Positions 1 to 64,000 of a stretch of 64,000 nt of DNA are shown piece after piece. The translations under genes were made by a program, and so were the position numbers. The DNA is from Lolliginicoccus lacisalsi (lineage in GTDB: Bacteria; Actinomycetota; Actinomycetes; Mycobacteriales; Mycobacteriaceae), in the NCBI RefSeq assembly GCF_014841105.1, contig NZ_JACYWE010000009.1, positions 62,001 through 126,000 on the forward strand, read 5' to 3'. Position 1 is the first letter of the stretch. Each line of letters begins with the position of its first letter. The notes beneath the pieces are model-generated. The model had not been told where the DNA came from, searched no databases, and saw nothing but the letters and a program-made list of their open reading frames with translations.

Positions 1-449
1 AGGAATCCCGCGTGCGCGAGCTGCAGGAGCGCGGCCATGTCGTGGCCATGGTCGGGGACGGCGTCAACGATGCGCCCGCGCTCGCCCGCGCCGATGTCGG
101 CATCGCGATCGGGGCGGGCACGGACGTCGCCATCGAGTCGGCCGGCGTGGTCCTCGCGGCGGACGATCCCCGGCTCGTGGTCTCCGTCAAGCACCTCTCG
201 CGGGCCGCCTATCGCAAGATGCGCCAGAACCTCGTGTGGGCCGTCGGCTACAACATCGTTGCCGTGCCGCTCGCGGCAGGCGTCCTCGCCCCGGTGGGCA
301 TTGTCATGCCCCCCGCTGTGGGAGCGATACTGATGTCGCTGTCGACCATCGTCGTGGCGCTCAACGCGCAGCTGCTCCGCCGAGTAGAACTCGATCCAGG
401 CCAAGCGCGGGACGCCGCGGCACGCTCACCCGAGCGCGTCAACGCATGA
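1..449 (+). CDS. Heavy-metal (copper-type) P1B ATPase, C-terminal fragment
   Basis: This is the 3' end of a membrane pump that hydrolyses ATP to export a metal ion; the gene begins before the window and the reading frame is open from base 3. The visible part carries the P-type ATPase hinge motif [11 protein letters not shown], then the [15 protein letters not shown] stretch that closes the phosphorylation domain, then two hydrophobic helices (about [20 protein letters not shown] and [18 protein letters not shown]). These are the last two membrane segments of CopA/CtpV-type P1B pumps. The ion-selective CPC motif lies outside, so copper is an inference, helped by a multicopper oxidase 3 kb downstream. 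The 3' end overlaps the convergent gene by 24 bp. Confidence 0.85.
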
Positions 450-1202
450 TCCTTCGGTCGCTCCTGCGATATCGGCAGTGTGCTGCTCCCGCGATCCGAT
501 GGTGCTGCCCGCGACGATGAATCCGTCGCCGAACCCGACGGACGCCACGGTCGGCTCGCCCCAGTCCGACCAGCCGAGCTTCACCCCCTCCATGCCGGGG
601 ATCCGCGCCACGCCCCAGTCCTGCCGCTCGCCATCCGCCGCGATGAGCTCGGTGGTCGCCATGAGCGCCAGCACCTCGCGGCCCGCTCGTGTTTCCCTGG
701 CTCGCTGCAGGAACGCGACAAGGTCGGCGGCGCTGGTGCGGCTCGTGCCCCAACGGTCGATCCTCACCGTCTCTTGCAGGCCGTACCGGTCCGCTACGCT
801 GTCGATCGCGCTCGGGTGCCGGCCGTCCAGGATGTCGGCCGCGTGATCATCGGAACGCGCGATCATCCGCCCCACCAAGGCACGATCCTCCTCGGCAAGG
901 CCGGCGCGGGACAGGACATGCTCGGCGAGGTACAGCTTGGCCGTTGACAGCGCCGCGCGAGACGCGGTCGCGTTCCCGGTGGCCGCGACCGCGCCATCGG
1001 AGCATGCGATCACCAGGGCGGTGCGCGATGGCACGACCAGCGTAGCGGCGGCAGGATCGGGAAGAAGCTCGGGAGCGTCGCTGTCCGCGACGGAAATGCA
1101 CGCGGACAGCGCGTTCGATGCGGCGAGCGCACCGAATGCCAGCGCTACGATCGCGGAGGCCCAGGCGGGATCACCGCCGAGGCGTGCCCGCAGGCTCGCC
1201 AT
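426..1202 (-). CDS. Secreted serine-hydrolase-like (beta-lactamase/PBP superfamily) lipoprotein
   Basis: This 258-aa protein has the three active-site signatures of the penicillin-binding/beta-lactamase superfamily in order: STAK (SxxK, about residues 86-89), SDD in the place of SDN (about 117-119) and KLG in the place of KTG (about 207-209). The N-terminus is a signal peptide ending in a lipobox-like LSAC with Cys35, so it is probably a lipid-anchored exported protein. The middle and third motifs are non-canonical, so it may be a weak hydrolase or a non-enzymatic relative rather than a resistance beta-lactamase. I chose the ATG at 1202 because a TAGAGT box (1210-1215) lies exactly 7 nt upstream, the pattern of a leaderless transcript; a GTG three codons earlier overlaps that box. 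Confidence 0.7.
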
Positions 1203-1222
1203 GCCTTCCACTCTAGGCCGGG

Positions 1223-1290
1223 TTGCCGCTTGCCGCCAGTTGCCGCTTGCCGCCAGTTGCCGCTTGCCGCTTGCCGCTTGCCGCTTGCCG
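1223..1290. repeat. Degenerate TTGCCGC heptamer tandem repeat
   Basis: About nine copies of TTGCCGC, some separated by CAG, run up to the edge of the palindromic element that starts at 1288. The array lies between two minus-strand genes and encodes nothing recognisable. Confidence 0.85.
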
Positions 1291-1354
1291 CAAACGCGAT
1301 AGAAGCGGTGGGAATTGCGGCCTGGTTTCTATCGCGTTTGGCGGTTTCCGGTGC
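1288..1354 (-). repeat. 67-bp palindromic element, copy 1 (minus orientation)
   Basis: The core has perfect 14-bp arms CAAACGCGATAGAA (1291-1304) and TTCTATCGCGTTTG (1327-1340) around a 22-nt spacer. Read on the minus strand, the core is preceded by GCACCGGAAACCGC and followed by CGG, exactly as in the copy at 37002-37068. It starts 80 nt downstream of the stop codon of the minus-strand DUF3515 gene. The RNA would form a long hairpin in that gene's 3' tail. No U-tract follows, so it is not a textbook intrinsic terminator. Confidence 0.85.
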
Positions 1355-1433
1355 TTCTGCTGCTGCTGCCCACGCCACGCACCGCCCACACCACGCGCGT
1401 GCCCACCCCGCCCGCGCGGCCGGGCAGAACCGC

Positions 1434-1988
1434 CTAGTTGATCGGGGCCGGGTCGATGGGTTGCTTCGCGATGGCGTCGCTGACGGTGTTCGACAGCACC
1501 TGGATCGGGGTGGGGCCCGATCCGCTGGGGATCGTCACGGCGACATACACGCCGCGATCGACCGCGTACCACGTGGAGGAGTCCAGCCCCATGCTCTCGC
1601 CGGAGATCTCGAACCAGTCCACCCCATTGACCACCTGCAACGCCGAAGCACGGTCGAACTCGAGGGGCCGCTCGAGCCCGCAGCGCAGTACCACTGGCTC
1701 GCCGAGGGTCGCGGGGTCGCGCCATGCCGCGGCACCCAGCGGGGCCGGGTCGAGAAGCTCCGCCCGCTTGAGGTCGCCGAGCTGCTCGGGCAGGGCGTCC
1801 AGCAAGCCCGCGCACTCGGTCGGCCCGGCATCGGGCGCGGGCATGGTGGTGATCGCAACAGGTTCGGCGGGCGAGGACCGTTGCATGACCACTGCTGCCA
1901 CGATCAATGCCACGATCAGCGCCGCGGGCAGCGACACCGCCGTGGCGATGAGTCCGGGGGAGTACCGTTCCGACGCAGTCTTGCTCAC
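1434..1988 (-). CDS. DUF3515 family membrane-anchored protein
   Basis: This 184-aa protein of unknown biochemical role belongs to a family typically encoded next to thiL/ddlA in actinobacteria. One N-terminal membrane helix (about residues 12-35) is followed by an extracytoplasmic domain with two cysteines (about 59 and 103, in GPTECAGLL and VLRCGLERP) and the conserved NGVDWFEISG stretch. It is divergent from thiL, and the two promoters share sequence: the minus-strand TAGAGT (2000-2005) overlaps thiL's TACTCT by five bases. The start is GTG at 1988, 11 nt from that box. A 67-bp palindromic element follows its stop codon. Confidence 0.8.
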   Translation of the reverse strand: MSKTASERYSPGLIATAVSLPAALIVALIVAAVVMQRSSPAEPVAITTMPAPDAGPTECAGLLDALPEQLGDLKRAELLDPAPLGAAAWRDPATLGEPVVLRCGLERPLEFDRASALQVVNGVDWFEISGESMGLDSSTWYAVDRGVYVAVTIPSGSGPTPIQVLSNTVSDAIAKQPIDPAPIN

Positions 1989-1998
1989 CCCGCCACCG

Positions 1999-2005
1999 TA
2001 CTCTA
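1999..2005. promoter_or_regulatory. Overlapping divergent -10 boxes of thiL and the DUF3515 gene
   Basis: TACTCTA carries a TANNNT box on each strand: TACTCT (1999-2004) reads towards thiL, 6 nt before its GTG, and TAGAGT (2000-2005, minus strand) reads towards the DUF3515 gene. The two polymerase sites should exclude one another. Confidence 0.55.
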
Positions 2006-2010
2006 GGGGC

Positions 2011-2991
2011 GTGAGCGATCTGCATCACCACGATCCCAGGGCAACGGTGCGCGCGGCCGGCGAGTTCACCGTCATCGACCGGGCCACACGGGGCCGCGCC
2101 CAGCCCGCATCGGTGCTGCTCGGCCCCGGTGATGACGCAGCGATCGTCCGCATCGACGGCGGGGCGACGGTCGCCTGCCTCGACATGCTCGTCGAGCATC
2201 GGCACTTCCGCACCGACTGGTCCAGTGGCCACGACATCGGGCGCAAGGCGATCGCGCAGAACGCCGCCGACCTGTGCGCGATGGGTGCCGTGCCGGTCAC
2301 CTTCCTCGTCGGGCTCGCCTGCCCTCCCGATACCCCCACCTCCTTCACCGATGCCCTCAGCGACGGCTTGTGGGCCGAGGCCGCGCGGTTCGGCGCGGGC
2401 ATCAGCGGCGGAGACCTCGTCCAGGGGCGCGACATCACGGTCTCTGTCACCGCGCTCGGCCAGATGGAGGGCCGCGATGCCATCACCCGCTCGGGAGCAC
2501 GACCAGGTGATGTGGTGGCGCTGGCCGGAGCGACCGGGCGGTCCGCGGCGGGACTGCACCTGCTCGAGCACGGGAGCGCACCCGCATCGGCGGCCGAGGA
2601 GGAGTGCATCGCGGTGCACCGCGTACCTTGTCCGCCCTACGCATCAGCGCTTGCTGCCGCGCGGGCCGGTGCCAGCTCCATGATCGACATCTCGGATGGC
2701 CTCCTATCGGACCTCGGCCATATCGCGCGAGCCTCCTCGGTGACGATCGACATCGACCTTGGTTCCTGGCAGCCGTGCTCCACTGTGCTGGCGGTAGCGG
2801 GGGCGCACCAGGTCGATCCCTGGGGCTGGGCCCTCGACGGCGGCGAGGACCACGCGTTCGCGGGCACGTTCGGTCCCCGCGCCCCGCTGCCCGAGGGCTG
2901 GAGCCGGATAGGGACGGTCTCCGAGGGCGGGCCTGGGGTCCTGGTGGCGGGCAAGCCTGCCGCGGCGCGGGGCTGGACGAGCTGGACATAG
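2011..2991 (+). CDS. thiL: Thiamine-monophosphate kinase ThiL
   Basis: ThiL phosphorylates thiamine monophosphate to thiamine pyrophosphate with ATP, the last step of cofactor synthesis. The 326-aa product shows the family motifs: GPGDDAAIV (Mg-ATP-binding aspartates) near residue 35, DMLVEHRHF, GRKAIAQNAADLCAMGA (about 72-88), GDLVQG, and C-terminal SSMIDISDGLLSDLGHIA plus DGGEDHAF. The GTG at 2011 is preferred because TACTCT (1999-2004) is placed 6 nt before it, as in a leaderless transcript; the same frame is open further upstream but that part is antisense to the DUF3515 gene. In M. tuberculosis thiL is directly followed by ung; here ung is 18 kb away. Confidence 0.95.
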   Translation: MSDLHHHDPRATVRAAGEFTVIDRATRGRAQPASVLLGPGDDAAIVRIDGGATVACLDMLVEHRHFRTDWSSGHDIGRKAIAQNAADLCAMGAVPVTFLVGLACPPDTPTSFTDALSDGLWAEAARFGAGISGGDLVQGRDITVSVTALGQMEGRDAITRSGARPGDVVALAGATGRSAAGLHLLEHGSAPASAAEEECIAVHRVPCPPYASALAAARAGASSMIDISDGLLSDLGHIARASSVTIDIDLGSWQPCSTVLAVAGAHQVDPWGWALDGGEDHAFAGTFGPRAPLPEGWSRIGTVSEGGPGVLVAGKPAAARGWTSWT

Positions 2992-3060
2992 CTGGCGCCT
3001 TCGCGGGTGCTCGCCCTCTAGGGCTCCGCAGTCAGCACCAGTGTTAGCGAAACCCGTGGC

Positions 3061-3083
3061 ATGCCCCCCTAATAGGGTGCATA
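3061..3083. promoter_or_regulatory. Possible copper-responsive (CsoR-like) operator
   Basis: ATGCCCCCCTAATAGGGTGCAT is an imperfect palindrome of C-run, AT-rich centre and G-run between thiL and the multicopper oxidase gene. C-tract/G-tract operators of this general type are bound by CsoR repressors of copper genes in actinobacteria. The assignment rests only on shape and on the copper-related neighbours; no csoR gene is in the window. Confidence 0.3.
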
Positions 3084-3126
3084 CTGGGCAACAGGGGGCA
3101 CTAGCGCAGAGGGGCCCAAAACGCGG

Positions 3127-3160
3127 GCGCCCCGCACGTGACCAGCTCCGTGCGGGGCGC
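3127..3160 (+). terminator. Perfect 12-bp hairpin downstream of thiL / upstream of the oxidase
   Basis: GCGCCCCGCACG (3127-3138) pairs perfectly with CGTGCGGGGCGC (3149-3160) around a 10-nt loop and is followed by TTCGCTATTC. It lies 136 bp past thiL and 104 bp before the chosen oxidase start. It could end thiL transcription or act as an attenuator in the oxidase leader. Directly after it, the 13-mer TTCGCTATTCCGC occurs once and then again after TGT. Confidence 0.55.
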
Positions 3161-3263
3161 TTCGCTATTCCGCTGTTTCGCTATTCCGCTGGTCCGTAAG
3201 GGTAGACCCCGAGGCGGGAATGGGGCGCGAGCACCCATGTGCTGGGCGCCAGGGCCGCCGACG

Positions 3264-4799
3264 ATGAGAACCATGGGTTCCCGTGTGCTTCCGTCCCGCC
3301 TAGCGATCGTGGCTCGCCTGGCGCTGATCGTCATCCTTGCCGGCATCGCCGCGATGGCGATCGTGATGGCGATGGCCTGGAGCAGCGCCGTCACGGACAC
3401 CTCGGGGGCCGTGGCGCTCGACACCGAGCTGCGCATCCCGCCGCTCGCCGGGTCGCGCATCGGCCCCGACGGCGCCCGGGTGTTCGACCTCGAAATGCGG
3501 GCGGGCACCGCTGACCTCGGCCATGGGCCACAGACCCGGACCTGGGGCGTGAACGGCGACTACCTCGGCCCGACGATCCGCGCAGCGCGGGGCGATACGG
3601 TTCGCATCAATGTCGACAACGAGCTCGGCGAGACCAGCACCCTGCACTGGCATGGCATGCATCTTCCCGCAGCGATGGACGGCGGCCCGCACCAGCTCAT
3701 CGAGACTGGGCAGCGGTGGGCGCCAGAATGGACGATCGCGCAGCCCGCTGCGACGCTGTGGTACCACCCGCACCTGCATGGCGCCACCGCTGAGCATGTC
3801 TACCGCGGCATCGCGGGCATGTTCATCGTCGATGAGCCAGGCGGGCCGGACCTGCCCTCGGAATATGGGGTCGATGACATTCCGGTGATCGTGCAGGACA
3901 AGCAGTTCCGCGACGGCCAGCTCGATATGTCCCCGGCGCTGTTCGCCGAGGCGGGGGTCCTCGGTGGCGACGTCCTTGTCAACGGGACGCCCGCGCCCTA
4001 TCTCGAGGTGACCACCGAGCGCGTGCGGCTGCGCCTCCTCAACGCCTCCAGCGCCCGAAGCTACCGGTTCGTCGTCGCCGGAACCGCCACGGTGGACCTC
4101 ATTGGCACCGATGGCGGGCTCCTCGAGCGCCCGCACCGGGTAGACCACGTGCAGCTCTCGCCCGGGGAGCGTGCGGAGATCATCGTCGAGGTGGCCGCGG
4201 GGACCACCGCGGTGCTGCGCAGCGAGCCGCCCGAGCTGGGCCTGAACTTCTGGACCGATCGCTTCTCGGGCGGCGACGACACCCTGGAAATCCTCGGGCT
4301 TCGTGCCGTGGACAACCTAGCCCCGAGCCCCGGCCCGCCCCCGGTCCTCGCGGCTCCGCGCGACCTCGGCGAGCCCGCGACGAGGCGTGAGCTCACCATC
4401 ACCAGCTCGAGCACGATCAATGGCCGCACCATGGACATGGAACGAATAGACGAGACCGTCACGGTCGGCACAACCGAGATCTGGGAGGTGCGCAACGCCA
4501 CCGGCGACCCCCACAACTTCCACATCCATGACGTGCAGTTCCAGATCCTCGATCCCGAAGGTCCCCTCCAATCAGGGCCCAAGGACACCGTGTACATCCG
4601 GCCAGGCCAGGTAGTGCGGTTGCTGGTGCGATTCGAGCACTACACGGATCCGGCCACGCCGTACATGTTCCACTGCCACCTCCTCGCCCACGAGGACCGC
4701 GGCCTCATGGGGCAGTTCGTGGTGGTCGAGCCAGGTGCCACCGCGACCGAGTCCTCCCGCGAACATCCGATGAGAAACGGAGCCCGCGCAGGTCCATAG
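3264..4799 (+). CDS. Multicopper oxidase (CueO/laccase-like)
   Basis: Multicopper oxidases couple oxidation of a substrate such as Cu(I) to reduction of oxygen to water outside the membrane. This 511-aa protein has an N-terminal membrane segment (about residues 15-40, signal peptide or anchor) and all four copper-ligand motifs: HWHG (128-131), HPHLHG (168-173), HNFHIH (417-422) and HCHLLAHED (470-478), the last carrying the type-1 Cys-His pair. The middle cupredoxin domain lies between them. There is no Tat twin-arginine motif in the usual position, which is odd for a protein that normally folds with copper in the cytosol. The frame is open upstream to 3138; I chose ATG 3264. Copper detoxification is inferred from the nearby pump fragment. 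Confidence 0.88.
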   Translation: MRTMGSRVLPSRLAIVARLALIVILAGIAAMAIVMAMAWSSAVTDTSGAVALDTELRIPPLAGSRIGPDGARVFDLEMRAGTADLGHGPQTRTWGVNGDYLGPTIRAARGDTVRINVDNELGETSTLHWHGMHLPAAMDGGPHQLIETGQRWAPEWTIAQPAATLWYHPHLHGATAEHVYRGIAGMFIVDEPGGPDLPSEYGVDDIPVIVQDKQFRDGQLDMSPALFAEAGVLGGDVLVNGTPAPYLEVTTERVRLRLLNASSARSYRFVVAGTATVDLIGTDGGLLERPHRVDHVQLSPGERAEIIVEVAAGTTAVLRSEPPELGLNFWTDRFSGGDDTLEILGLRAVDNLAPSPGPPPVLAAPRDLGEPATRRELTITSSSTINGRTMDMERIDETVTVGTTEIWEVRNATGDPHNFHIHDVQFQILDPEGPLQSGPKDTVYIRPGQVVRLLVRFEHYTDPATPYMFHCHLLAHEDRGLMGQFVVVEPGATATESSREHPMRNGARAGP

Positions 4800-4830
4800 C
4801 TGTAATACCCTGCGATCAGAGGAGGGCGTC

Positions 4831-5352
4831 ATGGCTCTAGCACCCAGCATCCACTTCGATCCGCGCTACAGCGATCCCGCGGCACCCGCTACCTCGTGGG
4901 AGTCGGCGCGGACGCTCCTCGAGCGGGCGGAGCTCTACTGGATCTCTACCGTCCGGCGCAACGGCCAGCCCCACGTCACACCGCTGATCGGGTTGTGGCT
5001 CGACGAGCGATTCTGGTTCTGCACCGGACCGGCCGAGCAGAAGGCGCGCAACCTCGCCGGCAACCCCCGCGCCACCATCACCACTGGTGCGAGCGCGCTC
5101 GGCAGTGGTGTCGATATCGTCGTCGAAGGCGTTGCCACCCCGCAGCACGACGAGCAGGTCCTTGGTCGTATCGCTGCGGCATATGTCGACAAGTTTGGCC
5201 CGAGCTGGTCGTTCACGGTCCGCGATGGAGGCTTCCACCATGATGCAGGAGGCCATGCGACCGTCTACGCGGTGCAGCCGATCACGGTCCATGCCTTCGC
5301 CAAGGGCACGTACAGCCAGACGAGCTTCAGGTTTCCCGCAATGGCGGGATAG
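4831..5352 (+). CDS. Pyridoxamine 5'-phosphate oxidase family flavin-binding protein
   Basis: This 173-aa protein has the split beta-barrel of PNPOx-like FMN- or F420-binding proteins. Recognisable pieces are YWISTVRRNGQPHVTPLIG (about 35-53), FWFCTGPAEQKARNLAGNPRATIT (about 61-84) and the C-terminal AVQPITVHAFAKGTYSQTSFRF. Members reduce or bind varied small molecules and the substrate cannot be read from sequence. A good ribosome site (GAGGAGG) precedes ATG 4831. It is followed after 18 bp by a START-like protein gene and probably co-transcribed with it. Confidence 0.8.
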   Translation: MALAPSIHFDPRYSDPAAPATSWESARTLLERAELYWISTVRRNGQPHVTPLIGLWLDERFWFCTGPAEQKARNLAGNPRATITTGASALGSGVDIVVEGVATPQHDEQVLGRIAAAYVDKFGPSWSFTVRDGGFHHDAGGHATVYAVQPITVHAFAKGTYSQTSFRFPAMAG

Positions 5353-5370
5353 CGGTCGAAAGGAACCAGC

Positions 5371-5865
5371 ATGACCCCCAAGCCGACAGGCACCGTGACG
5401 CGAACTGAGCTGATCATCACCCGAGCCTTCCGCGCACCGATCGACGACGGCTGGGCCAGCATCACCGAGTCCGACCGCACCGCGCGCTGGTACGGCCCCT
5501 GGACCTCGACTGATCAACCACCCCGGCCAGGCTCCACGGTCAGCGTGCAGTTGTTGTTCGAGGAAGGCCAGCCCTGGGGCGACGCGCGCATCGAGGCCTG
5601 CGTGCCGCCGACCAGCCTCCACCTCGCGCTCCTTGCCGGCCCCAGCGAGGAGGATATGTGGCATGTCGCCCTCGACCTCGTCGAATCGAGCGGCAGCACC
5701 AGGCTCACCCTCACCCAGCAGCTCGGGCCCGGAATCGATCCTGCCGACATTGGTCCCGGCTGGGAGTACTACCTCGACATGCTCGTCGCCGCCCGCAACG
5801 GCATGCCGCTGCCTGACTTCGCGGACTACTACCCCTTGATGAGCGAGCACTACAGCGCGAAGTAG
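5371..5865 (+). CDS. SRPBCC / AHSA1 (START-like) domain protein
   Basis: This 164-aa single-domain protein of the Aha1/SRPBCC fold has a helix-grip with a hydrophobic pocket. The signature is the N-terminal ELIITRAFRAPIDDGWASITESDRTARWYGPW and the later LVESSGSTRLTLTQQL followed by a GPGWEYYLDML helix. Family members bind lipids or other hydrophobic ligands or act as stress-related partners; the ligand is unknown. AAAGGAACC precedes ATG 5371. It lies 18 bp after the flavin-binding gene, suggesting a two-gene operon. Confidence 0.8.
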   Translation: MTPKPTGTVTRTELIITRAFRAPIDDGWASITESDRTARWYGPWTSTDQPPRPGSTVSVQLLFEEGQPWGDARIEACVPPTSLHLALLAGPSEEDMWHVALDLVESSGSTRLTLTQQLGPGIDPADIGPGWEYYLDMLVAARNGMPLPDFADYYPLMSEHYSAK

Positions 5866-5926
5866 TGCGCGCCCGCCCGCACGTGCTGATCGTGAAAGCC
5901 GGGCCACCTCCCGCGTGGCTACATCC

Positions 5927-7192
5927 TCACGATCGAGTAGCACGGGCGGCCGCGGCGGGAGACCGAGGACCGCTCGACCGCCACAGCAGCACTGCCGCTA
6001 CGAGGTACGGCACGAGCAGCAGCAGCGCGAAAGCCCCCGCATGGCTGCCCAGGGGCTGTACACCGGCATAGGCAAGCAGCACCGCGATCGCATAGGCAAG
6101 CAGCACCGCGATCGCCAGGATCTCGCTCGCCACCCCTGCGATCGAGGTGATGGTGGCCCGGCTCGTGCCACGGATCCGATCCTGCATCCAGGCCTCGGCG
6201 AGGACGCTGGTGATCTGGAAGCCACCGAACGCGATGCCAAGCGCGATCCAGCCGATGGGGCCACCGAGGACCGCGCCGAGCGAGCCGAGCAGCGTGCTCC
6301 CGGCCAGCATCAGAGCCGTCCCGCGCGCGGTGAGGCCGCTGAACCTGCCGGTGAGCGCGCCCCCGAGGCCAACCCCGGCCCAGACGGCGAACACCACCCA
6401 CGGCACATCCGCGGTCGCCACGCCATGCTCGGCGGCGAGCAGCGGCACGTACTCCTCGAGGGATTCCCACACGGCCGGGATGATCGCGACGAGCCCGATC
6501 ACCGCGAGGAGCCGATGGTCGGCCCGGACCTCTTGGATGCCTGCGCGGATGGTGCCGAGGTAGCCGCCTCGCGCATGGTCCGCGTTGCCAGGCAGCACGG
6601 GGGCGGCGGCGCGGCGTGTCTCGGGCATGGCGAGCCCGGCGATGGCGCAGGCGACGCACGCGGCCACGCTGCCGATCGCGACGAGGGTGTAGCCGCCGAC
6701 GTTCATGGCAGGAATTGCGAGGAGGGTGCTCGCGCCGACGGCGAAGACGCCGAAGGCCTGCGCCAGGCCCATCACCGCGGCATACCGGCCGGCGGTCCCG
6801 TGCTGCTCGAGCTCGGTGTAGACCAGTGCCTCGAGCGCGCCGGAGGACAGGGTGCCGCCGAATCCCCACAGGATGAAGCCGAGCAGGAACACCTCGAACG
6901 AGGGCGCGATCACCCAGAGGGCGAACGCGACCCCAGCGAAAAGGGGAGCGGCGGCGATGAGCCAGCGGCGGGGGAGCACGTCCGCGAGCGCGCCGGAGGG
7001 AACCTCGAACACGATCACCGTGATGGCTCCGGCGATGAACAGCGCGGTGATCTGGGCGACGCTCAGGCCGGTATCGGCGAACAGGAGCGCGTAGAACGGG
7101 TAGAGCAGGATGAAGTCCTGCAGGAACAGGTAGCTGTAGAGCGCCACGGTGAGCCTGCGCGGGGCAGCATCGTGGATGGGCAGTGCGGGCAT
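5927..7192 (-). CDS. Major facilitator superfamily transporter
   Basis: This 421-aa membrane protein has about 12 hydrophobic segments in two halves. The loop between segments 2 and 3 carries the MFS-like FEVPSGALADVLPRRW (about 62-77), and the second half repeats the fold with GVGLGGALTGRFSGLTARG. It belongs to the proton-driven efflux group; the substrate is unknown. The gene contains a perfect 24-bp in-frame tandem duplication (6067-6114) that doubles AIAVLLAY in a late membrane helix. It is divergent from the phospholipase-D-like gene. GAGGAT lies 9 nt before the start. Confidence 0.85.
   Translation of the reverse strand: MPALPIHDAAPRRLTVALYSYLFLQDFILLYPFYALLFADTGLSVAQITALFIAGAITVIVFEVPSGALADVLPRRWLIAAAPLFAGVAFALWVIAPSFEVFLLGFILWGFGGTLSSGALEALVYTELEQHGTAGRYAAVMGLAQAFGVFAVGASTLLAIPAMNVGGYTLVAIGSVAACVACAIAGLAMPETRRAAAPVLPGNADHARGGYLGTIRAGIQEVRADHRLLAVIGLVAIIPAVWESLEEYVPLLAAEHGVATADVPWVVFAVWAGVGLGGALTGRFSGLTARGTALMLAGSTLLGSLGAVLGGPIGWIALGIAFGGFQITSVLAEAWMQDRIRGTSRATITSIAGVASEILAIAVLLAYAIAVLLAYAGVQPLGSHAGAFALLLLVPYLVAAVLLWRSSGPRSPAAAARATRS
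6067..6114. repeat. Perfect 24-bp tandem duplication inside the MFS gene
   Basis: The 24-base unit beginning CATAGGCAAGCAGCACCGCG occurs twice back to back (6067-6090 and 6091-6114). It keeps frame and lengthens a membrane helix by eight residues. Confidence 0.95.
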
Positions 7193-7431
7193 GGCTGGAT
7201 CCTCGGGGGTGACGGCGTGGCAGGGCCGGCGGGCATGCCTGTGCGCGGCATGCTGGGTCGCGGGAGGGGCTCGCGCCCGCGCCCGTGCGGCAATGCCAGG
7301 TCCAGCGCCTCTGCGCGAGGATCAACATCGGTGATGCATGATTCAGATTCTAGGACCGGGCACCGGGCGGCGCATCAGGGTTTTTCCCGGCCCCGGCATC
7401 CAGGGGCGGCACGGGGTGGCTAGCGTGTGCA

Positions 7432-9042
7432 ATGACGCGACAGCGGGAGCGGAGGTGGCGCGTGCGCGTGGATCCGGTTGCGGAGCGCTGGTTGCTGTCC
7501 GGGCCCGAGCGCGGCAATCCGTGGACGCGGCTGCACGGGTGGACCCAGGGCAACGTGGTGGTGCCGCTCATCGATGGCCGCCGGTACTTCGAGCGGCTCG
7601 CGCGAGCGCTCGCGGCGACGCGGCGCGGGGACGTGGTGCTGTTCTCGGCATGGCGCGGCGACGCGGACCAGGTCTTGCTCGATGGTGGCCCGACGATCGG
7701 CGATGCGCTGGCTGGAGCGGCACGCCGCGGCGTGGTCGTGCGGGGGCTGATGTGGCGCTCGCACGTGGAGCCCCTGGGTTTCTCGGGGCCGCAGAACCGG
7801 GCGCTGGTGGAGCGGGTGAACGCGGCGGGCGGGGAAGTGGTGCTCGACCATCGGGTGCGGCCCTTTGGCAGCCATCACCAGAAGTTCGTGGTGGTCCGGT
7901 TCGCTCGCCCGGGAGTGGACGATGTGGCGTTCGTTGGTGGCATCGATCTTGCGCGCACGCGCCGGGACGACGGCCTGCATGGGGGTGATCCCCTGGTGCG
8001 GCGCGAGGATCTCGAGCCATGGCACGACGCCCAGCTCGAGGTTCGCGGCCCGGCGGTGGCAGATGTCGAGCTGGTCTTCCGGGAGCGCTGGGAGGACCCG
8101 TCGGCGCTGGAGGAACCTCCGTGGGTGGCGCTGAGCGATGAGCAGGAGCCCCAGCGCGACCGCGAGCCGAGCACGCTGCCCACGATGAGCGCGCCGCCGC
8201 CCCCGGTGGGATCGTGTGCCGTGCAGGTGCTGTGCACGTATCCGCGCCGGGTGCCGCCGTTCCCGTTCGCGCGGGACGGCGAGCGCTCCATCGCCCACGC
8301 CTACGCCAAGGCGCTGCGTCGAGCGCGCGCACTGGTGTACGTGGAGGAGCAGTACCTGTGGTCGCGTGATGTGGCAGAGGTATTTGCCTCCGCCCTGCGC
8401 CGCAATGCCCGGCTGCGCATGGTGATCGTGGTGCCGCGCCTGGTGTACGAGACCAGCCCGATGCGCTCGATCCCGGCGTTGCTCGGACATGGGGCCGCCC
8501 TGCGGGCGCTGTGCCGGGCCGCGCCCGATCGCGTGATCGTCGTTGACGTGGAGAACCATGATTCCGCGCCGGTATACGTCCATGCCAAGGTGTGCGTCGT
8601 CGACGACGTGTGGGCTTGCGTGGGCAGCGGCAACCTCAATCATCGCTCCTGGACCTACGACTCCGAGCTGACCGCGGCATTCGTCGATGCGACCCGGGAT
8701 CCGCGGACACCGATGGATGCTGCCGGGACCGGGGAGGGCGCGCGCATCGCCGCGCGTGACCTCAGGCTCGAGCTCGCCGTGGAGCACCTCGACCGAGACC
8801 CCCACGATGTGGCCGACCTGATCGATCCATTGCGGTTCTTCCAGGCGATCCGCCGCTCCGCGCACCGCCTCGAGCAATGGCACCACGACGGCGAGCATGG
8901 TCCCCGGCCGCCCGGGCGCCTGCGGCCGCACAAGGCCGCATCCCTATCGCCCTGGCAGGCCGCGATCGCAGCGCCTCTCTACGAGGCCATGATCGACCCC
9001 GACGGCCGCAGCTGGCGGATGCGCGCGGCTCGGACGTTCTAG
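7432..9042 (+). CDS. Phospholipase D / cardiolipin-synthase-like enzyme
   Basis: This 536-aa protein has two HKD-type catalytic half-sites: HHQK (148-151), with FVGGIDLAR just after, and the complete VHAKVCVVDD...GSGNLNHRSW in the second half. Such enzymes transfer or hydrolyse phosphatidyl groups through a phospho-histidine. Between the halves is a proline-rich linker (about 245-275). The first half-site lacks the aspartate at the usual HxKx4D distance and has a longer loop with GVDD. There is no membrane segment or clear signal peptide, so it may act on the inner leaflet. The start ATG 7432 sits 5 nt behind TAGCGT. The 3' end overlaps the convergent gene by 4 bp. Confidence 0.85.
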   Translation: MTRQRERRWRVRVDPVAERWLLSGPERGNPWTRLHGWTQGNVVVPLIDGRRYFERLARALAATRRGDVVLFSAWRGDADQVLLDGGPTIGDALAGAARRGVVVRGLMWRSHVEPLGFSGPQNRALVERVNAAGGEVVLDHRVRPFGSHHQKFVVVRFARPGVDDVAFVGGIDLARTRRDDGLHGGDPLVRREDLEPWHDAQLEVRGPAVADVELVFRERWEDPSALEEPPWVALSDEQEPQRDREPSTLPTMSAPPPPVGSCAVQVLCTYPRRVPPFPFARDGERSIAHAYAKALRRARALVYVEEQYLWSRDVAEVFASALRRNARLRMVIVVPRLVYETSPMRSIPALLGHGAALRALCRAAPDRVIVVDVENHDSAPVYVHAKVCVVDDVWACVGSGNLNHRSWTYDSELTAAFVDATRDPRTPMDAAGTGEGARIAARDLRLELAVEHLDRDPHDVADLIDPLRFFQAIRRSAHRLEQWHHDGEHGPRPPGRLRPHKAASLSPWQAAIAAPLYEAMIDPDGRSWRMRAARTF

Positions 9043-10094
9043 CGGCGGGCCATCCTGAGGCGATAGTAGGCACCCCGGCCAAGCCTGCCGAGGTTCCTGC
9101 GGGTGATGCGCCGCGCGGTGAGGGCACTCATGGCGTGCTCGGCAATGATCCGGGTATCCAGGGGCCCGGGCGAGGCCCAGGCGGCGTCCTCGCGCGGCAT
9201 CGGATCGAGAAAGAGCTTGCCATCGGCCCGGCGAAGGAAGGTCCGGGCGATCCACTCGTAGTCGTCGCGGTTGTCCTCGATGAGCTGCGCGCGCCGTGCG
9301 GGGGAGATCGTGGGGGCGTGGGTGGTGCCGACGGGGTTGTCCATGGCGTGGGTGATGAGCCTCTTGCGGACCCGCTGTGGCATCCGCGAGCGCTGGTAGG
9401 TGTCGATGAGGGCCATGGTCTGGTTATCGAGGGCGATGTTGGCCATTGGCGGCTGGATGAGCCTGGAGTCCGCGAGCTCGGGCTGATTGGCGGCGCGGAG
9501 GAAGTCGGCAACGATGTCTGGCTGGTTCTGTTGCCTCTCGAATGGCCGGACGATCAGCGCGGCGGTGCCGAACTGGTCGGCCCAGCGGCTGATGAGGTGG
9601 CGGTAGTCGGCGCGGGTGGAATTGCGTCGCTGGTGGAAATCGATGAAGGATTCGGCGCTGCTCTCCCAGGGCGGGCCTGGCAAGCGCTTCACCGATTCGC
9701 GGTAGGCGGATTCCCACCACTTGTCGTGGCGCCGCAGGTAGACGATGATTCGGGTGTCGAACGGGGCGAGCAGCTCACGGGCGAGGGCGGGGTCCTGCTC
9801 GTTGACGAACATCTCTGAGCTGATGATCACAGTCGCGGCGCGGCTGCGCCGGATCTCGTTGGCGAGCTTCTGCTGGAGCGCAGGGATGCGGGCGCGGATA
9901 GTAGGGGTCGAGCGCTTGGGCGCGCTGGTGAACCCGAGGGCGCTGCTCAGCAGGTAGTGCGCGTGGCCGACCCTGCCTGTGCGCGGGTAGAGGATGCCGT
10001 GCTCGCGGAGGGCGCGCGCGGACTGGCTGAGGGCTTGCTGGATCGCGGTCGTTCCGGTCTTGTCAGTGCCGATGTGCAGGTAGACGACCGTCAT
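9039..10094 (-). CDS. Sulfotransferase-like protein
   Basis: The 351-aa product begins YLHIGTDKTGTTAIQQAL (residues 5-22), which matches the PAPS 5'-phosphosulfate-binding loop (GxxKTGTT) of sulfotransferases. A later RIIVYLRRHDKWWESAYRES (about 134-153) resembles the 3'-phosphate-binding segment. Such enzymes move sulfate from PAPS to a sugar, lipid or protein acceptor. It lies beside a Wzm/Wzt exporter and three glycosyltransferases, so sulfation of a surface glycan is a reasonable inference. The start codon abuts a perfect palindrome enclosing TATAAAG (10095-10113). The overall family assignment is by motif only. Confidence 0.72.
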   Translation of the reverse strand: MTVVYLHIGTDKTGTTAIQQALSQSARALREHGILYPRTGRVGHAHYLLSSALGFTSAPKRSTPTIRARIPALQQKLANEIRRSRAATVIISSEMFVNEQDPALARELLAPFDTRIIVYLRRHDKWWESAYRESVKRLPGPPWESSAESFIDFHQRRNSTRADYRHLISRWADQFGTAALIVRPFERQQNQPDIVADFLRAANQPELADSRLIQPPMANIALDNQTMALIDTYQRSRMPQRVRKRLITHAMDNPVGTTHAPTISPARRAQLIEDNRDDYEWIARTFLRRADGKLFLDPMPREDAAWASPGPLDTRIIAEHAMSALTARRITRRNLGRLGRGAYYRLRMARR

Positions 10095-10113
10095 GCCTGC
10101 CTTTATAGCAGGC
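10095..10113 (-). promoter_or_regulatory. Palindrome over the -10 region of the sulfotransferase-like gene
   Basis: On the minus strand GCCTGC-TATAAAG-GCAGGC is a perfect inverted repeat ending at the ATG. TATAAA is 7 nt before the start, the spacing of a leaderless promoter, so the palindrome could be an operator. The AAAGGCAGG part could instead serve as a ribosome site. Confidence 0.45.
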
Positions 10114-10130
10114 GCTCCGTGGCGTGGGGG

Positions 10131-10544
10131 TCATCCGGTGACCCGGAGCTGGGTGACCACCGTGCCCGCCTGGTGCAGCTCCACCTCGAACACGCCGGGC
10201 AGGTCAGCAACGAACTCGATGGACGCGGGCTGGCCGGGCACTGTGTCGGCGGTGAGGTCGTAGCCGTGGACGTGGAGCTCGTCAGCGGTGTCGGCAGTGA
10301 CGGTGAGCGCGACCGAGGTGCCGAGCGGGATCTCGACCTGGGAGGCGCCGTCGGTGCGTGTCCCGTCGGCGACGGTGAACTCGTAGCGCGTCGTCTCAGG
10401 GACTGTGGCATCGCCGGTGCTGGTGCTGGTATCCCCGGTCGTGCTGGTGGCGTCCTCGGTGCTGCCACAAGCGGCGCCACCGAGGGCCAGCATGGCCGTG
10501 GCGAGCGCAGCAGCGACGGAGGCGAGGCGGCGTGATGCGTGCAT
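10131..10544 (-). CDS. Exported cupredoxin-like lipoprotein
   Basis: This 137-aa protein starts with a basic segment and hydrophobic signal sequence ending GGAACGS, a lipobox-like site with Cys about 27, then a Thr/Ser-rich linker (about 28-48). The folded part, from YEFTVADG onwards, has the beta-sandwich pattern of EfeO-type cupredoxin domains, with VEIPLGTSVALTVTADTADELHVHGYDL and a C-terminal LPGVFEVELHQAGTVV. Two histidines in HVHGYD and one in ELH could bind metal, but the blue-copper Cys is missing. A role in metal handling is a guess. The next gene on the same strand, the sulfotransferase-like one, starts 36 bp further on. Confidence 0.72.
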   Translation of the reverse strand: MHASRRLASVAAALATAMLALGGAACGSTEDATSTTGDTSTSTGDATVPETTRYEFTVADGTRTDGASQVEIPLGTSVALTVTADTADELHVHGYDLTADTVPGQPASIEFVADLPGVFEVELHQAGTVVTQLRVTG

Positions 10545-10700
10545 GGATGCTCCCGGGGTCGAGTGCCGCCTGAGCCCGCGGGCAGGGCCCGGTGGCATGG
10601 CGTGCTGGTGGTTCCTCCCGGCAGCCTAGGTGGTGAGCGAACGCGGTTCCCGCCGAATCGTGGAGATGCGCGCGTTCTTTCCGGCGATCGAGCGGTGGCG

Positions 10701-11693
10701 CTAGCGCGCGAGCCCCATGCTGGACTGGCGCCATTCCCCGATGATGTTGCGGATGATGACCTCCTGCCCCGGCCCGGTGAGGCCCGCGCTGCGGAGCCGG
10801 CGCGTGGCCAGGGCGAGCCGGTCCGCTGTCTCGTTGAGCTCATGGCCAGCGTGGCCCTTGACCCACTGGATGTCGATCTGCCGTCCCTGCCGCTTGGCGT
10901 TGATGCGATCGACGAGCGAGCGGGCGCGATCCGGCGTGGTGCTGGGGTTGTTGATAGCCGCCACCGCGGGCTTGCTGTCACTGAGGATGCGCAGCGGACG
11001 CCGCCCCTGGCGGGAAGCGATCGCGAGCTCGATCGCGGTCAGCTCCGCGAGGAAGACATCGGAAACGCTGGGCAGGTACTTGGTGACGTGCCTGCCCTCG
11101 GCGTCCATCACAGCGATGCCCGCGCCGGGCCGCCCGCGACGCAGGGAGGCATCCGTGCACACGATCAGTGGCGCCCGTTGCAGCTCATGACGCTGGGCGA
11201 GCGTTGCCTGCCGAGCGAGGAGCTGCTCCTCCGCGATCGCCGCTGCCCGGCTCAGCCTCGCCCGGGTCGAGCTGCGGGCGAACGCGCCGGAGACCTCGCA
11301 GCCGGGGAACGAGGCGCCAGCGCCATGCAGGAGCGAGAGCAGAAGCGGATCGTGGGCATGGACCGCGAGCGAACGGCCGGTCGAGCGCGCCACCCCATAG
11401 AGGTGCGCGAAGCAATCCAGCCCGGCGCGAGCCAGCGCGCGGGACACCGCGACATCCTGCGAGCGCGCCGGAATGGCCGCCCGCACCACGGTGGCCGAGG
11501 TCCACGTGCCATCGGTGACGCTGGCGACCGCCCAGGCCGAGTCGAGCGAATCGCCATCAACGAAGAAGGGGCCGCGAAACGTGCGAATGACCGCCGATAG
11601 TTGCGGGGCCGCGTCGAGCGCCACTCCGCGCGGCGCGTGCCCGGAGGCTCCACGCCGCAATACCTCGAGCCATGTGCTCACTGGTTCCCGCAT
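10701..11693 (-). CDS. RNase HI-domain protein with a long N-terminal half
   Basis: The C-terminal part (about residues 180-325) of this 330-aa protein is a ribonuclease HI domain: CTDASLRRG, LAELTAIELAI, ILSDSKPA and NETADRLAL supply the D-E-D-D metal ligands, and WVKGHAGHELN carries the conserved active-site loop. It should cut the RNA strand of RNA-DNA hybrids. The first 180 residues match no family I recognise, but FFVDGDSLDSAWAVASVTDG followed by an alanine-rich helix and SLAVHAHDPLLLSLL resembles a decayed second RNase H fold. I chose ATG 11693 because GGAAGGGTGGG lies just upstream; the frame stays open much further but runs antisense through wzm. Confidence 0.8.
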   Translation of the reverse strand: MREPVSTWLEVLRRGASGHAPRGVALDAAPQLSAVIRTFRGPFFVDGDSLDSAWAVASVTDGTWTSATVVRAAIPARSQDVAVSRALARAGLDCFAHLYGVARSTGRSLAVHAHDPLLLSLLHGAGASFPGCEVSGAFARSSTRARLSRAAAIAEEQLLARQATLAQRHELQRAPLIVCTDASLRRGRPGAGIAVMDAEGRHVTKYLPSVSDVFLAELTAIELAIASRQGRRPLRILSDSKPAVAAINNPSTTPDRARSLVDRINAKRQGRQIDIQWVKGHAGHELNETADRLALATRRLRSAGLTGPGQEVIIRNIIGEWRQSSMGLAR

Positions 11694-11718
11694 CGCGTAC
11701 CCACCCTTCCCGGACAGC

Positions 11719-11736
11719 CGGATCGCGGACGATCCG
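11719..11736. promoter_or_regulatory. Inverted repeat between the RNase H gene and wzm
   Basis: CGGATCG-CGGA-CGATCCG is a perfect 7-bp inverted repeat 26 bp upstream of the minus-strand RNase HI gene. It may be an operator; nothing in the sequence names a binding protein. Confidence 0.35.
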
Positions 11737-11845
11737 CCATGATATCCCACGCCCGCGCGCTCACCTGTCCAGCGATTGGATGATCGGTGAGCGCGGCCAC
11801 CCCGCGATGACCCTGTATGGAGCCACCGCCCGCGCCCCGGGTTGC

Positions 11846-11851
11846 TAGTGT
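11846..11851 (+). promoter_or_regulatory. Candidate -10 box for the wzm/wzt/glycosyltransferase operon
   Basis: TAGTGT lies 40 bp before the wzm start codon in the 198-bp divergent region. It fits the TANNNT pattern seen at several other starts in this window. wzm itself has a strong ribosome site (GGAGGGG). Confidence 0.4.
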
Positions 11852-11891
11852 GAGCGCCGACCCTGCTTCTCGATGCTCCCGGAGGGGATCC

Positions 11892-12794
11892 ATGCCCGCA
11901 CCGATCGCTGAGCAGGTCGCGCCTGGTCGGCTCGCGCGGGTGAACGCGCCGCAGCCGTTCCTGCTGGGTTTCGGCAGGTCGGCGCGCGAGGTGTGGCGCT
12001 ACCGGGAGCTGCTTGGAAACCTTGTCCGCAAGCAGGTCACGGTCAAGCACAAGAATTCGTTCCTTGGCTTCCTGTGGAGCTTGCAGATCCCGCTCGTGCA
12101 GCTTGCCGTCTACTGGCTCGTGGTGGGCTACTTCCTGCGGGCAGGAGCGATTCCGTACTTCGGGCTCTTCATCTTCTGCGGCCTCGCGGTGTGGGCGTTC
12201 TTTGCCGATATCCTGCAATCGACGACGAAGTCGATCGTGTCGAATTCCGCCCTCGTGAAGAAGGTGTACTTCCCGAGGGAGCTGTTCCCGCTGTCGACCA
12301 CCGGCGCGGCGATCGTCAACTTCGCCTACTACCTGGTGATCCTGCTCGGCGGGGTAGTGCTGGCGGGGATCCTCAGTGGCGTGTGGCCGGATCCGGCGCG
12401 AGTGGCACTGCCGGTCCTCGGTTTGCTCACGGTGATTGTCTTTGGTCTCGCGCTGGGGATGTTCCTCGCCGCGGTGAACGTCTACCTGCGCGATGTCCAG
12501 CACTTTGTCACCGTCATCATGATGCCGTGGTTCTGGCTCACGCCGATCATCTACGACATCAGCATGGTGGAGCGCGCGCTTCCTTCGTGGTTGTACCAGG
12601 TGTACCTATTGAATCCGATGGTGCCCGTGATCTATGCGTTCCGCTCGTTCTTCTGGCCGCAGGGCGTCGACTATGGCTTCGGTGACGGCCTGTATCCGCG
12701 ATTGCTGCTCGCGCTAGGAGCCTCGCTGGTGCTGCTATGGCTGTCGCAGCGGATCTTCGCCCGCTTGCAGGGCAATTTCGCGCAGGAGCTGTGA
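11892..12794 (+). CDS. wzm: ABC-2 type polysaccharide export permease (Wzm)
   Basis: This 300-aa integral membrane protein forms the channel of an ABC exporter for a lipid-linked glycan. It has the Wzm pattern: a short cytosolic N-terminus with an amphipathic segment (YRELLGNLVRKQVTVKHKNSFLG), then about six membrane helices, with WSLQIPLVQLAVYWLVVGYF and the conserved MPWFWLTPIIYDISMV near the fifth. GGAGGGG sits 7 nt before ATG 11892. The stop codon overlaps the start of wzt (TGATG), indicating translational coupling. It heads an operon of exporter plus bifunctional glycosyltransferase. Confidence 0.9.
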   Translation: MPAPIAEQVAPGRLARVNAPQPFLLGFGRSAREVWRYRELLGNLVRKQVTVKHKNSFLGFLWSLQIPLVQLAVYWLVVGYFLRAGAIPYFGLFIFCGLAVWAFFADILQSTTKSIVSNSALVKKVYFPRELFPLSTTGAAIVNFAYYLVILLGGVVLAGILSGVWPDPARVALPVLGLLTVIVFGLALGMFLAAVNVYLRDVQHFVTVIMMPWFWLTPIIYDISMVERALPSWLYQVYLLNPMVPVIYAFRSFFWPQGVDYGFGDGLYPRLLLALGASLVLLWLSQRIFARLQGNFAQEL

Positions 12795-13996
12795 TGGCCG
12801 ACGAAATCGTCATCCGAACGGTGGACCTGTCGAAGCAATTCTCCATCCGGAAGGACAAGTCGCTCAAGGAGCGCGTGCTCAAGCGCGGCCGCGGACGTGC
12901 CCATGCCGAGCAGTTCTGGGCATTGCGCGAGGTCAACCTCGAGATCGCTTCGGGCCACACGATTGGCCTGATCGGGCCCAATGGCTCGGGCAAGAGCACG
13001 TTGCTGCAAATGATCACGGGCATCATCACGCCCACCGCGGGGTATGTGGAGCGCACCGGCCGAGTTGCTGCGCTGCTGAACCTCGGCGCTGGCTTCCATC
13101 CTGATCTCACGGGACGCGAGAATGTGTATCTGAACGCTTCCATCCTGGGGCTGAGCCGCAAGGAGATCGATCGGCATTTCGACGCGATCGTGGAGTTCTC
13201 CGAGATCCAGAAGTTCATCGATACCCCGGTGAAGTTCTATTCCTCCGGGATGTATGTGCGGCTCGCGTTCGCCGTAGCTGTTCATGTCGATCCCGATATC
13301 CTCATCATCGACGAAGTCCTGTCGGTCGGCGATGAGGCATTCCAGCGCAAGTGCCGGGAGCGCATCGAGCAGTTCCAGCAGCAGGGCAAGACGATCGTGC
13401 TGGTCACTCATTCGCTCGAGCAGGTGCAGAAGTGGTGCGACCGCGCGATCCTGCTGGTCAAGGGGGACGTGGTCGCGCAGGGCGACCCCAAGGATGTGGT
13501 GGCGCGCTTCCGCGAGATGCAAGGCCCGCCCACCGACTCTGCTCCCGCGCGACAACGCACCGATGTGTCGATCGCTGCCGCTCGGGCCCTGGATCCCGAT
13601 GGCGTCGCGGCGTCGACGTTCGCGAGCGGATCCCCGGTCTCCCTCGACCTAGGCATTGCCAGCGATGATGCGCTCACCGGCTGGGCCATGCGGATCGAGC
13701 TGCGCAAGGCTGACGGCACTCTCGCCCATTCGATGACGACCTCGCAGCGGGGCATCGAGCTGCCAGCCCTGGTGGGTCGTGCGACCGTGCGGATCGATTT
13801 CCCCGCCCTGCCGCTGGCTGCCGGGAACTATCACGCAGACATCGCGGTGCTGGCGAGCACGGGGCATGTGCTGCACGATCGCAAGCAGGCAGTGCGATTC
13901 GCGATCGCCCGCGACTGCGGGGACGGAGGAGTGGTCGCGCTGGATCCCACCGTCCGCATGGCTGAGGACCTGGCGCCAGCGAGGACGGGGGAATGA
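12794..13996 (+). CDS. wzt: ABC exporter ATPase with C-terminal glycan-binding domain (Wzt)
   Basis: Residues 1 to about 240 of this 400-aa protein form an ABC ATPase: GPNGSGKST Walker A (about 64-72), the degenerate signature YSSGMYVRLAFA, Walker B ILIIDEVLSVGD and H-loop THSLEQV. It powers the Wzm channel. Residues about 255-390 form a beta-rich domain with SPVSLDLGIASDDALTGWAMRIEL and PLAAGNYHADIAVLA, resembling the Wzt-C carbohydrate-binding domain that recognises the finished non-reducing end of an O-polysaccharide. That suggests export of a glycan whose end carries a cap. It is coupled to wzm at its start and to the next glycosyltransferase at its end (ATGA overlap). Confidence 0.9.
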   Translation: MADEIVIRTVDLSKQFSIRKDKSLKERVLKRGRGRAHAEQFWALREVNLEIASGHTIGLIGPNGSGKSTLLQMITGIITPTAGYVERTGRVAALLNLGAGFHPDLTGRENVYLNASILGLSRKEIDRHFDAIVEFSEIQKFIDTPVKFYSSGMYVRLAFAVAVHVDPDILIIDEVLSVGDEAFQRKCRERIEQFQQQGKTIVLVTHSLEQVQKWCDRAILLVKGDVVAQGDPKDVVARFREMQGPPTDSAPARQRTDVSIAAARALDPDGVAASTFASGSPVSLDLGIASDDALTGWAMRIELRKADGTLAHSMTTSQRGIELPALVGRATVRIDFPALPLAAGNYHADIAVLASTGHVLHDRKQAVRFAIARDCGDGGVVALDPTVRMAEDLAPARTGE

Positions 13997-16200
13997 GCCT
14001 CACCATCACTGGAGAGGCCGCGGCTGCCCGGAGCGCATTGCCGGACGGCGATGAGCCGATCGTGATCATCGCCGTGCACGGCTCCTATGACGATGTCGTG
14101 CGCTGCTACGAGTCGTTCCTCCGGGAGACTGATGCGAGCATCCCGCTGCTGGTGATCGATGACGCGAGCCCGGATGCGCGCGTGGTGACGGTCCTCGACG
14201 GCCTGCTGCAGCGCATGGGCTCCGCGCATACGGTGGTGGTGCTGCGCCAGCCGGAGAACCTCGGCTTCGTGGGCTCGGCGAACAACGCCTTCGCTGTCGC
14301 CCGGGGCCGGGATGTAGTGATCCTCAATTCCGACACCATCGTCGGCCCGGAATGGGTGCCGCGGCTCCAGGCGGCCGCCCGGTCGAGCTCGACCATCGCG
14401 ACCGCGACCGCGCTGACCAATCACGGGACCATCGTCTCGGTCGGCGCCGACGGCAAGCCCGCGTCCGCCATCCCCGGCGGCCACGATCCCCGCGAGGCAG
14501 CGATCCGCGTAGCGCGGGCAGCCACCAGGACGCGGCCCCGCTTGCCCACTGGCATCGGCCACTGCCTCTACATCACCCGGCGCGCGCTCGATGTGGTGGG
14601 TGGATTCGACGACGCGTTCGCCCCCGGATACGGCGAGGAGGTCGACTTCTGCCAGCGCGCCCTCGCGCACGGCCTCCAGCACGTGGTCGCCGACGATGTC
14701 TTCATCTATCACCGCGGTGGCGCGAGCTTCGGCGAATCGCCCCGCAAGCGACAGCTTCAGGCAGCCCACGAGCGCATCATCGCGCAGCGCTACCCCTACT
14801 ACCACCCGTGGGTGCGGAAGCACGCCGGCGATGAGGGATCGATGCTCGCCGCGGCGCTGCTCACCGCTCGCGCCGCGCTCGCAGGGCTGCACATCGCAGT
14901 GGACGGCACCTGCCTCGGCGCGCGGATCGCCGGTACCCAGGTGAACGTGCTCGCCACAACGACGGCGCTGGCCAGGCATCCCGGCGTGGCTCGGGTGACC
15001 CTGTACACGCAACGGATCGTCCCGCAGTACGCCCGCGATGCAACGGAGGGCATTGTGGGCCTGCAACTGCGGACCATGCCGCGCGGCGGTGTCGGCAGCG
15101 CCAGCAAGGCCCATGCTGTCATCCGCCCGTACCAGGTGCAGCACCCGGGAGAGCTCGACGTGCTGCGTGGCATCGCGCACCGCGTGGTGGTGACTTGCCT
15201 GGACCTGATCGCCCACGACAATCCCGCGTACTTCGCAGCGGGCGAGGAATGGCAGCGCTACCGCAGCGCGACGAGGGCGATGTTCCGCGAGGCCGATGCG
15301 ATCGGGTTCCTCAGTGGCCACGTCGTCAATGCCGCGCGCGCCGAGGGGCTGCTCGATGGGGAGGTGCCGCACGGGATCGTCGGCAGCGGCACTGACCACG
15401 TGATCGTGCCGGAGGCACCGGCAGCACGACCATCGGTGCTCGAGGAGATCGAGCCCGGCTATGTGCTGGTCCTGGGCTCGGCGTACTCGCACAAGAACCG
15501 ACCCTTCGCGATCGCCCTGCACCAGCAGATGCAGCAGCGCGGGTTTCGCGGCCAGCTCGTGCTATGCGGCGCGAGCCCGGCGCACGGATCAACACTGTTC
15601 CGGGAACGCGAGCTGCTCGCCCGGCCAGGTGGGCCGGACAATGCGGTGGTGACCCTCGGTTCCCTCCCCGAGGAGCACAAGGCGTGGCTGTACCAGAATG
15701 CTGGCCTGGTGCTGTACCCGACGTTGTCCGAGGGCTTCGGGCTCGTCCCCTTCGAGGCCGCCCATCACGGCGTGCCCGTGCTTTCCACCAGATCAGGCTC
15801 GCTCGACGAGGTGCTGCCCCGCGGCATTCCGACCATCGACGCGCTCGATGCCGCCCAGGTCGCGGCGATGGCGATGGAGCTGCTCAGGGACAAATCGGCG
15901 CGTGACGATCTGATCGACCGGCTCCTCGACCACGCCACCACGCATTCGTGGGCCCGGACCGCCGATGCACTGGTCGAGCTAACAGAGGCCAGTCTCGGTC
16001 GTCCCCCACGATCGGGCGACCACGGGCACGCGGGACAGGGCGGCGCCTCCGGCATGTCGAGGGCGATCGGCGAGCTCATGGATTCGACGGTGATGCTCTA
16101 TAGCGCAATGCCGGGGGCGCGCGAAGCGATCACGCCGCAGGGGTCGAGGCGGGAACAAGCGGCCCGAAGAGTCCTCGGAACGATCCGGCGAGCGACGTAG
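13993..16200 (+). CDS. Bifunctional glycosyltransferase, GT2 then GT4
   Basis: This 735-aa protein joins two sugar transferases. Residues about 20-270 are a GT2 (GT-A fold) unit: IVIIAVHGSYDDVVRCYESFL, VIDDASPD, the family hallmark NLGFVGSANNA and LNSDTI (111-116), then the acceptor-site GYGEEVDFCQRA. Residues about 300-690 are a GT4 (GT-B fold) unit ending with YPTLSEGFGLVPFEAAHHGVPVLSTRSGSLDEVL, which holds the EGFG...E nucleotide-sugar site. Its start overlaps wzt by 4 bp. It probably builds or ends the glycan exported by Wzm/Wzt. The neighbouring convergent gene encodes the same two domain types in reverse order. Confidence 0.88.
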   Translation: MSLTITGEAAAARSALPDGDEPIVIIAVHGSYDDVVRCYESFLRETDASIPLLVIDDASPDARVVTVLDGLLQRMGSAHTVVVLRQPENLGFVGSANNAFAVARGRDVVILNSDTIVGPEWVPRLQAAARSSSTIATATALTNHGTIVSVGADGKPASAIPGGHDPREAAIRVARAATRTRPRLPTGIGHCLYITRRALDVVGGFDDAFAPGYGEEVDFCQRALAHGLQHVVADDVFIYHRGGASFGESPRKRQLQAAHERIIAQRYPYYHPWVRKHAGDEGSMLAAALLTARAALAGLHIAVDGTCLGARIAGTQVNVLATTTALARHPGVARVTLYTQRIVPQYARDATEGIVGLQLRTMPRGGVGSASKAHAVIRPYQVQHPGELDVLRGIAHRVVVTCLDLIAHDNPAYFAAGEEWQRYRSATRAMFREADAIGFLSGHVVNAARAEGLLDGEVPHGIVGSGTDHVIVPEAPAARPSVLEEIEPGYVLVLGSAYSHKNRPFAIALHQQMQQRGFRGQLVLCGASPAHGSTLFRERELLARPGGPDNAVVTLGSLPEEHKAWLYQNAGLVLYPTLSEGFGLVPFEAAHHGVPVLSTRSGSLDEVLPRGIPTIDALDAAQVAAMAMELLRDKSARDDLIDRLLDHATTHSWARTADALVELTEASLGRPPRSGDHGHAGQGGASGMSRAIGELMDSTVMLYSAMPGAREAITPQGSRREQAARRVLGTIRRAT

Positions 16201-16212
16201 CGGGGGAGCGCC

Positions 16213-18486
16213 TCACCGGGGCGCTGGCTCGGTGATCGATTCCTTGTATTGCCGAACCAGCTGGCGGTATTCCGGGTAGCGGGAATCGAGTATCTTCTCG
16301 TTCGCCGCCACCTGGGCAGCGCGAGTCCTAGGTGTGAAGCTGCGCGCCCGGTAATGAAGCACGAACGAGCGATTCGCCACCGCGCACTGCCAGCCCTTGC
16401 GGCGGATGCGCATGCAGAAATCGTTCTCCTCGCCGTAGCCCTTTCCGTAGGCGGTGTCGAACAACCCGAGATCGTTGATGACCTCGCGGCGGATCATCAT
16501 GCAAAATCCATGCGCCACCGGTGCCTCGTACCATTGCGGAAGCCCATCGACGATGCCGAGGTAGTGCGCGTATGCCTGCTCCATCGGCAGCTGCCCGCCC
16601 ATCGGCACCGAGAAGATCGTGGCAGCGTTGCTCCGTGATGTCACCGCGCCGAAACGCTGGCCCTCGGCATAGAGGACGCGTTGCATCTCCTCCGCGAATC
16701 CGTGGGTGACGATGGTGTCGGAGTTGAGCAGCAGCACGTCGCTAGCCTGATCGACGAGGTTCAGCACCGCATTGTTGCAGTTGCCCACGAACCCGAGATT
16801 CCGCGGATTACAGGAATAATGCACATTGTCGAGGCCCTCGATCGCCGCGAGGATCCGGTGTTCCAGGTCATCGGCGCGCGGGCCGCAATCATTGACGTAG
16901 TACACGTCGCAGGCTGGATTGGCCGCGAGGTCCGCGCGCACCGAAGCGATGTTGTGCTGGAGCGAGTCCCAGTCGCCGAACACCGGGATGATCACCGCGA
17001 TGCGGCGTGACGCGTCGAGCACTGACTTGCCGCGCCGCTCCAGCGACCACTCGAGCAATGCGGCGGGATCACGTGGGGCGCGCGCAATCGCGCTGCTCCG
17101 GGCGGGCGTGGCCATCCGGCGCGCTGGCCCGCTTGCCCGCTCGAGGCGCCGGCCCAGCGCGATCGCCTTCTTCGTCACGAGAGTGAGGTGAATGGTGGTC
17201 ACCAGCGCGAGGACGAGTCCGAAGGCACGCGGCGCGGAGTAGGGGCGAGGCAGCGAAGAGGTGTCGATGGCCTCAAGCATCGGGGAGATGCACGATTCGG
17301 GCGCGAGGAGCTCGGCGTACCGGCGCCGGCCTGCCTGTCCCATGCGATCGATCAAGCCGGGGCTCGCCGCGAGCGAGGCGATGTGGCGCGCGAGGGCGTC
17401 GGCATCCCCGGGCTCGTAGAGAAGGCCGTTCTCGCCGTCGTTGACCAGATCAGGGGTGCCGCCGCTGCGCGAGCCGATGACCGGGATCCCGCAGGCCATC
17501 GCCTCGACCGTTACACGTCCGAATGCCTCGCACCGCGACGCCATGATGAAGATGCTTGCCCCGCGGATCCATGGAATGGGGTCGGGCTGGTAGCCCGCGA
17601 ACACAACACGATCGCGAGCGATTCCGTTCTCCCTGAGGCATTCGATGATCCTTGCCTTGTAAGCCCGGTCGGTTGCTCCGACAAGCACTAGCTCGAGATC
17701 ATGCTGGCCCTGCCGCAGCACCAGGCATAGTGCTTTCGCCGCGTCGAGCTGGCCTTTGGACGGAGTGACCATGCCGACCATGACGAGGCGGACGCGGGTG
17801 CGCGCTATGGCCTGCCCAGCGGGCGCCGCGAGGGTAGCGGGGAGATCCACCACGGGATGGGACACGGCGACCGGGCGCGGGCTCCCGATGCGAGCACCGA
17901 TATGCTCGGCGACGGCGGCGGAGTTCGCGACGATCGAGGACGATAGCGCGTCGATCGCCCGGTACGTCCTCGCTGGGCCGAGATAGAAGTTGAAGCCGTG
18001 GTCCTCGGCGCCGAACTCGCGGATGTACCAGATATGCGGAACCCGGCTCAGGCTTGCCGCGACGGCCGCCCAAGGGCAGGTGATCGTGTTGGAAATGACC
18101 ACGTCGACCTGGTTCACGCGGATGATCTCGCGAAAGCGCGCGATGGCGAGCGCGCTGCCGAGCGCCTCCGCATGGGTCGCCGGGGCCTGGCGCACCCACC
18201 AGATGTGCGGGACGACCAGCGCTTCCACGCCGATGCTGAGGAGCGGATCGCGGAGGCCGAGGTCAGCGGGCATCGTCACGATCACGCGATGGCCGCGCTC
18301 CACCAGTATCCGGGCCGAGGCGACCAGGGATCGCTCGCTGCCGCCCGTGGTCTTGCCGCTGTGCGAGGCCCAGAGTACGGTGGGCCGCGTCGCGGTGGGC
18401 GGCGTCAACGGTTCGGCAGGAACGGCTTTCGCGTCCACGCGGCGTCGGCTGGCTGTGTCGTCGGGCATAGCCGCGTTGGTCGTCAC
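16213..18486 (-). CDS. Bifunctional glycosyltransferase, GT4 then GT2
   Basis: In this 757-aa protein the first part (about residues 35-390) is a GT4 unit: VLWASHSGKTTGGSERSL, LVMVGMVTPSKGQLDAAKAL and ASRCEAFGRVTVEAMACGIPVIGSRSGGTPDLV. A hydrophobic stretch (AFGLVLALVTTIHLTLV, about 420-436) may touch the membrane. The last part (about 490-757) is a GT2 unit with VIIPVFGDWDSL, NLGFVGNCNNAV, LLLNSDTIV and GYGEENDFCMRIRRKG. The start is uncertain: I chose GTG 18486 because TAGAGT (18494-18499) is 7 nt upstream; ATG 18516 and ATG 18468 are alternatives. It converges on the GT2-GT4 gene with a 12-bp gap. Confidence 0.85.
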   Translation of the reverse strand: MTTNAAMPDDTASRRRVDAKAVPAEPLTPPTATRPTVLWASHSGKTTGGSERSLVASARILVERGHRVIVTMPADLGLRDPLLSIGVEALVVPHIWWVRQAPATHAEALGSALAIARFREIIRVNQVDVVISNTITCPWAAVAASLSRVPHIWYIREFGAEDHGFNFYLGPARTYRAIDALSSSIVANSAAVAEHIGARIGSPRPVAVSHPVVDLPATLAAPAGQAIARTRVRLVMVGMVTPSKGQLDAAKALCLVLRQGQHDLELVLVGATDRAYKARIIECLRENGIARDRVVFAGYQPDPIPWIRGASIFIMASRCEAFGRVTVEAMACGIPVIGSRSGGTPDLVNDGENGLLYEPGDADALARHIASLAASPGLIDRMGQAGRRRYAELLAPESCISPMLEAIDTSSLPRPYSAPRAFGLVLALVTTIHLTLVTKKAIALGRRLERASGPARRMATPARSSAIARAPRDPAALLEWSLERRGKSVLDASRRIAVIIPVFGDWDSLQHNIASVRADLAANPACDVYYVNDCGPRADDLEHRILAAIEGLDNVHYSCNPRNLGFVGNCNNAVLNLVDQASDVLLLNSDTIVTHGFAEEMQRVLYAEGQRFGAVTSRSNAATIFSVPMGGQLPMEQAYAHYLGIVDGLPQWYEAPVAHGFCMMIRREVINDLGLFDTAYGKGYGEENDFCMRIRRKGWQCAVANRSFVLHYRARSFTPRTRAAQVAANEKILDSRYPEYRQLVRQYKESITEPAPR

Positions 18487-18567
18487 CGGGCAGACTCTAA
18501 CGAACCGGTTGGCCATGCGTCCACGCTGCGATCGCATCGTTGGGCAGCAAGGGGCAAGGATGCGGGA

Positions 18568-20175
18568 ATGGATCTGAATGCTCGATCGCGGGCTGCCCGG
18601 CACACGGTTGCGTCGGCTTCGGAAGGCGTGCGGCGGACGATCCTGGCCGCTTATCGCTGCCGCCACCTGATCAATCGGGCCGAGTTGCCGCGAATGACGG
18701 TGCTCGGGCTCGTGCGGGATCATCTTCTCCTGTCGTCCTCGGTGTGGTTCGATACCGCGTGGTACCTGCGGCAATACCCCGACGTCGCGTCCTCCGGCGT
18801 GGACGCTGTGGCGCACTACCAGGCGTTCGGCGCGCGAGAGGGACGGGATCCGGGGCCCCGCTTCTCGACAAGCTTCTACCTGGAGGGCAATCGCGATGTC
18901 GCGGTATCCGGGATGAATCCTCTCGTCCACTTCATCAAGCACGGCATGGCCGAGGGGCGTCTTCCGCGCGCTGGCTCCGGCCCGGCTGGCACCCGGCAGG
19001 GCGCCCTAGGGGAGATCGGGATCGCTTTCCCAGGCAGTGCTGCGAGCCCTGTGCCCGGCCCCAGTGAGCGCCGAATAGCAATCGTTGTCAAGAATTGCAG
19101 TTCGCCGCGCGCCACGGCCTACATCCGCGTGCTTCTCCCGTGGCGACTGGTCGCGCCTTCCGTCGCGTGCCTGCCCGTCCTCGTCGAGGCAGAGTTCCTG
19201 CTCACCGAGGAAGTAGCCGAATTCGACGCAGTGGTGATCCAGCGTGATGCTGTGTCGCCTCGAATCGTGACGGATGTGGTCGACAATCTGCGCAAAGCAG
19301 GCATTCCTTTTTTGTTCGAGATCGATGACCTATTGTGGGATCTTCCCTCGGATCACCCCGACCGGGCCGAATACGCCAACGCGTCGGGCTCACTGACCCA
19401 TCTCATGCGTCATGCTCGAATGATCTCCACCTCGACCGAGAAACTGCGAACCGAGATCTCGCGCCATAATCTCAGCACGATGGTCGTGCCCAATTCTCCG
19501 TGGTTCGAGTGCTGGGAGGAGCGGATCGATCCTGGCATCGTCGAGGAAGTACGCCGCGCCAATCGGATTGATCGGGAGGTGCCCAGGATCCTATACATGG
19601 GCAGCGCCTCGCACGCGCACGATCTCGCGATGGTCTCGCCGGCTATCGCGGACGTCGTGAGAAGACGGCCTGATGCCGAGGTCATCCAGATCGGAGGCGG
19701 CGGGCTCTTGCCGTCTGCCCGGAGGCTGGCCGTGCCGCACCGGTTCAGCTCGTACGAGGCGTTCGTCCAGTGGTTCCGCATCGTCGCGGGCACTGCCACG
19801 ATCGGCATCGCGCCCTTGCGGGGAACCCGGTTCGATTCGATGAAGTCCGACGTCAAGGCGCTCGACTACGGGAGGGCCGGCCTGCCAGCGATTTTCAGTG
19901 ACGCCGAGCCATACCGGGGTTCCATCGTTGACGGGCGGACGGGCATTCTTGCCGGAAACACGCATGAAAGCTGGACGAGGGCAATTCTGGACTTGCTCGA
20001 CGATCAGGCTGGGCGCGAGCAATTAGCGATGGGCGCCCGCCAGTGGGCACGGGAGCGCGGCAGCGCGGCGCGCCGCGCGCACGAGCGATTCGCGCGAGAG
20101 GCCCTCGGAACGGAGGCTCCAGCGGATTGTCGTTTGGGGCAGCACCCGAGCGAAGAGCGCTCTGGAATGGGCTGA
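18568..20175 (+). CDS. Glycosyltransferase (GT4-like) with N-terminal WYLRQYPDVA-type repeats
   Basis: This 535-aa protein begins with two related units (about residues 58-130): SSVWFDTAWYLRQYPDVASSGVDAVAHYQAFGAREGRDPG and FSTSFYLEGNRDVAVSGMNPLVHFIKHGMAEGR. Paired units of this kind occur in several large bacterial glycosyltransferases and have no known function. The GT-B catalytic part follows, with FLFEIDDLLWDLP (about 250) and a C-terminal nucleotide-sugar region ending IGIAPLRGTRFDSMKSDVKALDYGRAGLPAIFSD. Stretches at 19261-19500 fall to about 50-58% GC by hand count, against about 70% nearby, suggesting later acquisition. It is divergent from the GT4-GT2 gene, 81 bp apart. Confidence 0.82.
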   Translation: MDLNARSRAARHTVASASEGVRRTILAAYRCRHLINRAELPRMTVLGLVRDHLLLSSSVWFDTAWYLRQYPDVASSGVDAVAHYQAFGAREGRDPGPRFSTSFYLEGNRDVAVSGMNPLVHFIKHGMAEGRLPRAGSGPAGTRQGALGEIGIAFPGSAASPVPGPSERRIAIVVKNCSSPRATAYIRVLLPWRLVAPSVACLPVLVEAEFLLTEEVAEFDAVVIQRDAVSPRIVTDVVDNLRKAGIPFLFEIDDLLWDLPSDHPDRAEYANASGSLTHLMRHARMISTSTEKLRTEISRHNLSTMVVPNSPWFECWEERIDPGIVEEVRRANRIDREVPRILYMGSASHAHDLAMVSPAIADVVRRRPDAEVIQIGGGGLLPSARRLAVPHRFSSYEAFVQWFRIVAGTATIGIAPLRGTRFDSMKSDVKALDYGRAGLPAIFSDAEPYRGSIVDGRTGILAGNTHESWTRAILDLLDDQAGREQLAMGARQWARERGSAARRAHERFAREALGTEAPADCRLGQHPSEERSGMG

Positions 20176-20343
20176 GGCGCCCAACGATCGCAGTTATGCG
20201 CCAGGTTGCATCAACTATTGCAGTCGGCAATCCCGCAGCGATCTCGATCCCGTTGCAGTTTCCGCTCCTCCGGTTGCGGAGGCGTGCGGGCCTGATAAGA
20301 CTTGAGGGGTCCAGGTTCTGCTCGACCAAGGAGAGTGTTTCTC

Positions 20344-20598
20344 ATGATTTGGAGCATCATCGTCGCCATTTTCGTCGGCGCGATCATCGGTGTGCTGGCA
20401 CGTATCGTGCTGCCCGGCAAGCAGCAGGTCTCGATGCTGCTGACCGTCGTGCTCGGCGCCGTGGGCGCGTTCGCGGGCTCCGCGATCGTCAGTGCTGTCG
20501 CGGACAAGGAGGGCTTCAACATCTGGGCCCTGCTCGTGGGCATCGTGGTGGCCGCTGCGCTGATCGTGGGCTACGAGCGGATCGCGCTCAAGAAGTAG
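20344..20598 (+). CDS. GlsB/YeaQ/YmgE family stress-associated membrane protein
   Basis: This 84-aa very hydrophobic protein has three membrane segments. MIWSIIVAIFVGAIIGVLARIVLPG is typical of the transglycosylase-associated (GlsB/YeaQ/YmgE) family, and GAVGAFAGSAIV follows. The function is unknown; homologues are linked to envelope or general stress. AAGGAGAG precedes ATG 20344, and a strong hairpin terminator follows 19 bp after the stop, so it is a monocistronic unit. Confidence 0.88.
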   Translation: MIWSIIVAIFVGAIIGVLARIVLPGKQQVSMLLTVVLGAVGAFAGSAIVSAVADKEGFNIWALLVGIVVAAALIVGYERIALKK

Positions 20599-20617
20599 CA
20601 CCAGGAGAGATTCGCCT

Positions 20618-20653
20618 GGCCGGGCGCGGGGAGAACGTTCCCCGCGCCCGGCC
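20618..20653 (+). terminator. Strong hairpin terminator after the GlsB-type gene
   Basis: GGCCGGGCGCGGGG (20618-20631) and CCCCGCGCCCGGCC (20640-20653) are perfect 14-bp arms around AGAACGTT. There is no U-run, as is common for actinobacterial terminators. It probably also shields the next gene. Confidence 0.75.
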
Positions 20654-20734
20654 TCGTGCATGGGCACGGGCGCTCGGGCGTGGTGATGCCTTCCAGGGCC
20701 GGACAGTGTGTCTCACATGTCCTACGATGTGGCC

Positions 20735-21256
20735 ATGGCGATCTATTCGTTGGGCGACCGGGAACCATCCATCCACCCCGAGGCGTATGTGCACCCTGAT
20801 GCTGTCGTGATCGGCGCGGTGACACTAGGAGCGGGCGCGAGCGTCTGGCCCTCATCGGTGCTGCGTGGCGACTACGGAACCATCGAGGTCGGGGCCCGCA
20901 CCAACATCCAGGACGGCACGATCATCCATTGCACGGGAGTGCACCCCACCGTGATCGGCGAGAACTGCGTGATCGGCCACAACGCGCACATCGAGGGCGC
21001 CACCATTGGCGCGAACTGCCTGATCGCTTCGGGTTCGGTCGTGCTCAACGGCTCGGTCGTGGGGGAGGGCGCCATCGTGGGCGCTGGCGCGGTGGTGCCG
21101 TTCAACTTCGAGCTGCCCGCGCGCCGCATGGCCCTCGGAGTTCCCGCCCGCATCCGGGAGGGCTACGAGGTGCCCGAGGGACACGTCGATGGAAACACCG
21201 CCGTGTACATGGCCAATGCTTCCTACTATCGTGAGGCGCTGCGCCGGCTCGACTGA
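20735..21256 (+). CDS. Gamma-carbonic anhydrase-like hexapeptide-repeat protein
   Basis: This 173-aa left-handed beta-helix protein has hexapeptide repeats such as [70 protein letters not shown] and [10 protein letters not shown]. The three zinc-ligand histidines of the gamma-CA/YrdA group can be placed in IIHC (residue 66) and in GHNAH (83 and 88). It may hydrate CO2 or act on another substrate. The ATG at 20735 is supported by TACGAT (20723-20728) placed 6 nt upstream, a leaderless arrangement. Confidence 0.85.
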
Positions 21257-21335
21257 GCCTCTCCCGGAGAATTCCCGGGGCAGCTCGGGGGCTGGCGTAG
21301 TGATGTGTGGGGACGCGACGGAGAAGCGAGGCAGC

Positions 21336-22013
21336 ATGGCGCCACGGCCACTATCGGAGATCGTCGAGGAAGGCTGGGCGCAAGCGCTGGCCCCGGTGGA
21401 GCCGGTGATCGGCGTGATGGGCGAGTTCCTGCGCGGCGAGATCGCCGATGGGCGCGGCTACCTGCCGAGCGGCACGAATGTCCTGCGGGCGTTCCAGCAG
21501 CCCCTCGACGAGGTGCGCGTGCTGATCGTCGGGCAGGATCCGTACCCCACGCCAGGCCACGCGGTGGGGCTGAGCTTCTCGGTGGCGCCGGAGGTGCAGC
21601 CGGTGCCGCGCAGCCTCGCGAACATCTTCCGCGAGTACTGCGACGATCTTGGCCATCCGACGCCGGCGACCGGTGACCTGACGCCGTGGTCGCGCGCGGG
21701 GGTGCTCCTGCTCAATCGTGTCCTGACGGTCCAGCCGGGCCAGCCCGCATCGCACCGGGGCAAGGGCTGGGAGGCCGTGACGGAGCAGGCGATCCACGCG
21801 CTGGTCGACCGCGACGAGCCGCTCGTGGCGATCCTGTGGGGCAAGGACGCGGCATCGCTCAAGCCGATGCTGCAGGATGTGCCGATCATCGAGTCCGCGC
21901 ATCCCTCCCCGCTCTCGGCGTCGCGCGGGTTCTTCGGATCCCGGCCATTCAGCCGTGCCAACGAGCATCTGCTCGATCTGGGCGGCGATGAGATCGACTG
22001 GCGGCTGGCCTAG
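21336..22013 (+). CDS. ung: Uracil-DNA glycosylase
   Basis: Ung removes uracil from DNA to start base-excision repair. The 225-aa product has the family-1 motifs: [17 protein letters not shown] with the catalytic Asp (about 66), [23 protein letters not shown], and the DNA-intercalating [21 protein letters not shown] near the C-terminus. The length fits the family. GAGAAGCGAGG precedes ATG 21336; an ATG 33 nt earlier is an alternative. It heads a cluster with the DAK2 gene and recG, as in M. tuberculosis. Confidence 0.96.
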
Positions 22014-22109
22014 CGGATGCTGCCGGCAAGCCGTTCCATCCCGGTGAGGACGCGGGCTAGGCTTGGCATAGCGTGACCTGGCGGACGGCGCGAGGGAGGT
22101 GAGCAGGCA

Positions 22110-23879
22110 GTGCTGGAGGTTGTCGATGCGCTCGATGCGCGGGCCCTGATGCGATGGGCGCACGCCTGCGTGGGCGGCCTCGAGGCGCGGCGCGAGGAGA
22201 TCAACATCCTCAACGTCTTTCCCATCGCCGATTCCGACACCGGCACGAACCTGCACTTCACCATGCGCGCGGCCTACGAGAAGGCGCGCGCCGAGTGCGT
22301 CCCGCTCGACGGAATGACCACCCACGATGTCGCGGTCGTGCTCGCTCGCGGCGCCGTGGCCGGAGCGCGCGGCAACTCCGGGGTGATCCTGTCGCAGGTG
22401 CTGCGCGGAGTCGCGGATGCCGCGCTCGACGGCTCCATCGACGGGCAGGTCCTGCGCAACGCGCTCACTGGTGCCCTGCAGCTCGTGGGCGATTCCATGT
22501 CGCACGTCGTCGAGGGCACGGTGGTCACGGTGCTGCGCGGGGCCGCGACCGCGGCACGCGATGCTGATGAGCATGATCTCGCGAGCGTGGCGCGCGCAGC
22601 GGTCGCCGGCGCCGTCTCGGCGCTCGACGAGACGCCCTCGCAGCTATCGGTGCTCGGCCAGGCCGGTGTCGTCGACGCGGGCGGCGTGGGCCTGCTGATC
22701 ATCCTCGATGCCCTCGTGGAGGTCGTGACGGGCGAGCCCACGCGGCGGCCACGCTTCACCGCGCGCGCCGCCGCCCGGCCCGTGGCCGACGGGTCCGCAG
22801 CGACGGTCTCAGTGGGCAAGCCCTCGACCGCCGTGAGCGGCACGACGCTCGCGGAGCCTTCGGGAAACGGCCATCGGCCCGGGGCCGGGATCCCGAGCGG
22901 CGCGGCCGGGCAGAGTGCCGAATGCGTCCACAGCACCGAGCACGTCCACGAGTACGCCACGGGCGACGTCGAGTACGAGATCATGTACCTGCTGCGGGGC
23001 TGCGATGATGCCGCGGCCGCCGTGCTGCGCGAGAAGTTGTCGGACCTCGGTGATTCAGTGATCGTCGTGGGAGACGGTTCAGGAGCATTCTCGGTGCACG
23101 TGCACAGCACCGATCCGGGAGCGGCGGTGGAGGCCGGTATCCCTGCTGGCGTGCCCTATGACATCCGGATCACCGCGTTCGGTGCCGATCAGCAGGGCTT
23201 CACGCCGTCCTCGGCGCCACGTGTGCGCGAGGTCCTCGCGATCGTCAACGGCGAGGCTGGCGCTGAGCTGTTCCGCTCCGAGGGTGCATCAGTGCTGACC
23301 TGCGGCCACGAATGCTCACCGCAGGAGCTGCTCGACGCGGTCCTCGCCACCACGGCCGACGAGGTGTTCGTGCTGCCCAATGGCTTCATCCGTCCCGAGG
23401 AGCTCGTCGGGGTGAGCACCCAGGCCCGCCAGCTCGGGCATCCAGCCGTGCTGCTGCCCACCGCGAGCCTCGTGCAGGGCCTCGCCGCGCTCGCGGTGCA
23501 CGACCCGCACCGCGCGGCCTCCGACGATTCGTATGCCATGGCCGCCGCCGCAGCCGCGACACGATGGGGCAGCGTGCGCCGCGCCCAGGAGAAGGCACTC
23601 TCCCTCGCCGGGGCCTGCGAGCCCGGGGACTACCTGGGGCTGGTTGGCCACGAGGTGCTCGTCATCAAGGATGAGTTCCTCGCCGCCACTCTGCACATCG
23701 TTGATCTCATGCTCGGAGCCGGTGGCGAGCTGCTCACGATCCTGCGCGGCGCCGCGCAGACCAACGACACCTTCGCCGAGCAGCTCGAGGATCACATCAA
23801 CAAGAACCATCCCGGTGTGGAGCTGATGATCTACGTGAGTGGTCAGGACGAGGACATCCTGCAGATCGGCGTGGAATGA
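22110..23879 (+). CDS. DAK2-domain kinase-like protein (FakA-like)
   Basis: The N-terminal part (about 8-200) of this 589-aa protein is a DhaL/DAK2 ATP-binding domain: NVFPIADSDTGTNLHFTMR (Mg-binding aspartates at about 41 and 43), GARGNSGVILSQVLRG and SHVVEGTVVTVLRGA. A Gly/Ala-rich linker leads to the C-terminal FakA-type domain with SVLTCGHECSPQELLDAV and LLPTASLVQGLAALAVHDP. Firmicute FakA phosphorylates fatty acids bound by FakB; the substrate here is unproven. In M. tuberculosis the region is annotated as two ORFs (Rv2974c/Rv2975c), but here it is one intact frame. GTG 22110 follows GGGAGGTGAG. The stop overlaps the recG start. Confidence 0.85.
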   Translation: MLEVVDALDARALMRWAHACVGGLEARREEINILNVFPIADSDTGTNLHFTMRAAYEKARAECVPLDGMTTHDVAVVLARGAVAGARGNSGVILSQVLRGVADAALDGSIDGQVLRNALTGALQLVGDSMSHVVEGTVVTVLRGAATAARDADEHDLASVARAAVAGAVSALDETPSQLSVLGQAGVVDAGGVGLLIILDALVEVVTGEPTRRPRFTARAAARPVADGSAATVSVGKPSTAVSGTTLAEPSGNGHRPGAGIPSGAAGQSAECVHSTEHVHEYATGDVEYEIMYLLRGCDDAAAAVLREKLSDLGDSVIVVGDGSGAFSVHVHSTDPGAAVEAGIPAGVPYDIRITAFGADQQGFTPSSAPRVREVLAIVNGEAGAELFRSEGASVLTCGHECSPQELLDAVLATTADEVFVLPNGFIRPEELVGVSTQARQLGHPAVLLPTASLVQGLAALAVHDPHRAASDDSYAMAAAAAATRWGSVRRAQEKALSLAGACEPGDYLGLVGHEVLVIKDEFLAATLHIVDLMLGAGGELLTILRGAAQTNDTFAEQLEDHINKNHPGVELMIYVSGQDEDILQIGVE

Positions 23880-26113
23880 CCACCGCGTGCACCAAGCTTG
23901 GCCTTGAATCGAGGCTCGACGGTGTGCTGGCTCCCGCGGCCGTTGCCGCGCTCGCCGAGGACTTCGAGATCCATACCGTGGGCGACCTCCTGCGCGCCTA
24001 CCCTCGCCGCTACGCCCGCAATGGCGTGCCCCTGGGCGATGAGCAAGCAGAGCCAGGCGATCACATCACCGTCGTGGCGACCATTGCCAAGGCTGACCTG
24101 ATCCCTATGCGCAACCGCAAGGGCAGCTTCCTCAGGCTCACCCTGCAGGCCGATCGGCAGAAGCTCGAGGCGACGTTCTTCAACCCGCAGAAGCTGCGGC
24201 ACGTGCTCAAGCCGGGACTGCGCATGATGTTCTCGGGCACCGTCAAGTACTTCCGCGGCACCATGCAGCTCACTCACCCCAGCTATGTCGAGCTCCGGGC
24301 CACCAAGGACGGCACCACCGTGCACGGCAGCGGCCAGCTCGCCCAGATGGCCCGCGCCCAGCAGCAATCCGCGGGAACCCTCACCGAGGACGCCCTCGCC
24401 CGCGACATCATCCCCATCTACGACTCCACCCGCGCCCTGCAGAGCTGGGAGATCTGGAGCTGCATCCGCATCGTCCTCGACCAGCTCGCCCCCATCGAGG
24501 ATCCGCTGCCGCGCGAGATCGTCGAGGCCCGGGGGATGGTCCCGCTCGAGACCGCGCTGCGCGCCGTCCACCTGCCCAGCACCCCGGCCGACCACGACAC
24601 CGCGCGCGACCGCCTGCGCTTCGACGAGGCCCTAGCCATGCAGCTCGTCCTTGCCCGGCAGCGCCACGCGGAGGCCGCCCGTACCGCGCCAGCCATGCCC
24701 CCCCGCGCCGATGGCATCGCGGCCGCGTTCGACCAGCGATTGCCATTCACGCTCACCGACGGCCAGGCCAGCGCCGGGCAGCGCATCGCCGAGCGGCTCG
24801 CCCGGCCGCACCCGATGAACGTGCTGCTCCAGGGCGAGGTGGGCTCGGGCAAGACCCTTGTCGCGCTGCGCGCGATGCTCCAGGCGATCGACTCGGGCCA
24901 CCAATGCGCCCTGCTCGCTCCCACCGAGGTGCTCGCCACGCAGCACTACCGGTCCCTGCGCGCGATGCTGGGCGATCTCGGCGATGGCGGCGAGCTCGGC
25001 AGCTCCGCGAGCGCCACCCGCGTCACCCTGCTCACCGGTTCCATGACCGCCAGCCAGCGCAAGGCCGCGCTGCTCGCCACCGTCACCGGCGATGCCGGGA
25101 TCATCATCGGCACCCACGCCCTCATCCAGGACACCGTCGAGTTCTTCGACCTCGGGCTCGTCGTCATCGACGAGCAGCACCGGTTCGGCGTCGAGCAGCG
25201 CGACCAACTGCGCGGCCGTGGGCGCGGCGGCAACACCCCGCACACCCTCGTCATGACCGCCACCCCGATCCCGCGGACCATCGCGATGACGGCGTTCGGC
25301 GCCCTCGACGTCATCACCCTGCACGGGCTGCCCGCTGGCCGCAGCCCCATCACCACCTCCGTGCTCGCCCTCGGCGTCTCCCGCAAGTGGCTGCCCCGAG
25401 CCTGGCAGCGCATCACCGAGGAGGTCGAGCAAGGCCGCCAGGCCTACGTCGTGTGCTCCCGCATCGGCGATGACGCCGCCGCCGCCGCGAAGGACGGTCC
25501 CGAGACCACCCCCGTCCTCGACATGCATGAGCACCTCTCCACAGGCCCCCTCGCGGGCCTGCGCGTGGGCCTCCTCCACGGGAGGCTCCCCACGGAGGAG
25601 AAGGACCTCACGATGCGGCAGTTCGCGGCCGGGGAGATCGATGTGCTCGTGTGCACCACCGTCATCGAAGTGGGCGTCGACGTGCCCAATGCCACCGTCA
25701 TGGTGATCGTCGACGCCGACCGGTTCGGGATAAGCCAGCTCCATCAGCTCCGCGGCCGCATCGGACGTGGACGACACGCCGGGCTGTGCATCCTCATGTC
25801 CGAGGTGCCCGAGGGATCACCGGCGCTGCAGCGGCTCCAGGCCGTGGCCGGCACCACCAACGGGTTCGAGCTCGCTGAGCTCGACCTGCAAGCCCGCCGC
25901 GAGGGCGACATCCTCGGCGTCGCGCAATCCGGAACGCGCACATCGCTCCGGCTGCTCTCGCTCCTCGACCACGCTGAGACCATCACCGCGGCCCGCGAGC
26001 TCGCCGAGGACATCATCTCCCGCGACCCCGCCCTCGCTGACCATCCCGGTCTCGCCCGCATGATCACTGCCGCCACCACCACGAGCAGCATCGACTATCT
26101 CGACAAGGCATAG
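23876..26113 (+). CDS. recG: ATP-dependent DNA helicase RecG
   Basis: RecG reverses stalled replication forks and branch-migrates Holliday junctions. The 745-aa product has the N-terminal wedge/OB domain (about 10-170, with DLLRAYPRRYARNG), then helicase motifs GEVGSGKTLVAL (Walker A), DEQHRFG (Walker B), MTATPIPRTIAM, and the C-terminal VLVCTTVIEVGVDVPNATV and HQLRGRIGRG. Its ATG overlaps the DAK2 gene stop (ATGA), so the two are translationally coupled. Confidence 0.96.
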   Translation: MTTACTKLGLESRLDGVLAPAAVAALAEDFEIHTVGDLLRAYPRRYARNGVPLGDEQAEPGDHITVVATIAKADLIPMRNRKGSFLRLTLQADRQKLEATFFNPQKLRHVLKPGLRMMFSGTVKYFRGTMQLTHPSYVELRATKDGTTVHGSGQLAQMARAQQQSAGTLTEDALARDIIPIYDSTRALQSWEIWSCIRIVLDQLAPIEDPLPREIVEARGMVPLETALRAVHLPSTPADHDTARDRLRFDEALAMQLVLARQRHAEAARTAPAMPPRADGIAAAFDQRLPFTLTDGQASAGQRIAERLARPHPMNVLLQGEVGSGKTLVALRAMLQAIDSGHQCALLAPTEVLATQHYRSLRAMLGDLGDGGELGSSASATRVTLLTGSMTASQRKAALLATVTGDAGIIIGTHALIQDTVEFFDLGLVVIDEQHRFGVEQRDQLRGRGRGGNTPHTLVMTATPIPRTIAMTAFGALDVITLHGLPAGRSPITTSVLALGVSRKWLPRAWQRITEEVEQGRQAYVVCSRIGDDAAAAAKDGPETTPVLDMHEHLSTGPLAGLRVGLLHGRLPTEEKDLTMRQFAAGEIDVLVCTTVIEVGVDVPNATVMVIVDADRFGISQLHQLRGRIGRGRHAGLCILMSEVPEGSPALQRLQAVAGTTNGFELAELDLQARREGDILGVAQSGTRTSLRLLSLLDHAETITAARELAEDIISRDPALADHPGLARMITAATTTSSIDYLDKA

Positions 26114-26153
26114 GCGGGTCACCGAGCACCCCGCGCGCCCATCGCGATACCGG

Positions 26154-26217
26154 TAGTGTTCCTTCCCAAGAGAGCGGCACCCGCCCTCCGTCGGCCAGCC
26201 GGAATGGTGGCCGACGG
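26154..26217 (+). promoter_or_regulatory. Promoter and 5'-leader hairpin of pyc
   Basis: TAGTGT (26154-26159) is a likely -10 box about 105 bp before pyc. The leader holds a stem-loop with perfect 10-bp arms CCGTCGGCCA (26188-26197) and TGGCCGACGG (26208-26217). It could be an attenuator or an mRNA-stability element. No known riboswitch pattern is evident. Confidence 0.45.
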
Positions 26218-26265
26218 GCAGGCACGGTGTTGTTGCAGCGAACAGGTCAAGGAGCCACAGCCACC

Positions 26266-29200
26266 ATGTTCACCAAAGTGCTCGTCGCCAACCGTGGCGA
26301 GATCGCCGTCCGAGCCTTCCGCGCCGCCTACGAGCTCGGTGCCTCCACCGTTGCCGTCTTCCCCTACGAGGACCGCAACTCGCTCCACCGCCTCAAGGCC
26401 GACGAGAGCTATGAGATCGGCGAGCACGGCCACCCGGTTCGTGCCTATCTCTCCGTTGACGAGATCATCACCGCTGCCACCAACGCCGGCGCCGATGCCA
26501 TCTACCCGGGCTACGGGTTCCTCTCCGAGAACCCCGACCTCGCCGCGGCCTGCGACGCGGCCGGGATCACCTTCGTCGGCCCGTCCGTCGAGGTCCTCGA
26601 GCTCGCCGGGAACAAGGCCCGCGCCATCGCCGCGGCCCGCGAGGCCGGCCTGCCCGTCCTCGACTCGTCCGAGCCCACCGATGACGTCGATGCCCTCGTC
26701 GCCGCATCCGAGCAGATGACGTTCCCGGTCTTCGTCAAGGCCGTCGCTGGTGGTGGCGGGCGCGGCATGCGTCGCGTCGATGCGCCTGCCCAGTTGCGCG
26801 AGGCCATCGAGCAGGCGCAGCGCGAGGCCGAGTCCGCCTTCGGCGATGCCACCGTCTTCCTCGAGCAGGCCGTCGTCAACCCCCGCCACATCGAGGTGCA
26901 GATCCTCGCCGACAAGCACGGCAACGTGATCCACCTCTTCGAGCGCGACTGCTCCGTGCAGCGCCGCCACCAGAAGGTCGTCGAGCTCGCCCCCGCTCCC
27001 AACCTGCCCGTCGAGACACGGGACCGAATCTGCGCCGACGCCGTGGCGTTCGCCAAGCGCATCGGCTATTCCTGCGCGGGCACCGTCGAGTTCCTCCTCG
27101 ACGAGCGCGGCCAGCACGTATTCATCGAGATGAACCCCCGCATCCAGGTCGAGCACACCGTCACCGAGGAAGTCACCGACGTCGACCTCGTGCAATCACA
27201 GATGCGCATCGCCAGCGGAGCCTCGCTCGCTGACCTCGATCTCGCGCAGGAGAACATCACCCTGCGTGGCGCGGCCCTGCAGTGCCGCATCACTACTGAG
27301 GACCCCGCCAATGGGTTCCGCCCGGACACCGGCCGCATCACCGCCTACCGCACTCCCGGCGGCGCTGGCGTGCGCCTCGACGGCGGCACCGCGCTCGGCG
27401 CCGAGGTGGGCGCCTACTTCGACTCGATGCTCGTCAAGCTCACCTGCCGCGGCCGCGACTTCGGCACCGCCGTCAGCCGGGCCCGCCGCGCTCTCGCGGA
27501 GTTCCGCATCCGCGGCGTCTCCACCAACATCCCGTTCCTCCAGGGCGTCCTCGACGACCCCGACTTCCGCGCCGGCAACGTCACCACCTCGTTCATCGAC
27601 GAGCGCCCCCACCTGCTCACCCAGCACGCCCCGGCCGACCGGGGCACCCGCATGCTGCGCTACCTCGCCGATGTCACCGTCAACAAGCCGCATGGCGAGC
27701 GGCCCGTCGATATCGACCCACGCAGCAAGCTCGCAGCGCTCGACAAGGAAGCACCCATCCCCGACGGCTCCCGGCAGCGGCTCCTCGCGCTCGGTCCCGA
27801 GGGATTCGCCCGCTCGCTGCGCCAGCAGGACGCGCTCGCCGTCACCGACACCACTTTCCGCGACGCCCACCAGTCGCTGCTCGCCACCCGCATCCGGACC
27901 CGCGACCTGCTCGGCGTCGCCGGGCACGTAGCCCGCACCACACCAGAGCTGCTGTCCCTCGAGGCATGGGGCGGTGCCACCTACGACGTCGCGCTGCGGT
28001 TCCTCTACGAGGACCCCTGGGAGCGCCTCGCCCGGCTTCGCGAGGCAGTGCCGAACATCTGCCTGCAGATGCTGCTGCGCGGCCGCAACACCGTCGGCTA
28101 CACCCCTTATCCTGAATCCGTTGCCCGCGCATTCGTCGACGAGGCCACCCGGACCGGCATCGACATCTTCCGCATCTTCGACGCCCTGAACAACGTCGAC
28201 CAGATGCGCCCCGCCATCGACGCGGTCCGCGAGACCGGCACCGCGCTCGCCGAGGTGGCGCTCAGCTACACCGGCGACCTCGCCAACCCGAGCGAGGACA
28301 TCTACACCCTCGACTACTACCTGCGCCTCGCCGAGCAAGCCGTCGAGGCCGGAGCGCACATCCTCGCGATCAAGGACATGGCCGGCCTGCTCCGCGCCCC
28401 CGCCGCCGCGACCCTCGTCACCGCGCTTCGGTCCCGCTTCGACCTGCCCGTGCACGTGCACACCCACGACACCCCGGGCGGGCAGCTGGCCACCTACCTC
28501 GCCGCGTGGCAAGCCGGCGCCGACGCCGTCGACGGTGCAGCAGCCTCGCTCGCGGGCACCACCAGCCAGCCAGCGCTGTCGGCCATCGTCGCCGCCGCCG
28601 CCCACACCGGGCGCGACACCGGCCTCGACCTCGGCGCCGTCTGCGCCCTCGAGCCGTACTGGGAAGCCGTCCGCAAGGTGTACGCGCCATTCGAGTCGGG
28701 GCTGCCCGCGCCGACCGGCCGCGTCTACGAGCACGAGATCCCCGGCGGCCAGCTATCCAACCTGCGGCAGCAAGCGATCGCGCTGGGTCTCGGCGACCGC
28801 TTCGAGAAGATCGAGTCCGCGTACGCCTCGGCCGACCGGCTCCTCGGCCGCCTCGTCAAGGTCACGCCCTCCTCCAAGGTCGTCGGCGACCTCGCCCTGC
28901 ACCTCGTGGGCGCCGACGTCGACTTCGAGGAATTCGCCACCGACCCCGGCTCCTACGACATCCCCGACTCCGTGATCGGGTTCCTGCGCGGGGAGCTCGG
29001 TGACCCCGCCGGAGGTTGGCCCGAGCCATTCCGCACCAAGGCGCTCGAGGGCAGGGCGGCCGCCAAGCCCGTCCCGGAGCTCTCCGCCGAGGACACCGCC
29101 ATCCTCTCCGGCGACGACCACGATGCGCGCCGCGCCACCCTCAACCGGCTGCTGTTCCCCGTGCCCACCCACGAGTACGAGGACCACCGCGAGCAGTACG

Positions 29201-29667
29201 GCGACACCTCCGTCATCCACAGCCTCGAGTTCTTCTACGGGCTCCAGCCGGGCGAGGAGCACCAGGTCAACCTCGAGCCTGGCGTGACCCTCATCTTCGG
29301 CCTCGAGGCCATCGCCGAGCCCGACGAGCGCGGCATGCGCACCGTCATGTGCACCATCAATGGGCAGCTGCGGCCAGTCAAGGTGCGCGACCGCTCCGTC
29401 GCCAGCGAGGCGCCCACCTCCGAGAAGGCCGACAAGGACAACCCCGACCATCTAGCCGCGCCGTTCGCCGGTGTCGTCACTGTGTCCGTCGGCGCCGGGG
29501 ATTCCATCAAGGCAGGCGAGACCATTGCCACCATCGAAGCGATGAAGATGGAGGCCTCCATCACCGCGCACAAGGCAGGCACCGTCGCTCGCTTCGCCAT
29601 CAGTTCGGTGCAGCAGGTCGAGGGCGGTGACCTCATCGCGGTCATCGAATCCACCGAATCGGAATGA
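26266..29667 (+). CDS. pyc: Pyruvate carboxylase
   Basis: This enzyme carboxylates pyruvate to oxaloacetate with ATP and bicarbonate, refilling the citric-acid cycle. The 1133-aa single chain has, in order, the biotin carboxylase domain (1-450: FTKVLVANRGEIAVR, the glycine-rich loop in AVAGGGGRGMRRV, HIEVQILAD, FIEMNPRIQVEH), the carboxyltransferase barrel (about 520-800: DTTFRDAHQSLLATRIRTRD and HTHDTPGG), the connecting domain and a C-terminal biotinyl domain with EAMKMEA, whose lysine is about residue 1094. GGAGCC lies upstream of ATG 26266. The stop overlaps the rsmD start. In M. tuberculosis pca also precedes rsmD. Confidence 0.97.
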   Translation: MFTKVLVANRGEIAVRAFRAAYELGASTVAVFPYEDRNSLHRLKADESYEIGEHGHPVRAYLSVDEIITAATNAGADAIYPGYGFLSENPDLAAACDAAGITFVGPSVEVLELAGNKARAIAAAREAGLPVLDSSEPTDDVDALVAASEQMTFPVFVKAVAGGGGRGMRRVDAPAQLREAIEQAQREAESAFGDATVFLEQAVVNPRHIEVQILADKHGNVIHLFERDCSVQRRHQKVVELAPAPNLPVETRDRICADAVAFAKRIGYSCAGTVEFLLDERGQHVFIEMNPRIQVEHTVTEEVTDVDLVQSQMRIASGASLADLDLAQENITLRGAALQCRITTEDPANGFRPDTGRITAYRTPGGAGVRLDGGTALGAEVGAYFDSMLVKLTCRGRDFGTAVSRARRALAEFRIRGVSTNIPFLQGVLDDPDFRAGNVTTSFIDERPHLLTQHAPADRGTRMLRYLADVTVNKPHGERPVDIDPRSKLAALDKEAPIPDGSRQRLLALGPEGFARSLRQQDALAVTDTTFRDAHQSLLATRIRTRDLLGVAGHVARTTPELLSLEAWGGATYDVALRFLYEDPWERLARLREAVPNICLQMLLRGRNTVGYTPYPESVARAFVDEATRTGIDIFRIFDALNNVDQMRPAIDAVRETGTALAEVALSYTGDLANPSEDIYTLDYYLRLAEQAVEAGAHILAIKDMAGLLRAPAAATLVTALRSRFDLPVHVHTHDTPGGQLATYLAAWQAGADAVDGAAASLAGTTSQPALSAIVAAAAHTGRDTGLDLGAVCALEPYWEAVRKVYAPFESGLPAPTGRVYEHEIPGGQLSNLRQQAIALGLGDRFEKIESAYASADRLLGRLVKVTPSSKVVGDLALHLVGADVDFEEFATDPGSYDIPDSVIGFLRGELGDPAGGWPEPFRTKALEGRAAAKPVPELSAEDTAILSGDDHDARRATLNRLLFPVPTHEYEDHREQYGDTSVIHSLEFFYGLQPGEEHQVNLEPGVTLIFGLEAIAEPDERGMRTVMCTINGQLRPVKVRDRSVASEAPTSEKADKDNPDHLAAPFAGVVTVSVGAGDSIKAGETIATIEAMKMEASITAHKAGTVARFAISSVQQVEGGDLIAVIESTESE

Positions 29668-30224
29668 CCCGCATCATCGCCGGGAGCGTGGGCGGCACAC
29701 GCATCGCCGTGCCGCCCCGCGGCACCCGACCCACCTCCGACCGCGTGCGGGAGGCCCTGTTCAGCTCCCTCGACGCGCGCCTCGACCTCGGCGGCATGCG
29801 CGTGCTCGACCTCTACGCGGGGTCGGGCGCGCTTGGCATCGAAGCGCTCTCCCGCGGCGCGGCGCACGCCACCCTCGTCGAGAAGGATGCCCGGGCCGCC
29901 CGCATCATCAGCAGCAACCTCGCCGCGACCGGCTTCAGCGCCCGCGCGGACGTCGTGCGCGGCGATGTCCTCGCCACCCTCCACCGCGCCCCCGTCGCGC
30001 CGTATGACCTCGTCCTCGCCGACCCGCCCTACGACGTCGAGGAACCCAGCATCCACGAGCTGCTGCAGCGGCTCCTCGACCAGCACTGGCTCGTGCCCGG
30101 CGCGGTGGTCGTCATCGAGCGGTCCGCTCGGTCGCCCGAGCCCGCCTGGCCGGAGCCGCTCGAGCCCCTGCGCGCCCGCGACTACGGCGAGACGCGCATC
30201 AGCATCGCCGAGCACGTGGGCTGA
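29664..30224 (+). CDS. rsmD: 16S rRNA m2G966 methyltransferase RsmD
   Basis: RsmD transfers a methyl group from SAM to G966 of 16S rRNA. The 186-aa product has RIIAGSVGGTRI at the N-terminus, the SAM-binding LDLYAGSGALGIEALSRGA (about 49-67) and the catalytic DPPYDVEEP motif (NPPY-type; about 119-127). The start overlaps the pyc stop by 4 bp (ATGA). A repeat-rich intergenic patch follows it. Confidence 0.95.
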   Translation: MTRIIAGSVGGTRIAVPPRGTRPTSDRVREALFSSLDARLDLGGMRVLDLYAGSGALGIEALSRGAAHATLVEKDARAARIISSNLAATGFSARADVVRGDVLATLHRAPVAPYDLVLADPPYDVEEPSIHELLQRLLDQHWLVPGAVVVIERSARSPEPAWPEPLEPLRARDYGETRISIAEHVG

Positions 30225-30313
30225 GTCGCGGCCGGCTGGCTGGCGGGTTGGTGGGTTGGTGGCTGGTGCGCGGTTGGCTGGCTGGCGGGTCGGCGGTCGG
30301 CTGGCGGCCGCTG

Positions 30314-30352
30314 GTGGAAACTTTTCCCTCTCCAGGCGGGAAAAGATTCCAC
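30314..30352 (+). repeat. 39-bp palindromic element, family 2, copy 1
   Basis: GTGGAAACTTTTCCC (30314-30328) pairs with GGGAAAAGATTCCAC (30338-30352), 14 of 15 matching, around a 9-nt loop. It lies 90 bp past rsmD and is preceded by a GGTCGGCTGGCGGC-like flank shared with copy 2. Confidence 0.85.
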
Positions 30353-30488
30353 TGACCGCGCCGTGCGAAGGATTTCGCAGGCGAGAGGCTGTGGCCGCGC
30401 CGGTGTGGTCCGGCTAGGCCGAGCTCTAGCTGCCGGCGGGGCTTGCGGCCGCGCGCGGGTGTGTCGTGAGGTCAACTCGTGCTCCCTA

Positions 30489-30550
30489 GCTGCCACCCTG
30501 GGCCTGCCGCTGCCACCCTTGGCCCGCAGCTGCCACCCACGGCCCGCAGC
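30489..30550. repeat. 20-bp tandem repeat, three copies
   Basis: The unit starts GCTGCCACCC and ends GGCC(T/C)GC(C/A). Copies lie at 30489-30508, 30509-30528 and 30529-30548, and a partial fourth merges into the palindrome at 30551. Confidence 0.85.
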
Positions 30551-30572
30551 TGCCACCGATATATCCGTGGCA
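30551..30572. promoter_or_regulatory. 22-bp palindrome centred on GATATATC
   Basis: TGCCAC-C-GATATATC-C-GTGGCA is symmetric except for one C/C pair on each side of the centre. An AT-rich palindromic core in such GC-rich DNA looks like a protein-binding site. The factor is unknown. Confidence 0.45.
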
Positions 30573-30738
30573 GGTCCACGCAAAGGTGGCCGATGGCAAC
30601 CATGGGTAGCAGCTATGGGGCAGGCGGCCACGCGTAGAGCACGGATTCCCGCTCCGTCGGCAGGAACAATGCTCGAAGGGATAGCCCCTGGCCGGTCACG
30701 ATGTGCGGCCGGGGTGGCAGGTTGGCTGGCGGCTGGCA

Positions 30739-30777
30739 GTGGAAACTTTTCCCCGCCGAAGCGGAAAAAGTCTCCAC
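30739..30777 (+). repeat. 39-bp palindromic element, family 2, copy 2
   Basis: It starts with GTGGAAACTTTTCC exactly like copy 1 and closes with GGAAAAAGTCTCCAC. Length and orientation are the same as in copy 1, but the loop differs. The left flank GGTTGGCTGGCGGC is also shared. Confidence 0.85.
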
Positions 30778-30802
30778 CAGCCGCGGGATGCCCAAGCTAG
30801 CC

Positions 30803-30865
30803 CCCACCGCCGCGCATCGCGCGAATCCCACCGCCGCGCATCGCGCGAATCCCGCCGCCGCGCAC
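30803..30865. repeat. 24-bp tandem repeat upstream of coaD
   Basis: The unit CCCACCGCCGCGCATCGCGC followed by GAAT occurs at 30803-30826 and 30827-30850. A partial third copy runs to 30865, 26 bp before the coaD -10 box. Confidence 0.9.
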
Positions 30866-30903
30866 TAGTACCGGGGAGCCCGCCAACTGCTACCGTCAAC
30901 GCC

Positions 30904-31392
30904 ATGAGCGGAGCTGTTTGCCCCGGGTCCTTCGACCCCATCACCAATGGCCATCTCGATGTGATCGAGCGCGCGGCCAAGAACTTTGATCGCGTCGTCG
31001 TGGCCGTGCTCGTCAACCCGAGCAAGAAGGGGATGTTCAGCGTCGACGAGCGGCTCGAGCTGATCCGTACTGTCACCAGTCATCTTCCCAACGTGACCGT
31101 GGATTCCTGGCAGGGGCTCCTCGTGGACTACGCGCGCCAGGAGAAGCTCGATGCCATCGTCAAGGGGCTGCGCGCGGTGAGCGATTTCGAGTACGAGCTG
31201 CAGATGGCCCAGATGAACAAGGAGCTCACGGGGGTGGATACCTTCTTCACCGCCACGAATCCCGTGTATAGCTTCGTGTCGAGCTCGTTGGTCAAGGAAG
31301 TGGCCACCTTGGGTGGCGAGGTGGCGCAGCACTTGCCCTCTGCCGTTCATGAGGCATTGCTCGCCAGGATTGCCCAGCGCCAGCAGGGATGA
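30904..31392 (+). CDS. coaD: Phosphopantetheine adenylyltransferase CoaD
   Basis: CoaD adenylates 4'-phosphopantetheine to dephospho-CoA. The 162-aa product starts [21 protein letters not shown], with the nucleotidyltransferase (H/T)xGH motif as TNGH, and has the [19 protein letters not shown] and [18 protein letters not shown] segments of the active site. ATG 30904 sits 7 nt after TACCGT (30891-30896), a leaderless arrangement. In M. tuberculosis the large PDIM/PGL lipid locus lies between coaD and the next gene; here the gap is only 170 bp. Confidence 0.96.
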
Positions 31393-31420
31393 GCCAGCGC
31401 CAGCAGGGATGAGCCAGCGG
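31381..31420. repeat. 20-bp tandem duplication across the coaD stop codon
   Basis: CAGCAGGGATGAGCCAGCGC (31381-31400) is repeated at 31401-31420 with one change. Both copies contain the TGA, so the reading frame is unaffected. Confidence 0.9.
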
Positions 31421-31562
31421 TCCGGGCCCTGGCGCGGCAGGGCGCTAGGCTGCAACACTGACACGCCTGCCCCGCGATGATGCGGATTCCGCGCGGAGCG
31501 GGCAGACTAGCGATTGTCACGCACACGTGCCGCGAGGGCACAGTCGAAGATGTGGGGTAGCG

Positions 31563-32336
31563 GTGTATCGGGTTTTCGGTGCTCTGGACGAGCTCGTGGC
31601 GATCGTCGAGGAGGCACGCAGCGTGCCCATGACCGCGGGGTGCATCGTGCCACGCGGCGACATCCTCGAGCTGCTCGACGAGATTCATGCGATGTACGAG
31701 CCTGAGCTCAATGATGCCCAGGATGTCCTGGATCATCGCGACAAGCTGATCAACGACGCCCGGGAGACAGCTGAGCAGACCGTGTCCTCGGCGAACTCCG
31801 AGGCGGAGTCCACTGTCGCGAACGCGCGCGAGGATGCGGACCGCATGCTTCGCGATGCGAAGGCGCAGGCCGATCGCATGGTCGCGGAGGCGAAGGCGCA
31901 TGCCGAGCAGCTCGTCGCCGAGGCGCAGGGCGAGGCCGACCGGGCGATCGCTGGGGGCCAGCGCGAGTTCGAGGCCATGACGGCCCGCGCGCGCAGCGAG
32001 GCGAACCGGCTCATCGAGTCGGGCAACACCGCCTATGAGCGCGCCGTCAGCGAGGGTGTCGCCGAGCAGCAGCGCCTGGTGTCGGATTCCGAGGTGGTGC
32101 GGGCGGCGCAGGCCGAGGCGAACCGTGTGGTCGATAACGCGCACGCGGAGTCCGAGCGGCTGCGAGGCGAGTGCGACCTCTATGTCGATTCGAAGCTGGG
32201 GGAGTTCGAGGAGTTCCTCAATGGCACCATCCGGTCGGTGCATCGTGGTCGCCAGCGGCTGCGCGATGCGGCGCCGGTAGCGCCCGCTGGAGGGGCTCCG
32301 CTCGTGGAGGATCGCGCAGGTGGTCGGCGCCGGTAG
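31563..32336 (+). CDS. Coiled-coil DivIVA/Wag31-like protein (Rv2927c type)
   Basis: The 257-aa product starts YRVFGALDELVAIVEEARSVPMTAGCIVPRGDILELLDEI, the conserved N-terminus of a mycobacterial family with DivIVA-like features. A long alanine/glutamate-rich coiled coil (about 50-240) follows, with repeated EA-(D/H)R-(A/M) heptads. It is cytoplasmic and presumably structural, at the cell pole or membrane. The exact role is not known. GTG 31563 is preceded by a weak GGGGTAG site. It probably forms an operon with yceD, rnc and mutM. Confidence 0.82.
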   Translation: MYRVFGALDELVAIVEEARSVPMTAGCIVPRGDILELLDEIHAMYEPELNDAQDVLDHRDKLINDARETAEQTVSSANSEAESTVANAREDADRMLRDAKAQADRMVAEAKAHAEQLVAEAQGEADRAIAGGQREFEAMTARARSEANRLIESGNTAYERAVSEGVAEQQRLVSDSEVVRAAQAEANRVVDNAHAESERLRGECDLYVDSKLGEFEEFLNGTIRSVHRGRQRLRDAAPVAPAGGAPLVEDRAGGRRR

Positions 32337-32379
32337 ACTGGTGGCTTCCTGAAGCAAACCAGAATCGGAGCGTGAGCTT

Positions 32380-32961
32380 GTGAAGTCTTCCCAGCATGGT
32401 CCGGCGCGGCCTGATGCGAATGCGCCGTTTGTGCTGGACGCGCGGTCTCTCGGGCGCAAGCCTGGCTCGATGCGCGAGGTGCATCGGGTCGTGGCGGCAC
32501 CCGAGCGCCTCGGCCTGGATATGATCGCGATCCCCGAGGGCAGTGATGTCACCATCGATGTGCGCCTCGAGTCGGTCAGCGAGGGCGTCCTGGTGACCGG
32601 CTCGGTCTCCGCGGTCGCGGTGGGGGATTGCGTGCGGTGCCTGGAGCAGACCGAGCAGCACGTCGAGGTTCCTCTCGTCGAGCTGTTTGCCTATCCGAAC
32701 AGCACCACCTCGCAGACCACCGAGGATGACGAGGTCCAGTTGCTCGTCGAGGACCTGATCGATCTAGCCCCGGTGGTGGTCAACGGCCTGGGCGACGAAC
32801 TGCCCCTGCAGCCGGTGTGCAGCGAGGACTGCCCCGGATTGTGCACCGAGTGCGGTGTTCCGCTTTCCTCGGCCGAGCCCGGCCATGGGCATGACACAAT
32901 AGATCCCCGGTGGGCGGCGTTGCTGGACAAGCGTGACGGGATGGATTCGCCTCGATCCTGA
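32380..32961 (+). CDS. YceD family (DUF177) protein
   Basis: This 193-aa protein of the YceD/DUF177 family is associated with 23S rRNA maturation in other bacteria. It has VGDCVRCLE in the middle and a C-terminal cysteine cluster [13 protein letters not shown] (about 147-159), which probably binds zinc. The family is often followed by rpmF; here, as in M. tuberculosis, it is followed by rnc instead. GTG 32380 is the start, preceded by CGGAGCG. Confidence 0.88.
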
Positions 32962-33046
32962 TGCGCGGCCCGCTCGCGACCAAGACCGGAGCGAGCTGCC
33001 CTCGCGCAAGCGGGCTGCTCAGCGTCATACACAGGTGAAGGAATCG

Positions 33047-33754
33047 ATGTCCGAGAGCACCCCCCCAGATCGTGGACAGCTTCTCGATGCACTGGGCGTG
33101 CGGATCTCCGACGAGATGCTCACCCTGGCCCTGACCCACCGCTCCTATGCCTACGAGCACGGTGGCCTGCCCACGAATGAGCGACTGGAGTTCCTCGGTG
33201 ATTCCGTGCTCGGGCTGACGATCACCGAGCACTTGTACACCGAGCATCCCGAGAAGCCCGAGGGAGAGCTCGCGAAGATCCGGTCGAGCGTGGTCAACAT
33301 GAACGCGCTCGCGGAGGTGGCCCGTGATCTGGGTCCAGGCGGGCTGGGCGCGCACATCAGTCTCGGCAAGGGCGAGGAGCTCACCGGCGGGCGGGACAAG
33401 GCCAGCATCCTCGCCGATGGCATGGAGTCCATCCTTGGGGCGATCTACCTCGATCACGGGCTGGACGTGGCCCGCGAGGTCGTGATGCGCCTGTTCGAGG
33501 ACTTGCTGGAGCGCGGACCGCGGCTCGGGGCCGGGCTCGATTGGAAGACAAGCCTGCAAGAGCTCACCGCGGAGCGTGGCCTGGGCGTGCCGTCCTATGA
33601 GGTGACGGCCAGTGGCCCCGACCATGACAAGGAATTCACCGCGTCCGCCGTCATCGCAGGCCGTGATCTAGGCACTGGCGTGGGTCGTACCAAGAAGGAA
33701 GCCGAGCAGATGGCCGCGGGAGCGGCGTGGCGCGCCCTGTCGGAGGAGGCGTGA
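33047..33754 (+). CDS. rnc: Ribonuclease III
   Basis: RNase III cuts double-stranded RNA, including rRNA precursors. The 235-aa product has the catalytic signature [14 protein letters not shown] (44-57), the second metal-site segment [19 protein letters not shown], and a C-terminal double-stranded RNA-binding domain (about 160-233: [16 protein letters not shown]...[16 protein letters not shown]). GGTGAAGGA places the start at ATG 33047; GTG 33035 is possible. Confidence 0.95.
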
Positions 33755-33787
33755 GCGGCCACCGCTTCGGCGCCAGGGCTCCTCGTC

Positions 33788-34732
33788 ATGCCTGAGCTGC
33801 CCGAGGTCGAGGTGGTGCGGCGTGGCCTCGAGCGGCACGTGGTGCCGAGCCGGATTGTTGGCATCGACGTCCTGCATGATCGGGCAGTGCGCCGGCATGT
33901 GCCCGGGGCCGGGGATCTCGCGGGCAGGCTGCGGGGACGGATGATCCGCGGTGCTCGGCGGCGCGGCAAGTACCTGTGGCTCGATGTTGCTGAGGGAAAC
34001 CATCCGGCGCCCAGCCGTTCTGGGCCAGGCGCACCCGAGGCTGGGGATCCCGGCGAGTGCATCGTGGTGCATCTCGGCATGAGCGGGCAGATGCTCGTGC
34101 AGCAGCCTGGGGCGGGCCGGGAGAAGCACGCGCGCATCATCGCTGTGCTCGATACCGGCGTGGAGCTGCGCTTCGTGGACCAGCGCACGTTCGGTGGCTG
34201 GATGCTCGCGGACCTCGTCGACGACGGCTCGGGTGGCACGGTTCCCGAGCCCGTGCGGCACATCGCGCGCGATCCGCTTGACCCGCTGTGGGACCGCGAG
34301 CGCACGGTCGAGGTGATGCGCTCGCGCACGTCGGCGATCAAGCGGGTGCTGCTCGACCAGGCAGTGGTATCCGGCATCGGCAACATCTATGCCGATGAGG
34401 CGTTGTGGCGGGCGGGGGTGCACGGCGAACGGACCGCGGCCAAGCTGACGAGGCCGCGGCTGCGAGCCGTGCTCGGCGCCGCCCGCGACGTGATGGTCGA
34501 GGCGCTCGCCCAGGGCGGGACGTCCTTCGATTCGCTGTATGTGAATGTCAACGGCCAGTCCGGCTACTTCAGCCGCTCGCTGGACGCCTATGGCCGGGCG
34601 GGGGAGCCGTGCCGCCGGTGCGGGGCGGTGATGCGGCGGGAATCGTTCATGAATCGCTCGTCGTTCTCGTGCCCGGTGTGCCAGCCTCGGCCGCGTGTGC
34701 GTGCCGTGCCTGGCGGGGTTCGGCGTCCTTGA
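33788..34732 (+). CDS. mutM: Formamidopyrimidine-DNA glycosylase
   Basis: MutM (Fpg) excises 8-oxoguanine and nicks the abasic site. The 314-aa product begins [13 protein letters not shown] with the catalytic Pro2/Glu3 and has the RRRGKYLWL lysine loop, [12 protein letters not shown] helix-two-turns-helix and a C-terminal zinc finger [25 protein letters not shown] Gly/Pro-rich insertion lies after residue 76. It is 34 bp after rnc and converges on the next gene with a 3-bp gap. Confidence 0.96.
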
Positions 34733-34735
34733 TCC

Positions 34736-35317
34736 CTACGGTGCTTCTGCTTGACGGGTTAGGGCGCGCCGAACCTCGTCGGCTAGTTCATTCCATCCGA
34801 CGGGTCTTGCTCCGAGCTTCTCGACCGTCGAGAGGCGCATGGAACTCTGCCCTGTGCTAGCTATCGCTGCGCCGGGTAGGACATAGAACCTCCACGCGTC
34901 GATGTCGAGCGGGTCGTAGGGCTCGCTGGGAAGGGTGGTGTGCACAGCGAAGACGTATACATCGGCGATGAAGGCAGTCCTGTATGAGTTTGCCGAGGCA
35001 TCCCACGAGACCTTCGTGCGTGCGCCGGGCAGACCACTGAAGGTGATTACAGGCTGCGTGTTCGTTGGCCAGGATTGGGAGTATCCACTGCTCTTCACTT
35101 CGATAGTGGTGCCGTCGGGAGCGCGCACGTCGTAGGCGTCCCACTCGACCCTCGTCTGTTGCGACCCCATTGCCTGCGCCACGAGGAACTCGGCCAGATA
35201 GCCACGGGTAGTGTTTCCGCGCAGGTCGGACAAGGCGAAGGCCCAGAAGTCGCGAACGGAAGCCGCAAGGCCAAGAAACCGCTCGTCGCCTTGCAGGCGC
35301 GGACGCGTGCTGACCAT
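34736..35317 (-). CDS. PD-(D/E)XK nuclease-like protein of unknown role
   Basis: I do not recognise a named family for this 193-aa protein. The order GYLAEFLVAQAMG, then VEWDAYDVRAPDGTTIEVKSSGYSQSW (about 57-83), fits the PD-(D/E)XK nuclease core: a helix glutamate, an Asp near YDVR, and EVK. Restriction-like enzymes, repair nucleases and inactive relatives share it. No methyltransferase or partner gene is adjacent. GC is about 60% by hand count on four lines, against about 70% for neighbours, suggesting acquisition. ATG 35317 lies 6 nt behind TAGCCT (35324-35329), a leaderless arrangement. It separates mutM from the OsmC gene, which are neighbours in M. tuberculosis. Confidence 0.62.
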   Translation of the reverse strand: MVSTRPRLQGDERFLGLAASVRDFWAFALSDLRGNTTRGYLAEFLVAQAMGSQQTRVEWDAYDVRAPDGTTIEVKSSGYSQSWPTNTQPVITFSGLPGARTKVSWDASANSYRTAFIADVYVFAVHTTLPSEPYDPLDIDAWRFYVLPGAAIASTGQSSMRLSTVEKLGARPVGWNELADEVRRALTRQAEAP

Positions 35318-35453
35318 GGATTCAGGCTAGCCAAGTGCTTCTGGCGATCCCGCATTCAGCGGAGTGATCGCCCCCGACTGTAGTGTGAGACGCTGTGTCT
35401 AAGTAATGTGGATGTGACGCCGGGCCCCACCGCGACGATAGGGAGAATCAACC

Positions 35454-36935
35454 ATGGCTGACCGCGAGGAACACCGCGTCATCATCGTCGGGGCTGGTCT
35501 GGCCGGCATCGCCGCCGCCATCACCCTCGAGCGAGCGGGCATCGATGACGCCATCGTCCTCGAGAAGGCAGACCGCGTCGGCGGCACCTGGCGCGACAAC
35601 ACCTACCCGGGATGCGGGTGCGACATCCCCTCCAACGTGTACTCGTTCTCGTTCAACCCCAACCCGGACTGGCGCTCGGCCTTCGCGCTGCAGCCCGACA
35701 TCCTCGACTACATCGAGGAGACGGCGGACAAGTTCGACACCTACCGCAAGATCCGCTTCCGCACCGAGGTCACAGAAGCGCGCTGGGACAACGATGAGCG
35801 CCGCTGGCTTATCGACACCACCAATGGCAGCTTCCGGTCCCAGTTCGCGATCTTCGCCGGCGGCCCCATCACCGAGCCCAAGCTGCCCGACGTGCCGGGC
35901 ATCGACTCCTTCGAGGGGGAGATCTTCCACTCGGCCCGCTGGAACCACGATCTCGACCTGACGGGCAAGCGTGTCGCGGTCATTGGCACGGGTGCCTCGG
36001 CTGTGCAGTTCATACCTGAGATCCAGCCGAAGGTCGCGCAGATGCATGTCCTGCAGCGCACCGCCTCGTGGGTCATCCCGCGCCTCGACGCGCCCATGCC
36101 CGGCGCCGTCAAGACCCTGTTCCGCAAGGCACCCGCCACCCAGCAGGGCCTGCGCCACGGCCTCGACGGTGTCCTGCGCCTGCTCACCCTTGCTATGCGC
36201 CACGACAAGGCCGCGCGCAAGCTCAACATCATCGGCAAGAGCTTCCTCCGCGCCCAGGTCAAGGACCCCGAGCTGCGCAAGGCGCTCACCCCGACCTTCA
36301 GCCTCGGCTGCAAGCGCCTCCTGATCTCGAACGACTTCTATCCGGCGCTCACCAAGCCCAACGTCGAGCTCATCCCGCACGCGCTTTCTAGCCTCGGCCC
36401 CCGCACCATCACCGCCACCGATGGCACCACCCGCGAGGTCGACGTCATCATCTTCGGCACCGGCTTCGACGTCAGCCACCCGCCCATCTCGCGACGCATC
36501 CGTGGCGCCGACGGGCACTTCCTCTCCGAGGCATGGTCGGTGAGCCCCGAGGCATACCTCGGCACCACCACCACCAACGTGCCCAACGGGTTCGTCCTCC
36601 TCGGGCCGAACCTGCTCGTCTACAACTCCTTCCTCGGGATCGCCGAGGATCAGATGCGCTACGTCGTCGACGCCATCAAGAAGGCCGACGAGTACGGCTT
36701 CGAGGTCTTCGAGCTCAAGCCCGAGGCGCTGCGCGAGTTCAACGACGACATCCAGCAAGCACTCGAGCGCACCGTGTTCAACCACGGCGGCTGCGCCTCC
36801 TACTACCTCGACGCGAACGGCAAGAACTTCGCCGCCTGGCCCTACTCCACGACACTGATGCGCAAGCTGCTCAGCGAGTTCGACCTCGAGAAGTACGATC
36901 TCACGCCCATCCGGCAGCCCGCCCCCACGCGCTGA
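35454..36935 (+). CDS. Baeyer-Villiger-type flavin monooxygenase
   Basis: These enzymes use FAD and NADPH with oxygen to insert an oxygen atom next to a ketone or oxidise heteroatoms. The 493-aa product has the FAD Rossmann motif VIIVGAGLAGIAAAITLERAG (about 9-29), GGTWRDNTYPGCGCDIPSNVYSFSF, the class B fingerprint FEGEIFHSARW (FxGxxxHxxxW, about 152-162) and the NADPH-binding VAVIGTGASAVQF. The substrate is unknown. GGGAGAATC precedes ATG 35454. A 67-bp palindromic element follows 66 nt after its stop. Confidence 0.9.
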   Translation: MADREEHRVIIVGAGLAGIAAAITLERAGIDDAIVLEKADRVGGTWRDNTYPGCGCDIPSNVYSFSFNPNPDWRSAFALQPDILDYIEETADKFDTYRKIRFRTEVTEARWDNDERRWLIDTTNGSFRSQFAIFAGGPITEPKLPDVPGIDSFEGEIFHSARWNHDLDLTGKRVAVIGTGASAVQFIPEIQPKVAQMHVLQRTASWVIPRLDAPMPGAVKTLFRKAPATQQGLRHGLDGVLRLLTLAMRHDKAARKLNIIGKSFLRAQVKDPELRKALTPTFSLGCKRLLISNDFYPALTKPNVELIPHALSSLGPRTITATDGTTREVDVIIFGTGFDVSHPPISRRIRGADGHFLSEAWSVSPEAYLGTTTTNVPNGFVLLGPNLLVYNSFLGIAEDQMRYVVDAIKKADEYGFEVFELKPEALREFNDDIQQALERTVFNHGGCASYYLDANGKNFAAWPYSTTLMRKLLSEFDLEKYDLTPIRQPAPTR

Positions 36936-36938
36936 TCC

Positions 36939-36990
36939 TTGCGGCGGCCGCCGACTGTCCTCACTTGCGGCGGCCGCCGACTGTCCTCAC
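36939..36990. repeat. Perfect 26-bp tandem duplication after the monooxygenase gene
   Basis: The 26-base unit starting TTGCGGCGGCCGCCGACTGT occurs at 36939-36964 and 36965-36990. It then gives TTGCGGC a third time at the edge of the palindromic element. Confidence 0.95.
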
Positions 36991-37001
36991 TTGCGGCAAA
37001 C

Positions 37002-37068
37002 GCACCGGAAACCGCCAAACGCGATAGAAGCCGACCTAGCTTTTCCGCGGCTTCTATCGCGTTTGCGG
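37002..37068 (+). repeat. 67-bp palindromic element, copy 2
   Basis: This is the best-preserved copy. Perfect 18-bp arms run from CAAACGCGATAGAAGCCG (37016-37033) to CGGCTTCTATCGCGTTTG (37048-37065), with 14 nt between. It is preceded by GCACCGGAAACCGC and followed by CGG. It begins 66 nt after the monooxygenase stop and ends 58 bp before the OsmC gene. Confidence 0.9.
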
Positions 37069-37126
37069 TCGGGGTCCGCCACCGCGCGTTCGGAATATCC
37101 GCGCGACGGGTGCGATTATTACCGGC

Positions 37127-37585
37127 ATGACTGACCAACGCCATGAGACCGAGATCCGCAACCCGAACCCCGAGGACACCAGGCTATGGGTGGATCGCAC
37201 GGGCGTGCGCCGCTATGTGGGGCGCAGCTCGCGCGGCGCGGAGGTGCAGATCGGCTCGGTGGACGTCGAGGGCGTGTTCACTCCCGGGGAGCTGCTGAAG
37301 ATCGCGCTTGCCGCCTGCTCGGGATTGTCGTCGGACCTGCCGCTGTCGCGACGGCTCGGCGAGACCTACGATGCCCGCATCCGGGTGACGGGTAGCCCCG
37401 ATCGGGAGAACGAGGTGTATCCCGTGCTCGATGAGGTGGTGGAGCTCGATCTCAGCGAGCTCGACGAGGCCGCCCAGCAGCGCTTGCTGACGGTGGTGGA
37501 GCGGGCCATCGAGCGAAGCTGCACGGTGGGCCGTACCCTCAAAGCAGGTTCGACCATCAATCTGGCCATCGAGGGGGAGTCATGA
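37127..37585 (+). CDS. OsmC-like family protein
   Basis: OsmC/Ohr relatives are thiol-based peroxidases. The 152-aa product has the family segments ELLKIALAACSGLSSDLPLSRR (first Cys, about 64) and RSCTVGRTLKAGSTINLAIEG with the second Cys (about 136). The spacing fits the two-cysteine active site. The homologue sits between fpg and acyP in M. tuberculosis (Rv2923c), and here it keeps that relative position. The stop overlaps the start of the next small ORF. Confidence 0.85.
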   Translation: MTDQRHETEIRNPNPEDTRLWVDRTGVRRYVGRSSRGAEVQIGSVDVEGVFTPGELLKIALAACSGLSSDLPLSRRLGETYDARIRVTGSPDRENEVYPVLDEVVELDLSELDEAAQQRLLTVVERAIERSCTVGRTLKAGSTINLAIEGES

Positions 37586-37989
37586 CCACATCGCGCCAAG
37601 GAGCAGGAGCGCCCCGATCGCGCCGCCCGGGCAATCCGCGCGCGGCGAGCCATCGCCCGAGCCAGCTGCACCGGAGCGTCGGCACTTTTGGTGCCCGCGC
37701 GCGTGCGGGGCACTCGACCACCGGGGTCACCCCGGTGCGCTCCGCCGCTGCCCCCCGGCCTGCTGCCCAGCCACGATCGGCCGCAGCGCCCGGGAGCCAG
37801 GCGCCGAAGAATGCATCCGCTCGCCCGGCATGGCTGGAATTGCGCAGCCTGGGGCGGCTGGGCTCGCTCAGCATTCCCGCCGTGAGCATTTCCCGCCCGC
37901 CCGCGCTCCCCGTGCGGCTGCCGCGCCTCGCGCTCGTGCCGGGGCAGATCTTCCCGCCGCGCATCCCGCGCATCCGCCTGCGCGGCTGA
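37582..37989 (+). CDS. Small basic Ala/Pro/Arg-rich hypothetical protein
   Basis: This 135-aa ORF starts at an ATGA overlap with the OsmC gene, preceded by GAGGGGGAG, so it is well placed to be translated. The composition is Arg/Pro/Ala/Ser-rich with no membrane helix and low complexity up to about residue 80. The C-terminal half ends with repeated RLP-, PPRIPRIRLRG-like segments. No family is recognised. It may be a real accessory gene or a chance frame in GC-rich DNA. Confidence 0.4.
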   Translation: MTTSRQGAGAPRSRRPGNPRAASHRPSQLHRSVGTFGARARAGHSTTGVTPVRSAAAPRPAAQPRSAAAPGSQAPKNASARPAWLELRSLGRLGSLSIPAVSISRPPALPVRLPRLALVPGQIFPPRIPRIRLRG

Positions 37990-38088
37990 TCGGGACGCAA
38001 ACGGCATCGGTGGTTCACCAGCGCTCCAGGAGGCTGTCGGCGGCGCGTGGTTTGCTGTTCTGTCGGGGCCGGCGTCCATAATGGCGGC

Positions 38089-38358
38089 ATGGTGCGATTG
38101 ACAGCATGGGTGCATGGCCGGGTGCAGGGCGTGGGGTTCCGTTGGTGGACCCGCTCCCGAGCGCTCGAGCTTGGCCTCAATGGTCATGCCACCAACCAGC
38201 GCGACGGCCGGGTCCTCGTCGTGGCGGAGGGGCCCCGGCAGGAATGCGAGAAGCTGCTCGGCCTGCTGCGCTCGGGAACCACTCCCGGATCGGTCACGCT
38301 GGTCGTCGAGTCCTGGGACGAGCCTCGTGGTGACCTCGTGGGCTTCGAGGAGCGGTAG
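38089..38358 (+). CDS. acyP: Acylphosphatase
   Basis: This enzyme hydrolyses carboxyl-phosphate bonds. The 89-aa product is the usual length and has the phosphate-binding loop [17 protein letters not shown] (about 9-25) with the catalytic Arg, and the Asn-bearing [23 protein letters not shown] 38089 is 6 nt after CATAAT (38077-38082), a leaderless arrangement. smc starts 8 bp after the stop, as in M. tuberculosis. Confidence 0.93.
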
Positions 38359-38366
38359 GCGCTGCC

Positions 38367-41300
38367 GTGCATCTGAAATCACTCACGCTGCGGGGCTTCA
38401 AGTCCTTCGCGTCGGCCACCACGCTGCAGTTCGAGCCGGGCATCACCTGCGTGGTTGGCCCGAACGGCTCGGGCAAGTCGAACGTGGTCGATGCGCTGTC
38501 CTGGGTGATGGGGGAGCAGGGCGCCAAGGCGCTGCGTGGCGGCAAGATGCAGGATGTGATCTTCGCCGGCACCGCGGGCCGGGGCGCGCTCGGCCGGGCC
38601 GAGGTGACCTTGACCATCGACAACTCCGACGGGGCGCTGCCGATCGACTACACCGAGGTGTCGATCACCCGTCGCGTGTTCCGCGACGGGGCGAGCGAGT
38701 ACGAGATCAACGGCGCGAGCTGCCGCTTGATGGATATCCAGGAGCTGCTCAGCGACTCCGGCATCGGCCGTGAGATGCATGTCATCGTCGGGCAGGGCCA
38801 GCTCTCCCAGATCCTTGAATCCCGCCCCGAGGATCTGCGCGCCTACGTCGAGGAGGCCGCGGGCGTCCTCAAGCACCGTCGCCGCAAGGAAAAGGCCGTG
38901 CGCAAGCTCAATGCGATGCAGGCCAACCTTGCTCGGCTGACCGACCTGACCGCCGAGCTGCGGCGCCAGCTCAAGCCCCTCGCCCGGCAGGCCGATGTCG
39001 CGCGCCGGGCGCAGGTCATCCAGGCAGAGCTGCGTGACGCGCGATTGCGCATCGCCGCCGATGATGTGGTGCAGCGCCGCGCGGAGCTCGCCGATCAGCA
39101 GCGCAATGAGGACCGTGCCCGCGAGCGCGCCCGCGAGGTCCGGGAACGGCTCGACGGGATCACCGAGCGGGGCGTGGCGCTCGAGGAGCAGGTCGAGTCG
39201 ATCACTCCGCGCGCGGAGGAAGCATCCCAGGCGTGGTTCCGGCTCTCCGCGATCTCCGAGCGGGTCAGCTCCACGATGCAGATCGCCCGGGAGCGGGCAC
39301 GCCACCTCGATTCCGGCGGTGCGATGCATCGCGGCCAGGATCCGGAGCTCCTTGAGGAGCAGGCGGAGCAGGCAGCCGAGCAGGAGCTCGAGCTCGCCGA
39401 GTCCGTCGCCATGGCGGAGGCCGCGCTCGAGACGGTGCGCGATGAGCTCGCCCGCTGCGAGGACGAGGCCGCCGAGGCGGAGCGGGAGCACTTGAGCGCG
39501 GTGCGGTCCATCGCGGATCGCCGCGAGGGGCTAGCCAGGCTCGCGGGGAAGGTGGAGAACCTGCGCACGCGCGCGGAGTCCTTCGACGGCGAGATCGCCC
39601 GCTTCGACGATCGCATCGAGACCGCCATGCAGCGCCACCACGAGGCCGAGCAGGAGGTGGAGGATGCGCTCGCCCGTCTCGAGGAGCTCGAGAACAGCGA
39701 GCACACGCTCGACCGGCAGCATGAGCGCGCCGCGGCCTCGCTGGGGAAGGCCGAGGAGCGCGTGGCGGGGCTGCGTGCCGCCGAGCGCGAGGCCGGGCAC
39801 GAGGTCGTGTCCCTGCGATCACGCATCGATACGCTGTCGGCATCGCTGCGCCGCGGTGATGCCCCCGCCTGGCTCGTCCAGCACCATGATGGAGCGCTCG
39901 GCCCGCGCCTCACCGACATCATCGAGCCGCGCCCCGGATTCGAGACCGCCATCGCCGCGGCGCTCGGCACGGCTGCCGATGCCCTCACCTGCGAGACGCC
40001 CAACGATGCGGAGGCCGCGCTCGCCGCGCTGCGGGCCGCCGACCGTGGCCGCGCCGTCATCCTGCACGCCCACCACGCGCGCCGTGGCGCCGAGGAGCCA
40101 GTACTGCCGGAAGGCGCCTGGTGGGCGCACCAGCTCGCGACCGTTCCGCCCCAGTACCTCGCGGCGCTGCGCTCCCGGCTCGGCCGCACTCTCGTCGTCG
40201 AGGACGAGAAGCTCATCCCCCGGCTCCTTGCCGAGCACCCCGATGCCCGCCTCGTGACCCGGGGCGGCGAGGCGCGCGGCACGGCCTGGATCGAGGGCGG
40301 GACCAGCCAGGCCCCCTCGACCCTCGAGATCCAGGCCGGAATCGACACCGCCACCGAATCGCTCGAGTCGGCGACGCAGCGCGCCGAGGAGCTCGCGGCA
40401 GCCCTTGCCGGGGCCGTCGACGACCTCGAGACGCGGCGCGCGACGGTCACCGAGGCCCATGCGGCGCTCACCGCCAACGATTCCGCCATCGTCCAGGTTC
40501 AGGAGGAGCTCGCTCGCCACGGGCACGCCGCGCGGGTCGCGAACGCCGAGCGGGACCACCTCTCCCAGCAACGCATCCGTGCCGAGTCCGAGCACGCGGC
40601 GCTGCTCGGCGAGCTCACCGAGCACGAGGAGCGACTGCGGCGCGCCCAGGGCGAGAGCGAGGACACCCCCGACGAGACGGGCACCGCGGCACGGCGCGAG
40701 GTCACCGCGCACGCTCTCGCCACCGCCCGCGCCGCCGAGGTCGACGCCAGGCTCGCTGCCCGCAGCGCCGAGGAACGGGCCGGGGCGCTCCGCGGCAAGG
40801 CGGAGTCCCTGCGCCGGGCCGCGCGCGCCGAGCGGGAGGCCCGTGCCCGCGCCGAGCAGGCCCAGCAGCGGCGCCGCGCCGCGGCGGAGGCCGCGCGCGT
40901 GATCGCCGGATCCGCCGAGCAGCTCGGCACCCGCCTCGCTGTGGCCGTGGAGGCGGCAGCCGCGCATCGCACCGAGCTCGCCCGCCAGCGCGATGACGCC
41001 AGCGCGGCCCTGCACCGCGAGCGGGAGGCGCGGCACGCGCTCACCGTCGAGCTCGGCAGGCTCACCGACGCCGCCCACAAGGACGAGATCGCTCGGGCCG
41101 AGTCAGCGTTGCGCGCCCAGCAGCTTGAGGAGACCGTGCTCGAGCAGTTCGGCATCGCCGCCGACGAGCTGATCGGCGAGTACGGCCCCGATGTGCCGTT
41201 GCCGCCATCGGCGCTCGAGATGCGCGAGTACGAGCTCGCGCGCGAGCGAGGCGAGACCGTCAGCAAGCCGCAGCCCATGCCTTATGACCGGCCCAGCCAG

Positions 41301-41999
41301 CAACGGCGCCTCAAGGCCGCGGAGAAGGACCTCGCCACCCTCGGCAAGGTCAACCCGCTCGCCCTCGAGGAGTTCGCGGCGCTCGAGGAGCGGTACAACT
41401 TCCTCGCCACCCAGCTCGAGGACGTCAAGGCTGCCCGCAAGGACCTCCTCGATGTGGTCGACGATGTCGACAACCGCATCCTGCAACTGTTCACCGACGC
41501 CTACAACGACGTCGAGCGCGAGTTCGTCACGGTCTTCGCCACCTTGTTCCCCGGCGGCGAGGGGCGCCTGGTGCTCACCGACCCCGAGGACATGCTGGCC
41601 ACCGGCATCGAGGTCGAGGCGCGCCCGCCCGGCAAGAAGGTCAAGCGACTCTCCCTGCTCTCGGGCGGCGAGAAGTCATTGACCGCGGTGGCGATGCTCG
41701 TGGCGATCTTCCGGGCGAGGCCCTCGCCGTTCTACGTCATGGACGAGGTGGAGGCAGCGCTCGACGATACAAACCTGCGGCGCCTGATCAACCTGTTCGA
41801 GCAGCTCCGCGAGACCTCGCAGTTGATCGTGATCACCCACCAGAAGCCAACCATGGAAATCGCGGACGCGCTCTACGGCGTGACGATGCGCGGCGATGGG
41901 ATCACCACGGTGCTCTCGCAGCGGTTGCGCGGTCGCGCTCTCGGAGCGCGGGCCAGCGAGGGCGCGCCGGACGATTCCGCGCCCAACGTCGTTGCGTGA
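38367..41999 (+). CDS. smc: Chromosome segregation ATPase SMC
   Basis: SMC dimers extrude DNA loops and organise the chromosome with ScpA/ScpB. The 1210-aa product has N-terminal Walker A GPNGSGKSN (31-39), two long coiled coils, a hinge (about 500-660, starting GALGPRLTDIIEPRPGFETAIAAALG) and the C-terminal LSGGEKSLTAVAML signature with DEVEAALDD Walker B. The start is GTG 38367. In M. tuberculosis ftsY follows; here pgsA follows after 94 bp, which marks the join of two conserved blocks. Confidence 0.96.
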   Translation: MHLKSLTLRGFKSFASATTLQFEPGITCVVGPNGSGKSNVVDALSWVMGEQGAKALRGGKMQDVIFAGTAGRGALGRAEVTLTIDNSDGALPIDYTEVSITRRVFRDGASEYEINGASCRLMDIQELLSDSGIGREMHVIVGQGQLSQILESRPEDLRAYVEEAAGVLKHRRRKEKAVRKLNAMQANLARLTDLTAELRRQLKPLARQADVARRAQVIQAELRDARLRIAADDVVQRRAELADQQRNEDRARERAREVRERLDGITERGVALEEQVESITPRAEEASQAWFRLSAISERVSSTMQIARERARHLDSGGAMHRGQDPELLEEQAEQAAEQELELAESVAMAEAALETVRDELARCEDEAAEAEREHLSAVRSIADRREGLARLAGKVENLRTRAESFDGEIARFDDRIETAMQRHHEAEQEVEDALARLEELENSEHTLDRQHERAAASLGKAEERVAGLRAAEREAGHEVVSLRSRIDTLSASLRRGDAPAWLVQHHDGALGPRLTDIIEPRPGFETAIAAALGTAADALTCETPNDAEAALAALRAADRGRAVILHAHHARRGAEEPVLPEGAWWAHQLATVPPQYLAALRSRLGRTLVVEDEKLIPRLLAEHPDARLVTRGGEARGTAWIEGGTSQAPSTLEIQAGIDTATESLESATQRAEELAAALAGAVDDLETRRATVTEAHAALTANDSAIVQVQEELARHGHAARVANAERDHLSQQRIRAESEHAALLGELTEHEERLRRAQGESEDTPDETGTAARREVTAHALATARAAEVDARLAARSAEERAGALRGKAESLRRAARAEREARARAEQAQQRRRAAAEAARVIAGSAEQLGTRLAVAVEAAAAHRTELARQRDDASAALHREREARHALTVELGRLTDAAHKDEIARAESALRAQQLEETVLEQFGIAADELIGEYGPDVPLPPSALEMREYELARERGETVSKPQPMPYDRPSQQRRLKAAEKDLATLGKVNPLALEEFAALEERYNFLATQLEDVKAARKDLLDVVDDVDNRILQLFTDAYNDVEREFVTVFATLFPGGEGRLVLTDPEDMLATGIEVEARPPGKKVKRLSLLSGGEKSLTAVAMLVAIFRARPSPFYVMDEVEAALDDTNLRRLINLFEQLRETSQLIVITHQKPTMEIADALYGVTMRGDGITTVLSQRLRGRALGARASEGAPDDSAPNVVA

Positions 42000-42093
42000 C
42001 GATCATGCCAACTACTGTTGATAGCAACACGAGCCCCAGCCGGAGCGGCCCCGCGCAGGCTGGCCTGCCGAATCGGAAGCGTGGTGTGCAACA

Positions 42094-42825
42094 GTGGCAG
42101 ACATGAGGACGCCCGAGCCGGGATCCCGGCACCCCATGCGTCGCCGGGGCGAGACCTACGCGGAATACGCCAAGCGGATCCCGCGGCCGATCAAGTCCGA
42201 GGACTACGTCCGCGAGATCGACGAGCTCGCCGCCGAGCCGCCCATCACCACTGATCGCATCTGGACGATCCCCAACGCGCTCAGCATGCTGCGGCTCGCG
42301 GGAGTGCCGGTCTTCCTCGTGCTCCTGCTGGTCTATCAGCTCGACGGGTGGGCGCTGTGGGTGCTGGTATTCAGCGGCATCAGCGACTGGCTCGATGGCA
42401 AGCTCGCCCGGTTGCTCAACCAGACATCGAAGCTCGGCGCGATCCTGGATCCGCTCGCCGACCGGCTCTACATGTTCGTCATCCCCATCGCGTTCGCGTG
42501 GCGCGAGCTCATCCCGTGGTGGGTGGTCGCGCTGCTCGTTGGGCGCGACGTCATCCTCGCGGCGATGGTGCCTTTCGTGCGGGGCCGGGGCGTGGACTCG
42601 CTGCCGGTGACCTATTTGGGCAAGGCGGCGACCTTCGCCCTCATGTATGCGTTCCCGGTTATTCTTGCAGCGCAGGTGGCCAGCACCTTCGCCTCGATCA
42701 TGGAGCCCATCGGCCATGCCATGCTGATCTGGGGCCTTTTCCTGTACCTCTGGACGATGGTGCTGTACGTGGTGCAGGTGCGCTTGCTGGTCCGCGAGTA
42801 CCCGCGCCTGCGCGAAGAGCACTAG
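42094..42825 (+). CDS. CDP-alcohol phosphatidyltransferase (PgsA2 / cardiolipin-synthase type)
   Basis: This 243-aa membrane enzyme transfers a phosphatidyl group from CDP-diacylglycerol to an alcohol. The motif SDWLDGKLARLLNQTSKLGAILDPLADR (about 94-121) is the complete D-G-x2-A-R-x8-G-x3-D-x3-D signature. About five membrane helices surround it, with a charged 55-residue cytosolic N-terminus. The position before the DUF881/Sbp genes matches Rv1822 (pgsA2), for which cardiolipin synthesis has been proposed. Start GTG 42094; ATG 42103 is an alternative. Confidence 0.9.
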   Translation: MADMRTPEPGSRHPMRRRGETYAEYAKRIPRPIKSEDYVREIDELAAEPPITTDRIWTIPNALSMLRLAGVPVFLVLLLVYQLDGWALWVLVFSGISDWLDGKLARLLNQTSKLGAILDPLADRLYMFVIPIAFAWRELIPWWVVALLVGRDVILAAMVPFVRGRGVDSLPVTYLGKAATFALMYAFPVILAAQVASTFASIMEPIGHAMLIWGLFLYLWTMVLYVVQVRLLVREYPRLREEH

Positions 42826-42834
42826 CGACCGACG

Positions 42835-43689
42835 ATGCCCCACCCCGCCCCCCGCTCGCCGCAGCCGTCGCTGCTGCGTGCTCTGCTCACCAGCCATCTC
42901 GACCCTGGCTACGCGGCGGCGCGCGCCCGGGCCCAGCGCTCCGGCGGAAGGCTCCGGCATCCCCTCGCGGACGTGGCGTGGCTGGTGGTCGGCGCCTTCC
43001 TCATCGGCATCGCCCTGGGCGGGGCCCGGGGCTGGGCCGAGCAGCGTGCTCCCGATACGGAGCTGCTGCTCGCGACCTTGCGCGCCGAGGCCCGGCAGGC
43101 AAGCGCTCGCGTCGATGCGCTTGCCATCGAGCGCGACCAGCTCGCCGCGGAGATCGGCGATTCCCGGTCGCGCCTCGCCGAGCTCGGGGGACCGGCAGGC
43201 CGCGCGGTCGATGAGCTTGCTCTCATCGAGCATGCGGTGTCCGCGACGCCGGTGGAGGGGGCGGGCATCGAGGTCGATCTCGCCGAGCCCGCTGAGGCGA
43301 ATGCCATCACCGGCACGGGCCGCGTTGGCGCGACCCGGAACACCTTGCTCGACCGGGACCTGCAGATCGTGGTGAACGCGCTGTGGGCCGCGGGGGCCGA
43401 GGCCATCGCGGTCGATGGCGTGCGCATCGGCGCGCACACCGCGATTCGCCAGGCTGGTCGTGCCATCCTGGTGGACAATCACGTCATCAGCGAGCCCTAC
43501 GTCATCTCCGCGATCGGGGAGCCACGGCGCTTGCAGTCATCGTTCATCGCGAGCGGCGCCTACGTGCGCATGTCGGGGCTCGGCCAGCTCTACGGGATCG
43601 GTTTCGCCGTCCGCGACGCCGAGCACCTCGAGCTGCCGGGCGCGTCGGTCCGCGAGATGCGGCTCGCGGAGCAGAAGGAGGCACCGTGA
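42835..43689 (+). CDS. DUF881 family membrane protein
   Basis: This 284-aa protein has one membrane helix (about 42-62), a short coiled coil (about 80-120) and the DUF881 domain: GAGIEVDL, TLLDRDLQIVVNALWAAGAEAIAVDGVRI, YVISAIGEPRRLQSSF. The biochemical function is unknown; the family also occurs in division gene clusters of Firmicutes. It lies 9 bp after the phosphatidyltransferase gene, and its stop overlaps the sbp start (GTGA). Confidence 0.88.
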   Translation: MPHPAPRSPQPSLLRALLTSHLDPGYAAARARAQRSGGRLRHPLADVAWLVVGAFLIGIALGGARGWAEQRAPDTELLLATLRAEARQASARVDALAIERDQLAAEIGDSRSRLAELGGPAGRAVDELALIEHAVSATPVEGAGIEVDLAEPAEANAITGTGRVGATRNTLLDRDLQIVVNALWAAGAEAIAVDGVRIGAHTAIRQAGRAILVDNHVISEPYVISAIGEPRRLQSSFIASGAYVRMSGLGQLYGIGFAVRDAEHLELPGASVREMRLAEQKEAP

Positions 43690-44018
43690 TCGGTGTTATC
43701 GCCCTCATCGCGGGAGTGGTGCTCGGGGTGTACCTGAGCCCCGATGTGCCCGCCGGAATCCAGCCGTACCTCCCGATCGCCGTCGTCGCCGCGCTCGATG
43801 CGCTCTTCGGTGGCCTGCGAGCGTATTTCGATGGTCTTTTCGATTCCAAGGTCTTTGTGGTCTCGTTCTTGTTCAACGTGACGGTTGCCGCCTTGCTGGT
43901 GTATCTCGGGGATCTGCTCGGGGTGGGGGCGCAATTGTCCACGGCCGTGCTCGTGGTGCTGGGCATTCGCATCTTCGGCAATGCGGCCTCGATCCGTCGC
44001 GGGGTGTTCGGTGCCTGA
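43686..44018 (+). CDS. sbp: Small basic protein Sbp (DUF1290)
   Basis: This 110-aa membrane protein with three or four helices matches the Sbp/DUF1290 family: [47 protein letters not shown] is the conserved first half. It is always found with DUF881 proteins and probably forms a membrane assembly with them; the function is unknown. The GTG start overlaps the preceding stop, and the end overlaps the next start by 8 bp. Confidence 0.9.
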   Translation: MIGVIALIAGVVLGVYLSPDVPAGIQPYLPIAVVAALDALFGGLRAYFDGLFDSKVFVVSFLFNVTVAALLVYLGDLLGVGAQLSTAVLVVLGIRIFGNAASIRRGVFGA

Positions 44019-44739
44019 CCGCGCGGCCCGCAAGCGCACGCGCGGGCGGAAAGCCGTCTTCTCTGTTCTTGCCGTGGTGTTCTGCGTCATCGTGGGTGTC
44101 GCGATCACTGCGCAGGTGCGCACCGTGGGCAGCGACGATGTGCTCGACGGCATGCGCCAGCAGGATCTCCTGGAGCTGCTCGACCAGCTCAACGCGATCG
44201 AGGCGGAGAACCGGGCAGAGATCGAGGCGCTCGAGGACACCCTGGCGGGGATCATCGCGTCGGGCAGCGATGGCGAGGCCGCGCTCGAGCAGGCTCTGGC
44301 GCGGCGCGATGCGCTGGCCGTCCAGTCGGGGATCGTCGCTGCCAGCGGGCCCGGCGTGGTGCTGATCATCCGGGACCCGAACAACGCGGTGGGCGCGGAG
44401 GTCCTGCTCGACCAGATACAGGAGCTGCGCGCGGCGGGCGCCGAGGCCATCCAGGTGACGGACAGCGAGGGAGCGGGCGTGCGGGTGGGCACTAGCACCT
44501 GGTTCACCGGCCCGGGCGGGCGGGTCGTGGCGGAGGGTGTCGAGCTCGCGGCTCCCTACGTGGTCACGGCGATTGGTGACCCTGATACGCTCGCAGCCGC
44601 TCTCGACATTCCCGGGGGGGCGCTCGACACAGTGGCGCGCAATGGCGGTAGGTTGACCATCGAGAAGCGCGACGAGGTCGTGGTGGACATCGTGCGGGAG
44701 CTGCCCGGCCCGATCTATGCTCGGCCGGGGGGACCCTGA
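44011..44739 (+). CDS. DUF881 family membrane protein (second)
   Basis: This 242-aa paralogue of the upstream DUF881 protein has a basic N-terminus (RAARKRTRGRKAVF), one membrane helix (about 15-32), a coiled coil (about 48-95) and the DUF881 domain with GVVLIIRDPNNAVGAEVLLDQIQELRAAGAEAIQV and YVVTAIGDPDTLAAAL. GTG 44011 lies inside the end of sbp, showing tight coupling of the DUF881-Sbp-DUF881 trio. Confidence 0.88.
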   Translation: MPDRAARKRTRGRKAVFSVLAVVFCVIVGVAITAQVRTVGSDDVLDGMRQQDLLELLDQLNAIEAENRAEIEALEDTLAGIIASGSDGEAALEQALARRDALAVQSGIVAASGPGVVLIIRDPNNAVGAEVLLDQIQELRAAGAEAIQVTDSEGAGVRVGTSTWFTGPGGRVVAEGVELAAPYVVTAIGDPDTLAAALDIPGGALDTVARNGGRLTIEKRDEVVVDIVRELPGPIYARPGGP

Positions 44740-44836
44740 CCGATCGGTTCCGGCGACGGCGCCGCGGTCACCCTGGTACGTCGCGGCGGATGCGCGGCGG
44801 AAGCACGCAGACAGTGTGGATGGAAGGAAGACGCAA

Positions 44837-45244
44837 GTGACCGAGGCCAGCCTCCCCGAGGACCTGCGGTATACCCGCGAGCACGAGTGGGTCCTCAAGT
44901 CCGGGGACTCGACGGTCCGTATCGGCATCACGGACTATGCCCAGCGCCAGCTCAACGATGTGGTGTTCGTGCAGCTCCCTGACGTCGGCAAGAAGGTGAC
45001 CGCGGGGGAGCCGTTCGGCGAGGTCGAGTCGACGAAGAGCGTCTCCGACATCTTCGCGCCGGTCAACGGCACCATCTCCGCGTTGAACGAGGCGCTCAGC
45101 GACTCCCCGGAACTGGTGAATACCGACCCCTACTCAGGGGGCTGGCTCGTCGAGATCGCCGTGGCCGATGCGGGCTCCCTCGACGAGGCGCTCGGCGGGA
45201 TGCTGGGCGCGGCCGAGTATCGCGAGATCATCGGTGATGAGTGA
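44837..45244 (+). CDS. gcvH: Glycine cleavage system H protein
   Basis: GcvH is the lipoyl carrier that shuttles the aminomethyl group between GcvP, GcvT and Lpd. The 135-aa product shows YTREHEWV, GITDYAQRQLNDVVFVQLPDVG and the lipoylation motif GEVESTKSVSD with Lys67. GGAAGGAAG precedes GTG 44837. gcvP is 3.2 kb downstream; gcvT is not in the window. Confidence 0.96.
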   Translation: MTEASLPEDLRYTREHEWVLKSGDSTVRIGITDYAQRQLNDVVFVQLPDVGKKVTAGEPFGEVESTKSVSDIFAPVNGTISALNEALSDSPELVNTDPYSGGWLVEIAVADAGSLDEALGGMLGAAEYREIIGDE

Positions 45245-45493
45245 GATCCCCAAGTACTGTTCGGATTAAGTTTCGCTGAGGATCCCGGAAAACTCACGCA
45301 AGCGCTCCGCATGGCCGCGCCAACAAGGTACGGTCGAACCTAGCGTCGGCGTGGCTCGCGACACCACGGGCTGGACCGACGGTCGGGGTTTGCGCAGCGG
45401 GACAGCGGGACGCGGCCGTGGGTTCGTCAACGATCCCCGGCCTGCGCGACACTCGGTCGTGGTGCCACAAGGCAAGTAGAAAGAGGAGATACG

Positions 45494-45976
45494 GTGAGCG
45501 ACAACCAGAACAATCCGGCCTTCGAGGGAGCGTCGGCGGAGACCACATCGGTGTTCCGCGCGGATTTTCTGCGCGAGCTCGATGCTGCCGGCCACGCTCC
45601 TGAGCCGCAGGTTTCCGGCATCGAGAGCCTACCGGCCGGATCGGCGCTGCTGGTGGTCAAGCGCGGACCCAACGCGGGCTCGCGCTTCCTCCTTGACGAG
45701 GCGACGACCTCCGCGGGCAGGCATCCGGACAGCGACATCTTCCTCGACGATGTCACCGTGAGCCGCAGGCACGCGGAGTTCCGCCGCGAGAATGGCGCCT
45801 TCCAGGTCGTCGACGTGGGCAGTCTCAATGGCACCTATGTCAATCGCGAGCCTGTTGACTCCGCCGTCCTGGCCAACGGGGATGAGGTCCAGATCGGGAA
45901 GTTCCGGCGGGTGTTCCTTTCCGGCCCGAAGCCCGCGGGATCGGAGGAGCCCGCCCCAGGAGCAGGCAGCCAGTGA
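45494..45976 (+). CDS. garA: FHA-domain regulator GarA/OdhI
   Basis: GarA/OdhI inhibits 2-oxoglutarate dehydrogenase and adjusts glutamate metabolism, and is switched off when a serine/threonine kinase phosphorylates it. The 160-aa product has the N-terminal target ETTSVFRADFL with Thr17 and Thr18, and an FHA domain (about 50-140) with AGRHPDSDIFLDDVTVSRRHAEF and SLNGTYVNREP. AGAGGAG precedes GTG 45494. The 249-bp upstream gap probably holds its promoter (TAGCGT near 45340). The stop overlaps ftsR. Confidence 0.95.
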   Translation: MSDNQNNPAFEGASAETTSVFRADFLRELDAAGHAPEPQVSGIESLPAGSALLVVKRGPNAGSRFLLDEATTSAGRHPDSDIFLDDVTVSRRHAEFRRENGAFQVVDVGSLNGTYVNREPVDSAVLANGDEVQIGKFRRVFLSGPKPAGSEEPAPGAGSQ

Positions 45977-46692
45977 CCGCAGCCGGGAATCCCCACCAGA
46001 GCGCGGGGCTATCGATCGGGGCGGTGCTGGATCAGCTTCGCCCCGATTTTCCTGATGTGACGATCTCCAAGATCCGCTTCCTGGAGTCCGAGGGCTTGAT
46101 CAGCCCGCAGCGCACGCCGTCGGGCTACCGGCGATTCGGCGCGGCGGACTGCGACAGGCTCCGCTTCATCCTCACCGCGCAGCGTGATCACTACCTGCCG
46201 CTCAAGGTGATCCGCGAGCAGCTCGATGCCATTGATCGGGGATCCACCCCGGAGGGGCCCGTGGTCCGGTTGCCCCGCACCTTCGCGTCCAGCGATGGCC
46301 AGGGCCTCGACGTCGGCGAGTCCTCGTCGCGATTGAGCCGCACGGAGCTGCTGCGGCGCACCGGGGCGGACGAGGCTTTCCTCGATGCGATCATCTCGGT
46401 CGGGTACGTCAAGGCCGGGACTGCCGGCTACTTCGACGCTGATGCGATCACCCTGGTGCGGACCGCGAGATCGATGTCGGAGTTCGGTATCGACGCTAGG
46501 CACCTGCGCTCCTTCCGGATGGCTGCCGAGCGCCAGGCGGATCTCTTGGCGCAGATCGCGAGCCCGGTGGCCCTGGGCCGCGAGGAGGGCGCCCGCGACC
46601 GCGCCGAGGAGATGATCCGGGAGCTTGGTTCGTTGCTCGTCACCGCGCATGCCGCGCTGCTGAAGTCCGCTGCGCGGGACGCGCTGCACTAG
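45973..46692 (+). CDS. ftsR: MerR-type regulator FtsR
   Basis: This 239-aa MerR-family activator is the orthologue, by position after garA, of Rv1828 and of C. glutamicum FtsR, which stimulates ftsZ. Residues 14-85 form the winged helix: SIGAVLDQLRPDFPDVTISKIRFLESEGLISPQRTPSGYRRF. A second MerR-like segment (about 120-190) is typical of this subgroup. It lacks the metal-binding cysteines of classical MerR. GTGA overlap with garA couples translation. Confidence 0.88.
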   Translation: MTAAGNPHQSAGLSIGAVLDQLRPDFPDVTISKIRFLESEGLISPQRTPSGYRRFGAADCDRLRFILTAQRDHYLPLKVIREQLDAIDRGSTPEGPVVRLPRTFASSDGQGLDVGESSSRLSRTELLRRTGADEAFLDAIISVGYVKAGTAGYFDADAITLVRTARSMSEFGIDARHLRSFRMAAERQADLLAQIASPVALGREEGARDRAEEMIRELGSLLVTAHAALLKSAARDALH

Positions 46693-46826
46693 CTGGGCCG
46701 GGGGAGAGGTTCCGCGCGAGCACGGGCCCGGGAGGATCGCCCGTACGGCCATCGTGTCCGCGTTCCCATAGACTTGGTGGTAGCGCTCCGGTCCAGAGCC
46801 ACACGTGCACAGGAGAGGCGGTTGAC

Positions 46827-47300
46827 ATGGGTGAGGTTCGCGTTATCGGTATTCGCGTCGAGCAACCACAGAACCAGCCGGTGATGCTGCTTCGCGAGGT
46901 CGATGGCGATCGCTACCTGCCCATCTGGATCGGGCAGGCCGAGGCGACATCGATCGCGCTGGAGCAGCAGGGCGTGGTTCCGGCGCGGCCACTGACCCAT
47001 GACCTGTTCCGCGATGTGCTTGTGGCACTGGGGCATTCCCTCAAGGAAGTGCGGATCGTGGATCTGCAGGAGGGCACCTTCTACGCCGAGATGCATTTCG
47101 ACAAGGACGTGACCGTCTCCGCGCGGCCGTCCGATGCCGTAGCGATCGCGCTGCGCGTTGATGTGCCGATCTATGCCGAAGAGGCCGTGCTCGAGGAAGC
47201 GGGCCTGGTCATTCCGGATGAGAAGGAGGACGAGGTCGAGAAGTTCAAGGAGTTCCTGGACTCGGTCTCGCCGGATGACTTCAAGTCCCCGGATAGCTAA
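46827..47300 (+). CDS. Bifunctional nuclease family protein (DUF151)
   Basis: The 157-aa product has the DUF151 core VIGIRVEQPQNQPVMLLREVDGDRYLPIWIGQAEATSIAL, THDLFRDVLVALGH, and RPSDAVAIALRVDVPIYAEEAVLEEAG. A plant homologue was reported to have DNase and RNase activity; the bacterial role is unknown. It matches Rv1829 by position. A TAGACT box (46769-46774) lies upstream, GGAGAGGCGG precedes ATG 46827, and a hairpin terminator follows. Confidence 0.9.
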   Translation: MGEVRVIGIRVEQPQNQPVMLLREVDGDRYLPIWIGQAEATSIALEQQGVVPARPLTHDLFRDVLVALGHSLKEVRIVDLQEGTFYAEMHFDKDVTVSARPSDAVAIALRVDVPIYAEEAVLEEAGLVIPDEKEDEVEKFKEFLDSVSPDDFKSPDS

Positions 47301-47309
47301 TTGCGTCTC

Positions 47310-47420
47310 GGAATGGCAACGTAAAAATCTCAACCCGTGGTTGAGGGTTTACTATTCTGATTCTTTCTTACATTTGTGTGATTTTAATCATGCTGGTAAT
47401 CGAAAAGTTGTAATCTAAAG
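47310..47420. other. AT-rich intergenic spot (about 30% GC at its centre)
   Basis: Bases 47341-47400 contain about 30% G+C by hand count in a genome near 70%. The spot holds a terminator, the small palindrome TGATT-TT-AATCA (47378-47389) and a possible -10 box TAATCT (47411-47416) leading to the MerR gene. Nucleoid proteins such as Lsr2 prefer such DNA; that link is inference. Confidence 0.7.
47329..47370 (+). terminator. Intrinsic terminator after the DUF151 gene
   Basis: CTCAACC-CGT-GGTTGAG (47329-47345) is a perfect 7-bp stem with a 3-nt loop. It is followed by a T-rich stretch to about 47370. It is the only textbook U-tailed terminator I saw in the window. Confidence 0.75.
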
Positions 47421-47566
47421 GCGGCGAGGCGCAAGGACGCGCAGCGCTTCAGGGCGGTAGTGTGCTTCTCGACCACCCTGAGGGGACCACCTCGGTCCCA
47501 CCACATCCGTGTCGCCACGGGATGCCCAGCATCCGGCGTGACGGATCCGGCGAGAGGGAGATATCC

Positions 47567-48181
47567 GTGGCCGAAGACCTGAAGGGACAACGGAGCGCGC
47601 ACGCGACACCTCGATCCATTCCTGCTGAGCCTGTCGTCCAGCCGGGATTGTTTCCCGATGACTCGGTTCCCGATGAGCTTGTCGGCTACCGCGTGCCCAC
47701 TGCCTGCCAGATCGCCGGTATCACTTACCGGCAGCTCGACTACTGGGCCCGCACCGGCCTCGTGCAGCCCTCGATCCGCGGCGCCGCGGGCTCGGGCAGC
47801 CAGCGGCTCTACTCCTTCAAGGACATGCTTGTCCTCAAGATCGTCAAGCGACTCCTGGATACCGGAATCTCGCTGCACAACATCCGCATTGCCGTTGAGC
47901 ATCTGCGCCAGCGTGGCGTGGCGGACCTAGCGAACGTGACCCTCTTCTCCGATGGCACCACCGTCTACGAGTGCGCGTCCCCCGAGGAGGTCGTGGACCT
48001 GCTCCAGGGCGGCCAGGGCGTGTTCGGCATTGCTGTCGGCGGCGCCATGCGCGAGCTGACCGGCAAGATCGCCGAGTTTCCCGGCGAGCACGCGGACGTC
48101 GTCGAGACCGGCGAGAAGGTCGTCCCGTTCGAGGACGAGCTCGCGTCCCGCCGTCGCAACCGGGCTCGCAAGATCGGCTAG
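47567..48181 (+). CDS. MerR-type regulator (Rv1830/McdR type)
   Basis: This 204-aa protein has an N-terminal tail and a MerR winged helix (about 42-115): VGYRVPTACQIAGITYRQLDYWARTGLVQPSIRGAAGSGSQRLYSFKDMLVLKIVKRLLDTGISL. The C-terminal part (GTTVYECASPEEVVDLLQGGQGVFGIAVGGAMREL) is conserved in the Rv1830 family, linked to mycobacterial cell division. GAGAGGGAG precedes GTG 47567. The gene lies directly upstream of the glycine riboswitch but is not known to be part of glycine control. Confidence 0.85.
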   Translation: MAEDLKGQRSAHATPRSIPAEPVVQPGLFPDDSVPDELVGYRVPTACQIAGITYRQLDYWARTGLVQPSIRGAAGSGSQRLYSFKDMLVLKIVKRLLDTGISLHNIRIAVEHLRQRGVADLANVTLFSDGTTVYECASPEEVVDLLQGGQGVFGIAVGGAMRELTGKIAEFPGEHADVVETGEKVVPFEDELASRRRNRARKIG

Positions 48182-48239
48182 CTAGCGGCGCCAGTTCGTC
48201 CGAACCGGTCGCAGCCAGTAAGCTGGGTGCGCGTCGATG

Positions 48240-48440
48240 CCGTGCGGGAGAGACCCTGCTGCAGCCCCCGGGCTGCGCGGGGCGCCGAAGGAGCAACACC
48301 TCTCCGTCAATCTCTCAGGCACCCGGGACCGCACGAGCTGCGACGCCTCTGGAAAGTGGTGGCACCGCCACCCGCCCACGGGGAAAGGCGCGAACGCGCT
48401 GAATCTCTCAGGCGCCCGCACGGGCAGCGACAGAGGGGGA
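48240..48440 (+). ncRNA. Tandem glycine riboswitch
   Basis: Two consecutive glycine aptamers precede gcvP. Aptamer 1 (about 48243-48333) starts GCGGGAGAGACC and contains GCCGAAGGAGCAA and AATCTCTCAGGCA. Aptamer 2 (about 48350-48437) contains CTCTGGAAAG, GGGGAAAGGCGC and AATCTCTCAGGCG. These are the hallmark gcvT-motif segments. Glycine binding normally switches on glycine-cleavage genes. The platform may include the hairpin CAAGGC-AAT-GCCTTG (48450-48464) and pairing of G48435-48439 with C48470-48474, immediately before the GAGGAG ribosome site. Confidence 0.93.
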
Positions 48441-48485
48441 GGACCACACCAAGGCAATGCCTTGCCCGGCCCCCGAGGAGCACCC

Positions 48486-51335
<2,850 letters not shown>

Positions 51336-51398
51336 GTCGCGCCGGGTGGCCCTGGAGCCGCGGGCCGGGAGCGCTCGGGTGGCCCCGGAGCCGCAAAC

Positions 51399-51465
51399 GC
51401 GATAGAAGCAGCCAAACGCGATAGAAGTCGACCTGGGATCTGCGCGGTTTCTATCGCGTTTGCGG
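51399..51465 (+). repeat. 67-bp palindromic element, copy 3, with a doubled left arm
   Basis: The core arms are CAAACGCGATAGAA (51413-51426) and TTCTATCGCGTTTG (51449-51462), with CGG after. An intact extra left arm lies 19 bp upstream (51394-51408), the spacing of the degenerate extra CAAACGC (36997) in copy 2. The loop resembles copy 2 (GACCT...GCGG). It begins 63 nt after the gcvP stop, between convergent genes. Confidence 0.88.
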
Positions 51466-51554
51466 CGGACGCGGCGGCGGACGCGGCGTAAGCGGCAGAG
51501 GCGGCGGGGCCGGGCGGCAGTCAGAGCCGTGGGCGGCAGGAGGCCCAGCCCGGT

Positions 51555-52715
51555 CTACTCCCGGACGAGCTCGATGATCACGATCTCGGGGGTCGTTCCG
51601 ATGCGGACCGGTGGCCCCCAGGCGCCCGCGCCCGAAGTGGTGTAGATCTGCGTGCCGCGCTCAGCACCACGCCCTTGGGCATCACTGGCCAGCATGTCGA
51701 GCCCGGTAATGGCTACGTCCTGGGTGAGCGCGACGAGGTAGCCAAACGGCCAGAGCTGCCCGCCGTGGGTGTGGCCGGAGAACTGGACGTCCACCCCTGC
51801 CTCGGCGGCTGCGTTGATGTGGCGCGGCTGGTGGGCGAGCAGCAGCAGGGTGCGCTCGGTATCGCGGCCGCCGAGAGCCTCGTCGAGATCAGCGGGGCGG
51901 GGCGCGGGGGCGTCGTAGTCGTTGACCCCAGCGAGGTCGATCGTGTCTCCCTCGCGCTGCAGCTCGATGCGCTGGTTGCGCAAGGGATTCATGCCGAGCC
52001 CCGCGAAGTAGTCGAGCCAGGCGTCGGCGTCGTCGGCATAGTATTCGTGGTTTCCGGAGACGACGTGCACACCGAGCGGCGCGCGCAGGGCCGCTAGCGG
52101 CATGGTGGCGGGCCCGACCTGGGCGATGGTTCCGTCGATGAGATCCCCGCCGACCAGGATGAGATCGGGATCCTGCTCGTTGACGAGCTCGGTGGCCTTC
52201 CGGGCGAACTCTTCACCGAGGGCGGGCCCGAGGTGCAGGTCGGCGACGAGCGCGATGCGTGCGCCGTCGAATCCCGGGGGCAGGCCAGGCACGGCGATGC
52301 GGGCCTCGCGCACCGTGAGCTGGTGGGCGTTCCAGGTTCCCCAGCCGCACACGGCGAGCACCGCTACGACCACCAGCGCGGTGGCCGCGCGACGGGCTCC
52401 TAGGATGCGGCTGGCGTCCATGCGGATGGCCCGGGCCAGGAGTGCGACGACGCTGATCAGGACGAGGGCGGGAACGAGGTAGAACAGGACCGCGAACCAG
52501 ATGCCACCGAGGTATCCGATCGGCCGGCCCCAGCTCATCGGTATATGGATGCCGACGGCGAGGCTGGCTATGGCGGCGGCCCACAGGATGGCAAGGGTGA
52601 TTTGGCCAAGCCGCCGGGCGCGCGGCCCGAGCCGGGCCGCGGAGACCAGGGCATGGTGCAGCCAGAGGTGGATCGCGCCGATGAACAGCGCGGTGATGGC
52701 GAGGAAGAGCAGCAT
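51555..52715 (-). CDS. Membrane-anchored metallophosphoesterase
   Basis: This 386-aa protein has about four N-terminal membrane helices (1-135) and then a calcineurin-like phosphoesterase domain: IALVADLHLGPAL, LVGGDLIDG, VVSGNHEYY, and GHTHGGQLWPFGY supply the metal ligands. It resembles YkuE/YaeI-type enzymes, some of which act on lipid phosphates; the substrate here is unknown. ATG 52715 is preferred; a GTG at 52739 lies inside the glcB terminator hairpin. Confidence 0.87.
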   Translation of the reverse strand: MLLFLAITALFIGAIHLWLHHALVSAARLGPRARRLGQITLAILWAAAIASLAVGIHIPMSWGRPIGYLGGIWFAVLFYLVPALVLISVVALLARAIRMDASRILGARRAATALVVVAVLAVCGWGTWNAHQLTVREARIAVPGLPPGFDGARIALVADLHLGPALGEEFARKATELVNEQDPDLILVGGDLIDGTIAQVGPATMPLAALRAPLGVHVVSGNHEYYADDADAWLDYFAGLGMNPLRNQRIELQREGDTIDLAGVNDYDAPAPRPADLDEALGGRDTERTLLLLAHQPRHINAAAEAGVDVQFSGHTHGGQLWPFGYLVALTQDVAITGLDMLASDAQGRGAERGTQIYTTSGAGAWGPPVRIGTTPEIVIIELVRE

Positions 52716-52738
52716 GCTAGTTCCCGATCCGGATAGCA

Positions 52739-52778
52739 CGAGGGCGGGCGCCCCCTGCGTGGGGAGCTCCCGCCCTCG
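52739..52778 (-). terminator. Hairpin terminator after glcB
   Basis: CGAGGGCGGG (52739-52748) and CCCGCCCTCG (52769-52778) are perfect arms with a further CCCC/GGGG stem inside. It lies 27 nt past the glcB stop on the minus strand. The glcB transcript probably ends here. Confidence 0.7.
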
Positions 52779-52805
52779 ATTCTAGGTGGTGCCCGCTAGC
52801 GGCGA

Positions 52806-54980
52806 TCAGGCGTTGGCGGCCTTGTGCTCGCGGCGGCGGCGGTGCAGGATCGGCTCGGTGTAGCCGCTCGGCTGCTTGGTGCCCTCGAGGATGAGCTCGC
52901 GCGCTGCCTCGAAGGCGATGTTGCCGTCGAAATTGGGCGCCATGGGCTTGTAGCTCGAGTCCCCGGCGTTCTGGCGGTCGACGACCTCGGCCATGCGCTG
53001 GAGGCTCTCGTTCACCTGCTCGGTGGTGATGATGCCGTGGCGCAGCCAGTTCGCCAGGGTCTGGCTGGCGATGCGCAGGGTGGCGCGGTCCTCCATGAGG
53101 GCAACATCATTGATGTCGGGAACCTTGGAGACACCCACACCGTGGTCGATCCAGCGGACCACGTAGCCGAGGATGGACTGGCAGTTGTTGTCGACCTCGC
53201 GGGCGACGACGGCGGCGTCCCAGGAATCCGCATCGGCGGCGACGGGAATGGTGAGCAGCGCATCGATGCTGGCCTGCTCGCGCTTCTTCAGCTCGATGTG
53301 CTCGGCGAACACATCCACCTGGTGGTAGTGCATGGCATGCAGGGTGGCGGCGGTCGGGGAAGGCACCCATGCGGTGGTGGCGCCCTGCTTGAGCTGGCCA
53401 GCCTTCTGCTCGACCATCGCGGCCATCAGGTCGGTCATGGCCCACATGCCCTTGCCGATCTGGGCATGGCCGGTCAGGCCGGTGGACAGGCCCGCGTCGA
53501 CATTGTTGTCCTCGTAGGCGGTGAACCACTTCTGCGACTTCTGGTCCGCCTTGGGGACCACGACACCCGCCTCCATGGAGGTGTGGATCTCGTCGCCGGT
53601 GCGGTCGAGGAACCCGGTGTTGATGAACACGACGCGTTCCTGGGCCGCCTCGATGCAGGCGCGCAGGTTGACGCTGGTGCGGCGCTCCTCATCCATGATG
53701 CCGACCTTGAGGGTGTTCTCGGGCAGGTCGAAGATCTGCTCGACGCGGCGGAACAGCTCGACGGTGAACGCGACCTCCTCGGGCCCGTGCATCTTCGGCT
53801 TCACGATGTAGAGCGAGCCGGTGCGGCTGTTCTTCAGCGGGTACTCGCCGCGCAGGCTGTGCAGCCCGGCGAGGGAGGTGATGAGGGCGTCGAGGATGCC
53901 CTCGGGGATCTCGTTGCCCTCGGCGTCGAGGATCGCGTCGGTGGTCATGAGGTGGCCGACATTGCGGACGAACAGCAGCGAGCGGCCGGGCAGGGACAGC
54001 GTGCGGCCGTCGGGAGTGGTGTACTCGCGATCGGGGTTCATCACGCGGGTGAAGGTCTTGCCGTTCTTGCTGACGTCCTCGGAGAGGTCGCCCTTCATCA
54101 GGCCCAGCCAGTTGCGGTAGCCGTTGGTCTTGTCGTCGGCGTCGACCGCGGCGACGGAATCCTCGAAGTCCATGATGGTGGTGATGGCGGACTCGAGGAC
54201 GACGTCCTTGACCCCTGCGGGATCGGTCGAGCCAACGGGGCTCTCGGGATCGAGGAGGATCTCGGCGTGCAGGCCATTGTGCTTGACGAGCAGCGAGGCG
54301 GGGTCGCTGGCGTCGCCGGTGTAGCCGAGGAAGCTGGCGTTCGTGGCGAGCCCGGTGGTGGAGCCGTCCGCGAGGGTGACCACGAGCTTGCCGTCCGCGA
54401 TGGCGTACTTGGTCGAGCCGGCGTGGGAGCCCTCGGCGAGCGGGGCTGCCTGGTCGAGGACGCCGCGGGCGTAGGCGATGACCTTGTCGCCACGGACCTT
54501 GTTGTAGCCGCTGCCCTTCTCCGCGCCGTCATCCTCGGGGATCACATCGGTGCCGTAGAGCGCGTCGTACAGCGAGCCCCAGCGGGCGTTGGCCGCGTTG
54601 ATGGCGAACCGGGCATTGGTGACGGGGACGACGAGCTGTGGCCCGGCGGTCTCCGCGATCTCCTCGTCCACGCCGGAGGTGGAGACGGTGAAGTCCGACG
54701 GGGCGGGCTGCAGGTAGCCGATATCGGTCAGGAACGACTTGTAGGCGGCGGCGTCGAAGCTGTCCTTGTTGTCCGTGTGCCAGGAGTCGATGGTGGCTTG
54801 CAGCTCATCGCGCTGGGCGAGCAGGGTCTTGTTGGTGGGGGCGAGATCGTTGATCACCGATTCAGCGCCCGCCCAGAACGCGTCGACGTCGACGCCGGTC
54901 CCGGGGATGGCTTCCTCCACCACGAAGTCGTACAGAACCTTGGCAACCTGCAGGCTGCCGACGTTCACGCGCTCAGTCAT
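52806..54980 (-). CDS. glcB: Malate synthase G
   Basis: This enzyme condenses glyoxylate with acetyl-CoA to malate in the glyoxylate shunt. The 724-aa product has the G-isoform length and motifs: [55 protein letters not shown], the malate synthase signature [15 protein letters not shown] with [17 protein letters not shown], and [17 protein letters not shown]. It is a single-gene unit with its own terminator. Acetate- or fatty-acid-linked control is expected for the family, but I could not identify an operator. Confidence 0.97.
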
Positions 54981-55132
54981 TCATCGCCTCGCTTCTTCGG
55001 AAAATCGTGTCACGCATGCGCACAACAATGCAGGCCCCGCGTCGTTGCGGCAGCCCTGCAACCACTTTAGGCTACCCGCAGCGTGTTGCCCGAACCACGG
55101 TATCGCCGATCCCCGGCCCCGCGCGAGGCCGG

Positions 55133-56047
55133 TCAGGCGGGCTCGAGGGCCGCGAGCGCTTCCCGGCAGGCCGTGGCGATGCGCTCGCGCAACGGAGCGG
55201 CCCGCTCGGCGAGCCCCTGCTGGAGCCGCACGTACTCGGCGCGCCCGCGCGGTGCTTCCACCTCGATCGGGGGGAGGCCGTGGCCGGACAGGTCATACGG
55301 GCTCGCGCGCATATCGATCTCGCGCGCGGCCAGAGCAAGCTCGAAGCAGTCGAGCAGCAGCTCCGAGGATGTGATCGGCAGCAGCTTGTAGCACCACTTG
55401 TACAAGTCCATGCTGGCATGCACGCAGCCGGGCTGCTCGGCGCGGAGCTGGTCGGCGCGGGAGAGCGCCTGGTCATTGCGGGGCCGCGCCGCGTCGGTGA
55501 AGAAGCGGTACGCGTCGACATGGGTGCAGCGCAGGGGCATCGATTCGACCACGGCATCGGTGCGGTCGTGCCCGAGCCGGAGCGGCACCTGCGCATGCCG
55601 CACGTCGTCGGGGCTGGCGCGATACACCATCGCCCATTCGTGCATGCCGAAGCACGAGAGGCGGGCGGGGCGCGCCGCGGTCCGCTCGATCAGGGCGAGG
55701 ACGAAGCGCACGGTGCGGGCGCGGTGCTCGACGAACGCGGAGGAGACGTGAGCACGACCCTGCTGATCGGTGTGGTAGCCACGCCACCCCGCGTGGGCGG
55801 GAGCGTCCTCGAGTGCGATGCCGATGCCGGGGTGCCAGCGGCGCAACTGGGCTGGCCGCAGGCTGTAGTAGGTGAAGAGGAAATCCCAGACGGGGTGCGC
55901 CTCGCCGCGCTGCTGCCGCGCGCGATGCCGGGCGAGCAGCGCATCGGCGCGCGCGTGGTGGCGCGACTGGCGGGCGTGCCAGGCCTCAACAGGGAGGGAG
56001 CGGTCTGCTGCGGGGGGAGCATGAAGGGCGCGGCGCACACTGCTCAT
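55133..56047 (-). CDS. Conserved actinobacterial protein (often labelled 3-methyladenine DNA glycosylase)
   Basis: This 304-aa protein has unusually conserved Trp/His/Tyr-rich motifs: HPVWDFLFTYYSLRPAQLRRWHPG (about 51-74), CFGMHEWAMVYR (about 131-142), RCTHVDAYRFFTDAARPRN, EQPGCVHASMDLYKWCYKL and DCFELALAAREIDMRASPYDL. I recall related genomes labelling this family 3-methyladenine DNA glycosylase, but I see no helix-hairpin-helix or AAG motif to support that. It has no signal peptide or membrane helix. It lies between glcB and guaB1 as part of a conserved neighbourhood. Confidence 0.6.
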   Translation of the reverse strand: MSSVRRALHAPPAADRSLPVEAWHARQSRHHARADALLARHRARQQRGEAHPVWDFLFTYYSLRPAQLRRWHPGIGIALEDAPAHAGWRGYHTDQQGRAHVSSAFVEHRARTVRFVLALIERTAARPARLSCFGMHEWAMVYRASPDDVRHAQVPLRLGHDRTDAVVESMPLRCTHVDAYRFFTDAARPRNDQALSRADQLRAEQPGCVHASMDLYKWCYKLLPITSSELLLDCFELALAAREIDMRASPYDLSGHGLPPIEVEAPRGRAEYVRLQQGLAERAAPLRERIATACREALAALEPA

Positions 56048-56104
56048 TGTGGCCCGGCCCGGCCCGCGCGGGCCAATCGCGAGCCAGCCTAGAGGGCTGG
56101 AGCG

Positions 56105-56548
56105 CTAGCGAGGGAGGGGGCAGAGGTGCCAGCGGGCAGCGTTCCAGATGGGGAACACCGCAGCGGTGTTGGCCTCGGGGTACTTCGGCCGGGTGTAGTC
56201 GAGGAGATCCTCGATGGTCTTGCCGGACTTGCTGGTGAGGATGCAGGTCTCCAGGGCGATCTTGCTCGTTTCGACGAAGCCGATATCGCGAGCGAACGAT
56301 CCCATGCGCTGCTCGCCGACGAAGCCGTCGAGACCGTCGGCCCAGCGGTTGAAGCCGTACTGCGTGTCGAAGTCGCAGGTGGCCTCGTAGAAGTCCGCGC
56401 ATGTCTGCTGCGAGCCGTTCACGGCGTAGGTGCGGCTCTCCTGCCGCACCTCCGTCGAGTCCGAGCTGTCGATCAGGACGAAGAAAAGAACCGCACCGAT
56501 CGCGATGGCGACGACGGCGGCAATCAGTCCAGCGAGCAAACCCTTCAT
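56105..56548 (-). CDS. Small membrane-anchored secreted protein, DUF732-like
   Basis: This 147-aa protein has one N-terminal membrane helix (about 3-26) and an exported domain with four cysteines (TCADFYEATCDF, LETCILT, HLCPL). The last 60 residues (helix, Cys, then KYPEANTAAVFPIWNAARWHLCP) have the pattern of DUF732 proteins of mycobacteria. The function is unknown. TAGTGT (56555-56560) sits 6 nt before ATG 56548, a leaderless arrangement. Confidence 0.6.
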   Translation of the reverse strand: MKGLLAGLIAAVVAIAIGAVLFFVLIDSSDSTEVRQESRTYAVNGSQQTCADFYEATCDFDTQYGFNRWADGLDGFVGEQRMGSFARDIGFVETSKIALETCILTSKSGKTIEDLLDYTRPKYPEANTAAVFPIWNAARWHLCPLPR

Positions 56549-56619
56549 GGATCCACACTATAACGGTGGCTGCCGCCACCACTGACAAATGCGACGCTTC
56601 GACTGGAGCGGATGCGCAT

Positions 56620-59569
<2,950 letters not shown>

Positions 59570-59664
59570 GATGCGGACTCCTGACTGGGCGAATGCCGGG
59601 CTGGGGGATTCAGGCCTGGGTTCTCGATCCACCTTAGACCGCGCCGGGCGGGGCGTGGGGCCGC

Positions 59665-60621
59665 TCAGGACTCCAGGCCGAACAGCCGGGAGAGCTCGAT
59701 CAGCCAGGGCACCGCAACCGCGAGGGTGGGCCCGATGAGGATCAGCGAGGCCGTGGTGTAGGCCGCGACGGCGGTGGGCGCGTGGTGGGTCTGGCCGGCG
59801 AGCCGTTGCACGCGCAGGAGAGTGGAGATCCCCCCGGCCGCCATTGCTCCCTCCGGGGCGGTGCCCGCTGAGCAGGTCACCAGGGCGCGGGCGAGCGGCG
59901 ATGGGCCCGTGGCGTGGAGCGCTGCATCATCCGCGAGCAGCTCGATGAGCAGGCGCACCGAGCCGAGCGCGGACTTGCTGCGCACGACGCGCGGGAAGGC
60001 CTCGTGCACGGCGGTGAAGGCCTCGAGCACGAGGTCGTGGCGGGCGCGCAGGTGCGCCCGCTCGTGAGCGAGGATCGCCTCGAGCTCGACGGGGGAGAGG
60101 GAGTCGAGCGCGCCCTCGCTGACCACGACGCGCTGGTGCATTCCGGGCAGGCAGTACGCGAGGGGCTCGGCGTGCTCGAGCACGCGCAGGTCGGCGGTGG
60201 TGTAGCGCGACAGCCGCGGATCGCCCTTGCTGAGCAGGTCGACGAGCATCCGGTGGTGGGCGCGACGGCGACGCGTGCGCACCGCGACGCGCACGGTGCT
60301 GTAGGCCAGGCGCGCTCCGATGAGCACCGTGAGGGCGAACACGGCGACGGAGAGCAGCCACAGGGGCAGGCCGAGGACCGCGATCTCCGCTGCGGGGGAG
60401 GTGGTGGGGCGACCGTCGGGGCCGGGCACGAGCAGCATGCTCGCGATGGCGAGGCCGGAGCTGAACGCGGAGAGCACGGCGGCGAGCGCGATGGACTGCC
60501 AGAGGACGAGCGCGGCGCGGGGCGCGCGCAGCGGCCATCGGGCATGGGCGAGGACCGCGGGAATCGGGCCGGCGAGCGCGATGGCGAGGACCGCGAACGC
60601 GATGGCGGTCGTCCCGATCAT
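59665..60621 (-). CDS. M56 (BlaR1-like) membrane metalloprotease
   Basis: This 318-aa protein has about four membrane helices and the zinc-protease motif AILAHERAHLRARHD (HERAH, about residues 193-197). It corresponds to the protease half of BlaR1/MecR1 and has no C-terminal beta-lactam sensor domain. It matches Rv1845c by position. It probably inactivates the BlaI-type repressor encoded just upstream in response to an unknown signal. GAGGGAC precedes ATG 60621. Confidence 0.88.
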   Translation of the reverse strand: MIGTTAIAFAVLAIALAGPIPAVLAHARWPLRAPRAALVLWQSIALAAVLSAFSSGLAIASMLLVPGPDGRPTTSPAAEIAVLGLPLWLLSVAVFALTVLIGARLAYSTVRVAVRTRRRRAHHRMLVDLLSKGDPRLSRYTTADLRVLEHAEPLAYCLPGMHQRVVVSEGALDSLSPVELEAILAHERAHLRARHDLVLEAFTAVHEAFPRVVRSKSALGSVRLLIELLADDAALHATGPSPLARALVTCSAGTAPEGAMAAGGISTLLRVQRLAGQTHHAPTAVAAYTTASLILIGPTLAVAVPWLIELSRLFGLES

Positions 60622-60711
60622 GCTTGTCCCTCGATCGTTGATGGTGCGGGTGGGCGGCGTCCTGTGCTACCAGTGTGCCCGCGCGGGGTCGATTGGGAAA
60701 GCCCGGCCTGG

Positions 60712-61119
60712 CTAGTTGCGCTGGCCGCGGGCCCGCCCGCTGCCCTGCTGGTCGCGCTCCTCGAGCGCGGCGAGGGCCTGGCGGAGCGCATCTGCCTCGG
60801 TGGCGTCGACGCGCTCGACGAAGTGCACGAGCGCGGCGGCGCGACCCCCGGATTCCACGGCCTGCTTGAGCGCATCGACCATCAGCTCGGCGACAAGCTC
60901 CTCGCGGGCATTGACCGGGGCGTAGCGATAGGCGCGCTCCTCGCGCTCCTGGGCGACGAGATTCTTCTTCGCGAGCCGCTGGAGCACGGTCATCACCGTG
61001 GTGTAGGCCAGTGCCCGGTGCTGCGAGAGGGCCTCGTGGACCTGGCGCACGGTCTGGGGCTCGGGCATGGACCAGAGGTGGTCCATGACTGCCCGCTCGA
61101 GTTCTCCAAGACCTGCCAT
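60712..61119 (-). CDS. BlaI/MecI-family transcriptional repressor
   Basis: Residues 1-80 of this 135-aa protein form the winged helix: GLGELERAVMDHLWSMPEPQTVRQVHEALSQHRALAYTTVMTVLQRLAKKNLVAQ. The C-terminal helix mediates dimerisation. It matches Rv1846c by position. ATG 61119 is 7 nt after TAGAAT (61127-61132), so the mRNA is probably leaderless. A symmetrical operator-like site lies just upstream (61156-61173), fitting autorepression. The M56 protease gene follows after 90 bp. Confidence 0.9.
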   Translation of the reverse strand: MAGLGELERAVMDHLWSMPEPQTVRQVHEALSQHRALAYTTVMTVLQRLAKKNLVAQEREERAYRYAPVNAREELVAELMVDALKQAVESGGRAAALVHFVERVDATEADALRQALAALEERDQQGSGRARGQRN

Positions 61120-61155
61120 TCCGCCAATTCTACTGGTAGCACGACCATGGCCGCT

Positions 61156-61173
61156 ACTACGAGTGGTCGTAGT
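61156..61173. promoter_or_regulatory. Probable BlaI-type operator upstream of blaI
   Basis: ACTACGA-GTGG-TCGTAGT is a perfect 7-bp inverted repeat 37 bp before the blaI start. A smaller palindrome CTAC-TG-GTAG (61130-61139) overlaps the -10 box. TAC/GTA-bearing symmetrical sites are typical of BlaI/MecI targets. Confidence 0.6.
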
Positions 61174-61184
61174 CACCTTCAGGG

Positions 61185-62024
61185 TCACGCGCGGGCCGGT
61201 TGCTTCTCGCTGCCGGCGAGCCCCGCATGCACATGGCGCGTGCCGATGGGCACGATCAGCGGGGCATCGGAGGCGGGATCCTCGATCACCGCCGCGCGCA
61301 GGCCGAACGCCTCGTCGAGCAGGGCCGGGGTGATCACCTCCCGCGGCGCGCCCGAGGCGATGATCCGGCCCGCCTTCATGACCACGAGGTGATCGCTATA
61401 CCGCACCGCGAGGTTCAGGTCATGCAGCACCATCACCACGGTGCGGCCCATCTCGTCGTGCAACCGGTCCACGAGATCGAGCACATCGAGCGCGTGCGAC
61501 AGATCGAGGTAGGTCGTGGGCTCGTCGAGCAGCAGGATGTCGGTGCCCTGCGCGAGCGCCATCGAGATCCACACCCGTTGCCGCTGCCCGCCAGAGAGCT
61601 CATCGACGGGGCGGTCGGCGAGCTCGGTGATGCCCGTCAGCTCCAGCGCCGCGGCGACCACGTGCTCATCGTCGGCGGACCATTGGCGCATCCAGGACTG
61701 GTGGGGGTGGCGCCCGCGCGCGACCAGGTCGGCCACGGCCAGCCCCTCGGGCGCGATCGGGGCCTGCGGGAGCAGCCCCACCAGGCGCGCGACTTCCTTG
61801 GTGCGCAGCGAATGAATGGAGCGCCCATCGAGGATGACGCTTCCCTCGCGCGGCTTGAGGAGCCGACCGAGCGCCCGGAGCAAGGTGGACTTGCCACAGC
61901 CGTTGGGCCCGATGATCGTTGTCACCCCGCCCTGCGGGATCTCGAGGTCGAGCCCCTCGACGATGAGGCGATCGCCGTAGCCGAGCGTCACATTGCTGGC
62001 ATGGAGCCGTGCCGTCGTGCTCAT
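61185..62024 (-). CDS. Siderophore/heme-type ABC importer ATPase (FepC/FecE-like)
   Basis: This 279-aa ABC ATPase has Walker A GPNGCGKST (about 39-47), signature LSGGQRQRVWISMAL, Walker B ILLLDEPTTYLDL and H-loop VMVLHDLN. The VGLLPQAPIAPEGLAVADLVARGRHPHQSW segment is characteristic of the ferric-siderophore (FecE/FhuC) group. Its ATG overlaps the stop of the permease gene (ATGA), so the importer genes form one operon reading leftwards. The substrate-binding lipoprotein is not in the window. Confidence 0.9.
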   Translation of the reverse strand: MSTTARLHASNVTLGYGDRLIVEGLDLEIPQGGVTTIIGPNGCGKSTLLRALGRLLKPREGSVILDGRSIHSLRTKEVARLVGLLPQAPIAPEGLAVADLVARGRHPHQSWMRQWSADDEHVVAAALELTGITELADRPVDELSGGQRQRVWISMALAQGTDILLLDEPTTYLDLSHALDVLDLVDRLHDEMGRTVVMVLHDLNLAVRYSDHLVVMKAGRIIASGAPREVITPALLDEAFGLRAAVIEDPASDAPLIVPIGTRHVHAGLAGSEKQPARA

Positions 62025-63157
62025 GCTGTCACCTTGCGATTGGTGCGGACGAGGAGGTAGAGCAGGAACGGGACACCGAGGGCGGCGGTGACGATGCCGG
62101 CGGGCAGCTCCACCGGCAGCATGGTGCGGGCGGTGATATCCGCGGCCAGCACAAGGGCGGCGCCGACCAGCCCGGAAGCGAGCAACGGCGGCCCGGGGGA
62201 GCGCAGCAGCCGCAGCGCGACCTGGGGGGCCATCAGGCCCACGAAGCCGATCGGGCCGGCCGCGGCGACGCTCGCGGCGGCCAGGCCCACCGCGCTCAGG
62301 AGCAGAACGGCCTGCGTGCCATTCACCCGGGCACCGAGTGCTCGGGCGGTCTCGTCGCCAAGGCGCAGCACGTTGACGCTCGAGGCGGCGGCGAGGGCGA
62401 CGCCGCTGAACGCGGCGGTCGCGGCGAGCATCGGGACGAAGTGCCGCCAGTCACGCCCATTGAGGGAGCCGACGAGCCACGCCTGGGCCTGGGCGACGTC
62501 GTTGATGTCGGACTTGATAAGCATCCAGTAGACCAGCGCCTGGCAGATCGCGGTGATCGCGATGCCGATGAGGATCAGCCGGAATCCATCGACGCCGCCC
62601 TTCCACGCGAGCGCGTACAGGATGACCGCGGTGACCAGGCCGCCGATGAGCGCGGCTAGTGGCAGGCCGACCGAGCCGAGCCTGGAGAGCACCACCCCGG
62701 TGGACCCCCCCGTGAGCACGATCACGGCCACCGCGGTGACCGACGCCCCGGAACTGATGCCGAGGATATCGGGGCTGGCCAGGCCGTTGCGCGTCAGCGA
62801 CTGGGTGATCGCGCCGGCGAGGCCGAGGGAGAAGCCGACCACCACGCCCACGAGGGAGCGGGGCAGCCGCAGGTCGATGACGATGAACTGCTCGAGGTTG
62901 TCGCCGCCGCCGAGCAGGACGCGGGCGACGTCGGCGAGGGAGAGGGGAAAGTCGCCCCGGCCGATGTTGATGCCCATCAGCAGCACGATCACCATCGCGA
63001 GCAGGGTGCTCACGATGATCATCCGTGGGCGCAGCACGAAGGAGCTGCCCGCGATGCGCAGGGAGGGCCGCGAGGGCACGACGCGAACGGAGGGATCGAC
63101 GTAGCTGGTGATATCGCGGGCGGTGGTAGCGGGCTGGGTGGTAGCGGGCTGGGTCAT
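62021..63157 (-). CDS. FecCD-type ABC importer permease (second)
   Basis: This 378-aa membrane protein of the BtuC/FecCD family has about ten helices. IDLRLPRSLVGVVVGFSLGLAGAITQSLTRNGLASPDILGISSGAS and GFVGLMAPQVALRLL are family signatures, and the latter contacts the ATPase. The cytosolic N-terminus has a duplicated TQPAT (15-bp DNA repeat at 63123-63152). I chose ATG 63157, which leaves a normal family length; it is 14 bp after the stop of the first permease gene. Confidence 0.9.
   Translation of the reverse strand: MTQPATTQPATTARDITSYVDPSVRVVPSRPSLRIAGSSFVLRPRMIIVSTLLAMVIVLLMGINIGRGDFPLSLADVARVLLGGGDNLEQFIVIDLRLPRSLVGVVVGFSLGLAGAITQSLTRNGLASPDILGISSGASVTAVAVIVLTGGSTGVVLSRLGSVGLPLAALIGGLVTAVILYALAWKGGVDGFRLILIGIAITAICQALVYWMLIKSDINDVAQAQAWLVGSLNGRDWRHFVPMLAATAAFSGVALAAASSVNVLRLGDETARALGARVNGTQAVLLLSAVGLAAASVAAAGPIGFVGLMAPQVALRLLRSPGPPLLASGLVGAALVLAADITARTMLPVELPAGIVTAALGVPFLLYLLVRTNRKVTA
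63123..63152. repeat. 15-bp tandem duplication in the permease N-terminus
   Basis: GTGGTAGCGGGCTGG is present twice in a row and doubles TQPAT in the protein without shifting the frame. Confidence 0.9.
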
Positions 63158-63171
63158 CGGGGGCTCGGTCC

Positions 63172-64000
63172 TCACAGGCTCACCAGCTTCCGTCGGCGCA
63201 CCAGCGCGATGAAGAACGGTCCGCCGACGAGGGCGAGCACGATGCCGAGCTGTAGCTCGCTCGGGCGGACCACGATGCGGCCGAGCACGTCGGCCGAGAG
63301 GATGAGGATCGCGCCGCACAGGCCGGAGAACGGAACGATCCATTTGTAGTCGGGGCCGGTGATGGCGCGCGCGATGTGCGGCACCACGAGGCCGAGGAAA
63401 GCGATGACGCCGCACGCTGCGGTCGCCGCGCCGGCAAGGAGGGTGATCGCGAGGATGCCCGCGACGCGGGTCAGCGCGATGTTGGTGCCGAGCGAGCGCG
63501 CCATGTCGTCGCCAAGGCTCAGGAGGTTGAGGCCCGGGGTGCTGGCCCGCGCGATCGCGAGTCCCACGATGATGAACGGCAGCACTTGCAGCAGCACGTC
63601 GAGCCCGCGCCCCGCGACCGAGCCGACGTTCCAGAAGCGGTAGGCATCGAGGGACGCGCGGTCGAGCAGGACTACGGCGTTGGTCATGGCGGTGAGGAAG
63701 GCGCCCACGGCCACGCCCGCGAGGGGCAGGGTGAGCGGGCTCGCGCCGCCCTTGCCGATGGAGGCGATGCCAAACACAACGATCGTGGTCAGGAAGGCCC
63801 CGAGGAAGGCGAACCATACGTACTCGCTGGGCGAGCCGAGCCGGAACAGGTAGACGGCGAGCACGACGGCGAACGCCGCGCCGGGGATGACGCCGAGTAT
63901 CCCGGGGTCCGCGAGGGGGTTGCGGGTGTGGCCCTGGATCAGCGCGCCAGCGACGCCGATGGCGATGCCGACAGTGATCGCGAGGAGCGTGCGGGGCACG
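63172..64000 (-). CDS. FecCD-type ABC importer permease (first), truncated by window end
   Basis: The visible 275 residues match the FecCD permease family from the first conserved segment (PRTLLAITVGIAIGVAGALIQGHTRNPLADPGILGVIPGA) through GDDMARSLGTNIALTRVAGI and AFLGLVVPHIARAITGPDYK to the C-terminus. The N-terminal helix and start codon lie beyond base 64000. It pairs with the next permease to form a heterodimeric channel for a ferric siderophore or heme; which one cannot be told. Confidence 0.9.
   Translation of the reverse strand, partial: VPRTLLAITVGIAIGVAGALIQGHTRNPLADPGILGVIPGAAFAVVLAVYLFRLGSPSEYVWFAFLGAFLTTIVVFGIASIGKGGASPLTLPLAGVAVGAFLTAMTNAVVLLDRASLDAYRFWNVGSVAGRGLDVLLQVLPFIIVGLAIARASTPGLNLLSLGDDMARSLGTNIALTRVAGILAITLLAGAATAACGVIAFLGLVVPHIARAITGPDYKWIVPFSGLCGAILILSADVLGRIVVRPSELQLGIVLALVGGPFFIALVRRRKLVSL

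Follow-up and report, generated by a model that had tools for sequence, protein, structure and literature searches.

The protein described here, a product of 330 amino acids from Lolliginicoccus lacisalsi, is, as judged from its sequence and predicted structure, a stand-alone bacterial tandem in which an apparently dead RNase H fold precedes a live-looking one, an order otherwise known from retroviral reverse transcriptases. Its gene lies in a stretch of 64,000 nucleotides, the whole of which is called the window. Sequence comparison places the tandem RNase H in a small actinobacterial family, and computation shows that this family is linked to a protein, X, that precedes type I restriction genes. 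The position of the relatives beside a DNA restriction system suggests that they may be an unrecognised helper of bacterial defence. The dead-plus-live RNase H tandems that we found in the literature come from retroviruses and retrotransposons. One that occurs by itself in bacteria is a small system for asking what a pseudo-RNase H domain does, and its association with X at restriction operons points to a component that annotation has missed in an old and widespread defence system. Literature searches, with subscription journals mostly outside their reach, returned no description of the tandem family or of its restriction link. The N-terminal domain and most of X have no counterpart in the family libraries consulted, and such proteins are therefore presumably annotated merely as ribonuclease H or hypothetical.

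The C-terminal half is readily recognised. Residues 176–295 match the Pfam family RNase_H (PF00075; E = 4.4e-13, 50.1 bits, cut-off 25.8), as do all 23 members of the tandem family searched, and RNase_H and RVT_3, itself of the RNase H type, are the sole Pfam families to pass their cut-offs in the 330-residue window protein. A first-pass annotation made from the DNA sequence had credited this half with all catalytic residues, and Asp181, Glu217, Asp239, His281 and Asp291 are indeed found in frame (Table 1). The first four are invariant in the 23 aligned members, and position 291 is Asp in 10 and His in 13. Their spacing is 36/22/42/10 residues, against 38/22/54/10 in the Escherichia coli enzyme, the deficit of 12 residues falling at the site of the E. 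coli basic protrusion; the predicted model likewise has no helix for the protrusion within the 42 residues from Asp239 to His281. Sequence and model thus indicate an RNase H1 domain with a complete catalytic set and without the usual basic substrate-binding handle. RNases HI lacking the protrusion may be inactive, as in Bacillus subtilis, or weak, as in two archaea (PMC1950709), so that activity of the C-terminal half is not certain. Both halves are under purifying selection: in three ortholog pairs with L. levis and L. suaedae, dN/dS is 0.20–0.23 for the N-terminal and 0.11–0.18 for the C-terminal domain. The tail of residues 1–31 is short or absent in the aligned Rhodococcus rows, L046 excepted. 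A scan of window positions 10300–12000 for promoters yielded no sigma-70 site; one terminator-like stem lies inside the gene.

Table 1. Features of the tandem RNase H gene and of neighbouring and linked genes; positions refer to the window unless a locus is named
Feature	Position	Strand	Basis or remark
Tandem RNase H gene, paralog A, 330 aa	10701..11693	−	ATG-to-TAG frame; orthologs L029 and L030 adjoin the same exporter genes
N-terminal tail, residues 1–31	11601..11693	−	29 of its residues outside the structure models
N-terminal RNase H-like domain, residues 32–172, apparently inactive	11178..11600	−	AlphaFold2, Foldseek, VIA-align
T38 codon, near first catalytic Asp place in beta1; non-acidic	11580..11582	−	Columns 38–39, 23 members; register inferred from topology
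D93 codon, alphaA, near place of E. coli RNase HI Glu48	11415..11417	−	Inferred from spacing to beta4 in the models
D115 codon, after beta4, near Asp70 place	11349..11351	−	Equivalence inferred
C-terminal RNase H1 domain and C-terminal helix (residues 308–329), without basic protrusion helix	10704..11177	−	Pfam; predicted model
D181, first catalytic Asp	11151..11153	−	Alignment of 23 members
E217, catalytic Glu	11043..11045	−	Alignment of 23 members
D239, catalytic Asp	10977..10979	−	Alignment of 23 members
H281, catalytic-loop His	10851..10853	−	Alignment of 23 members
D291, fourth carboxylate	10821..10823	−	Alignment of 23 members
ABC2_membrane and Wzt-type ABC genes	11817..13996	+	Divergent neighbours of the window gene, followed by glycosyltransferases
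Own-genome X	L161:8931-10946 (G000:C1)		X precedes type I restriction genes in many members of this taxonomic family; relatives L162–L190

The N-terminal domain is confidently predicted to adopt an RNase H-like fold. An AlphaFold2 model of residues 32–172, built from 22 aligned N-domains, has a pLDDT of 92.4 and a pTM of 0.86, and its elements run beta1-2-3, alphaA, beta4, alphaB, a short beta5 and a long alphaC, which is the RNase H order. The best PDB match found by Foldseek is a Sulfolobus RNase HI (E = 1.4e-3; none of 1026 matches reaches 1e-3 or below). In VIA-align the best 50 of 852 rows (Z ≥ 2) have Z scores of 7.4–8.4 and comprise RNases HI, HII and H3, retroviral RNase H, integrase, Argonaute, endonuclease V and Prp8; one of these 50 is titled just 'unknown function' (2qh9) and the others are RNase H-type by title or domain position, the stretches aligned in the Argonaute, Prp8 and reverse transcriptase chains being their RNase H-like domains. 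A VIA-align Z below 8 can reflect merely a common arrangement, and weight is therefore put on the uniform identity of the best rows and on the topology. Two BFVD matches at or below 1e-3 are a phage protein without a named function and a phage ribonuclease H. The fold proposed in the first-pass annotation is thus borne out by the predicted model and the structural matches, and the outcome that would have refuted it, an N-terminal fold unlike RNase H, did not arise. The strings that it had quoted, FFVDGDSLDSAWAVASVTDG and SLAVHAHDPLLLSLL, are present as residues 43–62 and 108–122, and its strand–helix–strand reading of them was right as to RNase H likeness but slightly off in register, since the first strand spans residues 32–45 and the FFVDGDSL string covers the end of that strand and strand 2.

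Pfam, NCBIfam and PHROG gave nothing above cut-off over the N-domain in the 23 members searched, and a PDB sequence search with its profile returned three matches, all weak and unrelated. A Pfam STAS_2 match to residues 84–126 (E = 0.026, 15.1 bits against a cut-off of 29.2) was rejected because the matched stretch is a helix–strand part of the RNase H-like model, and stray matches of single members at E = 0.006–0.08 (MeaB, CcmI, TetR_C_11, Circovir_ORF3 and others) were taken as chance. Nor do the two halves resemble each other in sequence: hhalign compared the N-domain with the C-domain profile at a probability of 0.5, and nine N-versus-C alignments within the same proteins stayed at shuffle level, except for one at Z = 3.0 whose N segment extended into the C-domain motif. 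An origin of the N-terminal half as an internal duplicate of the C-terminal half is accordingly without sequence support, and the kinship of the two rests on fold alone.

The catalytic places of the N-domain were located by topology and spacing, not by residue-level structural alignment, and on that footing the first of them holds no Asp or Glu in 21 of 22 readable rows. The letters found there are mostly T or I, then R or F; L042 has D, and L050, which was retained in the alignment though its N-domain failed the profile, has a gap. The place of D93 is D in 20 of the 23 rows, E in two and N in one, and that of D115 is D in 15, Q in four, E in two, N in one and S in one. Paralog C of the same genome, which stands outside the 23-member alignment, has N at the D93 place. 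Since the first acid is missing from nearly all readable relatives, the N-domain is most likely catalytically dead, at least the first catalytic acid having probably been lost, and the earlier wording of a 'dead-plus-live' protein is a fair description.

The genome of L. lacisalsi encodes five RNase_H domains. One belongs to a separate, canonical-looking RnhA (L001), and another (L005) appears by eye to be fused to a phosphatase-like domain, in a manner resembling the MSMEG_4305-type fusion; the remaining three are the window gene (paralog A) and paralogs B (L003) and C (L004), whose N-domains align with one another at Z = 17.7–35.9 over shuffles. The nearest named genomes are those of L. levis and L. 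suaedae. In the window's taxonomic family the N-domain was detected in 33 of 401 genomes and eight of 31 genera, at 40 places. Two scans of the collection gave 62 loci, 40 with the C-domain profile alone and 22 with both domains in one frame, 21 of the latter having themselves contributed to the profile alignments (the exception is L049, at 1.5e-8). These 22 loci come from Lolliginicoccus, Hoyosella, Rhodococcus/Prescottella, a Propionibacterium, a Bifidobacteriaceae assembly and one viral contig. Weak N-domain matches in three of 305 genomes (own genome excluded), which might have indicated a phylum-wide spread, were counted as spurious because none had a C-domain in the same frame, and a match in L028 was likewise judged spurious from reading its frame. 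Searches with L041 found no match to its N-domain in 72,556 plasmid records, and nine of 50,697 phage records matched, every one outside the N-domain. On the viral contig (L088:4716-5525, 7482-9463) a full tandem RNase H lies near genes for a T4-type RNA ligase and a PNKP-like phosphatase, a set that looks like RNA repair.

Charge bears on what the dead half might do. Among 22 N-domains and 21 C-domains (the L047 row being trimmed), the C-domain is net positive in all 21 relatives, and the N-domain is net negative in 15 of 22, down to −8, against a net charge of +4 and a pI of 10.4 in the window copy. The prevailing acidity argues against a general nucleic-acid-binding role of the N-domain, but not for the window copy taken alone. 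It has earlier been supposed that the N-terminal half could bind RNA/DNA hybrids without cutting them, and one may extend this to a dead fold that binds hybrids in place of the missing protrusion while the live half clears R-loops, in the manner of the dsRHbd/HBD. Such a role would suit the protrusion-less C-domain and the basic window copy, and the dsRHbd has been proposed to compensate for a missing protrusion in B. halodurans and B. clausii (PMC1950709). It sits badly with the acidic majority of relatives, and Pfam shows neither the HBD nor any other nucleic-acid-binding family in the N-domain; PF01693, the HBD family, gave no match at E ≤ 1 in the window protein and none at ≤ 0.1 in the 23 members. 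Moreover, RnhA and L005 are already present, so that ordinary RNase H duty seems to be covered in this genome. The supposed hybrid binding thus goes unsupported, and we regard this role as rather unlikely.

The genomic setting of the relatives offers a different lead. X is a protein of about 700 amino acids with a helix–turn–helix part and a methyltransferase-like part, the methyltransferase motifs of which appear by eye to have decayed. Three X proteins (L037, L031 and L161) have no Pfam match at the limits used (E ≤ 0.001 for the own-genome copy, L161); among 18 X proteins compared with Pfam, N6_Mtase is matched by six (best 1.5e-6) and HTH_17 by two (best 0.0016). Against PDB sequences the X profile found at best weak matches to unrelated proteins (lowest E = 0.085), with type I M proteins appearing twice, at 0.43 and 0.74, and PADLOC gave no match for the tandem RNase H or for X among the copies tested, which in the case of X include two relatives of the own-genome copy. 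In 10 of the 22 two-domain loci X lies upstream of the tandem RNase H gene and divergent from it, and in Rhodococcus zopfii X is followed by hsdM and hsdS.

The wider sample of 401 genomes bears out this linkage. X is matched in 69 of them, in 25 at more than 300 bits, and the tandem RNase H is divergently adjacent in 23 of these 25. The 23 cases span seven genera (g1, g6, g10, g21, g23, g25 and g27), with 144–1418 bases between the two matches, 144–263 in 20 of the 23 and about 500 in the own genome and L. suaedae. In G524 and G066, the two exceptions, X and hsdM are present with no N-domain nearby. Where X is matched at 105–218 bits, the N-domain lies within 5 kb in none of 18 genomes, from which it follows that X does not need the RNase H; these adjacency counts cover the 25 strong and 18 intermediate matches, 26 further genomes having only weaker ones. 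Conversely, 23 of the 40 N-domain places adjoin X and 17 do not. Among the strong-X regions that were fetched, hsdM, the next in the gene set, is present in 14 of 14 and hsdS in 13 of 14; hsdR was confirmed in all three loci tested. The sixteen fetched regions with weaker X (15 of the 18, and G704) carry hsdM without exception and lack the RNase H. The own-genome locus runs hsdR, hsdS, hsdM, an amidase gene, a small predicted frame, X and then the divergent paralog C. Several loci have features of their own. In G541 (L167:10052-18485), the one region searched for cas genes, a run of X, hsdM, hsdS and tandem RNase H adjoins Cas7g, Cas56g, Cas3g, Cas8g, Cas1 and Cas2 in a defence island; in G025, counted among the 23, the tandem RNase H gene (L168:3457-4233) is broken into two frames next to an X that looks intact; and in L. 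suaedae a transposase gene (HTH_38 and rve; L031:1330-2454, the same as L173:8045-9169) lies directly beside X.

Pairwise distances were compared over 19 loci, six of the 25 having been dropped. Those of the tandem RNase H track those of X with r = 0.93, against 0.76 for RNase H and HsdM and 0.79 for X and HsdM, values that do not stand on an equal footing because HsdM is far more conserved (mean distance 0.165, compared with 0.53 for the tandem RNase H and 0.47 for X). Much of the correlation between RNase H and X could be explained by shared descent alone. The tie to X and restriction might amount to shared regulation or to hitch-hiking at a stable chromosomal site, the protein being an ordinary extra RNase H1. 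That A, B and the Hoyosella copies have no adjoining X, that the gap to X widens to some 500 bases in two Lolliginicoccus genomes and that hsdM and X of the own genome have an amidase gene between them would all fit such an account. The recurrence of one divergent arrangement in 23 of 25 genomes from seven genera, and the closeness with which the distances follow those of X, speak against it, and we think it improbable.

The window copy itself lies outside this setting. Unlike paralog C it has no divergently adjacent X, and in L. levis, where A and B are present, X is not matched at all, so that X is not needed for the window copy. The exporter genes next to A are the same in L. levis and in L. 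suaedae. The description of its surroundings as a glycan cluster holds in that ABC2_membrane, Wzt-type ABC and glycosyltransferase genes adjoin; however, such a cluster is not the usual home of the family, given that X adjoins the nearest paralog, C, and 23 of the 40 N-domain places. We take these neighbours as the setting of the window copy and do not think that they are functional partners of the tandem RNase H. Immediately downstream, the frames at 9039-10094 and 10131-10598, both on the minus strand, have no Pfam match; by eye, the first begins like a sulfotransferase and the second like a lipoprotein. In a tree whose backbone is weak (56/96) and some of whose rows are very long, the Lolliginicoccus copies of A and C group together (100/99), separately from B and the copies of Hoyosella (97/98). 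The sequences therefore suggest that A and the restriction-linked C are related by duplication and that A settled next to a polysaccharide cluster, where selection keeps it. That A rather than C moved is inferred from the neighbour X that C has in common with Rhodococcus.

Taken together, the reading that we prefer, at about an even chance, is that the family consists of a restriction-linked live RNase H1 without its own handle, that the dead half mainly docks or positions, and that the window gene is a settled duplicate. The dead half may dock on X or on an HsdMS complex, or it may instead hold the live domain in a set geometry, which is what the connection domain does in reverse transcriptase. 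At the home locus the tandem RNase H would act with the restriction system or regulate it, for example by removing RNA from hybrids met by the restriction enzyme. A bolder version, which we put forward tentatively as the less probable, is that type I restriction-modification in Rhodococcus-like actinobacteria has an undescribed accessory made of two proteins, X and the tandem RNase H, in which an RNA/DNA-hybrid nuclease is steered by a pseudo-methyltransferase and a pseudo-RNase H and would gate or extend the restriction of invading nucleic acid, the window copy having escaped to a new job. Should it be true, the retroviral dual RNase H architecture would also have a bacterial counterpart free of reverse transcriptase. 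A residual metal-binding or catalytic role of the N-terminal fold, which the acidic letters at the D93 and D115 places (22 and 17 of 23) might recall, is very improbable in view of the non-acidic beta1 place in 21 of 22 readable rows, the Q at the D115 place in four of 23 and the N of paralog C at the D93 place.

The closest architectural parallel is retroviral. Dual RNase H domains with decay of one copy are described for retroviruses and for plant Tat elements (PMC10508981, PMC9040795, PMC3985635). By its sequence and model the window protein has the arrangement that defines the retroviral dual RNase H, a dead fold N-terminal to a live RNase H, just as the connection or tether of retroviral reverse transcriptase is a non-catalytic RNase H-like domain directly before a live RNase H1. 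The full-length model (301 residues; pLDDT 92.2) has a pTM of 0.73, the arrangement of its domains being uncertain. In 34 of the best 50 VIA-align rows, model residues 1 to 267–271 are paired with residues 323 to 554–558 of HIV-1 reverse transcriptase (Z = 15.9–16.5, rmsd 16.5–17.9); rows covering the C-domain alone reach Z = 17.0, which, with the high rmsd, means that the domain order but not the orientation is common to the two proteins and that the connection part adds little to Z. Unlike retroviral reverse transcriptase, the window protein is stand-alone and bacterial and has no reverse transcriptase or integrase part; its N-domain retains the C-terminal helix that the connection domain lacks (PMC3985635). 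The RNases HI of B. halodurans and Shewanella SIB1 likewise join an N-terminal accessory domain, the dsRHbd/HBD, to an RNase H1, and that of B. halodurans also lacks the basic protrusion (PMC1950709); here the accessory domain is a predicted RNase H-like fold of about 140 amino acids in place of an HBD. The mycobacterial RNase HI–CobC fusion MSMEG_4305 is another actinobacterial two-domain RNase H1, in which the order is opposite, RNase H being N-terminal and its partner a presumed CobC domain (PMC7466739). Paralog C and the X-linked relatives have their home at type I restriction-modification loci, with hsdM, hsdS and hsdR; the window copy does not lie in one.
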